This document shows positions 1 through 64,000 of a DNA stretch of 64,000 nt, one piece after another. A program made the translations under genes and the position numbers. The notes under the pieces are model-generated. The model ran no database searches and had not been told where the DNA came from. It was given only the letters and a program-made list of their open reading frames with translations. The DNA comes from Amaranthus tricolor (lineage: Eukaryota > Streptophyta > Magnoliopsida > Caryophyllales > Amaranthaceae). Where the stretch lies: NCBI RefSeq assembly GCF_026212465.1, contig NC_080053.1, positions 18,584,608 through 18,648,607 on the forward strand. The letters run 5' to 3'. Each line of letters starts with the position of its first letter. Within the stretch, counting starts at the first letter, position 1.

Positions 1-1858
1 AGCCTATATATACTCCAAAACCTACTTGGGAGGAGGGAAGAAAAAAAAAGAAAAAAAGAAAAAGAAATCCTAAATTACTTTCCTAAAAAAACAAATCTCT
101 AAAATTCTTACAAAAAATTCCTACAAATCCTCAAAAATTTCGTAATAATAGTATTTAGTGTTAATTATAGAAATTCAAGGGGAAGAAGCTAAATTTATGG
201 CTAGAAATTCTTACATATATTTATTTACATAAAATTATGCCCATAAATTTTATATGTGTCTATAATATATAAATTAAATTTTCTATAATTTTGGGGATTT
301 AATTCATTGTAATTAATTTATATGATTTATTCATTTCAATTTCCTAAAATTGCATAATCTGAAATAATTTTAATTAAAATAGTAAATGTTGATATTTATA
401 AACGAAGCTTTTGCTGTACATAAATATATATGATATATAATATGCGTATTATTTTCGTAAATTATAGTTGAATATAAATATTATTATTAATTTTTGCTAA
501 AGAATGCATAAAATAAGGAAATTCATAAATTGGGTTAAAAATATATAATTCTGGAAAAATAATTTATTTTACTGTTACTGCACATTTATTTTTCATTTAA
601 ATAATATTTTGAAGTTTGTGATATTTAAATTTTAACGAAATAAATTAATAATCTAAATTGTTATAATACGGGAAAAGAAAAGGGAAAAAATTAATTAAAA
701 TTATTTTATTTTGGTAAAAAAATATACACCAACTCATTTAATAGTAACTTAATTTTTAAAATATTTTTTTTGGATTTTAATCTTAAGGAAATTACTTATT
801 CATGTACTAAATCTAAAACTAAGCTATTAAGAAATTAGTTAAATAAAATTTGGATAAATGGGCTAGGATCTATAATAAATCCAATATGTCCTTTTTAAGA
901 CATTTTTAGTATTTATTTATGATGAAACTATTTATTTTATCATGTATAATTAATAGACATTTAAGAAATTGATTATTAAGAGATTAATTAAGCTAATTGA
1001 AAATTAATTTATAAATAAATACTAAAGACCCATTTAAGTTTTGATTTAGTCTAATAATAAATGATTATTTATATGTAAATTGTTATAAATTTATTTCTAT
1101 TATATGTTATTGTAATGTTGCATTTATATGAAAACAGTAACATGATAATAAACAGGCTTAATATTAAGGAAATGCCGAATCATGCTTCCGACCTGTAAAA
1201 AACGTGGGACGTGTTAGGGGTGACGACTCCCACTAAGTTAGGGGTTTTGGTTTACCTCACCCTAACAGGCCCTTACATATATCAAACAAAGATCATATGT
1301 GTTGCATTCATCAAATAAGTAATCGGATTCCACGCCCTAACACTCAAGCAGAAGTGTTAGTAAATCACGCCCTGGTATTCAAGCAGAAGGACCAGAAGTT
1401 ATATATATATATAATTTAACATAAAAAAAATGAATCCTCTATATTGCATAAATCCTTTTACATGACTTATTGAAATGCACATATTTGTATACTTGTATTA
1501 TGCTGGAAAGTTTTTGTACTCGGCTTATTAGCTGACCGATTCCCATCGGTTGTTCCCTTATAATGGGAGCAAATATTGCAGGTGACTTTACATGAGGTTA
1601 TTAAGAAGCTAACGTATCGTCTATGTGATATTAGGAATAAGTATGTATGTAATTTATATAATGGGTATGTAATAACGATAATTATGTATTAAAGCAAGAT
1701 GTAATATGTAAAATTATATTTTAATGATTTAAGTTTTATTTGTTTTCTTTTGAAAATACTGTTTTTCACAATAATCACGGCTCGATAGACTTCTGCTTTA
1801 GCATTACTTACTATTATATTATATTAAACGTATTTTTAGAAAAGAGCAGTCTGTTACA
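1..1858 (+). mobile_element. 3' part of an LTR cut by the window edge
   Basis: The segment ends in a canonical TTACA LTR terminus at 1858, immediately followed by sequence that matches the interior of the gypsy LTR at 9361. It is therefore the end of a separate LTR element inserted in that LTR. A TATA-like stretch at positions 4-11, followed by an A/purine-rich tract, could be the core promoter and R region. The block at about 1110-1420 (containing ggggtgacgactcccacta and tandem 'caagcagaag' phrases) recurs at about 31140-31500, in another LTR that ends the same way, so the two belong to one diverged family. No internal coding region is visible, so solo LTR and 3' LTR cannot be told apart. 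Confidence 0.6.
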
Positions 1859-2952
1859 AAATGACCTTGAACTTTTGACTCACAAAAATCAGAAATTTTC
1901 TTCACATTTTGCTTCAAAATTTTCGGCCAAAGTGTAGTATTGAGAGAACAAGTGAGGAAAATTCTTAAGTTGAGGTTGGGGTGTTCAATTGTATTATTCA
2001 ATCTTCAATCCTTGAAATTGACCTCGATTCATAAGAGGTTGAGATTTAAAACGCGAAGCGCTTGAGTTGCTTTAATCGTGCTACTAAGGTACACGCTTAG
2101 ACCCATACATTAGTAATTGGTTATGTAAAGTAATGTTGTACTCATTCTATATTGTGATGTTGTATATCACGTAAGATTTAGACCCCCAAAATAATTTGTA
2201 AAGAGTTTAAATTGGAATTTGAGGATGGTTGTGTAGTTACCCAAATGGGGCTATTTAATTTGGAATTGGAATACCATTGTTATTATTCCCATGGCAGTTT
2301 TGGATCATTAGGGTCACCATAGGCCATGAGGGTATGCATACTTATGCCTTTGATGACCCGAACAGGACGGGCAACGTCTTAGGTCGAAGGTTGCCTTGGG
2401 ATTAGCTCTCCCTTGTGAATTCCTCTAAATTTTGAGAATACTCTGTCGACCCGAACTGGACGGGCAACAACATATGTTGGGGTTTGGAAAGTCAAACGTG
2501 ACATTTAACTAATAGAGCTTTCGCATGCTAGGATGAACTCATTGCTTGTGTGTAACTCATATAATACATTGTATGTTGTCTCTGACGTGTATTGTTATGT
2601 ACTTTGGAACTTGCTATGATGTTGTCATTCGACGACTAGTAGGTTGATTTGCAGGTGGGGACTAGTGTGTGAGGACTCATCTATTAGAACCTGTAGTCCA
2701 CCCGAACTTTATTATTTTTATTTTAGTAAGAACATTTGAACTGGATTGTATTTGGTTTGAAGAGGCCAGTGGGTTCTCAAGTTGTAATTTTAGATTTCTG
2801 CTATTTTTTTTGTTATCTCGTCATTTTTATTTTATTTCTTTATCATTAGAACGTCGTCGGTACTAGAAGTGGTTTAATTTGATGTCTGATGTGTGGACCG
2901 GAATTTATATTTGTATGAATTTATCCGGTTCACTTTAACCCAGACTATTACA
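1859..2952 (+). repeat. 5' LTR of the gypsy element (3' portion only)
   Basis: Direct repeat of 9361-10488. It begins with aaatgaccttgaacttttga in both copies and ends ...ACTATTACA in both. The first roughly 390 bp of the LTR, represented at 8968-9360 in the other copy, are displaced by the inserted LTR that ends at 1858. It is immediately followed by a primer-binding site. Confidence 0.88.
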
Positions 2953-2953
2953 A

Positions 2954-2967
2954 TTGGTATCAAAGCC
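2954..2967 (+). other. Primer-binding site (initiator tRNA-Met type)
   Basis: ttggtatcaaagcc lies two bases after the 5' LTR end. It resembles the plant PBS TGGTATCAGAGC, complementary to the 3' end of initiator tRNA-Met, with a G to A change. It fixes the element's orientation as plus. Confidence 0.75.
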
Positions 2968-3182
2968 AACGTTCTCAAAATGATAAAGAAATAATCGACC
3001 TTAGTAGAGTGTTGGGTGAATAGTCATTTGGGACGGAAATGCTCTAAATGTGATCTTGTGATGTATGTTTGGTATTTGGGCAGATAAGGCTACTTAGTGT
3101 GGAATTAGACTGTTGTTAAACGTGTGTAAGAGATTGTGATGTAATATTTATGTTTTTCTTTCTCGTTTTGTAATCAGGACAT

Positions 3183-4126
3183 ATGGATAAGGGAAAGGCA
3201 CCTATGGACACACATACCCCCAAAGAGACAAGGGGTGCACCGAATTTTGACCTAGAGACGGTTTGGAGGGAAGTCTCTAACTTAGATATATGGAGGGTAC
3301 GGGAAAATGCGAGTGTCCAAGAATTTAGAGAACTCATGTATATGATTAAAACAAAAGCGGATAGGGTGTGTTATGATTTAGAATTGGACCTAAATAAGCT
3401 TCATCACCTATCTACAACTAGAGCAAGAGTAGAAGAACCAAAAGGGGAACCTAGAGGCGTAAACTATATAGAGGAACCCTTGCCCAAACTAGTCGAGGAA
3501 GAACCCTTAGAAGAGGGGGAATCCTCAGAAGAGGAGGAACCCTTGGAAGAGGAAAAGCCCTTGGGAGGGGAAGAACCTGGAGAAGAGATCTTGCCTGAAC
3601 CCCCTTTAGAGGAACTTATCAACCCTATTATAATAAGACCCAACCTTCCCTATAAGGAAGCAGGGATGGAGGATATAGAGGACCCTTTACCAGTAAGCCA
3701 TATTCCAAGGAGTGTTTTGGAATGGGAGTCAGAAGAAGAAAGTGACCTTGAGATGTAGGAGTCTAGGCTAGAACCACCTACAGTTACTTAAATTTTCAGT
3801 GGAGAGGAAGAGGAGGAAGGGATTGGAGGTTCGACTATGATATATATGGGTATGGGGATGAGTTTGCAAGGAGGTGGTCTGATGAAGAGGACCATGAGGA
3901 GGACCCAAAGGAAGTACGACTGTACAATCCAGAGTTTGAGAGTAAAGATGATGCTATGGAAGAAGCAGCTTCGGATTCAAGCAGTGATTCTGGAGGAGAT
4001 GAAGACGATGAGGACTTCAACCCCGTGGAGTACGATGAGCGTTCAGATTTCAGATACGCTAAGCACTATATATTTATTTCCTTATTTTATTTTACACTCT
4101 TTTATGTAAGCTTTAGAGTAAGGTGA
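3183..4126 (+). pseudogene. Acidic extra ORF between 5' LTR and gag
   Basis: A reading frame of roughly 310 codons precedes gag, a position normally occupied only by leader sequence. The first part (3183-3755) begins MDKGKAPMDTHTPKE and becomes a glutamate/proline-rich tract. It then meets TAG at 3756 and TAA at 3789, both explicable as C to T changes in glutamine codons. The same frame continues as an EEEEE run, and after a frameshift near 3820 the acidic character resumes (SDEEDHEEDPKEV, then SDSSSDSGGDEDDEDF) up to TGA at 4126. I recognise no domain. Persistence of the composition across the breaks suggests a once-functional protein, perhaps a gag-accessory or nucleic-acid-mimic product, but the function is unknown. 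Plant gypsy elements with additional ORFs are known; I cannot match this one. Confidence 0.6.
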
Positions 4127-4366
4127 ACCGATGTAATAATTCATTTTTATGAAGGCCATTTTGGTATGGAGGAAAAATTTAGCGAAGATTAATAAACGTA
4201 GTATAGTGTTTTTGAGTTCTATTGGTACTAATCTTATGCGTGTTATATATTATGTGGTATTGGTTAGGAGTTGAATGATTAATTGTGGTTCCTTTCTAAT
4301 TGTTAAAGTTTCAAAAGTATAGAAGAATGATGTCAGTTTATATGCTTATAGTACCTTTTACTTCAT

Positions 4367-5476
4367 ATGCATAAAATGCCTCCTATTTCAAGGAAAAGAT
4401 TGTCTAAGAACAATACCAACCAAATCCTAAGAGACTTGGTTAAGGCGTTAACAGAAGTTAACGTACCAAGAGTTAAATCCTTTTCTGAACAAGCCTCTGA
4501 GATGAGTAAGAGGATTAGTCATAACAAGCCATCATCTTTTGATGGTAGGGGAGAACTGTCAGAGCTTGAAAATTGGTTAAGAGAGTTTGACAAACTTTTT
4601 GATGTGGTAGAATGCCGGGAGGAATTAAAGGTCAACCAAGTCGCTTTCTATTTGACTAGGGAGTTCGATTATTGGTGGGCGAATAGTTAGGCGGGATTAG
4701 TAGAGCAGACTGAGGGGTTTTTAAGATGGGATATGTTTAAGAGAGCTATGCGGGATAAGTTTTACCCGTTACATGTGAGGAAGGATAAGTTGAACGAGTT
4801 CGCTCGGTTTAAGATGGGTAATCTGAAAGTAGACGAGTATTACCATAAGTTCATGGAGTACCTCAAGTATTGTCCTGATGATGTACCCTCCGAGGGGAAG
4901 AAGATGCAGCGTTTTGAACTGGGTTTATCTTTTGATATTCAGAAGCACATTGAAAGTGATCGTTACAGCATGCTAGAGCAGATGTATAAACGGGCGGCTC
5001 AAATAGGGAACATTTCAAGGAAAGAGAAGGAGAAAGAAAAAGCTAATATCACTGAAAAGAGAAGGAAGATGGGTTGTCAGACCACTGGGTCACAGTTAAA
5101 CTTTCACCATAAGAAACCAAAGATTTTTGGAGGGTTTCAAGGGAACAATTCAAATTTTAATGCTGGAATTAGAGGAGAAGTGAGGGTTTCTAAGCCTTTA
5201 CTTGATAGGGATGGTAAGGAGAGAAAGTACTTTTGAAGGAGGCATAAGAAAAATCATCATGGGAAGGATTGTGAAGGGTTATTGGTTGAGTGCAATTTTT
5301 GCCACAAAAAGGGACATAGGGAATACGAATGTTATACAAAGAAGAGGGGAAAGGAAAGCATCAGCCGGGAGGTCAGGCTCGACCGCAAAACCATAATAAT
5401 TTTTGAAGACAAGATAATCAACAGTTCAGGGGAGGTAGTCATAGTAACAATGATCAGAGATTTCAACGTCAGTTAA
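4367..5476 (+). pseudogene. gag: Gypsy gag (capsid and nucleocapsid), broken
   Basis: Gag makes the virus-like particle and binds element RNA. The first frame (4367-4687) contains the capsid segment ELENWLREFDKLFDVVE and ends with TAG at 4688. The same frame continues to 5236 with ...FKRAMRDKFYPLHVRKDKL and FELGLSFDIQKHIESDRY, typical of the retrotransposon gag domain. A lysine-rich basic region follows. At the nucleocapsid the first zinc knuckle is ruined: its first cysteine codon now reads TGA at 5234-5236. The second knuckle is intact as CNFCHKKGHREYEC (CX2CX4HX4C, about 5291-5332). The open frame then ends at 5474-5476. Tandem knuckles of this kind fit Tekay-like gypsy elements. Confidence 0.85.
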
Positions 5477-5622
5477 ATGGGGGTCAAGGTCGAACGGAAG
5501 GGAACCAAACTGAGAATTCTGGATTACAACGTATGGGAAATCAACACAGAGTTTTGAATGTATAAACAGCTAGTGGACGAGTATCTACAATCAGCTCAAG
5601 GGAGGGTGAGCCTGTAGCGAAT

Positions 5623-5961
5623 GTGGTTACAGGTACGTTCACCATTCATTCTATAGTTGTAAATGTATTGTTTGATTCAGGTGCAACTTGTTCTTTTCTT
5701 GCAAAAAGTAGAATAAAAGTGTTGAATTTAGAAACTTTTGAAAGAGTGTCATATACTATGGCTATTCCATTTGGGAAATTGTATAGATGTGATAGACTTT
5801 ATAAGGGCATACCCTTGAAAATTGGGAGGGTTATTTTCCCTAGTGACTTGTTTGTGCTGGATATGGAAGGTTTAGATGTAATCTTGGGGATGGATTGGTT
5901 GGAAAACATAAGGCTACAATTGAATGTAGGGAACAGAGGGTGTTATTGGTGGGACCTCTAA
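5623..5961 (+). pseudogene. Gypsy aspartic protease
   Basis: Retroviral-type aspartic protease domain that would process the Gag-Pol precursor. The active-site motif LFDSGATCSF is intact near residue 17 of the open stretch, and the C-terminal ILGMDWL motif of plant gypsy proteases is seen near residue 86. The frame closes at 5959-5961, and RT resumes in another frame from about 6057. The open stretch is about 112 aa, close to a full protease domain. It is catalytically plausible in isolation but disconnected from gag and RT by frame breaks. Confidence 0.85.
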
Positions 5962-6056
5962 GAGAAAGTGTTAGTTATAGGAAGTATTCCAAAGGACCTA
6001 AGTCAAATCTAGTGTCAATCTTGGAGTTACAAAAACTAGTGAGATAAGGACATCCC

Positions 6057-7488
6057 TTGTACTTGTGTCATATCAGTCAGGAGGGAAAGAAGGAAGTAAA
6101 CCCTAGTGACATCGCAGTTGTGAGGGAGTTCGTGGATGTATTTCCTGAAGATATTCCCGGCATGCCACCTCAACAGGAAATTGATTTCACGATTGACTTG
6201 GTGCCTAGAACGGGACCAATTTTAACGGCCCTGTATTGCATGGCCCCAAAGAAGATGGAGGAACTGAAGTCTCAACTTGAAAAACTTTTGGAAAAAGGGT
6301 ACATTCGACCCAGCATATCGCCTTGGGGTGCTCCGGTGTTATTCGTGAGGAAGAAAGATGGTAGCTTGAGGCTATGCATCGATTATAGGGAGCTAAACAA
6401 GGTGATAGTTAAGAATAGATATCTGTTACCCCGAATAGATGATTTGTTCGACCAGTTAAGAGGAGCTGGGATCTTCTCAAAGATAGATTTAAGGTCGGGT
6501 TATCACCAGTTGAGAATCGCGGAGGGAGATATCCATAAAACGGCTTTTAGGACACGATATGGGCACTTTGAGTTCACCGTAATGCCGTTTGGGTAAACAA
6601 ATGCCCCAGCCGCATTTATGTGTATGATGAATCAGGTGTTTAGTGCATATTTGGATAAGTTCGTAGTGGTCTTCATTGATGATATATTGGTCAATTCCAA
6701 AGATCAGGTTGAACATGAAGATCATTTACGTATGGGTGTTGCAGACTCTTCGAGAACATAAGTATGCGAAGTTGTCAAAGTGTGAATTTTGGTTAGAGAA
6801 TGTGTCATTTTTAGGTCACTTCGTGTCTAAGGAGGGTGTTTCGGTGGATCACGCAAAGATAGAGGCGGTGCGGAGCTGGATGTCACCGAAGAATGTCATA
6901 GAGGTACGTAGTTTCTTGGGTTTGGCTGGGTACTATCGGTGGATCGTCAAAGACTTTTCATGTATTGCTCGACTGATGACTTCGCTGATGAAGAAGGAGA
7001 AGAAGTTTGAGTGGTCTGATGAGTGTGAACAGGCCTTTTTGACCTTGAAGGAAAGATTAACTACGGCCCATGTTCTTACTTTGCCTGACCCTATGTCGGA
7101 TTATACGGTTTACAGTGATGCGTTAAAAAAGGGTTTGGGATGTGTGCCGATGCAAGAACGTAAAGTGATCGTGTATGCTTCACGACAATTGAAGACACAC
7201 GAGGTTAATTATCCTACTCACGATTTGGAATTGGCTGCTAACATTTTTTCTCTCAAGATATGGCGAAATTATCTGTATGGAGTCAAGTGCAGAATCTTCA
7301 CTGATCATCACAGTTTGAAATATCTCTACACCCAGATTGACCTAAACATGCAACAGCGCCGGTGGTTGGAAATGATGACTGATTACGATTTGGAGTTTGT
7401 TTATCATGAGGGGTTAGCTAATTTGGTTACGGATGCCTTAAGCCGAAAATCTAGTCATACGCTGGCTGCTTTGGGGGAAGTTGAATAG
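6057..7488 (+). pseudogene. Gypsy reverse transcriptase and RNase H, broken
   Basis: RT copies element RNA into DNA and RNase H removes the template. Visible in order: [41 protein letters not shown], the [12 protein letters not shown] motif, then MPFG followed by TAA at 6594-6596 where a leucine is expected. Translation past the stop shows the active site as FIDDIL (about 6673-6690), and a frame change lets the thumb and RNase H continue in 6676-7488 ([18 protein letters not shown]). RNase H shows [16 protein letters not shown] and VTDALSRK, so its acidic residues appear present. At least one stop and one frameshift inactivate it. Confidence 0.88.
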
Positions 7489-7551
7489 TTAAGTCGAGAA
7501 CTTGCCAAATTGAAGTTGGAGGTCATTCGGGAAGGCGAATTATAGCATTCC

Positions 7552-8792
7552 TTGAGCGCGTTGGCTATACAACCCTTGTTTTTCGAGGAAATTCTGAGTT
7601 CACCAGATAAGGATCCTAAACTTGTGAATTTAAAGGATCAAGCTCATGAGGGAAAAGCAGAGGGATTTTCCGTTCATGAGGATGGAAGTTTCAGGTTTAA
7701 AGGCCGATGGTGTTTGCCGACGGGAGAACCGACCTTGAAGGAACGTAACTTGGATGAAGGTTAGACTTTAGAATTCTCCGTGCACCCTGGGGGTGATATG
7801 ATGTACCATGATCTTAAGCTTATGTTTTGGTGGTCGGGGATGAAGAAAGATATCCTTGAGTATGTTTCGCGCTGCTTGACTTGTCAGAATGTTAAGAGCG
7901 AGCATAGACGACCGGGTGGTTTGCTTCAACCCTTGAAGATACCGGTGTGGAAGTGGGATGATACATCAATGGACTTTATTGTGGGGCTGCCTCGAACGCA
8001 GTTGGGTAATGATGCTCTATGGGTCATAGTGGGTCGTCTGACAAAATCAGCACGTTTCATTCCTATGAACTATCGTTGGGAGATGGAACAGTTGGCTCGT
8101 GCTTATATCAAGTATGTTGTATGATTTCATGGGTTACCCCGTACAATTGTGTCGGATAGGGATACTCGTTATCTGTCACATTTCTGGAAGACTTTACAAC
8201 AGGGCATGGAAACAACACCATTGCATAGTACGTCTTTTCACCCGTAGACTGATGGACAAACGAAATCAAATTTTAGAGGACATGTTACGCATTATTGCCA
8301 TGGAATGGCAAGGGTCGTGAGATGAGCATTTGGTATCTGGTGGAGTTTTCTTATAACAATAGTTATCAAGCAACAATCCAGATGGCTCCATTTGAAGCTT
8401 TGTATGGGCGTCGTTGCCGAAGCCCATTATTTTGGGAAGATTTCACCGAAGCGGCTACTTTAGGACCCGAATTGTTACTTCAAATGACAAAACAAGTAAA
8501 GTTGATTAGGGATAGGATTAAGGCGGCACAGGATCGTCAAAAGTCTAATGCCGATTTGAAATGACGTCCAGAAGAGTTTGAAGTAGGGGAACAAGTATTG
8601 TTAAGGGTATCGCCGATGCGTGGGGTGGTTCGTTTTGGTACTCGTGGAAAATTAAGTCCTCGGTTCATTGGCTCTTATGAAATTTTGGAACGGGTGGGTA
8701 AGATGGCCTATCGGTTAGCTCGCCCGAACTCTTTGGAGAAAGTTCATGATATGTTCCATGTGTCCCAGCTAAAAAGATACCTTATTCCTTAA
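7552..8792 (+). pseudogene. Gypsy integrase, broken
   Basis: Integrase inserts the cDNA into the genome. The HHCC zinc region is represented by HPGGDMMYHDL...CLTCQ (7780-7900). The core begins with the first catalytic Asp in SMDFIVGLP, and the second lies in VSDRDT near 8150 in a different frame. Around 8255-8275, where the GQ-x-E catalytic glutamate should be, there is a small deletion and frame change, so the glutamate is not readable. LVEFSYNNSYQATIQMAPFE and the C-terminal LSPRFIGSYEILERVGKMAY...MFHVSQLKRYL module are conserved. The frame stops at 8790-8792 right after this module. No chromodomain is visible before the PPT, although the Tekay lineage usually has one. Confidence 0.87.
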
Positions 8793-8952
8793 GGGGGGTA
8801 GCGGGAGATAGAAATTTCGCGCGAATTTAAAAAAAATAGATAAAAAAAAATCTTATTGTTGTCGTGTTTTAAGTCGGTGTTGTTAATTTGGGATTACGTG
8901 TTAGAGTCCCTTGTTCTGTGACTTTGTACAAGTTACGTGCGCATAACTTCTT

Positions 8953-8966
8953 TTATGGGGGGTAAT
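8953..8966 (+). other. Polypurine tract of the gypsy element
   Basis: The G-rich stretch atggggggtaat directly precedes the LTR start tataacacccg at 8968, as expected for plus-strand priming. A second G-rich stretch (aaggggggtagcggg) at about 8791 follows the integrase stop, but it is not next to an LTR start. Confidence 0.6.
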
Positions 8967-8967
8967 C

Positions 8968-9156
8968 TATAACACCCGTTAAAATATCAAAAAAAAAATA
9001 TATAATTATTTAATTTAATTAATTATTTGATTGTTTAATTATTTAACTTAAATTAACTATTTAATTGTGGTACGCGCGTATTATCGCGTAACAAGTTTTG
9101 TAACGTAACGACTTTTCGTCTAACCATTAAAACGAACAATTAATTAATTAATGAAA

Positions 9157-9237
<81 letters not shown>

Positions 9238-10488
9238 TTGGGAAGGGGGAGCCGGTTGTGGAGTGGCTTTTGGGGAGTTTGTAACTCTTCCCTTAATACT
9301 AATTAAGGGGTGTAATTATTTTCGGCATTAAGGAATGAAAATTAAGGATGTTAATTAAGCAAATGACCTTGAACTTTTGACTCACAAAAATCAGAAATTT
9401 TCTTCACATTTTGCTTCAAAATTTTCGGCCAAAGTGTAGTATAGAGAGAACAAGTGAGGAAAATTCTTAATTTGAGTTTTGGGTGTTCAATTGTATTATT
9501 CAATCTTCAATCTTTGAAATTGACCTCGATTCATAAGAGGTTGAGATTCAAAACGCGAAGCGCTTGAGTTGCTTTAATCGTGCTACTAAGGTACACGCTT
9601 AGACCATACATTTGTGATCGGTTATGTAAAGTAATGTTGTACTCATTCTATATTGTGATGTTGTATATCACGTAAGATTTAGACCCCCAAAATAATTTGT
9701 AAAGAGTTTAAATTGGAATTTGAGGATGGTTGTGTAGTTACCCAAATGGGGCTATTTAATTTGGAATTGGAATACCATTGTTATTATTCCCATGGCAGTT
9801 TTGGATCATTACGGTCACCATGGGGGTATGCATACTTATACCTTTGACGACCCGAACAGGACGGGCAACGTCTTAGGTCGAAGGTTGCCTTGGGATTAGC
9901 TCTCCCTTGTGTATTCCTCCGAAATTTGAGAATACTTTGTCGACCCGAACTGGACAGGCAACGACATGTGTTGGGGTTTGGAAAGTCAAACGTGACATTT
10001 AAATAATAGAGCTTTCGCATGCTAGGATGAACTCATTGCTTGTGAGTAACTCATATAATACATTGTATGTTGTCTCTGACGTGTATTGTTATGTGCTTTG
10101 GAACTTGCTATGGTGTTGTCATTCGACGACTAGTAGGTTGATTTGCAGGTGGGGACTAGTGTGTGAGGACTCATCTATTAGATCCTGTAGTCGAGCTGAC
10201 TATCGTGCCGAAAGTTCTATTAGAATTTTATCCACCCGAACTTTATTATTTTTATTTCAGTAAGAACATTTGAACTGGATTGTATTTGGTTTGAAGAAGC
10301 CAGTGGGTTCTCAAGTTGTAATTTTAGATTTCTACTATTTTTTTTTTGTTATCTCGTCATTTCTATTTTATTTCTTTATCACTAGAAAGTTGTCGGTCCT
10401 AGAAGTGGTTTAATTTGATGTCCGATGTGTGGAACGAAATTTATATTTGCATGAATTTATCCGGTTCACCTTTACGTGGACTATTACA
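8968..10488 (+). repeat. 3' LTR of the gypsy element
   Basis: Begins tataacacccg, a one-base decay of the common TGTAACACCCG start, directly after the polypurine tract, and ends ACTATTACA. Length about 1.52 kb. From 9361 it matches 1859-2952. It contains a long TAA microsatellite at 9153-9236. Confidence 0.85.
9153..9236 (+). repeat. (TAA)n microsatellite inside the 3' LTR
   Basis: About 28 uninterrupted trinucleotide units. The matching part of the 5' LTR has been displaced, so it cannot be seen whether both LTRs had it. Confidence 0.95.
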
Positions 10489-10494
10489 GTGCAA

Positions 10495-10868
10495 TAATAT
10501 TGTTATTCGACAACTAGAAGGTTGATTGCAGGTGGGTTTGAAAGAGCGAGAAGTGGACACTAGAACCCGTAATTGAACAATCCGATGATTATGATTATTA
10601 TTAAATGTTTGATGAACTTTTATTTATTATTTTTTCGGAAGTAATTTTACCTTATGGACATTAAATATTTTGAGGAGGCCAGTAGGTTCTCGAGTTGTAA
10701 TCTTTTAAGACTTCTGCTGACTTATTAATATTGTTTTCAGTTAATTATTTCTTTGTCACTAGAACGTCGTCAATTCTAAAATTTGGTTTAACTTAAATGT
10801 CAGAGGTGTAACCTTAAATTCATATTTACATGTGAATATCTGGTTCATTTTAACTCAGACGATTACAA
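10495..10868 (+). repeat. Diverged fragment of a related gypsy LTR end
   Basis: The stretch repeats the last roughly 370 bp of the adjacent LTR with many substitutions: ttattcgacaactagaagg against tcattcgacgactagtagg, then gaggccagtaggttctcgag and a terminal CAGACGATTACA. The gypsy element therefore sits against, or inside, an older LTR of its own family. Confidence 0.75.
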
Positions 10869-11270
10869 TACTAGTTGCACTAAAATGTCTGACATGATCT
10901 TGAATGTCATTTAGCAGTCTCCTTGCTTTATCACGATCGTTCCTATACAATATAAAATGATGGTTGTGTCTTGATTTATCACCAAAAAATACTCTCACCT
11001 TCCATGACATTTCTATAGGCTTATGACGATCTCCGATAATCATCAACGAACAATTACAAAATTACATGCCTTAGTATCAACGAACAATTACATGCCTTAG
11101 TTCTTGATTTTAGACGAGCCACATTATCAAAGTCATAGAACTATAACATTTGGGAAAATATTATCTTGGAATGGAGAGTTAAAAATAAGGGTTAAAGAAT
11201 ATAAATTATTTTGAGGTAAAATATAATTGAGATTGAATAAATGAATTTTTGGGCCAAGATAATGCGAAGT
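10869..11270. other. Noncoding stretch with an unidentified minus-strand ORF remnant
   Basis: A 60-residue minus-strand open stretch (10855-11046, containing VRVFFGDKSRHNHHF and NDRDKARRLLNDIQ) reads like real protein, but I do not recognise it and it runs into the LTR fragment. At 11041-11100 a phrase containing caacgaacaattaca and acatgccttagt is tandemly duplicated. Nothing else is evident. Confidence 0.3.
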
Positions 11271-11461
11271 TTCTAGTTTTTCCTTACTTTGGAGAGCCAT
11301 TAATAAAGTAAATCATTTCTTTATTTCTTTTGGTATTGAAATATATTATTATGTATTATTTAGTTGAATATATGGCTTTACAAATATCCATGTTTGACTA
11401 ATTTTCAATCTTGCCATGAGGGTTCTTAATTAAATGATATGACTAAAATATCATTGATGAT
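11270..11461 (+). repeat. First copy of a 250-bp direct repeat, interrupted by an LTR
   Basis: The stretch (tactttggagagccattaat onward), continued at 12207-12260, matches 12960-13215. The second copy is uninterrupted (gattgttgtctttacatgttgtag), so it shows the state before insertion and gives the exact insertion site of the LTR at 11462-12206. Confidence 0.75.
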
Positions 11462-12206
11462 TGTTATGAATGGTATGTGTGACTTGAGTGCACATTTAAA
11501 GTGTGTATTCATGTGTGTGACTCTTGGTTTGTGGAATCCAAAAGGGTGTAATTATGTGGAGAGTACTCATGGGAATTATTGGTGTTAATGAAGATTAATG
11601 AAGAAGTAGAAAGGATTTGTTTTATGGTAGCTTGATATGAATTCTGACAGAGGAAGCAGAGAGGTCGCTCGACCTACCCGCTCGACCGAGCGAGCCTTAT
11701 TGGTAGGTCGAGCGGTCAGACAAAATGCTCCAGAATGCAGCTGATGCTCGCTCGACCGAGCGAGCTTCCTGTTTCGGTCGAGCGGATCCTCTGATGTGCA
11801 TGGGATGCTGATTTTCGACCTTTCAAGTTTTTGAAGTTATTTCATATTATTCATTACTCTATATTAATACTATATTCAAGTGAGCTGTTGACATTCATGT
11901 ACCTAATATTATATATAGAGCTTTCATACTCACACATCAAACACATCAAACACAACCCCTAAGCCAAACACATAGCCTTTTGTTTTTATCTCTTACTCAA
12001 TTGTAATTCTTCATTTAGAAGTGTTGTTTATATTCTTTTGATATAATATAAACAGAAACTACACACCACGGAGGACGTAGCCATCATTGGGTGAACCTCC
12101 TTAAATCCTTGTGTCTCTTTTGTTTTGTTTACATTGTCAAACATTGTTTTGTTCATTGTTGTTTGTATTGTTCTTAACATCGTAACGGTTTTGGCAAGCG
12201 ATTTCA
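11462..12206 (+). mobile_element. Ty1/copia solo LTR with 5-bp TSD
   Basis: The 745-bp segment begins TGTTATGAATGG, ends GCGATTTCA, and is bounded by ATGAT at 11457-11461 and again at 12207-12211, a perfect 5-bp target-site duplication. It contains the phrase caccacggaggacgtagcc, known from copia LTR 3' regions. No PBS, PPT or coding region is present, so it is a solo LTR left by LTR-LTR recombination. Near its middle are GC-rich near-palindromes (for example gctcgctcgaccgagcgagc at 11746-11765) and TATA-like tatatatagagc near 11911. Confidence 0.85.
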
Positions 12207-12280
12207 ATGATGATTGTTTTCTTTACATGTTGTAGATGTATTGAGGATATGTGCACTCCGCGGTATACATCAGATATTTG

Positions 12281-12405
12281 GTGATGGTTACATTATCACA
12301 CTTTCAGCAGTTTCATTATCTTTGGTGACGGTTTGGTATATTTGGTGACGGTTACATTATCACACTTTCAGCAGTTTCATTATTTTTGGTGACGGTATCA
12401 TAGTT
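12281..12405 (+). repeat. Tandem duplication of about 64 bp
   Basis: The phrase ggttacattatcacactttc followed by agcagtttcattat and ttggtgacggt occurs twice in a row with one or two changes. The flanks at 12212-12280 and 12406-12960 are AT-rich and show no gene. Confidence 0.8.
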
Positions 12406-12959
12406 TTCTCAAGATGCATATTAATGATTTCATCTTTTATGTGCGATTGTTAACAACTTAACATGACTAACCAACTTTGGATAATTGTTAGTCTCTTTAT
12501 GATTAGACTTAATTAAGATTTTATGTTCACCAAAAGGTATAATCTTAATGAAATATTAATCTACCTTCTCAATCTAGCATCTAAGAAATAAGTTTAATAA
12601 TATGTATAGTATGCAATTGATGATTCTCTTATATCCCTAATAATCATAATTTTGATTCACAACTAATTTTAAATCAAGTCTTTAATTTTAAATCTAGTAT
12701 GGGAGTGCAATTGAGGATGAATGTGGTTGAATGTTATGATAAATAATACCCAATCGGGTATCCTACAACTCTTAAAACCAAAAGATTATGAAGATTATTT
12801 AATGCCAAGTTCCCATGTGTGTTATCTCACTTTGAAGAATACCGAAGAAGGCAAGTTGTTAGGTATCTAAATACTTCATCAAGTATTGTATTGTTCTTTT
12901 CTATTTCGTGTTTTCTAATGTTTTGCTAGGAAAATTATATACATTCTTTCATGTCCCTT

Positions 12960-13215
12960 TATAAAGTAGCTTTGGAATTTTGGTTTTGTCCTACTTTGGA
13001 GAGCCATTAATAAAGCAAGTTCATTTCTTTATGTCCTTAGGATTGAAATTTATTATTATGTATTATTTAATTAAATCTGTGGCTTTATATCCATGTCTAA
13101 CAAAGTTTCAATTTAAGGGTAGAGGAAGTGAATCTTTGTATTAGGGTTCTTAATTAAATGAAGAGATTTAAATATGGTTGATAAAGATTGTTGTCTTTAC
13201 ATGTTGTAGGTATAT
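12960..13215 (+). repeat. Second, uninterrupted copy of the direct repeat
   Basis: Contains tactttggagagccattaat, attattatgtattattta, gggttcttaattaaatga and tctttacatgttgtag in the same order as 11270-11456 plus 12212-12250. Divergence is substantial, so the duplication is old. Confidence 0.75.
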
Positions 13216-13399
13216 ATTAGAGTATTAGTTGAAGGATTGCAATTGACTTATTTTATATGTGTGACTGTTAACATGATTGACCGACTTTTTATAATCTTTA
13301 TTCTCTTCATGATTAGATTTTAGATTTAAAGATTGATCAAAGTTTAATCACAATAAGATATCAGTTTACTGTAGTTTATTATTTATTGTAGGGGCCTAT

Positions 13400-15530
13400 A
13401 AACCACTTAATTTTATTGTTGATGAAATAGATGTTGCTGAGATGGTGGTTTTTGTGGTTGATGATGCCATATGCCACTTAGATAGTGGTTGAAGCTGTTG
13501 TTTTAATGGTTTTCGTTCCTTCACTAACTAGGTTAAGAAAGACTGGATACCTGTTAGCTTCATTTTATTTATATTTTATCCCCATCAATTGGCTTTATTA
13601 TATTGGGATTTTGCATAACTATGCTTGCTTTATTTGGGATTTTATGCTTGGTTGGGTATTTTGTTGTTTTTGTGCATTTCAGGTAATATTCGTCGAAACC
13701 GATCACAAACCAAGTACATTTGGCACATACAATACTCACTTAACTTCGAAAGCTAAAGTAATCAAAGCCTTGATGACCCAAGTCAAGGAAACAAGGCCAA
13801 AAGGAGCTAAAGTAAACCATTATAAGCCCACTCGGCCAAAAGTGGGTCGAGCCAAGCTTGCATGAGCATAAAAAAGACTTGCATTAGAGATAGAAGCTGA
13901 GTAGGAACATCCTGAAGGCCGCTCGACCTAGTCGAGAGATGTTGGCTTGGGTCGAGCGAAAGTACCATTCACTTCCAGTAGCTTCTGAATGTCGATAGAT
14001 GCATTTTGGATGGGTCAAGCAAGCGAGCTCAGTTGAGCGGAGTTTTTTTTGGTGAATACTCTTTTTTTAAAGATCTTGACCTGTGCACCTGATGCTCGCT
14101 TGACCAGGTCGAGCGAATCGGCTCGGGTCGAGCGATTTGGGTGATCAGAAATAATTACGTTTTTAAAAGCTGCTGATTGGATGCCCTACCCATTTCTTCT
14201 GCCTCTGACACTCTACTGCTCCACCACCCCTATTTGCCACCCATCTATAGCCTACCTATCTCACACATAGGGTGGTGGAGAAATCATGAAGCCACCACCC
14301 ACCACTTGTCCTTCCTCCTATAAATAGAGAAGAAGAAGGCTCAAGCAAATCATCCATTTTCTTTTACAACTTATGTTCTGAATTTTAAGCTTTCATTAGT
14401 TAGTTTTAATCTTCCTTTATGTATTTTTCTTGATTCATTCTTGTACTCTTAGTTGCAATTTCGATTCAAACACATATTAGAAGGTTCAAGCTTTTAATTA
14501 GTTCATCATTGAAGATCATTTGATATATTCATGTAATTGAGATTAAATCAATCTATTGAAGCATTTCATCAAACATTTGGATTGTAATTGGAGCTTATAG
14601 AGTTTATCATTAGCATTCTTTAGTTCTTCAATTGATTATCTTCCTTGGATTGAATTCCAAGCTAGTAACTTCTATTCTCTACACTTTAATGCTTTAGATT
14701 TTTGTTATTAGTACTTATCAAAAATTCAATGCCTTCAGTTATGTTTAACTTCAATATGAGTGAGTAGTTCATTTTGGCTTAAGCTAGCTATTATCACCAT
14801 GTACGTAGTCTAAACTGCTTTCTTTACCTTTAGCTTGGTTGTGTTGTTTATGGTTTGAGATGGATTTCACTATTATTGTTGTGTCATTGGATTAAGGGCG
14901 AGAGTCGATTTCTAATGATAGTCTATGCTTGAAAATTGAATCATCTCCATGAGAATAGGTAGATGTTTTGATTAGAAATGATGAATGTGTTCTCCATGTC
15001 TTAAAATATGCTTAGCTCCATGAGAATAGGTAGTTGGGTATGTTTTAGGACGCTTTTGTTGCTCGAGAGAGAATGTTAGTATCCAAGATGCATTCTTCCC
15101 CATAACCCATATACATGACCTTAGGTTGAAGATTAGTAAATACTATTTTGGTGAGAAAGCCTAGCCTTTGCCTCTTAATCATCATATTACCTTTTGATGT
15201 GTTTATATTGCCTTTGATCTTATGTTCTTGGTTAATTAACATCTTTACTTGTTTCATACTTTGTTTTAGCTTTAGTCTTTATTTGCTTGTTGTAGTTAAT
15301 TACACCAATAAACATCTATATATACGTTGTTGAACCAACTAATTGATTGAGAATCCCTTGATACACTCCACTCCCTGTGGATTCTACCTGAACTCGCCGA
15401 CGTACTACGCTACGCCGTGCACTTGCGGTATTACTATTGAAGGACGTAAAGTCCCAATCAATACCCTCCCTTAAATCCATGAGAATTGCGCCCGATATTT
15501 TTACTTTTATAATCCCCAATAGCGCCCACA
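13400..15530 (+). mobile_element. Long LTR remnant, probably Ty3/gypsy Athila/Tat type
   Basis: Near 15361-15440 there is ccactccctgtggattctac followed by cgccgtgcacttgcggtatt. A 'ccctgtggattcgac' phrase close to the 3' end is typical of long plant LTRs, particularly Athila/Tat. At 13485-13865 an open stretch has a hydrophobic start and a lysine-rich end, but it reads as LTR sequence and not as a gene. GC-rich motifs related to ctcgacc...ggtcgagcg recur at about 13919-13975 and 14093-14140. TATA-like cctataaatagagaag lies at about 14318. I cannot fix the ends or a TSD. Confidence 0.5.
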
Positions 15531-16730
15531 TGCTCTGAATTGCCAACTAGACAATAGGAGGTGAGATAATCTTTACATTCATAATGACATACTCTCGAGA
15601 GGGAAAACTTAAACTTTGCAAACTTTGTATTAAGGGCATCATCCTCATTTAGCTTTAGATTGCACTTTTATTTGCCCTCTTTTGTTTTGAGGGACATTAC
15701 AAAGTTGTTACCTAAGACCCAAATCAAGTATTGCTCTGTTGTGAACGTTTAGTTCATTAGAAAAACATTAGGATGTGATTTTCCCTAAACTCATTGTGCA
15801 CACACGCTCTTTTCATTCTTTTGATCCTTGCCTATGCATCCCCTAAGGATTCTTCTTACTCTTTTACAAAGGATGATATAATCTTTCTCTAATCTTTGAA
15901 TCTAATGGCTAGTGGTGTGCAAAATTATCTGATCATTAATATTCGGCTTAAAAAATCGGATACTTTATTCAATTTTCATAAACTAGATATTTCGGATCAT
16001 ATATTTGATTTTAAACTACATATCGTATTCGGATCCAGATCAAGACATTTGTAAAATCGGATATTTGATTTCTTGTTTTTTTTTTTACTTTTTTTTTATT
16101 TTAAGGTATGGAAGAAATTCCAAACAAATGAGGAATTGAACCAAAATGAAGAAATTAGAATATTTCATTAGATACGCGAATACAACACAATTTTTCTTGA
16201 GGCTTGATGTTTTTTAAAGAACCCTTGAAGCCCAATGCTTAAATACTGCAACAATGATGAGATAAGCAACAAGTAAGACTAAAAAAATGAATAAGTTGGG
16301 CTAAAATCACTAAGGTAGAAGATGATAAAAAAAGGGAGTAATAAATGAAGAAGATAACGATAAAGACGTAAATAGGATAATAAAGTATGATAATGGTTGA
16401 TCTTGGATGTAAAAGAATGAAGTAAATGATAGAAAAGATGAAATTTCCTCCTCCCAAGCTTGCTCTTTATAGAGATCAAATCAAAAGTGTTAGGGTTGGG
16501 GTCAAGCACAACCATCAATACTCCCCAATCGATCCCCATGAATTTATCTAATCTAAACGTAGAGAGAGGATTGTGTAAATGACATTGTTATCTATTTCAA
16601 AATGAGATATTTAATGAAACGAGAAAGAAATGGGGATATGGGAAAGGTGGGAAAGGTACGTGTGATTTTCAAATCTTCACGCTAAAGTAAATCTCGATCA
16701 GGCGGACCCACATGGCCATACCCTATTAAT
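15531..16730. other. Intergenic, with a hAT-end-like motif
   Basis: No gene is seen. At about 15911 the phrase tagtggtgtgcaaaattatc, followed by repeated 'atcggat' and 'cggatc' words to about 16065, looks like the end and subterminal region of a hAT transposon. I did not find its partner end. The open stretches at 16239-16539 on the minus strand have no recognisable domain. Confidence 0.35.
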
Positions 16731-16732
16731 TG

Positions 16733-17187
16733 ATATGTTTAAGTTATTCGTAATCAAGTTTGAAAACCAGTTTAGAAGAAAAATAAAGAGGTTACGAAGT
16801 GATAAAAGAATAGAATATAATAATACGGCCTTCATTAAGTTTTGTGAATCTCATGGTATTATACATAAGGTCCACTCCTTATTCTCCTGAAGTGAACGGT
16901 AAAGCCGAAAGGAAAATAGGACCTTAACTGAGTTGGTTGTAGCTGTAACTTTAAACTCTGGTGCAACTTTTCATTGGTGGGTGAAATTTTATTAACTTTC
17001 TATTATGTCTTGAATCCTGTGCCTAAGACTAAGAGCAAAAATTCTCCTTATGCAAAATTGTATAGGAGACAACCCAATATATCTTACTTTCGAACTTGGG
17101 GATGTTTAGCCTATGTGAGGATTCCTGACACTAAATGGGTCAAGCTTAGGAGTAGGGCATATGAATGTGTATTTGTGGGATATGCAG
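16733..17187 (+). pseudogene. Ty1/copia integrase fragment
   Basis: Translation in shifting frames gives the C-terminal half of a copia integrase core: ENQFRRKIKRLRSD, FIKFCESHGIIHKVHS, then a tail TLTELVVAVTLNSGATFHWW and, in 16974-17187, GEILLTFYYVLNPVPKTKSK, SYFRTWGCLAYVRIPD and YECVFVGYA. The first catalytic Asp region is missing and stops occur near 16880. It is cut at 17188 by an LTR terminus. Gag, RT and LTRs of this element are not seen nearby. Confidence 0.85.
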
Positions 17188-19075
17188 TGTAACAACCCGA
17201 AAACAACCAGCTGATGAAACAAGATTACTTAAACTAATGCGGAAGCTTAATACTTATATTGGGCTATTTCGTTGATAATATAATCAATTACTAAACTGAG
17301 TATATTACCCACTAGACATCTATCGAAGAATTTAAATATCAGAGTTTACAACCTTTGAAAGATGTACGAAATTACATTATAAGAATCATTTGAAACGATT
17401 TAAAATATATAAATTTCTGCAGAAAATCCTGTAGAATTCCATTTGTATATCGTATAAACTAAACTTTTCCCTTTTGACTTAAAGTCACCCTGCAAGTTCA
17501 AAACCAACATTTTAAATAACAACCACCGAATGGCACAAGCGCCAAACATTCCCAAATCACATCAACTCGTTGAATGGAATCTTTTCTCCAAAAATCAAAA
17601 ATAAATGCTAAAATAATTTTAAATAAAGATTTGCTTTACTTACATTCTTTTATATGATTGGTTGAGATTGTTTTGTTGAATACTGATCTTTATACTTTAA
17701 GCTACCATTGACTTCAATGATTTCAATCTATCCCCCACCAGGATAGGTTCAAAGAACAAAATCACACAATCAGCTTATGTTGATTACACATTTAACATAG
17801 CTTAATTTCCTTCACAACCCAATTAAAATACTAATTATACATAAAACTATAGCGGAAATAAAACATTATAACTATATTTACACAAAATGAGTAGATGTTG
17901 CTCTCTACCTTGATTCCAACCTTCATTTATCTGCAGCTAAACAGGCTGAACTAGATTCCATATTATAAGCCAACCACACATGCAAGTAGGATACATTGAT
18001 TACATCCTATAAAACATTTTCTTTTTCAAACCTTCTACTTTATCAATACTTTAAAAAAAAATCATTTTCTTCTTTTTCTATTTTCGTAAATCAAAAACTT
18101 TTTCATTTTCTTTGCTAAAACATTGCCTTTAAAAATCTTGAAATCATCAATCTATGGAATGGATATATCTTTCTTTTCTATTTTCTTTAATAAACTTTTC
18201 CTTTCAGAGTCTTTAATTCATAAATCTATGGAATGGAACAAACTTTCTTTTCCATTGGGCTAGCTAGGCCCTCCGGATAACTATTAGACAAAGATCTCTA
18301 ATGTGCACACCCCACAAATGGCCAAACCATAGCAGAAGATCTAAGTCCGAGGTACTGATTAACGTACCCCCAACTATTATGTAGTGTCGAGATTATCCCG
18401 ACGAGGTTCCAATTCCTTGAAACACCACACAGGTAATCCCAACCGTTTCACTTAAACCCATGACAAAAAAGTCAAGTTATCATACTCAAAATTAATAAGG
18501 TTAAACTCTAAATAATAAGAAATTAAATATCAAAAACATACAAGATTAAATTGGGTAAGAGATTGCTCACAAAGGTGGAAAAAGTAAAAAAATTGCAACT
18601 GCGTGGGAGAGAGGGTGGCCGCCAGTGGCCGCTGCTAGTGGCAGTTACCGGCGGCGGCTACTGGCGGCGGCGGTTCTTGGTGTGGAGGAAGAAAGGTGAA
18701 GAAGAAAGAAGAAAAGGGAAGAGAGTAATGAGAAAGAATGGGGTTTGGGGGTTTTATTTTTATTTTTATTTTTTTATTTTCTCTTTTTCTTAGTTCAACA
18801 CCCTTACTCATCTATATAATCATATATTTACTTACAAGCCCAAATTAAGACAACTTTCAATATGCTAGCAAAATTTTGAATTACAAGTATAAGTTTAATT
18901 TGAACATCTTCATTTGAGTAATTATAAATATACTCTTAATATAAATATGTAGGCATTCATATACCTATATAAATAATCGATATAAATTAATTCAAAATAA
19001 TTATTAAATAAAAAAAATCTCTAAAAATCATTATTAGAAATAAATAATGACGTGATAAAATGACGGGGTGTTACA
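17188..19075 (-). mobile_element. Solo LTR, Ty3/gypsy type, minus orientation
   Basis: The 1888-bp stretch starts TGTAACAACCC and ends GGGGTGTTACA, an imperfect inverted terminal repeat. Read on the minus strand it starts TGTAACACCCC, the common start of plant gypsy LTRs. On that strand a CT/TC-rich and then GCC-rich region (about 18720-18600) resembles a transcribed leader. The 5 bases on each side (tgcag and cttat) do not match. The left neighbour is copia and the right neighbour is gypsy integrase, so the ends may have been rearranged. The 80-aa open stretch at 18551-18793 is the antisense of this leader, not a gene. Confidence 0.7.
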
Positions 19076-19099
19076 CTTATTTTAGGTAAGAAATTCAAA

Positions 19100-19808
19100 T
19101 TAACATCCCTTTCTATTTTATAAAACCATAGTTCTCTTACACCCTTAAGGACGAATTTTGCTACACTTTGAGCTGCCTACCAAAACCTTGAGATACAAGT
19201 CAAAGCAAGACTCGTAATGACAATACCATATAACCCATAAGAATCAAATGATGACTCTTCGAAGGACTTGGCTAGGATTATATCTTTAGAATGTTCTTGG
19301 ACTGATTTTACACCATATTCCTCCTCTTCAAAAGGAGTTATCTTCACCTCTTCATGTTCCAAGTACGGAGCTATGTTACCAATATTGAAAGTAGCCGAAA
19401 CAACACGTTTATCACCAAGAACAATTTTGTATCCATTGTCATTTATCCTCTCCAAAACTTCAAAAAGACCTTCAGATTTAGGCATAAGCTAGTGTTTTCT
19501 TTGGCCCTAAAATCTTTTTTTGGTTCGAAAACCTTTCTTTGCTCAAATGCACCCAAACCAAGTCTTCAACTTCAACTTTTCTAGTGCCATGCACATTTTT
19601 ATTTCCTTGCTTCTTGTACTCTTCATTTGCCCTCTCAATCTGCTTTCTTACTTCCTTATGGATATTAAGCATAAATTCAACATGTTCCTTTGCATTACCA
19701 TAAACAAATTTATCCATAGGAAGTGTGATAATATCAATAGGCATGTACAAATTGACACCATAAACTACCTCAAATGGGGAGCACTTAGTTGTTCGACTAG
19801 GTGTTCTA
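19100..19808 (-). pseudogene. Ty3/gypsy integrase C-terminal fragment
   Basis: Read on the minus strand from 19808: CSPFEVVYGVNLYMPIDIIT, then EYKKQGNKNVHGTRK and VEDLVWVHLSKERF, a frame change near 19480, then GLFEVLERINDNGYKIVLGD, VSATFNIGNIAPYL and a run of acidic residues. This is the end of the integrase core plus the C-terminal module of a chromovirus-like gypsy polyprotein. It stops abruptly at about 19808, next to an LTR-like start. The RNase H and RT of a minus-strand gypsy copy appear at 32136-33135, so the two may be halves of one relic. Confidence 0.8.
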
Positions 19809-19809
19809 T

Positions 19810-20309
19810 TGTAATACCTCGTTATTTTATGGTGTTTTGCTATAGTGTGTGCTACATGATAATATTTTATGCCCTATGACCAATTAATATTTGATAATCG
19901 TAGACCAAAATTACATGTCGAATATAGTTATTAACATATAACTAGTGTTAACATGAAGTCATATTTTAATTAAAATTTATCACATTGATAATTATTCACT
20001 ATAAATAGTTTTATTAGGATAAAATTAACACTTTAATTAGAATAATAATATAAGAAATTGTTTAATTAATTATAAAAACGTAAAGAAACCAAATGTCAAA
20101 GATATAAGAAATAATAATAAAATAGAAAAAGAAGACATAATGAATGGAATTATGATGTCAGTAATTAGATTGGAAAGCTAATTAAATATTAATGCTACGA
20201 GAGAACGGCATTGTAATTGCAATGGCTATGAAACGCTGCTCACAACCATTGGTGCTTCATTTTCCCGACCTATTACCTTCCCCATCTTCTCCAATAAACC
20301 ATTTCATGA
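19810..20309 (+). repeat. Probable start of a gypsy LTR, then AT-rich sequence
   Basis: TGTAATACCTCGTTATTTTA at 19810 has the style of a gypsy LTR start and abuts truncated integrase. It may be the 5' LTR of the element whose 3' LTR ends at 32135. The rest is AT-rich without ORFs. The phrase ttttcccgacctattac near 20260 recurs at about 24015, on the other side of the copia insertion. Confidence 0.4.
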
Positions 20310-20798
20310 TGTTGTGCGACAGCGGAAGCAACGACGGAAAACAATAATGAAACAATAAAGATTCAAACAAACAATAAAGAAAATCACACCGAGAAATTAA
20401 CGTGGTTCACTATCAACGTAATAGCTACATCCACCGGCACCGAGAATAAACTTTTCACTATAAACCGGGAGATTACAAGATGAACACGAGAAACCACAAC
20501 AATGGCTCTCCAAGCTTTTTCTCTCTTAGTTTTCCTCACTTTGTGTTTTGCATTGCATCTCATTCTAATTCTAATTACATGGGGCCTTTATATAGTATAC
20601 TTCATAATAAAAAGAAATTAGGGTTAAGAAAATACAAAAATCCGTCAAATACTAAGAGTAACCGGCCAAAAATGTGCCAAGAAACCGCCATTACGCGAGC
20701 CGCGAAACTGAGACAAAACCTACTCCGCGCCCCGCGGATTGGGACAACAGGTACTCCGCGCCCCGCGGAGTTCACTCTGTTCGAGTCACCACATTTCA
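20310..20798 (-). repeat. 3' LTR of the copia element
   Basis: The 489-bp terminal repeat starts TGTTGTGCGAC and ends CACATTTCA on the plus strand. Adjoining gaaatctccaccttg is the reverse complement of a copia PPT. On the minus strand a TATA box (ctatataaa) is read at 20595-20587. Two GC-rich near-palindromes of the form ctccgcgccccgcgga sit at about 20728-20770. Confidence 0.85.
20587..20595 (-). promoter_or_regulatory. TATA box of the copia LTR
   Basis: ctatataaagg on the minus strand, in the middle of the LTR and about 200 bp from its transcription-upstream end. This is the normal U3 promoter arrangement. Confidence 0.6.
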
Positions 20799-21122
20799 GA
20801 AATCTCCACCTTGACGAGAACACATAGTCAACCACTACCTCATCAAACCATAGTGAAGCAAAACCATTCTCAAGCCAAACCCGATGCAAAGCTCAAGCAT
20901 AAGCCATACATCCCGACAACCCTCAAACCAAGACCCATCCCGATAAGTGTTCAACTAAGACCCATCACATACTCGTTTCCAAGTATAACAACTCATAACG
21001 CTCAACTAGCATCACAAGTTCACTCATAATGCTCCATCTGCATCACGAGTACACGAGGCAAGCTCCACCTTGAGGTTGTGCACACCTCAACCTGTGGGCT
21101 CCCTCACATCGCCCCTAAGGAC

Positions 21123-22290
21123 CTATGCTAATGAATCCAGCACAGTAAAGAATCTACTAGGACTGTCAGACCATCCTACCTTCTTTACCTCTATCTTCAT
21201 GTACGTGCATTCCAAATGAAATCTGACCACACAGTGCTTCTCCTGAACATCAAGTACCTGATCACTAAACACACAATCGTAGTACACAAAAGCCAACCAA
21301 GGTTGATCACAAAGAACCATCACCGAGATCAAGACATAATCAAACTCAGCGAACACAACCCAAGCTTCAACCGATGTAACAAAGCACTTAATATCATTTC
21401 CGTACATAAGAAACACAACAGCTGATCCAAGCAAACTGTAGAGAGAACAAATCTCTACCTGCCAGTGCCCCCACCTAGGTTGAGTCACAAACCTACAAAT
21501 GACACTTCTGGGATGCGCAAAACAAGTACACATCACAGCATACTTCAAACAGCGAACCATTACTCTAGACATGTAGACCGACTTAGTCTTAGAATGAGGT
21601 GATGTAATTGAGCTAAGTAACACTACCAGTCCATACAACAGTTCCCACACTCTGCTTATACGTTAAGTCATAGCAAGCCACTGCGCCCGCTCACTATACT
21701 CTACAATGTGCTCATAAGTTGGAGGTCCAAGTGACTCCACAAAAATGGCTACCAACCTTGCCAATCCCACAAGGTTCAATGCATAACCTTCCACACTTAT
21801 AGAAACTAAAACAACACTCCCTACAGCCAACCTATTAGACTTCTCGAGAACACATATAGGCTTTTCTTGAAACCCTTTAGATCGGCGGAATGTTCCCTAT
21901 ACTGACTCCTTTAAACTATCCACAGAGATAAAGATAGCACCAGAAATCACAGTTAGAGAGATACCTGGGATAGCATCAACATCATCAATCTGGGGTCGAA
22001 CAGAAATGGATGAGGAATTAACCTCATACTCCACCTCAAACTCAGTACCACTATCACCATAGCTAGCTGCTGCAAAATACACAACAACACACCAAAGCCC
22101 TAACAAGACTCCAAATATGAGATAGCACGATACCCTACTGAGCCACACCACACACATTCTAGGCACCTCTAATCCCGTGTGTAAACCCCGATCGAACAAA
22201 CTAATCCAGTATCTACTCAACAACCAAGTACCAGAGAGTATGCATAAGACTCTCCCTAACAAGGTCCAATTTGCTATTCCTGTAACACCA
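21123..22290 (-). pseudogene. Residual copia 3' coding region (RNase H tail)
   Basis: The minus-strand open stretch 21123-21650 ends with KIEVKKVGWSDSPSRFF, preceded by EKHCVVRFHLECTY. This resembles the end of copia RNase H, where a K-V-G-x-x-D-N-P-A-D-x-F-T-K pattern is usual. The stretch upstream (to 22290) has hydrophobic open reading such as LSRVSCYLIFGVLLGLW that matches no integrase or RT motif I know. The core of pol has therefore been lost or replaced. Confidence 0.45.
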
Positions 22291-22589
22291 TTCTACAATG
22301 GTGTTATCCCATAGGTATGATGCCACAAAATACCTAAAACACAGAACATAACAAATTCACAAAACGAACTATCCAAATGTAGCCAACTAACCATCTTACC
22401 ATACAAGTGATCATGAGCTTCAATGCTAAGCTCACACGCGTGTTTAAACCCAAACACACAATGCTTGTCTTCCTCAAGGTAGGCATCCTTGACACTTGTA
22501 AGACGATTCTCAATGGACAATTCCAGCCCTCTACTTTCACCCATATAACCATGCATATCATAAATTGTCATCTCCTGGTGACAAGTAGA

Positions 22590-23000
22590 AGCACTAATTG
22601 CAGAACTAAGCAGCGTAACACCCTGAAAGACATACAGGGATTTCACCTTGACACCCTTAAGTATCAAATCCGAACCCTTAAAGAAACTCACTTCCCCATT
22701 GCTAAACTCACCCTTGAGCCCCAAATCATCTAAGGTCCCAAGCGATATCAAGTTCTTCTCCAATGCAGGAACATGTCTCACCTTAGTAAAAGCAACCCTT
22801 CTCCCATCACTAGTCCGAAGTCTCATGGAACCAATACCTACTACTTCACATGGAGTACCGTTAGCAAGCGTAACTGAAGCCCCAAAACAAGACTCATAAG
22901 TATCAAACCAACCTCGATGAGGACTCATATGGAACAAACTATCAGAATCAAGAATCCGGCTATCAACCAAATCACTAGACTCAACACAACTAATCAATGC
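22590..23000 (-). pseudogene. Copia protease region
   Basis: Minus-strand translation shows SRILDSDSLFHMSPHRGWFD, then ANGTPCEVVGIGSMRL, VRHVPALEKNLISLGTLDDL and KSLYVFQG, the canonical order of a copia protease and the stretch after it. The catalytic triplet Asp-Ser-Gly reads Asp-Ser-Asp here (and the usual following Cys is Ser), so the enzyme would be dead. The open frame continues past 22590 into unrelated sequence. Confidence 0.8.
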
Positions 23001-23029
23001 TAAATCTTCCTCCGAATCATAGCTCTTGT

Positions 23030-23827
23030 TCTGTTTACTTTCAACTACTGTGGCATGAGATTTATTCTTTAATTCTGGACATTTAGACCTAAAATTTCCT
23101 AGTTCCTGACAGTGATAACATATTATGGTCTTAGTGTTGCTAGACCCATCTCTACTATTACAAGTATCTGACCTAGCACCGTTACTATTGTTAGACCCCT
23201 TATTCTTTCTAGAATTTCTACCCGACCTAACAACTAACCTACTGACATAATTCTCATTATCACCTGTCGCCGCACTTCTTCTTGTGTCAACGAGTCTTTG
23301 CCAACCACAAAAGACTCCACAAAGTTCTCATAACTCTTCGGTAGAGAAACAAGCAATATTAACGCTGCATCCTCATCATCTATCTTAACTTCTAAATTAC
23401 GCAAATCTAGTAAAATAGAATTAAGAATTTCTAGATGATCCCTTAATGGCGTACCTGACTGCATCCTGAGGCTAAACAACCGCTGTTTCAGTAGCAATTT
23501 GTTGGTTAAAGATTTTGTCATGTACAGTGACTCCAATTTTAACCATAATTTTGCGGCCGTCTCCTGATCAGCAACCTCCGTGATGATATGATCATCAAGA
23601 CTTAGTAAGATGGTAGAATGAGCCTTCTCTTCCATCACTACTAATTGTTCATCAGTCCATCCGTCTCCAAATCCCGACGTAGATGCCGCACTCTTTGGGA
23701 TTAACAGACGCCAAATCTGTAACTGCTTTAATAACGCCTTCATCTTAATTTGCCATAGCCCAAAGCTATTCTTTCCATTAAATTTCTCAATCCTTATTGT
23801 AGAATCTCCTACCATTGTTTCCTTCAA
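23030..23827 (-). pseudogene. gag: Copia gag with degenerate zinc knuckle
   Basis: The start MKETMVGDSTIRIEKFNG (23827) and GLWQIKMKALLKQLQIW identify a copia Gag of the UBN2 family. AAKLWLKLESLYMTKSLTNK and LKQRLFSLRMQSGTPLRDH follow. The open frame ends near 23234. On the same strand around 23130-23085 a nucleocapsid knuckle reads CYHCQELGNFRSKC, CX2CX4NX4C, with the zinc-binding histidine changed to asparagine. Gag assembles the virus-like particle. This one is roughly 200 aa in its intact part and could be nearly full length for the capsid portion. Confidence 0.85.
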
Positions 23828-23867
23828 AAACTCTTCCTAGGATTAAACCTGAGCTCTTGATGTCAAT

Positions 23868-23967
23868 TGTTGTGCGACAGCGGAAGCAAAGATGGAAAAC
23901 AATAATGAAACAATAAAGATTCAAACAAACAATAAAGATGCCAATCTGTTCGAGTCACCACATTTCA
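23868..23967 (-). repeat. 5' LTR of the copia element, internally deleted
   Basis: Only 100 bp remain: the first roughly 70 bp of the LTR (to caaacaataaaga) are joined directly to the last roughly 25 bp (ctgttcgagtcaccac...). The roughly 390 bp between them, including the TATA box, are gone, so this copy has no promoter. Confidence 0.85.
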
Positions 23968-24710
23968 GCACATGGCAAGCCAATAATCATCACATATTAA
24001 TCTTACTTCTTTTCTTTTTCCCGACCTATTACTCTTACCATTTACAATTATGTGAAAAATAATATATATACTAAATTCAATTTTAAACCTACTGAAATAA
24101 TGACGGATGTAAATTGTAATCTCAAATTTTCAAAATTTTCAGCTGATCTTTCTCTTCTTCATAAAAAGGGCTCAATTTGAAAATGTATTGAAGTTTTTCA
24201 TTAATTGAAACTGGTATTATATTAAGATCAAAGCTTGAAGACGATCTCTAGGAATGCAGATTAAAGTAGACTTGCTTTTCTGACATAACCTGTCGGATTT
24301 GGGTTTTGGGCCGATGAAGAGAGCCATGCGTTTACTTTATATTTTTGAATATTTTTTTATTGATATTTTGGAATATATTATTACTTCCTCCTATTTATCA
24401 ACGTTGCCTTATTTTCCTTTTAGTTGATATTTTATTAATTTGCAAGTTAAAATGTATTTGAGTGGAGTTTTGTTTAATTCGTCTCAATGTAAGAATTAAT
24501 AATATTTATTTTTTATAATTTTTTGTCGTAGCGTAAGAATTATTAGAGCTTAAACATTAGATAGTGTAGAAAAAGTTCATGGGACAAAGTTACTGAATAA
24601 GAGGAAATATGTTTCTTTTGTCTTATTTTGTTCAAAAGTAGACTATGTATAAATATACAATTGTACGAGTAAAATGGTTCTGACTTTAACACAAGACCTG
24701 TACTTAGAGT
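23968..24710. other. AT-rich stretch, no gene seen
   Basis: Possibly the continuation of the LTR or internal region interrupted by the copia. tttttcccgacctattac at about 24015 repeats sequence left of the copia. Nothing codes. Confidence 0.4.
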
Positions 24711-24960
24711 TGTTCAAATGTGCCTCGACCCGAAAATCCAAACTGAAATCGAAAGTTAACCGACCCGAAAATATATTTCTTTTTTAGGTTTATCGAACCG
24801 ACATTATTTGAACCGAAGTTGCGCCCGAACCGATTTACGACCAAAAATCATAAAATCGAACTCGAACTGCGATCGATTTTTAAAACCGACATGTTGTTAA
24901 CCGAGATTACCCAAACCTAATAGTGACCGAATCTGTTTTTTTGTCATTTGGAAAAATCAA
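24711..24960. mobile_element. hAT-like end remnant
   Basis: agttgttcaaatgtgcctcg, followed by repeated cgacccgaaaat, aaccgac and gaaccga words, has the look of a hAT terminus with subterminal repeats. No partner end or TSD found. Confidence 0.35.
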
Positions 24961-25099
24961 GTAAATTAAGGAATCCGTTTCGCAAATTGAGGATACAGAA
25001 TGCTTGAATTGATTAAAGAAAGTAAAGGTGAGTTAAAGAATGTTGAAAAATAACATAAGAATTGAAGTAGGGATTCGAAATTTAAAATTTTAAGGTTCT

Positions 25100-25351
25100 A
25101 TGAACTATCAAAGTTGGGAATACTCGAAGTTATGATTAAAGTTATGACGAGAACATGAAGGTGTAAGTTGTGAATGAACATGTTTGGAAGTGGGTGCAAT
25201 TTCGAGGACGAAATTATTTTAAGTTGGGGAAAATGTAACCGTCATTATTTTAATACATCTTAATTATAGTATAAATTAAGTAGGAGTTTCTGAAGTTATT
25301 TATGATGTGTATTGTAATTTCGGGGACGAAATTATTTTAAGTTGGAGAGAA
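25100..25351 (+). repeat. Gypsy pol end and PPT-LTR junction, tandemly duplicated
   Basis: aatttcgaggacgaaattat followed by tttaagttgggg translates as NFEDEIILSW, the usual last residues of a plant gypsy polyprotein. It is followed by an LTR-like start TGTAACCGTC at 25234. The same block recurs at about 25313-25352 (aatttcggggacgaaattat, then tgaaacaacc). The period is about 118 bp. Confidence 0.65.
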
Positions 25352-25727
25352 TGAAACAACCATTATTTTAGTATAATTTAATTATAGTACTAATCAAGTT
25401 AAATTGAGATTCGAGTTAAATTAATCCAAGTAATATTATTTTAGAGATAATAATTTGTCTTAATATTTATTTTAACTCGTATTTAAAGTTTTCTTTATTT
25501 TATATACAGTGACATTTAAATAAAGTAAAATTTTAAAACTATTTTATTTTACTTGTAATATTTATTTAGCCAAACGTATTTCATAAACTATGACAAAAAG
25601 TGAAAATAGATGAAAACAAAAATTGTGTAATACGTTTGATGACAATAGCTCTTCGTTGTTTCTTTAGTGGACACCTAAGTGTTTAAGTGTAATATACTTG
25701 GCTCTCCAAACTTTGTTAAGTAATCTA

Positions 25728-28700
25728 TAGGCATGGCCACGGTCCGGGTTGGTCTGGTTCCGTTCCGGTTCCATCCGGTTCCGGTTCCATTTGGAACCTG
25801 TCGCGACCGGTTCTGGTTCCGGGCGGTTCCAAACGGTTCCTTGGCGGTTCATGAGGCGGTTCCGGCGGTTCCAACTCACGGGACGGGCGGGTCAGACCAT
25901 CGGTTCCATTTTTATTTTTTCTTTAAATATTTATATAATAAAAAAATACTATAATATTGCGGACGTACCTTTGATGATTACTTGATTATTAGCGAAATTC
26001 ATTGCTTGTCAAGTTGTCATCGTTATTAAAATATTGACTAAAGAGAATGAAAAAAATAAATTAATAAGAAACAAATCAATGATAATGTCGATAAAGATGA
26101 TTAATAAAAAAAGAGGGAGAAAATGGACTTGAACCTAGTACCCAAAGGAATACTAAGCTGCCTACGTATCCTGAAGGAATCAAACCCCACGTAGTTCTTT
26201 GTCATACCTTTTATTTATAGTTGTTGAATGTTGATTTATCGTTGTCCGATTGATCCTATTCGTCTTTGTCATCATCATATGGTTGGTTAGATGCTTCCGC
26301 TGACTCTCCTCCTGACGATGATGCAGATGTATCCATCATCATCCATGGATCATCATCGTCGTCTTGATCATCATCGTTCCTTAGTCCTTGTGTTCGAATC
26401 TCCGCTTGATCCAAATCTTTCTTGCAAACACATATTTGAATACTATGTGGAGCAAGACGAGATCTCTTTTCGTCCAAAACTCTTCTACCTGCACTAAAAG
26501 CAGACTCCGACGCAATTGTTGACGCAGTAATTGCAAAGATATCCTTTGCAATTCTCGATAAAATGGGAAATTTTACAGATTTTTCTTTCCACCACTCTAA
26601 AATATTATAGCTACCTTGGTCAATTTCAAAGTAGTGTTTAAGATAACTATCTAATTCTAAATATGAGGTGGAGGGTGAAGAAGAAGATGATCCTACAAAA
26701 CTATCATCTTGACTCATTATATTAGCTATTACCGAATTATAATAAGAGGGACGTGCCGAAACGCTAGCACGCCTAGACGTATCGCGTTTTGGGTTATATA
26801 CACTAGCGTAATAATCATAGAGTTCTGCTAAATATGTTTTACATGTTTCAACATAATTATGTACATCAGTAGGCGGGCGATCTAACGATTGGTAGTAAAA
26901 TCCTATTACTTTAGTAAGGACTTCAGTTTTAAAACATAGGTCTAAAATTGTTGCAATTCCATAAATATAAGGAAAATCGGTAAAATATGTCTTCCATTTT
27001 TCCATCATATCTGCAAGAATCGGCTTCAAATATGGGTTAGTATCATCATGCGTATGTTTAAGGAGATGATAAAAAATAGTAATACACTCACTTAGTACTA
27101 AGTGAACGTTCGGTTCATAAACATATGAAAAAATCTTAGTTGCGTGGTCATACGCTTCTAATATATTATGTACACCTATAGCTAATTCCCAAGTGTCATC
27201 AGCTATATAGCTATCTGTACACTCACTATACAGTTGTGTTATAACTGGACGATAAGCAATCGCCTTTCTTAATAAATCGTTGGTTGAGCCCCAACGTGCA
27301 GGAGTATCTAATGACAAATACACTTTTTTTAGTTGATATTGGTCACATAATTGTTTATATCGTCTCTTTATCTTTCCAATCCTAAGCCACTTCACTATAT
27401 CTCTAATTGGTTCTAATAAATCGCTTAATTTGTTTTATACCTGCTTGGCAAGATAAGTTAACTATATGCGCACAACAACGTATGTGTAATAAGCTACCCC
27501 CAAGGATAAAACTAAATGCAGGTTCGTTATACAAAAGCAATTATTCTCTTTTGAATAATCCAATTTTGATCTATCCAATGTGCTGTTACACACATATAAG
27601 ATTCTAAATGTGGGGGAGTAGACCAAATGTCAGTTGTTATGCTAACCCTACCATTAAAAGATTTAAACATTTCAACTAATTCATAGCGCATTGATTCATA
27701 TAATTTAATTGTGCGTCTTTTAAGAGTGCTCCTAGGGATTGCTCTATATTGTGGTTGCAAAGTTTTTCTAGTGTAACGCTCGTATGCCCTACTTTCACCA
27801 TGGTTAAATGGAAATTCATCACAAATTACATACTTAGAAAATTCATCAATCATATCATTACGATTATATCTAAAAGGCATACCTGTGCTGGGAATGTCCC
27901 ACTGTGTCTGTCGGCTTCCACTTGTGGTCCCGCTGCCGCTTGCTGCATGAGTTTCTTTTGTGATTCCATGCTTCTTTGCCAAATGTTTGTTAAAAGATCC
28001 CGTACCACCACCTAACACGTATTCACAAAACACAATAAATAAATTTTTATAAAATATGAATATATAATGTATGTATAAAACACTTAAAAAGTATTTACCT
28101 CTGGCGAAACTGTATGAAACTAAGGGCTTTACTCCTTGACTTTCACAAATTTGACAAGTGCATAAGAAAATATCTGGATTGTCGGTTGGTTCTTTTGTGA
28201 AATACGACCACACATGTGAAACAACTCTATCACTAGGAGGTGGCATTGCCGGAAAAGGTTGTCTTACTGGTTCATCTTCATCTAAATAAATAATTTAAAA
28301 TTATAAAACTATAATTAAATAAATAAATAATTTAAAATTTAATTAATTTGAAGAATAAAATTATAAAACTAACCGATAGTTTGGAAATTGACTCGTTTAC
28401 CACGAGCTTGTCTTTGTTGTTGTTCTTGTAGTTGTTCTTCATGTGATCTTTTTGATGACTGTCGAGATACATGTATCCCAATAGGGGTCGTTGGTTTCTC
28501 TTCTTGTTCTTCTTCTTCATCAATTTGTATTTCTCTTTCCACTTCTTCTGCAAAATTATGTAATTCTGGGTCGTACCCTTCTGGATAATTTGGTTCATAA
28601 TTATAATTACTAATCGAAGGTGTTGTTGATACCGACGGAGTAGAAGTGGCCTTTCTTTTGGAGGAGCTGGAACCTCCCAATGATTTTGTCACTTTAGTAA

Positions 28701-29262
28701 CTTTTTTTGAGGCTTTTTTCAAAAATAAAGACATGATTGATAATATTGAAATAATAATAGAATTAAGAAATAAATAAATAAATAATAAACTAATTATGTA
28801 ATTAACTAAATTAAGAAATAATTAAAAGACTAATTATGTAATTAAGAGAATAATTGCGTAATTAAAGAATTAAGTAGAGAGAGTAGGAGAACAGATGAGT
28901 TGTGAATGAAAATGATTGAAAGCGATGAGTATTTATAGGAAAAATGGCAACGGCTATATAACGGCTACTTTTCACGGTTCCGGTTCCATGGAACCGTTGG
29001 GTCGGTTCACCCGGACCGGTCCCGGTTCCGGTTCCATGGAACCGTTGGATCGGTTCAACCGGACCGGTTCCGGTTCCAAACCGCGGTTTTTAGGTCCGGT
29101 TCATGAAGTTTTTTCCGGCGGTTTCATGGTTACGGCAACTTTTTTCCGGCGGTTTCACGGTTCCGCGGTTCGGGGCGGTTCGGAACCTGTCGCAAACGGA
29201 TCCGGTTCCAAGCGGTTCGGCACCGGTTCGGTTCCGGGTAACCCGCCCCGTGGCCATGCCTA
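25728..29262 (-). mobile_element. hAT transposon with intact ends
   Basis: Terminal inverted repeats TAGGCATGGCCACGG at 25728 and its complement CCGTGGCCATGCCTA ending at 29262 are flanked by GTAATCTA on both sides (25720-25727 and 29263-29270), a perfect 8-bp duplication, diagnostic of hAT. Both ends (about 25740-25890 and 28975-29245) are packed with ccggttcc/ggaaccgg words, likely transposase-binding sites. The transposase gene lies on the minus strand with at least two introns and is broken in its third exon. The element sits inside a gypsy LTR, so it is younger than that LTR. Confidence 0.93.
26256..28734 (-). pseudogene. hAT transposase gene, three exons, broken
   Basis: Exon 1 (28734-28374) encodes a basic Ser/Lys-rich N-terminus and an acidic EEEEQEE patch. 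Intron 1 (28373-28282, gttagt...ttag) joins in phase 1 to exon 2 (28281-28099, VVSHVWSYF and CTCQICE), the first half of a BED zinc finger. Intron 2 (28098-28012, gtaaat...ttag) leads to exon 3 with HLAKKHGI, completing the finger's Cys2His2 pattern. Exon 3 carries the RNase H-like core (VSITTDIWSTPPH), then TAA at about 27527, lost sequence and a frameshift near 27430. It recovers as LRIGKIKRRYKQL and ends with the dimerisation motif SESAFSAGRRVLDEKRSRL. It would cut and rejoin the element ends in the nucleus, but is now inactive. Confidence 0.88.
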
Positions 29263-32135
29263 GTAATCTACAAACATTCAGAATCTCATCCTTCAATTCC
29301 CAAACATAAACTCTTGCTTTCCATCTTTTCTTTGCTCTAAATTTTCCATCTTAGCTCTCAACAAATAAGATTAAGGTAATCATCTTTCATTTTCAATCTC
29401 TTCTTTTATCATCAATACGAATTTATATTTTGAGATTGATTAACAAATCCTACAAAAATTAAGTTACAAAATAAAAATTATCCCTCTCCATCTTATTTAA
29501 AATCCCCTAAATAAGATTAGGGAAGTTGGTGTTCTTCAATTTTAATTGGTTTTCATAAGTTGATTTATGGGTTTAATTGGATTTTGTTTTCCTCAATTAC
29601 TCTAGGTTTTTGAATCTTTTATATGTGCAATTGGGTATTTATGTTTTATTCAAGTGAATTGGGTTTCAATTCATAATTGGGTCTTAATTGGATAATGTGT
29701 TCTGAAATTTCAGGAACATAAATTGACCTTACTGTTTTGCAATTTTTCAGCGCAGTTATGTTTATTTTAAGGTTCTAGTGTCTTCATACGAAATGTGGAG
29801 CTCCGAGTCAGGGTCGCGTAGCCACTTAAATCGTCTCATTTGGTTTCCGTATGAGTGAGTTATGCCTGTTTTAGTAGGAGGTGTCCTAAAATCATTACGA
29901 GATTTCTAATTTGAGATCAAGAGATAGTGAAAAAATTGGGTAATCTTCTAATCTGATTTTCGGGCTCATCTAAGCTTTTTATTTGGGTTTAATGAATGGA
30001 TTAAAGTGGAGGTTTGAGTTTGTTTGGGTCGAGAGTAAACCAAATTTAAGAGGAAGTAATCCATGATTATTTTCAAGTACATACTTGCTGTGGTTTTGCT
30101 CTCAAAGCTTTTCTTGAAGTTGTTATTTGAGGTAGAACTCTAACTAAAAATTCTCTTTAAATATTTAAAAGGTGTGGTGAAACTTGATTCAAAGTTCAAA
30201 TGAGAGTTTTGATCAAGTTATATCATAATGTTGTGATTACAATGTTTGATTAAAGATTATTAAAACAAAACTATTTGATATCAAGTATTTGATCGAGTAT
30301 AAATGTATATCTAAGTTTGAATTATGATTGGAATTGTTGTGTTCTTTGTTGAATTTGGACTTAGTTTTGTGTTGATCAAATTGTGAAATTTGAGTGATTC
30401 ATGATTCAAAGGGAGAGTGCACATAAGGGGTTTGTTGAAAGTACAATCAAGTTTGGAGTTGTGTTCTTGTGTTCTTTAGTATTGATGGAAATTGAGTATA
30501 ACATATTAATCCAAATTAATTATATTTTAGCATATATTATATTGTTATAAGTAGGATAATTTATTTAAATGGTTATATGTTGAATTGGATAAAACTTTCG
30601 ATTGAATTGGGTAAAATGGAAGAAGATTCGCGAGTCGAGAGTTATCTCGTGGATCACGACTCCTGTGTCAGTCAAATTTTCTGTTCTTGTGTCAGCTCGT
30701 ATTTTGAGCATAACTTCTTCGTCCGAAATTGGAATTTAACAAATGACCAGTCGTTACGACCATATAAAAGTCGTTAACAACCTCGAACTAAAATTTCATT
30801 AAAATGTTTAGTAGCACTTGCGTTATAGGTCCATAAGTGGGCAAAGTTCTAAATGAAAATCAATAAAACAAATCAAACATGTAAATAACTTTGTTAAGGT
30901 CATGATTAGTACAGTTAAGTCTTAATTAAGTTAGGAGCGTTACTTAAATTTATAAATATGATTATATGAGTATGTTAATTAAGTGTTTGAATGAGTGTTT
31001 ATATAACCAAGTCATAGTTTGATTGATTAGTATATGTATGTAATAATATGGTTATATAAGGTATTATATATGATTAAGTTTGTTCATTTAATTTTGAGAT
31101 ATGTTAAGTATTGAAAAAGTATGTTATGTGATATTTTAATGTTGCATTTATCTGAAAATAGTAACATGATAATAAAAAGGGTTGATAGTAAGGAAATGTC
31201 GAACCATGCTTTCGGCATGTAAAAAAACGTGGGACGTGTTTTCTAGCACGTAAAATATGGCGAACACAGTAAGGTTATTTAACCTGACCTGTGGCTCGAG
31301 CAACATCGTACTGGAGGAGTGACGACTCCCACTAAGTTAGGGGTTTTGGTTTACCTCACCTTAACAGGCCCTTACATATATCAAACAAAGATCATATGTA
31401 TTGCATTCATTTAATAAATAATTGGATTTCACGCCCTAACGCTCAAGCAGAATTGTTAGTAAATAACGCTCTGGTACTCAAGCAGAAGGACCAGAATTTT
31501 AGTATAATATAAATCTAACATAAAAATGAATCCCCTATACTACATAAGATACCTTGCATATTATTTATTGTGATGCACTTAAGCATATATTTCTATACTT
31601 GTATAATTCCTGGCAAGTTTCTATACACGACTTAATAGTTGACCCGATTTCCACCGTCTGTTCTGACTTATGTGAAGTCTTATGTGCTATATGGGTCCCT
31701 TTTGGGTGCTATAAAGGTTTCATTGTTTGAGGTACTACTCAGCCTTGGTTGCTGATACTACACAGTTTTTGTTGTCACTCTAAATAATTGTCCCTTGAGG
31801 GATAGTGCATTTACGAGTGTTGCAGGTGTTAGTTGGATATCAGAGTAGCGCAGCGAAGCATGGTCAAAACTTTTCTCTTGAGATGAATCACGCTTTTGAT
31901 TTTCATTGTAAACAATAACTGTATTTAAGAAATTTATTTGTAACTTAATTGAAAAAGGACATTTGTGTAAATTTTTATAAAATTATTTAATTTATTAAAG
32001 TATTTATTTATTAAAATCTAATTAGTTTGCTTACCTTTGGTCTGAGATTGAAATAACTCGAGTAATTAGTCAAAAGTCTTCCGTTGTGTCAAAAAAAGTA
32101 CTTTACTGAAGGTAAATAGGATTCGGGCTGTTACA

Positions 32136-33135
32136 ATATATACCTCTTTAAAATCTTCATCAGCTTCATATAACTCTTTAATCCATTCAAAACCAAGTAC
32201 CTTGGCTTCAATTACACCAAGAAGGAAATATCGCCTGTAGAGTGCATCAGCTACAACATTTGCTTTGCCACATTTGTATTTAGCCGAAAAAGTGACTGTT
32301 TGTAAAAACTCCACCCATTTTGCATGCCTTGCATTCAACTTCTTTTGCGCATATATGAATTTCAAGGATTTATGATCTGAATACAAAACAAAGGGTTGTG
32401 GGCTCAATTAATGTGACCAATGATCAAGAGCCCTTACCATTAGCATAGAACTACTTATCATAGGTTGAATAATTAAGCTTCCCTTGGCTAAGCTTCTCAC
32501 TAGAGGTAGACAACTTGATGTCCCTCTTGAATCAACACAACACCAACTCCTTTTCCACTAGCGTCACACTCCACTTCAAATGGCTTTGTGAAATCAGGAA
32601 GTGCTAGAATAGGAGCTTCACACATCTTCTTTACCAACTCAAGGGCTTCTTGTGCTTGAGTGGTCCATGTAAACGTACCCTTTTTAGTACACTCAGTGAT
32701 TGAAGCCATGAGTGCGCTAAAATTCTTGATAAACCGCCTATAGAAGGATGTTAATCCATGAAATGCTCAAACTTCAGTTATGGTCTTTGGAATTAGCTAT
32801 GAAGCAATGGCCTCGACTTTGCTTAGATCAACTTTAATGCCAGCACCTGTTACAATTTAACCAAGTGACCTCTAACAACATAAAATTACATTTTTTCAAT
32901 TTTCCGTACAATTTGTTCTCTCTCAAGACCCCCAAACAACTCTTTAAGATGAATCAAATGTTCCTACTCACTCTTGCTAAATACTAAGATATCATCTAGT
33001 ACACAACAATAAATTTCCTTAAGAAAGGTCGAAGTACTTCATTCATTAGCCTAATAAAAGTACTAGGAGCATTAGTTAGCCTAAAAGGCATTACTAACCA
33101 TTCATACAAACCTTACTTAGTTTTGAAAGCAGTTT
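32136..33135 (-). pseudogene. Ty3/gypsy RT-RNase H relic
   Basis: Minus-strand reading from 33135 gives [16 protein letters not shown], then [12 protein letters not shown] (the YxDD-type active site), then in 32709-32500 TFTWTTQAQEALELVKKM and FEVECDASGKGVGVVL (RNase H start). In 32407-32136 it shows FVLYSDHKSLKFIYAQKKLN and GKANVVADALYRR. Several frame breaks separate these pieces. The relic stops exactly at 32135/32136, where a plus-strand LTR ends, and the integrase C-terminus of a similar minus-strand copy lies at 19100-19808. Confidence 0.85.
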
Positions 33136-33146
33136 TCCATTCATTA

Positions 33147-33212
33147 ACAGATGGGGATGGGGATGGGAATTCCAATACCCGCCCCGCCCCGCCCAGTTTG
33201 CATCCCTAATCA
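33147..33212. mobile_element. hAT-like terminal fragment
   Basis: gatggggatggggatgggaa, then cccgccccgccccgcccag and tttgcatccct, resembles one hAT end with its G/C-rich subterminal words. No matching end was found. Confidence 0.4.
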
Positions 33213-33227
33213 TATCATGTATAATTA

Positions 33228-33320
33228 ACTAATTCAGCAACCACTTGACATGTGGCGACTTAAGAATGAAGGTTGAGAAATTCCCATGATTTGCCACGTG
33301 TCAATTTGCTGAATCATCTC
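33228..33320. repeat. Imperfect inverted repeat with ACGT-core box
   Basis: attcagcaaccacttgacat (then gtggcg) pairs with tgccacgtgtcaatttgctg (then aat) about 45 bp away, giving arms of about 25 bp with few mismatches. It could be a small MITE or a hairpin. The right arm has the G-box-like CCACGTGTC. Confidence 0.6.
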
Positions 33321-33750
33321 CTCAAAGTAATTAGTTATTGATTTTCTTATTCCTTCATTAAATACCTATGTTTGGCACATATAATTTTGTTGAATTATCC
33401 CCTCAAATTTATTTTATGATATTGATTTTTATGATAAAAATTATTATATTTTGTTATATGTATCTTATGATTTTAACTATTAAAAATTAATTTTTTGATA
33501 GGAGAAAAAAGCTGAGCATTTTGAAGTCAAATTTAATACTTTGCATAATATGACAGTTTTGTAGTTTTCAAGCTAATAGTTTAATTACAATAGCAATTTC
33601 GTTCACAAATGGAGTGTATTTACTTTAATAATAGTAGTTGTCTGGTTTGTTATTTGCCATGCCTTTTATACACGAAATTTTGACCTTATTTATATACTAC
33701 GATCCATTATTAAAAGCCCGGATTTTAAAATATAAATTTAAGCCTTACAG
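33321..33750. other. AT-rich, no gene seen
   Basis: Low-complexity AT-rich sequence with no ORF of interest. Confidence 0.6.
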
Positions 33751-33769
33751 TTTGATATAATTCTTCACC

Positions 33770-34430
33770 TATTTTATCACAATTAAAGTAATAATTGTTG
33801 CTTTCTTAATTAGGTGAAATATAACAATAATGAAATGCATAATTTTAAAAACACGCATTAATTACTCAAAATCAAAATACTTTAAAATAAGCAAATACAA
33901 CGCATATATTAATCTATATTCAGTCTTAAGTATGAAATTCACTCAAATAATTGAAAATTTATGCAAAAAAATAGGGCGGATTATAAAAATGATGATTTTA
34001 TTCCTATATCATAAATATTCCAAAATAAAATTTAGAGAAATTATTCCTTAATTAGTGCATTCTTAATTCTCTACAGCTTGACATAATTTTTTCTTTTTTT
34101 TTATATATTTTATCACAATTAAAGTAATAATTGTTTTCTTCTTAATTAGGTTACATATAACTATAACTAAAGGCAGAATTTTAAAAACATGCCTTAATTA
34201 CTCAAAATCAAAATACTTTAAAATATGCAAATATTGGGTAGATATTAATCTATATATATTCAGTTTTAAGTATGACATTTAAATTAAAATTTGAATTTTA
34301 CTTAAATAATTGAAAATTTCTTGCTGAAAATATAGGGAGGATAATGATGTTTTTATTCCTATTCCATAAATACTCCAAATTAAAATAAATGAGATAATTA
34401 TTCCTTAATTAGTGCATTCTTATGAGATAT
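33770..34430 (+). repeat. Tandem duplication of about 340-357 bp
   Basis: Two successive copies: cacaattaaagtaataattg, then taattactcaaaatcaaaat and ttccttaattagtgcattct occur at about 33780-34065 and again at 34115-34425 in the same order, with indels. The small open stretch 33830-34051 lies in the first copy and is not conserved in the second, so it is not a gene. Confidence 0.8.
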
Positions 34431-34939
34431 TAAGCAAATACTTTTTTTATGTGAATAATTAATAATTATCCAAAAAACAATTATCAAAATAGTTAAATTA
34501 CTATATATATGAAAATTAAAAATTTTCCGTGTATTGCATGAGCATTATACTAGGAGTAGTTAATTCTAATTGGGATAAAATCAACTTGAGTTGGGTTTTA
34601 AATGGAATTAAGCAAAAGGTAGAGGTAATTGAGGTATAGATTAGATAAAAAGTAGGGGTAAAATTAACGCTTACAGAGTTGTTTTTTTTACCAAAAATAG
34701 TAATGTAGCAATTAATTTGAAATGATTAAAAAAGAAAAGTGCAGCAAGTATAATGGAACATATGAAGTATTAAGGAATAAGTTGAGACTAATTTTAATAA
34801 GCATTATTGCATTTGGCAAATTACTATGAATTTGCCAAGTTGAATTTTACGTCTCCTTATTAAATTGTATGATATCATAATTCTCCTACTTTCTATGCCT
34901 TTCATTTATGTTTTTTTACTTGTTTTTATGCTTCTTTGA
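34431..34939. other. AT-rich, no gene seen
   Basis: No ORF, repeat or regulatory signal that I can support. Confidence 0.6.
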
Positions 34940-37339
34940 ACTGTCAATTATGAACCCGACCCGCTAAACCCGCTAAACCCGACCCGCAAAAAGCGGGTTT
35001 TGAACAAATTTTTTTAAAAAGTGACTCGTTTAACCCGCTTTTTTAAACCCGCAAAAAATGGGTCAAAAACGGGTCGGGTTGGACCCGTCGGGTTTCAACC
35101 CTTAAAATTAAAAAATTAAAACAGAAAAAGGCGCTTCATTTCATTTCATCCTCATTCCTCAGCCGGCCCTAAATCATTTCTTCAGTCTTCTTCATCCTCA
35201 CTCCTCAGTCGCTTCTTCCTTCTTCTTCATCCTCATCCGCTTCTTCCTTCTTCTTCATCCTCAGCCGCTTCTTCTTCATCCTCAGCCTCAGGCGACCTCA
35301 GCCCTAAATCAATGGGACGTCGAGCTTCAAGTATTAGCCGCCGCCGCCCTCCATTCCCACGAAAAGGGTGTTCGCCATCACCTCTTGGACAATTCTTTTC
35401 TTCTTCATCATCTCCCACTCCTCAAGAAGGTAATTTGAAGTACCAATTTCATTTGTTTACTTGTTGACTTGTTACTAATTTCATTTGTTTTCTGCCATCA
35501 CCTTCGTATTTTCATTATCATGATTTTGATTTTGGATACTTCATACTTAACTATTTTGGTTTCTCAATTAATTTTGGTTTCTCAATTAATTTTGGTTTCT
35601 GAGTTGTTCTGAATTGTGATTTTGGAATTTATGATTGTCAGTTTCTGGGTTCCCAAATCATCACCCTCCATTACCCATCACCCTCCATTGTCAAGATCTT
35701 CTTTTGCGAGCTTAACAAACTGTACACTGCTTCTTTCTCTTGCTGTTACATTTGGAATCGGATCTAATATCGTGGTTTCATGTTCTCTAATTGATTTTTA
35801 AAAGTGGTATTGATTTTTAAATTTAAGTGTAATGTTGCAAGCTAAATCACATGTAAAGGTTAATGTTTATGCTTGTCCTACCTCAAAGATTTCTTTTTAA
35901 GAGAGGGTAGAAATTTGATAATAAATGAAGAGATGTAAATGAACCTGTAATCTACATTGTTTTGTAGGAGTTGAGCCAAATGATGATAGTAACAATCCTG
36001 GAACAGCAAACTTCGAGGAAGGAATTATCCAACAGCAAACTTGTATTTGATGAATGTCTGGTTAATTGAGTCTCTCATTGAGTTATTGTAATATTGAGGA
36101 TGAGTCGATAAGCAATATGGCGAAGGGCATGAAGGCTAAATTTGATAAGTATTGGGAAAACTATAGCATGATTCTTTCCATGGCTGTCATTTTAGATCCT
36201 CGCTTAAAACTTCAATATGTGAAGTTATGTTTTGTGCAATTAGATGGTAGAAGTGCTGAATATAAGACTGAGAAAGTGAAAGAAAGTCTCTTCAAGCTAT
36301 GTGAAGAGTATTCACAAGTTGATATTTCTCCCCTTGGTTGTACTAGAGTTGGAAGCGGGAATGCAAGTCTTGCTGTAAGTTTTATTCTTAACCTTTTGAT
36401 ATTATGTTGTACTTAAATTTGTTATTCAATAATTATTAATAGAAGTTCTCTTGTTTTGTAGGCGTTTTCATCTTATGAGAATTCTTCTTCTCAAGGTAGA
36501 ACACAACTAGATGACTACTTAGGTGAGCATAAATTGGATCCTTTGTCGGATTTGGATGTTCTTGGTTGGTGGAAGGATAATGCTAAAAGGTTTCCACAAG
36601 TTGCAAGTATGGCAAGAGATTTGTTAAGTATTCCAATTACTACTGTTGCTTCCGAGTCGAGTTTTAGCTTGGGAAGTAGGATACTAACAAAATGGAGAGC
36701 TTCCGGAGAGTGCCGAGACTTTGGTCACAACCCGAAGTTGGCTATATGGATATGATGTTGAAAATGGTAAATTGTCTTTCTTTTTTTGCATTTTGAGAAA
36801 TAAAGAGATTCATAGCTAATTAAATAATTCGTTTTTTATTTGTGTGAAGATAACAATTCTCTTGAAGACGGTGTTGAAATTCCGATTTTGCGGGATCCAA
36901 ACAAAGAACCTCAAGTTATCGGCGTAGAAGAAAGCGGAGTTGAAATTCTTGAAGATGATGATTTTTAGTAAATGTTGTCTTAGGTTATTAAATAGTAGAC
37001 TATGAACAAGTTTATTAAATTGTAATTGTCATACTTTGTTGAACTAATTTTATTTTCTGTTTCATGTAACTTTTGATATGTACTCTATATAAGTTACAAT
37101 TTTATCGTAATAGGTACATATTAATATATTATCGTAATATGTACATATACATATTAATATATTATCATTGACGTAAATTATTTTTTCAAAAAAGTGCAAA
37201 ACCCAGTGGGTCAACCCGAACCCGACAACTTAGGGTCTTAAACAAGGTAGTCAAAACCCGAAATCGTAATTTTTTAAACCCGTTCAACCCGAACTCGAAA
37301 ATTTTTATACAACCTGACCCGTCTGACCTGTTTGACAGG
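34940..37339 (+). mobile_element. hAT transposon relic
   Basis: Both ends are crowded with cgggtt/aacccg words (34955-35100 and 37200-37325). The left end actgtcaa and right end ttgacagg are approximate inverted repeats, and TTCTTTGA (34932-34939) and TTCTTTGG (37340-37347) are a 7-of-8 duplication, so the limits are probable. Transposase pieces are on the plus strand. A CT/TC-rich leader (35110-35430) precedes them. The N-terminal half of the transposase (BED finger, first catalytic region) is not seen, so the element is internally deleted. Confidence 0.72.
36066..36968 (+). pseudogene. hAT transposase C-terminal half
   Basis: Three exon-like pieces. The first (36066 to about 36379) contains MKAKFDKYWENYSMILSMAV and ILDPRLKLQYV, the part of plant hAT transposases before the C-terminus. 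The second (about 36462-36765) contains LDVLGWWKDNAKRFPQVASM and ARDLLSIPITTVASESSFSL, the hAT dimerisation domain, where the usual FS-x-G reads FSLG. The third (about 36850-36968) ends VEILEDDDF before a TAG. Probable introns lie between them. Nothing N-terminal to this is left, so it cannot be active. Confidence 0.82.
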
Positions 37340-37943
37340 TTCTTTGGTTTGTTATTAATATTTGTTTTTGTCTGGCGTTACCCTTCTTTTCTTGCTATTG
37401 GTTTCCTTTATAATATGTTTATGGTATTTTATTTTATTTTTAAGTCTTTTTCAAGTCAATATTCTCAGTAGCCACAACTCAAATTGCCTATATTCTTACA
37501 AAAGTTATTTGCAGTTGAAGTGTTTGAAGAAACTCTATGCAAATCGGGTATTTAAAATTCTACCACTCAACCTAAGATGAGTGTTAGAAAGTAAAATTAC
37601 TTTGGAAAAAATCAGTTATCATTTTTAAATAATCATATTTGAATCCTTATTATTTAATTATATTATTATTGTTATAAATTAAAAAATCACACTATACATT
37701 AATTGATTTAAAATGACAAAATAAAAATAATTTTAAATCCCAAAATTAGTTTATGAAATTCTTCATGCATGTAACGGAGTACGATAACGTTGAAGAATAA
37801 TCCAAACATATCTTCGTAAACAAGAAAATTTTATAGAAGCCGTCACCATATTTCTCTCTCATCGAAACCACTCGTTAAACCTCCCAAAATCCTCACCTAC
37901 CGACTACCAGCAAATCCCCAAACTCGTGCGAGTCAACTCTGCC
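37340..37943 (+). promoter_or_regulatory. Upstream region of the INO80-D-like gene
   Basis: About 600 bp between the hAT end and the start codon: AT-rich, then at 37850-37940 a C/T-rich leader (tttctctctcatcg...) typical of plant 5' untranslated regions. I see no clear TATA box. Confidence 0.4.
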
Positions 37944-40900
37944 ATGGATGAACCTTCGGGTTCAGGACCACCAACAACAACAATCACTAACTCAGAAGAC
38001 GACGAGGACACGATCTTAGCGAAATCAAAGGTCTTAACTCGGAAAGAAGTATTAAAACGTCGAGCGCGTCGACTCACTCGACTCGCCAAGTGTTACCGAG
38101 AGCATTACTGGTCTTTAATGGAGGAAGTGAGAAGAAAACATCGCGAATTTTACTGGAAATATGGTAAGAGTCCTTACATAGAACACAATGGCATCGTTGG
38201 GGAGACAGAATACGACATTGTTCGGAATGGAGTTCTAGAAGATAGTAATGGTGATAACGTTGATGGATGTAATAAATTCGGGTTAAAGTTTGGTGAAAGT
38301 TTCAAATTGTGTGTTTTTTCGGGGTGTAAGGCGAAAGCTATGGCGTTGACGAGCTATTGTGTTGCTCATATTGGGATGGATACCAAGCAATTACTCTATA
38401 AACGCTGCAAATCCCCGCGGACAGTTTTAAGAAGGTTTTAATCTTTGTCTCTTTTATCTGAAGTTTTTCTCTTATTTTTTTTGTTGATTCAATTGTGAAT
38501 TGTTGTTTGAGTTTTGATTTTACTGCTGTATTTTCTCTCGTTTTCTGGTTGTTTATTTGTTTATTTGTTGGAATGATTAATTTGTAGTTGAAGATTTATC
38601 AATGGTAGAAGATTAGACTTTTTCAGTAACTTTAAGTTTAATGTTTTTCTATGGCGAATAATATTTATGGTTGATTATGAATGGAAAATTCAAATTCATA
38701 ACAGATTCTCCTTGGGTTTTCTATAAATTGATTTTCCCACAAATTTAATGTGTGGTTTGGTTTAAATAATTTGTTTTAATGGACCAAATCGGAAAATGTA
38801 GAAAATTTAAGGGCCATAGGTCTATTGATTTTGCATTTTTATAACAAAAATACATTATGAATGAAAATAGGAAAAGCTGTTTTCACACTTGGTAAATGCT
38901 TGTTGTGGGAGTTCATAAAAGTCTAGAGCTATGGTTATTGAACTAGTAAAACTTGTGATTGTGGATGATAAACTGCAGGAATGATTATTGTTTAAATACT
39001 CAATTTGTGGCGTTGGAGGAAAATGTAATAGATGTGTCGATGTGAGGGGGAGATTAGAGACGAGAAAAGAAAGAAACTACTGTTTTTCATTGTAGGGATT
39101 GGAAAGCATTATCATAATAATTATAATAGAGGAATTGAAACTTTGGAAGGAAGTGATGGGAGTATGCCAACCAGAGCTGTTGTGTTTTCTTTCCAACCAC
39201 AATTTAGTAGGAAAAAGCTGTGTCGGTTTCATTAATGAGAAGGGGAGCTTTTTTGCCCTTAGCAACCAGAAGTTACATACTGTAGTTATGTTTCAGAAAA
39301 ATCCAGTTTTTATATACTTATAATTATAATTAAAGACTCTGATTTTATTAAGTTAAAACATTGATTATAGATTTGGGCTTTGGAGCAAAAATTGAAAGAT
39401 TTATGGTATTGAGAAGAATCTCTTGCAATTTGCGCTCATATTGAATAAAGTTGATAAACTATTGTGTCAGGGAAGCAAAAACTCACTGAGTTGAAGTTTT
39501 AGTGCGAAAGATTTAAAACTGATGATGTAGTAAATAGTAATATGCAGCTAGCATACCATTGCTTACAATATTCCTTCTTTGTTTTTGGAGATAGAGAGTG
39601 TGATATGTGTATTACACAGGGTTGGATATGATTACTCTATTTGTGCATATAGTAAGATGGAAGTTTGTTTGACTTTAAGAGAAAGGGTAGGATCACTAAC
39701 TCTTGGGTTTTTGGAGCTTGGCTGTATACTTATGGGCGGGAAAAGAGATTTTGGCATTACTTTTAAGGGCTTCTTCTGAATCCACTCTGTTTGCCCGAGT
39801 ATTTTGATCATAGGCATTTTAACTTGGTAATGTAATTCAGACTTTGGGTAGTTTATTGCAGAGTTTCCTCTTTGTTGTAAGATAAGGATTGATGAATAGA
39901 GTGCATTCACTTCCTTTATATTTCGAGTCAAATTTAGTACGTGAAATCTCTTTGCACATGGTTTAAATTTAATTTTATATTATTACCCCTATTGTTTGAA
40001 ATGGTAGATAACATTGACTTCGATGATCAATGCTTTTTGAGTTTTACGTGTAAGTTGCCGTAATCTACATGACACTACAGTGTGAAAATGTAAAATTTAG
40101 TAGTGTTCTGTAGTATACTTTTGTTGTGGGAAATTTTTTTTTGTTGTTTTCGGAATAATTGGGCTTACAATTTTATACACTACTTTGTTGATCTTTAATT
40201 CCATATATAGCCAACTATTGAACTATCTGCATAGGATTAGCAAATTTATGCACATCTATAATCATAATCCTTGTGTCACCATTATTTTACTTATTCTATT
40301 ATAGGAGATAAATTAATGGTTCATATAGTTTACCCCGTCTTTTGGTAGGTTTTAGCATTATTGTTGTTTTTCTGCTATTGCAATCTGACATTTTTGTTAT
40401 ATAGGAAATGATAAACAAAGGCTTACCTTTGATCTAGGCAAGTAAATTGTGGCTCATTTATCTTGAGATAGGAGGAATAGATTCATCCTAAAGCTTGAAA
40501 TGATGGGATTTGAGTAGGAAACTATTGGATGGTGTCTCTTTATCAATGCGTGTCACACTTATTCAAACTTGTTGCTGTAAAAATTATGTGGATTATTATG
40601 CTCATATTGGAGACAATAGTTTAGAAATCAATGCTTTTGGTTACTTGGTTTTTGATGTAACAATCTCATATAAGAATTTTTGGATATAAGTGATGAGGTC
40701 ATTTACAATAGAGAGGCTAGGGAGGTCATGAGGTGATTCCAAAATTACCAGTTGATTGTTGAAGTTAAAGAGGACTTTTAGATAGGGAACTGTTGTTTTT
40801 GTTGACAATTTAAAGTATGATCAGTTTTTGAATTGATTGATACTATTTATGTTTTTCCAAAAGATTGCCCCATTTGTCTCTAAGTAAGTTTTAACTTTTA

Positions 40901-42242
40901 AGTGCATGATGCAAGTGCGGTCCTCCATCTTCTGCACATGGATAAGAGAGAAGACAATGTCAACCAAAAAGATGATTGAGGCAATCTTTGATGGGCACCC
41001 AATACAGCGTCTGGAGCAATTGGGTGTATTGCATGTTGTATCTATATGATTGACAATGTGAACTACTGGTGGCGGAGAAGCAAGGACTTCAGAGATGTTA
41101 GCTATTAGTGAATGTCGGTGAAGGGACTTGAGACTGGTTTGGAAAGAAGAAAAAGATTAGAACTATTTTTCCTTCCTTGTATTGCAATATTGGTAGAAAA
41201 TAATGAGAATTGGGTTTTGTAGTACTGTACTTGCCTTCGAATTGAGGTTTCATGTTGTGAACATATGCAATGCTGGGGAATTAGAGTTGCATTGCATTAG
41301 AATATAAAATCATGACTTCGAATATTGAACCAGTTGCTAAGTAAACTAATTGGTGTCCAAGTAAATGAAAATGTTAATGTCCAAAAGAGCTCTTATTCTT
41401 TGTTGACTGCTTTTAGAAGGAGAATAAGGGTTGTAATCTAGTAACTGATACTGGCAACTCTTATGTATTTGCTTTTGTAAGAGACAGTTCTAATATCGTA
41501 TATGAGTTATAGTGGAAGTACATTCATGCTTAATTACTGCAGCCATAGTTTACTGTTGATTGCATCATCACAATCTGATTTTCATGCGTTTCATCTTAAT
41601 GATTGATATAATTATTCTTACTAATTTGTGATTTTTTCAGTTGTACATAGTTGTAAAGAATTACTTCTATGGAGATATATTACTTGTATATAGTTGTAAT
41701 AGCCTTCACACTTGCTTATTGACCAACTCTTTTTTTGGAAGTTAGACAACTAAAAGTGCGAAGAATAGCTGTGAATTTTCACGGTAATTTTTATTTTCTT
41801 AAGTCTTAACTTAATAGGATGAAGTGTAAAATGATAATAAGTTAGCAAAGTAATCCTCCTTCCGTTTTAGAGCAAGTGTGTCATTTACTTTTGCACAATG
41901 CTTAGGAAATGTTAGTAGGTGTGGATTTAGAGTTGGGGAATTTTATAAGACTTAAACAAATATGAACCACAAATTGCTGTCTAAATAGAAAAATATGACA
42001 CTAGTATTAAAACTACCCAAAATAGAAATGAGACACTTGCTCGGAGGAATTTTGTGTTTGTTCACATGTATTTCGAAATTACAATCACATGATTACAATT
42101 AATTGCATAGAAGAGTGATTTTTAATGCAATCTTTATAGGTAAATGTTGTTTTCTATGTTTACCTTTCTTGAGTCTTATCCCTCTTACATTTGAAAATTT
42201 TTCAATGACAAAAATGTCAAACCATTTATCCCAAGTCATTCG

Positions 42243-42314
<72 letters not shown>

Positions 42315-43165
42315 TGTATCTTTGGTGCTTTTGTATTGAGTGTGATTCCTCAAATTTTTATTTACTCAACAATGAAGGGTAGATATCGTTGAAATAGAAG
42401 AGAAGTTACAGTTTGTGTTGTGGGATAGAGCTGGTTTTCTGAAATAGGATGTTTCCAAGATCATTCTAAGCTCTAACGGCCCGTTTGGTTGTTGGTATTA
42501 AATGGTAGTAATGGGAAGGATTTGTAGTGTAAATTTTCATGAAATATACCATGTTATTCTCATGGTAATGAAACTTTGATCATAAAAGAAGTTTTTTATT
42601 ACAAGTTTTCAGTATCACCTAGTGTAATTTGCTGGCTAATTCGTTTTTTGAATTTGTGATTTACTCAAATTTTCTGAAGAATAGCCCAAAACCGACAATA
42701 TTTCGCTTTTTTTGATTCGCGATTTGCGAGGAGATTAGCGAATCATGTGAGTCTGTGACACTAATACCACCTAATATGAAAATTTTTTCTATTTATAATT
42801 GTTCTAGTGGCGAAATTCATATGAAAACTTTTTCTATTTATGATAATTTCAGTTTGCTGATTTTTTTTTTTCGTGACAGCTACCAATCACCAAGTGACGG
42901 GAAGTTCAGGGATCCCCTTATGTGTAGCAATACAGTACTGAAATCCGTCTCTCCCTATCTGTGCCATAGACATGCGCAAGACATGAAGAAACAAATCTCC
43001 CTATCTTTGAAAAAGAGTGGTGCTTCAGTTTCCCTATCTACAAAGATTGCTTCGAAGTTCCATTTCCATCATGTGATAAATGAGTATGTTAACCATATTC
43101 AATCCGGAAGAAGAGCTGCTGCAAAAGATTTAATTGGTATTGCAAATGGCAATAACAGTTCTTGA
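37944..43165 (+). CDS. INO80 complex subunit D-like protein (two exons)
   Basis: Coding exons 37944-38434 and 42880-43165 give 258 residues. The start is ATGGATGAACC at 37944; the open frame extends upstream without another ATG. Splicing AG/GTTTTA to GTGACAG/CTACC joins in phase 2 and keeps the frame (...TVLR-S-YQSPSDGK...). The N-terminus is acidic (NSEDDEDT). A basic helical stretch RKEVLKRRARRLTRLAKCYR follows, as in plant INO80-D/NSL2-like proteins. Then come a Cys-His cluster CVFSGCKAKAMALTSYCVAH and a second one, MCSNTVLKSVSPYLCHRH, which together match the C3Hc3H potential DNA-binding domain. The C-terminus has SKFHFHHVINEYVNHIQSGR. Expected nuclear, in chromatin remodelling. It is the only intact-looking host gene here. 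Confidence 0.85.
38435..42879 (+). other. 4.4-kb intron of the INO80-D-like gene
   Basis: Begins GTTTTA and ends in a T-run and GTGACAG. It holds an (AT)n microsatellite and, at about 42478, ggcccgtttggttg, a phrase often found at DNA-transposon ends, but no second end. Open stretches at 39032-39931 have no recognisable domains. Unusually long for a plant intron and AT-rich throughout. Confidence 0.75.
42245..42312. repeat. (AT)n microsatellite in the intron
   Basis: About 34 uninterrupted AT units. Confidence 0.95.
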
Positions 43166-44869
43166 ATATCCCTCCCTACATTTTGTTGCTATCTGAATCG
43201 AGTATATCTGACTGTCACTGAGGAAAACTTGCATCATGATCAAGTAAACATCGAAGAGAAATTTCGCTGGTAGGAGATTAGCTGCTCTCTGCCCTGATTC
43301 CCCTCTTTTGTTGAATGACCTACTGGCCCGTGACTGAACCTACCAGATTATCGACTGCTGACTAATGATCTGTCAGCGAATCAGCTATGCTCGTTCCTGG
43401 TGGCGTTTCATTCTTTTTGGGTCATGATTTAGTAAATATGAGTGTAAATCCATATAATTGCTGTATAGGAGAACAATTTCTACAAATTCTTGGCCAAGGT
43501 TTGATAAGTCGTTAATTCTTTATTGTAATTAAGAGTTATGGGAATGTTTATATCTTGGAATCCGGTGTTTATATCTAATGTTTTTGTTGCTCGGATGATG
43601 GTTTGAATGTGCAACATGAAAGCAAAAGTGTTTCCCAAATATAAAAATAACCATGTTAAAGTTGTAATGTTACAGAAATTAAAACCTAAATTTTCAAATA
43701 ATAGAAAAAAAAAGTATTGGGCGTTTTAATAATTTCAGTATGCTTGATAAAATGAAGGCTTATATTTCAGGAAACTACCTTTTGAAGTATATAATAGTTT
43801 TTTTGAGAAAAAAAACATAACTTGCAATCATTTTAAAATTTCAACTTTTATTTTCTGTATGGAACTTTACTAGGTTTACACAATTTTTTAGTCATGATAA
43901 GACTATTTTTATTAGATTGGTATAATATATACTTATTGTCTTAGGTGATCATTTATAAACTTATGCTGTATTTGGCATCCAATGTGTGAAGGTCACAAAC
44001 GGAAACACATAACTCAATCCGTTACATATTGATAGATTTTGTCAATTTGGATAGATTTGAAGTAACAAAAATAATGTCGCACTTTTTTCTTCTGCTCATA
44101 GGTGCTATTTATCCATTATTTTTGTCATTCTTTTTGCTCTCTTCATACCAAACATATAATAAAAATAACACTTAGTATTATCCTTACCGTTATTTTATAC
44201 ATTCCCTTTCGATTACATTTTAACTTATCATACTAAACACCCCTCAAGCTGATTCATATTTTTAAGCAGCAAATTTAAATGAAGTCAACGAATGATCATA
44301 TTCTACACGTTCAAGATTGATTAAGATAGAAAGTTTAATTTATCTCTTTTAATAGACTAGTTAGTTAGGTGTAGTTTGGTTTACTTAGTCATAGCTAGAT
44401 TCAAATATTTAATGTGAATTTTTGTTTAGGCACCAATTTAAGTTAGCTTTCAATTTTCCCTTTAAACTTCAAAATTTAGGATGTAACTATAAATAGCCCA
44501 TTTGGGATATGGAAAATATAGCTTTGTATTTCCAGTAAAACGTTTAGACTGTTTGTGTACCTTTTATTTCAAGAAACTCTTTTTGAATCAAGAGTGTATC
44601 AAGTCGTCTATGCTAATCAGATCATAATCAAATCTAATTATATGTGGTGTATATGTATTAGAATAAAATTTTAAGAATTCAATATTATCCTACAATAACA
44701 TATTCCACACGTCCAACAAAAAGATTTCCGTTCACACATTGGCTTGAAAATTTGAAGAAAATAAGCGCATTTAAATTAAAAAATCCCCAAAATAAGCTTG
44801 GGGTAAATTTATTTCTCAAAATATGCGTCTTTCTGTCCAAATCTATGGTCCAAACCTATGGTTTAATTC
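43166..44869. other. 3' flank of the gene and AT-rich intergenic sequence
   Basis: The 3' untranslated region probably runs to around 43450-43600. The rest is AT-rich. At 43965-44240 the bounds tgctgtatttggcatcc and catactaaacacccc are weakly inverted, as in a decayed MITE, but I cannot confirm it. Confidence 0.45.
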
Positions 44870-45065
44870 TGTTCGCTGTTAGTAACAGTGAACAACGTAA
44901 TGCTGGTCAAAAAAGTTAGCATGTTTGTTCGCTGTTACTAACGGCGAACAAAGGGAACCCTGGTAAAATTAGGTCAAACCTTTGTTCGTTGTTATTAACA
45001 GCGAACATAGGTTTGACCTTGTTTTTGATTAGGTCTCCTTTGTTCGCTGTCACTAATAGCAAACA
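44870..45065. repeat. Cluster of four 25-bp palindromes
   Basis: Imperfect palindromes of the form TGTTCGCTGTTA-n-TAACAGCGAACA lie at 44870-44894, 44926-44950, 44983-45007 and 45041-45065, with starts 56, 57 and 58 bp apart. The third is nested in a longer palindrome (44971-45019) because its flanks aggtcaaacc and ggtttgacct also pair. Such units are seen in subterminal regions of CACTA-type transposons, and a CACTA DUF4216 fragment lies 1.2 kb downstream, but the origin is not proven. Confidence 0.85.
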
Positions 45066-45146
45066 AACATGTTCACTTCTTTTGACTTTTTTTTTTCTAA
45101 TTAACTTCAAAACTAGACATTGTAAATTTTCAAACTAACCATTACT

Positions 45147-45670
45147 TTGTTTGCTATTCAGAAGTATGAGGAACAGATTTCAGTAGTTGCTGCACTAAGA
45201 GGAACATTGATGGTTAAAACCCATGAAGTAGCCAAGCAGATAATTGAGGAAATGTCCTCAAATGTCCATTGGAGGAAAAAAACAAATATCAAGAAAGGTG
45301 GCACATATGAAGTAGATGCTTTGTTTGCAATTAGAATTATGTGCAAGGATTAGTATAAGGAGGATAGATAAGTTGAGTGTAGGGAACACATTGAAGGCTT
45401 GTGAAGTGTGTTGAATCCAAGGCCATTCACTGTCAGAGTGTGCAGCAGCAAAAAAAATCATCAAGCCAACAAGTCAATGCAATGTATAATCAGGGAAAGC
45501 CACCATTTAACCCATATTCCAACACCTACAATAAAGATTGGAAGCATCATTCCAACTTTTCAGATAAAAACCCCAATGCATCATTGAACCCACCATCGTA
45601 TCACCAATCTCCACAAACTGCATCCCTTACTCAGCGAAGCACTGCACTTCATAGGCCTAGGTGTAGTTAA
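45147..45670 (+). pseudogene. Gag fragment of an Athila/Tat-type gypsy element
   Basis: The first stretch (45147-45353) shows GTLMVKTHEVAKQIIEEMSS, followed by KKGGTYEVDALFAI. This resembles the segment of Athila/Tat Gag in which a 'GG-LM-K-T-x-EA-x-x-LIE-x-MA-x-N' pattern leads to a KKGG-x-x-EVDAL motif. After a stop and frame changes, translation of 45401-45670 gives NAMYNQGKPPFNPYSNTYNK and DWKHHSNFSDKNPNASLNPP, like the proline/asparagine-rich stretch beyond the zinc knuckle in such Gags. The knuckle itself, near 45395-45440, is degraded. No pol follows. Confidence 0.65.
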
Positions 45671-46302
45671 AAGTATGCAAAATTGCTAGATTGTTATCCA
45701 GAAGTGATCCATCACATTGCCTAAGTGTGGTGTCAAATAAGAAAAGACATGTTATTTATACTAGGACATTATACAAAAATAACTTGCCACATGGCTAGTG
45801 TGGCCTCAAATAAGCAAGAAAACTTAAGGTTCAAGCATAGGACTTTAAGAAAAATCAAACGTTTCTAGGTCAAGAATATCTTGGAAGATCTTTAGCTTGA
45901 TTGATAACATTTTAGAGCTGGTATAATTCTTAGAATTGAGGAATTTACATTTGAAGTCTACAAGAGATAAAATGGGTTAGAGAAAAGACCAAAACAGTAG
46001 TAGATGAAAGAAAAAAATATAAATTATAGTGCTCGAGCTAGACAAGGTAGAAATTAGAATGGAGTTGGTGCTATGATAAACAAACATCTAAGGATGTGGT
46101 GGAGGTATTAAGTAAAAACAATAGGATTATAAAAGTGAAAATTGTATATGGCAAAGAGATTTTAAACGTCACAAGTATCAATGCACCGCGAGTGGCGATA
46201 TAAGAATCAGTTTAAAGAAAATTCTGTGAGGATCTCGATAATACGATGCTAAACATACCAATCAATGAGATGCATTTTTTAAATGGTTATTAAAATGGTC
46301 AA
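45671..46302. other. Decayed sequence, no gene seen
   Basis: AT-rich with short open stretches only. Confidence 0.5.
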
Positions 46303-46620
46303 GTGGGGTATGTTGTAGTGGCTACGAAAATGTTCTTTGAGGTTTTAGCTATAAAATTAGGATTACATATAGTTGATTTCAAGATCTCTTTATTCAGAAG
46401 CAAGTGGTTTGATAGTAGACAAGATGTGAAGCAAGATCATCATGGATATTTGAGTCGTGTAAACCTAAGCCTCTTTGGTCATCATAGAAATCTAACTCTA
46501 CATAATTTTCAAGTTGTTCTTAAAAGGGAAGAAGATAATTTTAGGGGTCAAAGATGTTCTCAACGAAGAAGAATTTATCTCCACCTTCTTTGTCCAAATC
46601 CCAAAGATAGTAAATCATGA
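46303..46620 (+). pseudogene. CACTA transposase C-terminal (DUF4216-like) fragment
   Basis: The stretch VVDFK-like ISLFRSKWFDSRQDVKQDHH and then GYLSRVNLSLFGHHRNLTLH matches position by position the DUF4216 pattern of CACTA transposases, where a hydrophobic-LF-K-C-x-W-x-D-x-R segment is followed by GF-x-x-V-N-L-x-x-L-G. Compare the intact form at 59520-59630 in this window. Conserved residues are diluted, so it is an old relic. The last third no longer resembles the family. Confidence 0.55.
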
Positions 46621-48780
46621 ACTCGACCCAACCTTATTACGGGATGATCATAATCAAGGATTTTATGTAACGATATAATATGTTACGCCAAATTGGTAAG
46701 TTTTGTTATAATGTGTCTTAGCTAGACTTCATAGAAAATAATAGTTTGTGTTGATTCAAAAATTATTTTTTTTACTATGTCTTAAATTTTAAGATTTACA
46801 TTGTAAATATTAATATTATTCTATTTTTATAGAGATATTAACATATTACATATTGATGACTATATTATATATGACCATTATACTATTTGATCCAATAACT
46901 TGGTATTCAAGTAGGAACTATTTACATTTATGTATATTTTATTTGAGTTATTAATAAATTTTGTTGGAATATGCATATTTTGTTAGATATTGATCAATAA
47001 TGTGTGGGATTATGTATATTTGTTAGATATTCATATATTATGTTAGATTATGTATAAATAATTTTGGAATATTGTCAGATCACGTGTTTATTAGTTTTGA
47101 GGTATTATTGGACTACATATATATACTGGCTTTCAAATAATGAGAATATTTATAAATACGAAAAAACAAAAACAAAAAAAAAAAAAAAATAACTTCCTAC
47201 ATACCGACACTACAAACCTACTCAAGCCTGCTGCCATGTTTATCCTATAGAAAAAAAAATAATGAACTGATACTATACATCAACATAAAAAAGGGCAAAA
47301 ACGCCAACTATTGCTTGTAAATGAGACTCCGTTAATTTAAGCCTTTCTTTGTGCGACAATTTGCATTTATAGGTAATATAACATAAGTCGACAAAAGTGT
47401 GGAGAAATCTCACTCTCAATAACAAACTTAAAGGAACAGAGGGAATATATCGCCAATACTAAACAAAACATTAAAAAAATATAAACTCTCATCAGACTTA
47501 AGTCTTAATGTTTTTCTAGTCTCACTCATTAAATATTCAAAATACCCCAAATATCGAGCATATATCTAGCAAATATAAATGTATTGAACAGTGGGGCGAA
47601 CATGTCAACTGTATTTTGTAATATTAAACTCATAATTTATTTATAGGTATTATTGAATATATGATTAATATTACTTTATTCAAACTTTATTACTTGTCTG
47701 ATTTGCATAATAATACCATTCATGCCCGATATTATTTCGTTTTATTTAGTACTAATAAATTTGTTATGATCCATTGCTATTTTGTACATGAATTCATTCT
47801 TTTTATACTTTATATTCTCTTTTATTTATAGATAAAGCACTACATCAAATCACTATACTATATTTAATTTTTTATTTTTCGTATCAAAAATAAATGAAGC
47901 TAAATATTCTAAATAGTGAAGTATTTATTAATTATAAACAATTTATCATTAAGATTAGTGGTTCAATGGTCCCTTATTTCCTACTCCTACGTAAGAGTAT
48001 TCAATTGTTCTTCACCAACACTACTTACAAATAATTGTCAATTTAAGACTACTCACTTAGTCACTTGCCATATTTTCAACACGCAGTCGAGTGCTGAATT
48101 CCTTCTTCCCTCCCTTTTTAAATGTACTGCTTATCCGTCATACTATATTTGCTGTATTTGACTTTTTACGTAATTTAATGTGTTATTTTAATTATTTGTA
48201 TATTGATTTATACAAAAGTAAAAATTATAAAAAGTTAATATTTTAAAAGTATGCGATTAGACGATTCAAACAAGATCTCATTTGACTAAATTTTTTTTAT
48301 TACATATAAGCCGCAATATATAAATAAGCTTGAACGATGAATAGTATCAATGATCCTTATATAGCGAGTATTTCGGAACGGAGAAAATATATAAGCGTTG
48401 TATCGGCTTAGTGTACATTAATTTATTTTGCATCCATCTAAAAATAATAAATATTTTCTAATGATTGTAATTAATATTATGTATCAAATAAAAATACTTC
48501 TTATGTTAATATCTTTTTATGTTACTATATACTAAAATTATAACTAATTTCATACAAAATTTTCTCTTAAAAGTACATATTGCCATCAAAGAGAGGATCT
48601 AAAAAACCATCAAAGTGGTCAAAACTGTAAAACTAACTTATTAGTTTTTTTAATGATGTGAAAGTGTTATACATTAATATGTAGCACAATTATAATACCG
48701 CTAAAATATGTAAATCAAAAAGTCAAATAAATATTTCGGTTTTTAGTTTTTACTAATTTTAAACGGCTTTCACAAACTTT
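46621..48780. other. AT-rich intergenic sequence
   Basis: No convincing ORF. An A-rich run (about 47158-47191) could be the tail of a retroposed sequence, but there is no body recognisable as LINE or SINE. The open stretch 47916-48161 lacks any known domain. Confidence 0.55.
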
Positions 48781-50516
48781 TTCTAAGACCATGAACATTC
48801 AAGAGGATTCACTTTCCTCTTACCACTCTTTTTCCTCCTCTTAACTATCCTCTTGGATGTGTAAAGGAAACAACAATCCTCTTGGCTAAGAGGATTTGTC
48901 ATGGTCCTCTCTATGAAGAGGATGTAGATGGATGCAAGAGGATTGGATAGGACCAAAAGAATGGAGGCATTCCTACATTGGGAGGGAGAAAAAGGAGGAA
49001 AAAAAAAGAAAAAGTATTTGGGCCAAGAGGATTGGTACACTTGGCACAATTTGATTAGTTGAAATTAAGTTTTTTTTTACAACGATATTATTTAAAACGG
49101 TCATAAAAAAAGGTAAAGAAAAATTTCAAAATAATTTCACCAACGGCTCTATTTTTTTTCTCTATAAAATGAACCTAAATTTGCCTATATTTCACGCACT
49201 TTAATTTTTCAGTCTTTTCTCTCTCTTCTATACTACCCATCTAAACTCATTTTCTTGTTGATAATTTCATTCACATTATCATATCCTTATTTATGGATCC
49301 AAATAATCCAAATTTAAATTATGGAAAAAATTTCAACTTTTCATATTACCCGAACCCTCAAAATAACTCAAATACACCCCCTTTTGATCCAAATATCATC
49401 AATAATCCTCAATTTCAAGCTGCTTTACAATGGTTTGGTTCTCAACCTAGACTAATGAATCCAACTTTTCAACAATCTTCTGAAAATAATCCATCATTTC
49501 CCGTTTCCGAACACTTTACTCAACAAATGGAGCATTCACCGGGTGGTGAAGGTTCTTACAATGCTACTCCGACTTCGGAATTAAGAGCAACAAGACATCT
49601 TGATGATATAGAGGAGGTTGATGTTGAAGCAAATCCACGAGAACTCTTTGTCGCAGCTAAAGAGAAAGCCAAACAAAAGGTAGCTTGGAGCGTTGCTGAG
49701 GATAATGCAATTGTTTCGGGCTACATCAATACTGGAGGAGATGTAGTACGAAACACAAACACAAGAAAGGCCGGCTTATGGATGAAAATCTTTAAACATT
49801 GTGAGATTGTTCGAGCTGAGAATCCTAAGGAAATTCTTGAACGGACCTCAAAGTCCATACAACAACGTTGGGATCATATTAACGGTAAAGTTTCAAAATG
49901 GGTGGAGGTTTACAGTTATGAATTATGCCACAAAAAAAGTGGAGAATCAGATGCAAATGTGGAGAAACGTGCCTTTGAAGTTTACCAAAAATCGAATAAC
50001 GGTAAACCATTTCAATTGATGCATTGTTTCAATATTATGAGAAAATTTGACAAATGGAGCCCTGAAATAATGCAAGTACCTTCTGAAAGCGGAGGTAGCA
50101 ATAAAAGATCAGGCCGGATACACCAATTAAGGAAGCGACTACTCCAACTAGACCTGACGGCATAAAGAAGATAAAGCGCAAAGAAAAGGAAGCGGCAACC
50201 TCTTCAATGTCATCAGTAAACCTCGGTTATTTCAATTCATCATTTGAAGAACGTGCTTCCCAGAGAAATGAATTAGGGGAACGTATGCTAAACCTAATAA
50301 AGGAACAAGGTGAAGAAAGAAAAAAGCAAAAGGAGGAGGCGACAAAGTTTAGGATATTAAATATATTGATAGCTAAACCTGTCCTTGATGAAGGTGAAGC
50401 GGAAATGTACCAGAAGCTCAAGGACGAATTCAATAATAAGTTTAATCTTTGATTAATGATTTGAATATTAATATGTATGTTGATGGCTAAATCCATCATT
50501 AAGTCGTTGTTTTTAT
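48781..50516 (+). mobile_element. PIF/Harbinger element, left part
   Basis: Carries the Myb/SANT-type ORF1 protein of Harbinger elements. The subterminal region 48795-49035 has at least six AAGAGGAT/ATCCTCTT words in both orientations. The left end is probably near 48785 (ctaagaccatgaacattc), with a possible TAA target duplication. The partner transposase is at 54975-55667, now on the opposite strand and separated by other elements. The right end lies outside the window. Confidence 0.7.
49293..50452 (+). pseudogene. Harbinger ORF1 (Myb/SANT-like DNA-binding) protein
   Basis: The start MDPNNPNLNYGKNF leads into an Asn/Pro-rich N-terminus (about 110 residues). Next comes a SANT-like trihelix region AWSVAEDNAIVSGYIN, RKAGLWMKIFKHCE, SIQQRWDHINGKVSKWVEVY, with the tryptophans in register. 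The second half (FDKWSPEIMQVPSE) leads to a frameshift at about 50120. The other frame continues with PIKEATTPTRPDGIKKIKRK and the coiled-coil C-terminus (50207-50452, ERMLNLIKEQGEERKKQKEE). Harbinger ORF1 proteins bring the transposase to the nucleus and bind the ends. Only this one-base break keeps it from reading through. Confidence 0.82.
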
Positions 50517-52257
50517 TAGGGGTGTTCAAAACCGGATACCGGGTCGACCCGGTTCCGAAAAACCGGGTACTCGGTTTTCCGGATACTTAAAATTCTATTC
50601 CGGATCCGACCCGGTTAAACCGGGTCGGATACCGGATACCCGGTTTTGTTAAAAACTTTTTTTTTTTTTCATTATTTCTATTAAAAATTTTTTTTTATAT
50701 AATTCAAATACTAAATCTCTATAAATAGTTAAATACTTAACTTAATTTGTCATAAACTATTAAAATACAACCATTAGTTAATTGAAATACAACCATAATT
50801 CCATAAACTCATAATTCCATAAACTAAAAGCAAGCGATTAAAATTTTCAAGTTGAAACTTCAAGCTCCATTAATCATCTTCAACGACGTCAAGCGTTTCA
50901 TCGATTATGACCTCCGGATGCTCCAAAGTTAATGCATTACCTAAACCAAGAGTACGAACAGTCGAACAATATAAGGTTAAAAGAAAAATATTTTTACTCT
51001 TAAATATTAAATAATCAATTTAAAAATAATTAAAAATTTATACTAACCTTTATCAGTTTCATCACAGTTATCATCATAAATTACCATCATCAGTTCATCA
51101 CAATTATCATCATAAATTACCATCATCAGTTCATCACAATTATCATCATAAAACACCAAGCAGGATTTGTACGCAGAAGTAAACCTGCAACTACCTTTAA
51201 AAAAAAATAAAACTAAAAGCCTCCACCAAGGTAAAGGAAAGAATTTGAAGTTCCTAACAGAGTAATATGCTAATGGTTATCCTGGACCTTTCAGTTTCAG
51301 CTAAGATAGTCACAAACTCACAATTGTCTGCAACTATATTCATCCCAAATTCCACACAGAATTCACAATTTACCAATTTACCATCATCAGTTCATCACAA
51401 TTCACAATCAATTACCAATCTAGTGATAAATATCAGAATTCACAATTCACAATCAATTACCAATCACAGTTCATCAAAAACATTGAACAAGTTGAACAAA
51501 TATCAGAATCAAATCTCAAAGATAAATGGCAAAATAAAAATGATAAAGAGCTACCGAAAATCTAGATGGTGGTGGGTAAGAATCCATGTAGATCTTCAAT
51601 AAGTACCGAAAATGGGTAATTAAATCTGAGACAAATTCGAAAATGGCAAAAAAAAAAATTAAATAAGTACCAAATAACTCACCCAATCAGAAAATGGTGA
51701 TGAACTAAAAATGCGAAAATGGTGATGAACTAAAAATAAATACCAAAAAAATTAAATCTATGACAAATTTAAAAAAATGCGAAAAAGCTAAATAAACTTA
51801 CCCAATTAAAGAACTGAAGAACTAAAGAAGAAGAAGATGACGTCTCAACGTGAATGGTAAAGAAGAAGCAAGATGAAGGCGTGAAGAACTGAAGATTGAA
51901 GAAGATGAAGATTGAAGAAGATGACGGCTAGAAGAAAAATGAAGAAGAAGAACTGAACTACTGAAGCAAGAATTAGTGAATGACGGGATAGGCCCAACCC
52001 AAGGTAGATTTAGGGTTTTTAGTTACCTTTTAGAATAAATTTTTTTTTTTTAAAAAAAAAAATTTACAAACCGGATACCGGGTACCCGGTTTTCCAAAAT
52101 TCGTGATCCGTATCCGATCCGAATACCCGGTTTTAAAACCGGGTACCCGACCCGAATTATCCGAATTTGGAAAACCGGGTAATTTACCCGGTTTTAAAAT
52201 CGGAAAGCGGGTTTTTCGGATCGGGTTTTCAAAACCGGATATTTTTGAACACCCCTA
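50517..52257 (-). mobile_element. Non-autonomous hAT copy A (minus orientation)
   Basis: Starts TAGGGGTGTTCAAAACCGG and ends TTTTTGAACACCCCTA, with acccggttt/aaaccgggt words at both ends. It is a near-identical reverse complement of 56062-57832, including a 33-bp tandem repeat region (51060-51150) and the open stretch 51267-51602. The flanking octamers gtttttat (50509-50516) and cataaaag (52258-52265) do not match each other. Read on the minus strand it has a CT-rich leader and a short exon-like end (VIIDETLDVVEDD before TAA), so it is a deletion derivative of an autonomous hAT. The open stretch 51267-51602 is antisense to it. Confidence 0.88.
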
Positions 52258-53551
52258 CATAAAAGCATTGCACACAAGGTGAACTCCTCATTAGCATATG
52301 CATCAAACACTGAAACGCCTTCATCCCACATCTTTCTCAAATCCTCAACGAGAGGTGCAAGATACACATCTATGTCATTGCCAGGTTGTTTAGGACCCGA
52401 GATAAGAAGCGAAAGCATTATGTACTTACGCTTCATACACAACCAAGGTGGCAAATTATAGATCACTAAAAGTACCGGCCAAGTACTATGTTGAGAACTA
52501 ATATTGCCGAATGGGTTCATTCCATCCGTACACAGTCTGAGCCTTAAATTACGAACCTCATCCCCAAAAGTCTTATGCAACCTATCAAAACTCTTCCACT
52601 CCGGAGAATCAGATGGATCTGTGAGCAAGTGACCTTTCTTCACCCTATCTGCATGCCACCTCAAATTTAACGTATCTTTCTTTATAGAAAACAAGCGCTT
52701 GAATCTAGGTATTATTGAAAGATACCACAATACCTTAGCCGGGGGCCCTTTAGCATCCCGAGCCCCTTTACGCTTGTAGCGCGATAACCCACACCTAGGA
52801 CACTCTTCTAAGTTTTTGTTTTCATTCCGATACAACACACAATCATTTGGACACGAATGAATCTTCTGGTACTCTAAGCCGAAAGGACACATGCGCTTTT
52901 TGGCATAATATGTCGACTTTGGAAGTTCATTTCCCTCAGGAAGCATCTCACCTAACGCTTCTAATAACATTGTGAAACTAGTGTCACTCCAATTGAACTT
53001 TGACTTAATGTTGAAAATTGTCAACACTGTTGTTAGTTTGGTGAACTTTGTACATCCAGGGTACAAAGGCTTTTGAGAAGCCTCTGAAAACAAGTCAAAA
53101 ACACGAGGACGTTTTCCTAACTCATCCTCGACTCCCTCCATCATCTCATCAACACGATCCACATCCTCATCGACATTCTCTTCATCTATCTCATAACCAT
53201 CAACATGATCTACTACATCCTCATTGACATCGGCCACATTATTGACGTCCTCAACAACACTTTTCTCTTTGTAAACTCCCTCCTCACCATGCCAAACCCA
53301 AACATGATATTGAGGCCTAAACCCACGTCGAAGTATGTGCTCCCTAAGGATATCAAAACACTATCTACCTTTGATACATTGCCACAACTGACACATGGGC
53401 AATAAAAACCAACTTCCCCCGTCCTAACTTGATGTTCAACCGTAATACTACAAAATTCATATACGCCATCAATAAATTCCGACGATTCAATGCTTCCATA
53501 CATCCAAGAACGATCATTTGTCATCCTAATTAGTGTGATTAATTGATTCAA
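52258..53551 (-). pseudogene. CACTA transposase, N-terminal part
   Basis: Minus-strand gene starting at 53521 (MTNDRSWMYGSIESSEFIDG), the transposase-associated domain with CPCVSCGN. A single-base frameshift near 53350 breaks it, and the other frame continues DILREHILRRGF and HVWVWHGEEGVYKEKS. From 53237 the frame is open again through an acidic linker to the Tnp2 region: MLPEGNELPKSTYYAKK, HSCPNDCVLYRNE, CPRCGLSRYKRK, RWHADRVKKGHLL, LCTDGMNPFGNIS and SGPKQPGNDIDVYLAPLVED. The frame runs to 52258, ...EFTLCAMLL, exactly at the end of hAT copy A. Its continuation is at 57833 on the other strand. Confidence 0.88.
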
Positions 53552-54629
53552 AATAAATTAATACACAACTTTTAAACATATATACTTAACGAACTCTAAC
53601 TAACCATAAAATTAAGTAATAATCATTCATTTAACACTAATTAACCCAAATAATAACACAATGTTTTTTAAACTGTCCAAATGATGTTTATTGTAGTAAC
53701 CATAATTAATATTCATATAAAAACAATAAAAATAAAATCACATTCATAAACTTGGACAACTAATTAACATTCATATCAACAACGCATTCATTTAACCATA
53801 AACAACCCTAATTAAACCTAATTTACAAAATAAAAAAAATTACGATAAATTTAAAACTTAAAAACCACACACATTCATAAATAAAATGAAGAAATTACTT
53901 AAAAATATAACAAAATATGATATATATGATAAATTTAAAACTTAAAAAAAAACAACAACATACACATTCATAAAGTATGACAAATTTAAACCTAATTTAC
54001 AAACCACACACAAACCACATTCACAAATAATTACTAAATATGCAAATAATTAATTAACAAACCACATTTTAACTAAATTACTAAATTCGTGAGTTTTGAA
54101 GATGAATTTTTGTCTTTTATTTTTGTGATATTAATTGATTTTTATGGGTTAATGACGGTAAAAAAAACTAGAACAAAGAGGTGATTTTTAAGGCATCATG
54201 TATGTTATTATTATCATTATGCCCCGTACATCCCATTCACATTAAGTATGATTGAAGAATGATGATGATGATGAACAAGAACACAGTAGAAGAATAGTAG
54301 GGGTTTATGAAAATTCGAAGTTTGATGATGAACAAGAACAGCAGCAAGTTTTTACCTTCAGAAACCGTTTGTGAAGATGAACAGCAACAAGCTAAGAATG
54401 ATGAACAACAACAAATGACCATTTGTGAAGATGAACAGCAACAAGAATGATGAATAACAGCAAATGACCGTTTGTGAAAATGAAGATGAACACAAGAAGC
54501 GAACACAAATCTTGATGCTTAATCTTATCGTTTTTTCAATGAGGAAAAAAGCAAACTGTATAACGTATTTGAGAAAGGATTTGCGAATAAAAAAGAAACT
54601 GGCGGGTTTTAACAAAATTTTGTCCAACG
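53552..54629. other. Noncoding upstream part of the CACTA element
   Basis: AT-rich sequence, then at about 54290-54490 repeated 'gaagatgaacagcaacaag' phrases (four or more copies with variants). No gene is seen. The open stretches at 54237-54667 are made of these repeats. Confidence 0.6.
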
Positions 54630-54974
54630 GTCATTTACTGCGGTTCAAAACAAAACCGAAGCAATAAGAAATTTTGTGAAGGGTTATTTGCTGCGGTTCA
54701 AGCATAACTGGAGCAATTAGCATTTTCATGAAGATATATTTGCTGCGTTTCAATCAAAACCGGAGCAATTAATCAAACTTTGAAGAGTTATTTGCTGCGG
54801 TTATGGAAAACCGGAGCAATTAGTGCAATGTTAAAGGTTATTTGCTGCGGTCAACTGGAAAACCGCGACAATTAGAATATATTTTTTTTTCTGATACATT
54901 TTCCTATTTTTTGCTGCCAATACACAAAAACCGCAGCAAATGATAAGCAGCAAATACATTTTTTTCCGCTAGTG
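54630..54974 (-). mobile_element. CACTA terminal and subterminal region
   Basis: On the minus strand the element starts at 54974 with CACTAGCGGAAAAAAATG, the CACTA-type terminus. Just inside, about six units of the type atttgctgcggtt...aaccggagcaatta stand at 54634, 54686, 54738, 54788, 54838 and 54911 with a spacing near 50 bp. Each is a short palindrome and a probable transposase-binding site. The other end of the element is beyond 60143 and not in the window. Confidence 0.88.
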
Positions 54975-55667
54975 AATTCCTTGATACATCCCTTTCCATC
55001 CAGTGGGACAATTTTTCCATTCCCAATGCATGCAATCGATGCTCCCTATCATACCTGAAAATCCTCTATCTTCCCCTTCTCTAGGAAGACGTTGGAGATC
55101 TTCAGTATTTGGCTTTCGAAGATATTCTGCTGAAAATTGCGCAATTATACCATCAACAAAGTGTGTAAGACACTCCTTCAACGTTGTAGCACCAAGTTTT
55201 AGATACTCATCAATTTGATCAGCTGCACATCCGTATGCTAACATCCTTATGGCTGCAGTGCATTTCTGAAGAGCAGTAGCGCCTTGCCACATACATGCAT
55301 CCGGATTTTGTTGGAAAAAACGATAATGTAAATTGAGGGTATCCACAATGCGAATGAATACATGTTTTTGCATGCGAAACCTACGACGAAATCGACGTTC
55401 GTCGTATAGTGGTCGGTTATTGAAGTAGTCAGCTATCAAACGGTCGTTTGCTGACTCTCGATCTCTAGAAATATAAGTTCTCTTCTTTCTTGGACGTGAA
55501 CCCTCATTTCCATCTCCTTCGACGGTGGAGTTAACAATGTATCTTACTGCATCCTCTACCACTTGTATTTCACGACTCTCTTCGACAAAATCTATCAACA
55601 TATAGTCATAGATTTCATCCTCACTTGAACTAAAAGAACTAGAATCAAGGTTCATCTCGAAATTCAT
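54975..55667 (-). pseudogene. PIF/Harbinger transposase, N-terminal part
   Basis: Likely start MNFEMNLDSSSFSSSEDE at 55667, then KKRTYISRDRESANDRLIAD, FRRRFRMQKHVFIRIVD, CTAAIRMLAYGCAADQIDEY and GMIGSIDCMHWEWKNCPTGW, the first catalytic aspartate of the DDE_4 nuclease (I-D-C-x-H). It breaks off at 54975 after ...KGMYQGI because a CACTA element starts there. The remaining two thirds of the catalytic domain, with the second Asp and the Glu, must lie on the far side of that element, outside the window. The open frame extends upstream to 55883, but that part is repetitive. Confidence 0.86.
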
Positions 55668-56061
55668 TTTGTGATGATATGTAAGATTATGATGAAAATG
55701 ATATGTGAATAGGAGATGTTTCAATGCATAAAACTGATATGAAGTGACAAGTCCCTGGTAAAATACTTTAATATTGATGGGAGATGTTTCAATGCATGAA
55801 TTGTTATGAAGTGACAAGTCCTGATATGAATGACAAGTCCCTAGTGAAATATTTTCATATTGATAGGTGATATTACAATGCATGAAATGATATGAAGTGA
55901 CAAGTCCTGATATGAATTAACAAGTCTCTGGTGAAATACTTCACTAAAGGGACAATAATATTAAAAGCAGATGCTACTGAAAATACAAATAACTTACTTA
56001 GTAAATACAAATTACAATGACGTTAATAAAACTGAAAAACCACTCTTAACTAAATAAAAAC
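55668..56061. repeat. Imperfect tandem repeats upstream of the Harbinger transposase
   Basis: Three blocks starting caatgcat at 55722, 55790 and 55876 each contain atgaagtgacaagtcc. Periods are about 68 and 86 bp. No gene. Confidence 0.65.
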
Positions 56062-57832
56062 TAGGGGTGTTCAAAAATATCCGGTTTTGAAAACCCGATC
56101 CGAAAAACCCGCTTTCCGATTTTAAAACCGGGTAAATTACCCGGTTTTCCAAATTCGGATAATTCGGGTCGGGTACCCGGTTTTAAAACCGGGTATTCGG
56201 ATCGGATACGGATCACGAATTTTGGAAAACCGGGTACCCGGTATCCGGTTTGTAAATTTTTTTTTTTTAAAAAAAAAAATTTATTCTAATAGGTAACTAA
56301 AAACCCTAAATCTACCTTGGGTTGGGCCTATCCCGTCATTCACTAATTCTTGCTTCAGTAGTTCAGTTCTTCTTCTTCATTTTTCTTCTAGTCGTCATCT
56401 TCTTCAATCTTCATCTTCTTCAATCTTCAGTTCTTCACGCCTTCATCTTGCTTCTTCTTTACCATTCATGTTGAGACGTCATCTTCTTCTTCTTTAGTTC
56501 TTCAGTTCTTTAATTGGGTAAGTTTATTTAGCTTTTTTCGCATTTTTTAAAATTTGTCATAGATTTAATTTTTTTGGTATTTATTTTTAGTTCATCACCA
56601 TTTTCGCATTTTTAGTTCATCACCATGTTCTGATTGGGTGAGTTATTTGGTACTTATTTAATTTTTTTTTTGCCACTTTCGAATTTGTCTCAGATTTAAT
56701 TACCCATTTTCGGTACTTATTGAAGATCTACATGGATTCTTACCCACCACCATCTAGATTTTCGGTAGCTCTTTATCATTTTTATTTTGCCATTTATCTT
56801 TGAGATTTGATTCTGATATTTGTTCAACTTGTTCAATGTTTTTGATGAACTGTGATTGGTAATTGATTGTGAATTATGAATTCTGATATTTATCACTAGA
56901 TTGGTAATTGATTGTGAATTGTGATGAACTGATGATGGTAAATTGGTAAATTGTGAATTCTGTGTGGAATCTGGGATGAATATAGTTGCAGACAATTGTG
57001 AGTTTGTGACTATCTTAGCTGAAACTGAAAGGTCCAGGATAACCATTAGCATATTACTCTGTTAGGAACTTCAAATGCTTTCCTTTACCTTGGTGGAGGC
57101 TTTTAGTTTTATTTTTTTTTAAAGGTAGTTGCAGGTTTACTTCTACGTACAAATCATGCTTGGTGTTTTATGATGATAATTGTGATGAACTGATGATGGT
57201 AATTTATGATGATAATTGTGATGAACTGATGATGGTAATTTATGATGATAACTGTGATGAAACTGATAAAGGTTAGTATAAATTTTTAATTATTTTTCAA
57301 TTGATTATTTAATATTTAAGAGTAAAAATATTTTTCTTTTAACCTTATATTGTTCGACTGCTCGTGCTCTTGGTTTAGGTAATGCATTAACTTTGGAGCA
57401 TCCGGAGGTCATAATCGATGAAACGCTTGACGTCGTTGAAGATGATTAATGGAGCTTGAAGTTTCAACTTAAAAATTTTAATCGCTTGCTTTTAGTTTAT
57501 GGAATTATGAGTTTATGGAATTATGGTTGTATTTCAATTAACTAATGGTTGTATTTTAATAGTTTATGACAAATTAAATTAAGTATTTAACTATTTATAG
57601 AGATTTAGTATTTGAATTATATAAAAAAAAATTTTAAATAGAAATAATGAAAAAAAAGAAGTTTTTAACAAAACCGGGTATCCAGTATCCGACCCGGTTT
57701 AACCGGGTACCCGAAATCCGGGTACCCGGTTTAACCGGGTCGGATCCGGAATAGAATTTTAAGTATCCGGAAAACCGGGTACCCGGTTTTTCGGAACCGG
57801 GTCGACCCGGTATCCGGTTTTGAACACCCCTA
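56062..57832 (+). mobile_element. Non-autonomous hAT copy B (plus orientation)
   Basis: Starts TAGGGGTGTTCAAAAATATCC and ends GGTTTTGAACACCCCTA. It is a near-identical reverse complement of copy A, about 30 bp longer because of one extra acccggtttaaccggg-type block near 57690-57735. The flanks are ataaaaac (56054-56061) and cttttatg (57833-57840), which do not match each other but are the complements of the flanks of copy A. The exon-like end VIIDETLDVVEDD lies at about 57405-57448. Confidence 0.88.
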
Positions 57833-59894
57833 CTTTTATGCACCGTTAATGATTTTCCGGCATATGGCAACTTATCGGGGTATAAGAACAAAGGGAAGAA
57901 AGCATGCCCAATATGTATCGATGACATGGAATCCACGTGGATTCCTAAGTGCAAACACGTTTTCATGCACCATCGAAAGTTCCTCCCAGAGACCACCAAT
58001 ATCGTAAGAAGAAGAAGTTGTTCAACGGGGAGGTTGAGGACCGTGTAGCTCGTCGACCGTTGACCGGTTATGAGGTTTATGAACAGGTTAAGGGAGTTGA
58101 GACTGTATTTGGTAAAACGGGGCAAGTGCAAGGGGGTGAAGACCGATTATGGAAAAAAGAATCAATCTTTTGGAAGCTTCCATATTGGAAAGATCTACAG
58201 GTTAGGCATTGTCTTGACGTTATGCATATAGAGAAAAATGTATGCGATGCCATACTCGGGACTCTCATGAACATTCCGGGTAAGACAAAGGATGTTAGGG
58301 CCGTGCGAGATTGGTTTGAATGTAAGGGTCTTTGTCCGGAGTTGTGGGCACATGTTAAGGTGAGTAAGAAAAGAAATAGAGCTGATGAAGTTGGTGGCAG
58401 TAAGAAGAAGATGAGTAATGACAAAGTTTATTTGCCTCCAGCTTGCTACACATTGTCCAAAGCAGAGAAGCGGACATTTTGTGAGTGTTTGTATGGCATT
58501 AAGGTTCCGTCTGGGTACTCATCCAACATGAAGAGATTTGTGAGCCTAAATGGTGAGCTGAAGTTGGGAAGCATGAAATCTCACGATTGCCATGTAATGA
58601 TGCAAGTGTTCTTACCAATTGCAATTCGTGGAATACTGCCAAAACATGTGAGATATGCTATTACCGAGCTATGTTCGTACTTCGACACAATTTGTAGTAA
58701 AGTTCTTGATCCCTTTAAACTTGATGCACTTCAACTCGACGTGATTTTGACTTTATGCAAGTTTGAGATGTATTTTCCACCTTCTTTCTTTGACATAGTG
58801 GTTCATCTTATTGTCCATCTCATTCGTGAGATTAAGCTTTTGGGTCCAGTTTTTTTAAGGTGGTGTTATCCTTTTGAAAGACACATGGGTGTTTTACAAA
58901 ATAAGGTGAGGAATCCAGCACAACCCGAGGGGAGTATGATTCAAGGCACTATGAGCGATGAAATTAGTAACTTTATAGCCGAGTATTTGGCCATGGCAAA
59001 GCCTATTGGACTTCCCACCTCTAGACATGAAGGAAGGCTTGAGGGAAAAGGAACAATTGACTCTAAATCGGTCACACCTCCTCGAGAAAGCCTTCTACAA
59101 GCACACTTGTATGTGTTGCATCATATTCCGAAAGTTCATCCTTTTTTGAGTGAGCATTTTGATATATTGCGCGCAAAACATCCTTCTAAAGGGGATAGGG
59201 CATTGATGCAGTTGCATAAAAAGATGTTTATTAATTGGTTTCGTAATCGAGTAATATGCGAAGAACTCAAGGGTGTATCCGAAATTGTTAAGTGGTTAGC
59301 TTTTGGTCCTCGTGATGATGTCAACAAATATGAGGGTTACGATGTCAATGGCTTCACATTTTGGACTGAGGGTCAAGAAAAGAAGTCATCGTATCTACAG
59401 AATAGTGGGGTTTCTATTTTGGCGTCATCTACATTTTACGCAAGTGCGAAGGATCAAGCGCCGGTTGATGCTAAATTGGTATACTACGGGCGGGTACATG
59501 AAATATGGGAGCTTGACTACTCTGCTTTCAATATTGGTCTGTTCAAATGTAAGTGGGTAGATAACAATCAACGATGCATAAAAAAAGACGACCCTTGTGG
59601 ATTCACTCTTGTAGACTTAACTCGTTTGCGTGATAGTGTGGAGCCATTCACACTAGCCACACAAGCCAAGCAAGTATTCTACATTGTAGACCCGTCTGAT
59701 AAAAAATGGTCTATTGTTGTACCTAAAAAAGAAGCATCCTTGGTATAGGTGATGTTGAGGATGAGGAAGAATATGAAGCTTTTGAAGACTCCCCTCCCTT
59801 TATCAATCCAAAATCAGTGGATCAAGATGATGTAGATGATGTAGATGTTGGTTATATGCGTGTAGATCACACGGAAGGAATACATTTGAATTAA
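57833..59894 (+). pseudogene. CACTA transposase, C-terminal part
   Basis: It continues the frame broken off at 52258: CTVNDFPAYGNLSGYKNKGK, CPICIDDMES, then a frameshift near 57990. From there it is open for about 585 codons: LTGYEVYEQVKG, YWKDLQVRHCLDVMHIEKNV, LPPACYTLSKAEKRTFCE, the DUF4218 region (SYFDTICSKVLDP, FFDIVVHLIVHLIREI, RWCYPFERHMGVLQNKVRNP) and the DUF4216 region (WELDYSAFNIGLFKCKWVDN, GFTLVDLTRLRDS). A small frame slip near 59740 separates the final acidic tail GDVEDEEEYEAFED, ending TAA at 59892. Its cut-and-paste activity would act on CACTA ends, but the split and frameshifts disable it. Confidence 0.9.
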
Positions 59895-60106
59895 GTGATT
59901 CACAAGGTATGAATTTAAAGCTTTTTAAAGTTTTTTGGCACTTGGTTTGTTTTGCATGAAACTTTGCACATAACACTATTTGTTATATATTATTGTGTTG
60001 AACGTATTAGAATTGTAAATCATAGTCATATTCTTAATATTACTTAGCTTATGTTCTAATATATTTCGATTCATGTAGACTCAATTAGGAACGGGAACAG
60101 CAACAA

Positions 60107-60143
<37 letters not shown>
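59895..60143 (+). other. CACTA 3' region and a 35-G homopolymer
   Basis: A possible intron gtatga...atgtag (59907-60078) precedes a short stretch whose translation (TQLGTGTATRG) looks like the start of a CACTA second-gene exon. This is followed by 35 consecutive G (60109-60143), directly before a TG that could start the next LTR. Confidence 0.5.
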
Positions 60144-60144
<1 letters not shown>

Positions 60145-61549
60145 GAATTGTTGTTGTTACTAATTCAAGCGTTCTTGCCCTGTTTTTGCGGAATTGAATT
60201 AAGATAAATAAAGCTTGAACTTAGAGCAAAATAATAAAAGAGACAAACGATTTTACGTGGAACCTTCTAGGCCTAAACAGAAGGAAAAACCAGGACCCCT
60301 CGGGATTTCTAAATACTCCACTATGTTTAAGGCAATTAGTTAAAATTACAATAAACACCTTACTTCACTCGAAGCGAATCAACTAGGCCAACTCTTCTCT
60401 CTCAAATTGCTTTACTCAAAGCAATAAACTTAGCTTCACTAAAAGCTAAACTCCACACTAGCTTCACTCAAAGCTATCAAATTCCCCCTTAGACTCACCC
60501 AAGTCTAATTACAAGTTCTCTCAAAAACCCTTGCAAAAAGGATAAAATTCTCTAAAAATAAAATCAATGAGTTGCTCAAGAAAATATTATGAGTTAATTG
60601 GCAATTTTCAAAACAAAATATTTCTTGTGGATTTCCAAAAATAATCACATGAAAATAACAAAGTTCATACGTTAGATACTTAGGAACAACCGAATTCACT
60701 AGCTATTTATAAAAAATAAAATCTCTAAGAAAATGGAATAATCCAATCCATTATTCCTTAATCAAAAAGATCATGGGAGTAATGTGGATTAATCACACAG
60801 ACGGTTATTTCCACAAGACTTGATTAAATCAAGCATACAGTTAAAACAACAATAACCGATGTTCCCATTTACTAAAAATAGGTTCTGTTCCCTTTAAGCA
60901 GCAGTTTCACAAACAGCAGTTCCTGTTCTAGTAATAACTGCTGGAAATTTTATGCTATTTATAGAAATGGTTATACTTAATAGGAATGATTACATGCTAA
61001 CTAATTGTAGGAATGATAACCTATTTTCTAAGATAAAGACCGGTTAAAAATAATAGCAAAGACTTTTTCAACAACAGCTATACCTATACTTAGCAAATCC
61101 AATATTTACTAAATATAGATCCTAAAATAAAGGATCTTTATTTAGAGACTCATACGTAAAGTAATTTTTAGAAAACTTTTTGCCAATTAACAATAATAAA
61201 TAAATGCAACAAATTAATTTTAGTATATTAACTAAAAATAATAAAAATCAGAATTTATTAGTTAACGTTGGCTGACTTTAGTTTAGGAACAGTGCGCTGT
61301 CTCTAAAATCCAGTTTTGCTAGAACATCCAACCTGGGAACAATAGACTTCTTTTCTCCATTTTACATCCCAAGTGATATACTCTTCAAACATCTCTTAAA
61401 TCCTTTTGACACGTACTTTTCCATGAACTAAGCCATAGGTACTATCAACGATCACAATTATAATCGGATATCGACCTGCACACAATCTCAAAAAAAACAT
61501 ATTTGTTTAAATAAAGTGTAGTCATCATCAAAACTCAAGAGGTCCAACA
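60144..61549 (-). repeat. 3' LTR of a SIRE/Maximus-like copia element
   Basis: Plus-strand limits TGAATTGTTGTTGTTAC and GGTCCAACA (TG...CA), next to aattccccctttttgatg at 61550, which on the minus strand is the PPT catcaaaaagggggaatt. This PPT/LTR junction (minus strand ...TTTGTTGGACCTC) is characteristic of SIRE-type copia elements. Length about 1.4 kb. The left limit is less certain, because the poly-G could belong to the LTR. tataaatag on the minus strand near 60708 could be a TATA box. Confidence 0.65.
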
Positions 61550-62380
61550 AATTCCCCCTTTTTGATGATGACAAACTTTTAAACAAACTTAAAACAGAAT
61601 AGAGTAAACCAATGTTGAAGAGCATGTTAGAGATTAAAACAACTCTTCTTAACTTAGTAAATATAATTTACCAAGCATATCATGAATTAAATTACTCTAA
61701 AATAAACACAACAAAACTCATACATTTTCAACATAGACCATAAGCAGTGGTTCCAGTATAATTTGGAGCATACAATCATAGCTCAAAAGTGAATAGATAA
61801 GCAAAACAGTTCATCGTGATCATAAGCATTAGAGCATCAATCTTGATCATAAGCATCAGAGCATCAATCTTTAACAAAAGGTGTTAACTATATACTGACA
61901 ATAGATTAACTATGACAATAGATTAACTATACTTTGACAATCACAGCAAAAAAGCAGCCAAGCAATGAGCAAGCAATAAACAATCATCAGATCATGAATC
62001 ATAAACCTTAATCCTAATGTCCAACATAATAGATTTAATCAGAGCTAAGCATACAAGCATTATTTAAGTTTGTGTCAAATATTTCCCCTTTTGACATCAT
62101 TCAAAAAGAATTGGAGCAATCAAACCGCAGCACTAAGCATATAGTCATAGTCAAAGAGAGAATAAGGATGCACAAAGGAAAAAGCAGTAACAATGAATGC
62201 AAACAAGATCAGCTATGATTAATCGTCACAGATAGTTAGTAGCATAAAAGAAAACGTAGTTCATAGTATGAATTAGACAAACAGTACCCTAGCTGGTACA
62301 ATTCAAAAACAAGAAAAGATTGTTTGATGATAGTGATGGTTGCAACAAATAAGAAGATATTGAAAAGCTATCAGGAAGAA
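61550..62380 (-). other. PPT and long noncoding 3' region of the SIRE-like element
   Basis: Begins with the PPT and is otherwise noncoding. A tandem repeat of 'atcataagcatcagagcatcaatc' type lies at 61810-61875. No gene is seen. Confidence 0.6.
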
Positions 62381-62807
62381 TTAGGACGTAGGAGCTTCAT
62401 CATCTATATATTCTGTTTCCACCTCCACAGTATCCAATTTTGCACCCAGACGAGCCTCCATTTGAGTCATCTAGTCAGTTAGTGAGGCTAAGGAAACACG
62501 AACTTCATCTTGAAATTTAAAGAAGCGATCCTGCAATTCATCAAGTTTGAGGAGAATGGAGTATAAAGGAGTTGTAGGAACTGTTGTCTGGTCAAAGCCT
62601 TGGTGTGGAGATGTGTGAACAGGTGGTGGTGAAGTTGGTATTGGTGATGGTGGTGGTGATGGGAAATGATGGGATGATGGAGTGGTTGGCTTTGATGAGG
62701 GGAAATGACTTGGTTCAGCCCCAGAGTCATCATCAAGATCAACTACAGGTCTTTTCCCTTTGGCAGCAAGCCTTCTGCTCTTCCTTGAGGTTGAGCAAGA
62801 CTGCTTC

Positions 62808-63078
62808 TGTAATACCCCAGATTTAGCTTGAAAAAAGATTAATAGACTACTCATAACAACAAGGTGCATCTTCTTTTCTTGGGAGCCCATTTGCTAAGAA
62901 CTCCACAGTTAAGCGTGCTTGGTGGGGAGCAATCTTAGGATGGGTGACCTCCTGGGAAGTTTTCCCGGGTGCGCACGAGTGAGGCCAAAGTGCGCTGGAA
63001 AGACTTGTGTTGATTTGTGGGGCTAGTTTACACTCTCCAAGAGTAGTCACCAGCGGTCCGAGGGGTCGGGGTGTTACA
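62808..63078 (+). mobile_element. Cassandra (TRIM) solo LTR
   Basis: The 271-bp stretch starts TGTAATACCCC, ends GGGGTGTTACA and is bounded by GCTTC at 62803-62807 and 63079-63083, a perfect 5-bp TSD. It contains a 5S rRNA-like segment, the hallmark of the Cassandra family. No internal domain follows, so it is a solo LTR. It interrupts the minus-strand ORF of the SIRE-like element and is thus the youngest insertion here. Confidence 0.93.
62881..62972 (+). other. 5S rRNA-like segment in the Cassandra LTR
   Basis: gaactccacagttaagcgtg, cttggtggggagcaatctta and ggatgggtgacctcctggga match the 3' two thirds of plant 5S rRNA with some changes. The segment includes the box C region of the RNA polymerase III internal promoter (ggatgggtgacc...). 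It is part of an LTR and not a functional 5S gene: the 5' part is divergent and the 3' end continues into LTR sequence. Confidence 0.92.
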
Positions 63079-64000
63079 GCTTCATAGTAGGCACAGATAC
63101 CTCCTCCTTGCAGACACCAATGTCCTCCTTCTCCTTATCAGAAAGAACAGTCTCCTGTTCCTTATCTCTATATCCTTTCTTCTCCTGTTCCTCCATTTCA
63201 ACCTCTCCCTTTTCGGTTTCCTTCTCATTATCAGAATTAACATTGATTGTTTCAACAACGTTCTCAAGGGTCCCATTCTCATTTAATTTAAGGTGTAAGT
63301 TATTTAAGCACTTGGCACCTATCATATTGTTCGGACCCATGGGAAAGTTTTGTCCTTCAAGTGGAACACCCATCTTCCTAAAAATCTAAGTCAGTAAACC
63401 TCCATATCCAATTACACAACCTTTAGAAATGCATTCACTTAAGTGAGAGATCATCAAAGAGGGAAAATTGATTTTAATATTGTTAGCCATGCAGTAAATT
63501 AGGTTGCATCTCGTAAACTTACTTCACTGCGTTTGGAATTTTGCGGCAAAACAAATCTACGTGCAATGTTATACAACAATTTGTGTAAAGGGGACAGTGC
63601 ATTATGGCTGACCTTCCCTCTTTTTTCCGTGATCCCTAAAAATTTCCAAACATCCTTTTCATCTATTTCAAAGAAAGTTATTTTTGATCCAACATAATAA
63701 ACATCAAATCCATTTGCGGGCACACCTAGCCATTCTCCCAATTTCTAACTATTGAACTCTATTTTAACTTCCTTAACAGAACTCGAACAAACACCATAAT
63801 TAAGCAAAAAATTCGAGACAAACTCACGCATCAGTTTTGAGTATAATGGATTGCAGCAATAGTCTGCGATCAAAGATTCCCAAGACTGAGTCTGTAATAT
63901 AGTGTGTAACTGAGGAAAAAAGGTTGAATCATACCATTTTTTGTCTAAACCAAACCCAACCATCATTTCTTTTGACACTTCTTCAGCGTTTAAGTGAACA

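What the first reader, a model, noticed from the sequence alone, without database searches (positions are those of the whole stretch)
50509..57840. A 3.8-kb segment inverted between two opposite hAT copies, readable from swapped target-site duplications
Seen: copy A (50517-52257) is flanked by gtttttat and cataaaag; copy B (56062-57832), its reverse complement, by ataaaaac and cttttatg. Neither pair matches within a copy, but left-of-B is the complement of left-of-A and right-of-A is the complement of right-of-B. Known: hAT insertions make identical 8-bp duplications. Turning 52258-56061 round restores gtttttat/gtttttat and cttttatg/cttttatg. It also joins the CACTA transposase in frame across copy B (...CAMLL to CTVNDFPAYG...) and puts the Harbinger transposase on the same strand as its ORF1. 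Inference: homologous recombination between the inverted copies inverted the segment. An assembly flip between near-identical repeats would look the same.
Basis: partly seen in the sequence, partly recalled or inferred. Interest (0 to 1): 0.92.

Follow-up and report, generated by a model that had tools for sequence, protein, structure and literature searches.

The report
Small inversion between two mirrored transposons
In amaranth-like plant DNA, a 3.8-kb stretch of old transposon sequence has been flipped between two mirror-image transposon copies, and the swapped 8-letter scars beside the copies plus a cut gene record the flip; this is a clean example of an already known process.

Summary
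Copies A (50517-52257) and B (56062-57832, reverse) are 98.8% identical over 1738 aligned columns. Their four 8-bp flanks match across copies (8/8 and 8/8), not within a copy (2/8 and 2/8). An independent test agrees. The CACTA transposase domain Transposase_21 is split: profile positions 3-125 lie inside the segment on the minus strand; 127-158 start at the first complete codon beyond B's right flank on the plus strand. In 64 of 64 relatives whose best alignments reach the junction from both sides, the pieces abut with exactly one residue between. So 52258-56061 is inverted relative to an ancestral nest: Harbinger <- hAT A, Harbinger <- CACTA <- hAT B. Ectopic recombination is the likeliest cause. 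Telling them apart needs other family copies, and the genome search did not complete. An assembly flip is unlikely if the window comes from the published HiFi assembly of Amaranthus tricolor; that source was not verified. Exchanged duplications at TE-mediated inversions are published. New member of a known kind; modest interest.

The parts
50509..50516 (+). 8-bp flank t1 GTTTTTAT, left of copy A; partner is 56054-56061 reversed
50517..52257 (+). non-autonomous hAT-like copy A, 1741 bp, termini TAGGGGTGTTCAAAA
52258..52265 (+). 8-bp flank CATAAAAG (reverse complement of t2) right of copy A; partner is 57833-57840
52258..56061 (-). inverted segment, 3804 bp; the coding pieces identified in it read on the minus strand
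52260..53360 (-). CACTA TNP2-type transposase, upstream piece (Transposase_21 profile positions 3-125 of 213; sub-threshold match to the end of Transpos_assoc)
   Evidence: Transposase_21 E 1.5e-56
53384..53524 (-). start of the same transposase (Transpos_assoc profile positions 1-42 of 74)
   Evidence: E 2.5e-6, 28.0 bits against a cut-off of 27.7
54957..54974 (-). CACTA terminus CACTAGCGGAAAAAAATG, reading away from 54974
54643..54802 (.). three subterminal repeats at 52-bp spacing behind the CACTA terminus (71-77% alike)
54978..55667 (-). PIF/Harbinger-type transposase, N-terminal piece, cut by the CACTA terminus (Plant_tran profile positions 2-50 of 205)
   Evidence: E 8.7e-19
56054..56061 (-). 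8-bp flank ATAAAAAC (reverse complement of t1) left of copy B
56062..57832 (-). non-autonomous hAT-like copy B, 1771 bp, opposite orientation to A
57833..57840 (+). 8-bp flank t2 CTTTTATG right of copy B
57842..59745 (+). CACTA TNP2-type transposase, downstream pieces (Transposase_21 127-158, 31.4 bits; then 173-211, 19.2 bits and below the 28.6 cut-off; DUF4218; DUF4216); frame breaks near 57990
49293..50449 (+). PIF/Harbinger ORF1-type coding pieces (Myb/SANT-like, label recalled)
   Evidence: NAM-associated E 0.05, below cut-off; 2 of 6 relatives carry NAM-associated

Best explanation
A CACTA transposon inserted into the transposase gene of a PIF/Harbinger element. Two copies of one small non-autonomous hAT-like family then inserted in opposite orientation, A between the Harbinger ORF1 and transposase, B inside the CACTA transposase gene, each making a normal 8-bp duplication. 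Ectopic homologous recombination (crossover, or an equivalent repair event) between A and B then inverted the 3804 bp between them, carrying one duplication of each copy to the other breakpoint and splitting the CACTA gene between strands. Shown: the geometry, the exchanged duplications and the collinearity of the split gene. Inferred: the order of the insertions in part, and that recombination, not transposase, did it.
For: Exchanged duplications 8/8 and 8/8 with own-flank 2/8 and 2/8. The coding breakpoint closes without loss or gain: Transposase_21 runs 3-125 in one piece and from 127 in the other, one codon being completed across the junction, and 64 of 64 informative relatives have exactly one residue between the pieces. 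CACTA terminus, transposase start, upstream and downstream pieces become collinear when the segment is turned. A and B have 98.8% identity with identical runs of 206 and 199 bp even now, ample homology for recombination. A different hAT in the same window, 25728-29262, has matching 8-bp duplications (GTAATCTA), a single local control. PMC8225341 states that recombination between inverted TEs leaves copies with usually non-identical duplications (passage).
Against: The diagnostic chimeric structure of A and B could not be tested: no third family copy was available (8 unanswered genome searches; no matches). Hybrid-element insertion gives the same flanks from one insertion and one event, so recombination is not the shorter history. 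No orthologous uninverted locus was seen. No reads were seen. The non-coding breakpoint rests on its 8-bp duplication alone.
Confidence: 0.7

Rival explanations
1. Hybrid-element insertion (sister-chromatid alternative transposition). One hAT copy stood at one site. Just after replication, transposase cut its 5' end on one sister and its 3' end on the other and inserted this hybrid at the second site 3.8 kb away, inverting the DNA between. Both copies then descend from one element and the 1.2% divergence dates the inversion.
For: The symbolic product is L t1 E t2' M' t1' E' t2 R, identical to the observed order. PMC2775673 section 10 says this model's outcome is strikingly similar to ectopic recombination except that copies are identical rather than chimeric. 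It explains with one insertion and one event why two copies of one family lie 3.8 kb apart in opposite orientation. Alternative transposition of hAT Ac/Ds in maize is documented, and both copies keep perfect termini.
Against: The passages seen list bridges, breaks, inverted duplications, deletions and composite insertions as products of sister-chromatid transposition of maize Ac/Ds, not a simple inversion. For Ac/Ds, strand-specific methylation is thought to leave only one sister of a simple element competent (recalled, no call). No autonomous partner with these termini was found in the window: of 7 terminus matches with up to 3 mismatches, 4 are the ends of A and B and 3 are at chance level; the hAT at 25728-29262 has different termini.
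Confidence: 0.18
2. Assembly flip between the near-identical inverted copies; the plant has the uninverted order.
Against: The unit to be spanned is 7.3 kb. The host gene at 37794 matches A. tricolor at 100% over 76% of the query. The published cv. Red assembly was built from HiFi reads of N50 14 kb, scaffolded with nanopore reads of N50 48 kb, from a plant of low heterozygosity. A and B differ at 21 bases and 4 indels, with no identical run above 206 bp. That the window comes from this assembly is not verified.
Confidence: 0.07
3. Chance or unrelated damage to the duplications of two independent insertions, no inversion.
For: AT-rich 8-mers recur in this window: GTTTTTAT 10 times and CATAAAAG 8 times on both strands together.
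Against: Joint chance about 1e-9 on the composition model, and the independent split of Transposase_21 across strands with exact abutment.
Confidence: 0.01

Closest known systems
Galileo-mediated inversions of Drosophila buzzatii, 2z3 above all (PMC2775673; abstract, passages and section 10 part 1 of 2 seen)
   Same: Two DNA-transposon copies in opposite orientation at the breakpoints with exchanged target-site duplications and no gain or loss at the breakpoints
   Different: Natural polymorphic chromosomal inversions by a P-superfamily element; for 2z3 the chimerism of the copies and non-inverted chromosomes were shown, here neither. Here 3.8 kb, hAT-like, inside nested transposons
Human/chimpanzee retrotransposon recombination-mediated inversions (PMC2603318; one passage seen)
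   Same: Mismatched target-site duplications used to tell ancestral from inverted state
   Different: LINE-1 and Alu elements; species comparison done there
Alternative transposition of maize Ac/Ds, reversed-ends and sister-chromatid (PMC8225341 and PMC3744419; passages seen)
   Same: hAT elements, 8-bp duplications; reversed-ends inversions have TEs at each breakpoint
   Different: Reversed-ends inversions have matching new duplications at the breakpoints and arise from directly oriented copies; here copies are inverted and duplications exchanged
Arabidopsis chromosome 4 knob inversion with VANDAL5 (seen only as described in passages of PMC12312487; the original, PMC5113708, is not held)
   Same: Plant inversion ascribed to a DNA transposon
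   Different: VANDAL element, paracentric inversion; the mechanism proposed there is aberrant transposition
hAT-derived MITEs at Atlantic cod inversion breakpoints (PMC12368964; passages seen)
   Same: Non-autonomous hAT copies as proposed recombination substrates
   Different: Tandem MITE insertions; the phrase 'target site duplication' occurs 0 times in its main text (the abbreviation was not searched)

Membership tests
Inversion by ectopic recombination between TE copies | Two homologous copies in opposite orientation at the two breakpoints | tested here: met
Inversion by ectopic recombination between TE copies | Target-site duplications exchanged between the copies | tested here: met
   8/8 and 8/8 across copies, 2/8 and 2/8 within
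Inversion by ectopic recombination between TE copies | No deletion or duplication at the breakpoints | tested here: met
   coding breakpoint: exactly one residue between pieces in 64 of 64 informative relatives; the other breakpoint is non-coding and was judged by the duplication alone
Inversion by ectopic recombination between TE copies | Both copies chimeric | not testable with these tools
   no third copy; genome search unanswered
Inversion by ectopic recombination between TE copies | Uninverted order in an orthologous locus | tested here: inconclusive
   the gene is contiguous in relatives of the transposase, but these are family members, not the orthologous locus
Hybrid-element insertion at one site | Exchanged duplications and inverted copies | tested here: met
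Hybrid-element insertion at one site | The two copies are identical by descent from the event, not chimeric | not testable with these tools
   21 substitutions in 1738 columns could all be later or partly earlier
hAT superfamily, non-autonomous | Short terminal inverted repeats | tested here: met
   15-bp perfect termini at all four ends
hAT superfamily, non-autonomous | 8-bp target-site duplication | tested here: met
   met only across copies, that is after turning the segment
hAT superfamily, non-autonomous | Mobilised by a hAT transposase of an identified autonomous partner | tested here: inconclusive
   no ORF of 120 aa or more lies wholly inside A or B; the hAT at 25728-29262 has different termini; the genome could not be searched
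CACTA (En/Spm) | CACTA terminus and TNP2-type transposase | tested here: met
CACTA (En/Spm) | 3-bp target-site duplication at both ends | not testable with these tools
   the distal end was not found between 49000 and 64000 with up to one mismatch
PIF/Harbinger | Transposase with Plant_tran domain plus separate ORF1 | tested here: met
   transposase domain clear but truncated at position 50 of 205 by the CACTA terminus; ORF1 by relatives, its own Pfam match being below cut-off

The most novel reading that the evidence does not exclude
The inversion was made in one step by hAT transposase acting on the two sister copies of a single element (hybrid-element insertion). The locus would then be a natural plant record of sister-chromatid alternative transposition, and the A/B divergence would date it. 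Recalled plant rates of 6.5e-9 to 1.3e-8 per site per year would put it at about 0.5 to 0.9 million years.
Probability: 0.18. Interest if true: 0.45.

Novelty: new member of a known kind. Interest (0 to 1): 0.27.

Why it matters
The history can be read from one sequence without an outgroup locus: swapped duplications and an interrupted gene give the same answer independently. That makes it a useful worked example for scanning assemblies for TE-mediated micro-inversions by mismatched duplications. It also shows that swapped duplications alone do not separate recombination from hybrid-element transposition; copy chimerism does. The inverted segment consists of transposon pieces as far as identified, and no function is evident.

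Tried and rejected
Reversed-ends transposition of two directly oriented copies: rejected, because A and B are in opposite orientation and duplications are exchanged, whereas that route gives matching new duplications.

The whole 50517-57832 block as one composite transposon: its outer flanks GTTTTTAT and CTTTTATG do not match.

The hAT at 25728-29262 as autonomous partner of A and B: termini differ (TAGGCATGGCC versus TAGGGGTGTTC).

CACTA distal end and its 3-bp duplication: not found from 49000 to the window end with up to one mismatch. Rest of the Harbinger transposase: a six-frame scan with three motifs recalled from memory gave nothing, which is weak. A G run at 60109-60143 and further repeat-like sequence follow, and the element may continue beyond the window.

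Other copies of the hAT-like family: exact patterns in viral contigs and genome contigs gave 0 matches, as expected for a plant repeat. The genome search did not complete.

Dating of the inversion: not claimed, since the A/B divergence includes any pre-inversion divergence under recombination.

Literature: searches were for the kind of event, and for the A. tricolor assembly. No search was made for this particular locus, so no claim is made that it is or is not in print.

Full report
Observation. Copy A, 50517-52257, has GTTTTTAT on its left and CATAAAAG on its right. Copy B, 56062-57832, in opposite orientation, has ATAAAAAC on its left and CTTTTATG on its right. Within each copy the flanks agree at 2 of 8 positions; across copies both pairs agree at 8 of 8 as reverse complements. 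All four ends carry the same 15-bp terminus. Random pairs of 8-mers in this window are reverse complements in 104 of 2,000,000 draws, and the composition model gives about 1e-9 for both pairs together. Another hAT element in the window, 25728-29262, with hAT transposase domains between its ends, has ordinary matching duplications GTAATCTA/GTAATCTA; it is a single local control.

Independent test by the interrupted gene. The segment between the copies holds, on its minus strand, the beginning of a CACTA TNP2-type transposase. The plus strand right of B holds the rest. Scanned apart, the first piece matches Transposase_21 profile positions 3-125 up to its last residue, and the second matches from position 127 at its first residue; the one codon between is completed across the junction. 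A third stretch, after a frame break, matches positions 173-211 below the family's cut-off. Against the 120 listed relatives of the downstream piece (of 2978 found), 77 were hit by both pieces. Taking the best alignment of each piece, 64 of these reach the junction from both sides (piece 1 to residue 362 or later of 367, piece 2 from residue 5 or earlier, the few missing residues extrapolated), and in all 64 exactly one residue lies between. The other 13 were dropped because one best alignment stops short or lies elsewhere (P0004, P0014, P0027, P0037, P0054, P0059, P0079, P0083, P0086, P0087, P0090, P0096, P0108); 43 of 120 had no hit for at least one piece. So the two ends, now 5.6 kb apart (52258 and 57841) and on opposite strands, were one contiguous stretch. 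Turning 52258-56061 restores it. The gene is not otherwise intact: its frame breaks again near 57990.

The nest. The CACTA terminus CACTAGCGGAAAAAAATG ends at 54974 on the minus strand, with three repeats at 52-bp spacing behind it (54643-54802). It cuts a PIF/Harbinger-type transposase at Plant_tran position 50 of 205. The Harbinger ORF1-type gene lies left of A on the plus strand: Pfam gives only a weak match (E 0.05, below cut-off), but 2 of 6 relatives carry the NAM-associated domain, and its best named relative (57% identity over 84%) is a quinoa protein called glutathione S-transferase T3-like. With the segment turned, ORF1 and transposase lie on one strand and the CACTA parts are collinear. 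The CACTA distal end and the rest of the Harbinger transposase were not found in the window, so those duplications could not be tested.

Mechanism. Ectopic recombination between two opposite copies predicts exchanged duplications, no loss at the breakpoints and chimeric copies (PMC2775673; PMC8225341). The first two are met, the second fully only at the coding breakpoint; the third could not be tested. A symbolic check gives the same order L t1 E t2' M' t1' E' t2 R for both models, and PMC2775673 says the two differ in whether the copies are chimeric. I favour recombination: the copies offer runs of 206 and 199 identical bases even now, the passages seen on sister-chromatid transposition of Ac/Ds name other products, and I recall that a simple Ac/Ds element is usually competent on only one sister. 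This is a preference, not proof; the hybrid model needs fewer events. The A/B divergence (21 substitutions in 1738 columns, K 0.0122, 4 indels) dates the event only under the hybrid model.

Assembly. The host gene at 37794-38438 matches an Amaranthus tricolor protein at 100% over 76% of the query. The published A. tricolor cv. Red assembly was built from HiFi reads of N50 14 kb and scaffolded with nanopore reads of N50 48 kb, from a plant of low heterozygosity (PMC9847342, passages). If the window is from it, an assembly flip over a 7.3-kb unit is unlikely. That the window is from that assembly was not verified, and no reads were seen.

Verdict. A well-recorded micro-inversion within nested transposons, most likely by ectopic recombination. 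The kind of event and its diagnostic are published in Drosophila and primates, and alternative transposition by hAT elements in maize. It is a tidy new member of a known kind.

Noticed in passing
25728-29262: hAT element of 3535 bp with perfect 11-bp termini TAGGCATGGCC, matching 8-bp duplications GTAATCTA, and hAT dimerisation and RNase-H-like domains on the minus strand.
   Followed up: partly
57709-57740 in B, absent after 50608 in A: 32-bp indel equal to one 17-bp palindromic repeat plus its 15-bp spacer, as expected of deletion or duplication between short direct repeats.
   Followed up: partly
60109-60143: Run of 35 G at the edge of repeat-like sequence right of the CACTA gene; may be real or a sequencing problem.
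   Followed up: no
62812-63078: Possible short element with near-matching ends CTGTAATACCCC and GGGGTGTTACAG, seen by eye.
   Followed up: no
1859-2952 and 9361-10488: Direct repeats about 7.5 kb apart, 91-98% identical, with reverse transcriptase and RNase H pieces between them; probably the long terminal repeats of a damaged retrotransposon.
   Followed up: no
37794-38438: Host gene with a C3Hc3H zinc-finger domain; some relatives are named KAT8 regulatory NSL complex subunit 2 or INO80 complex subunit D; used to place the host near Amaranthus tricolor.
   Followed up: partly
55745-55916: Two tandem 86-bp repeats (88% alike) upstream of the Harbinger transposase piece.
   Followed up: no
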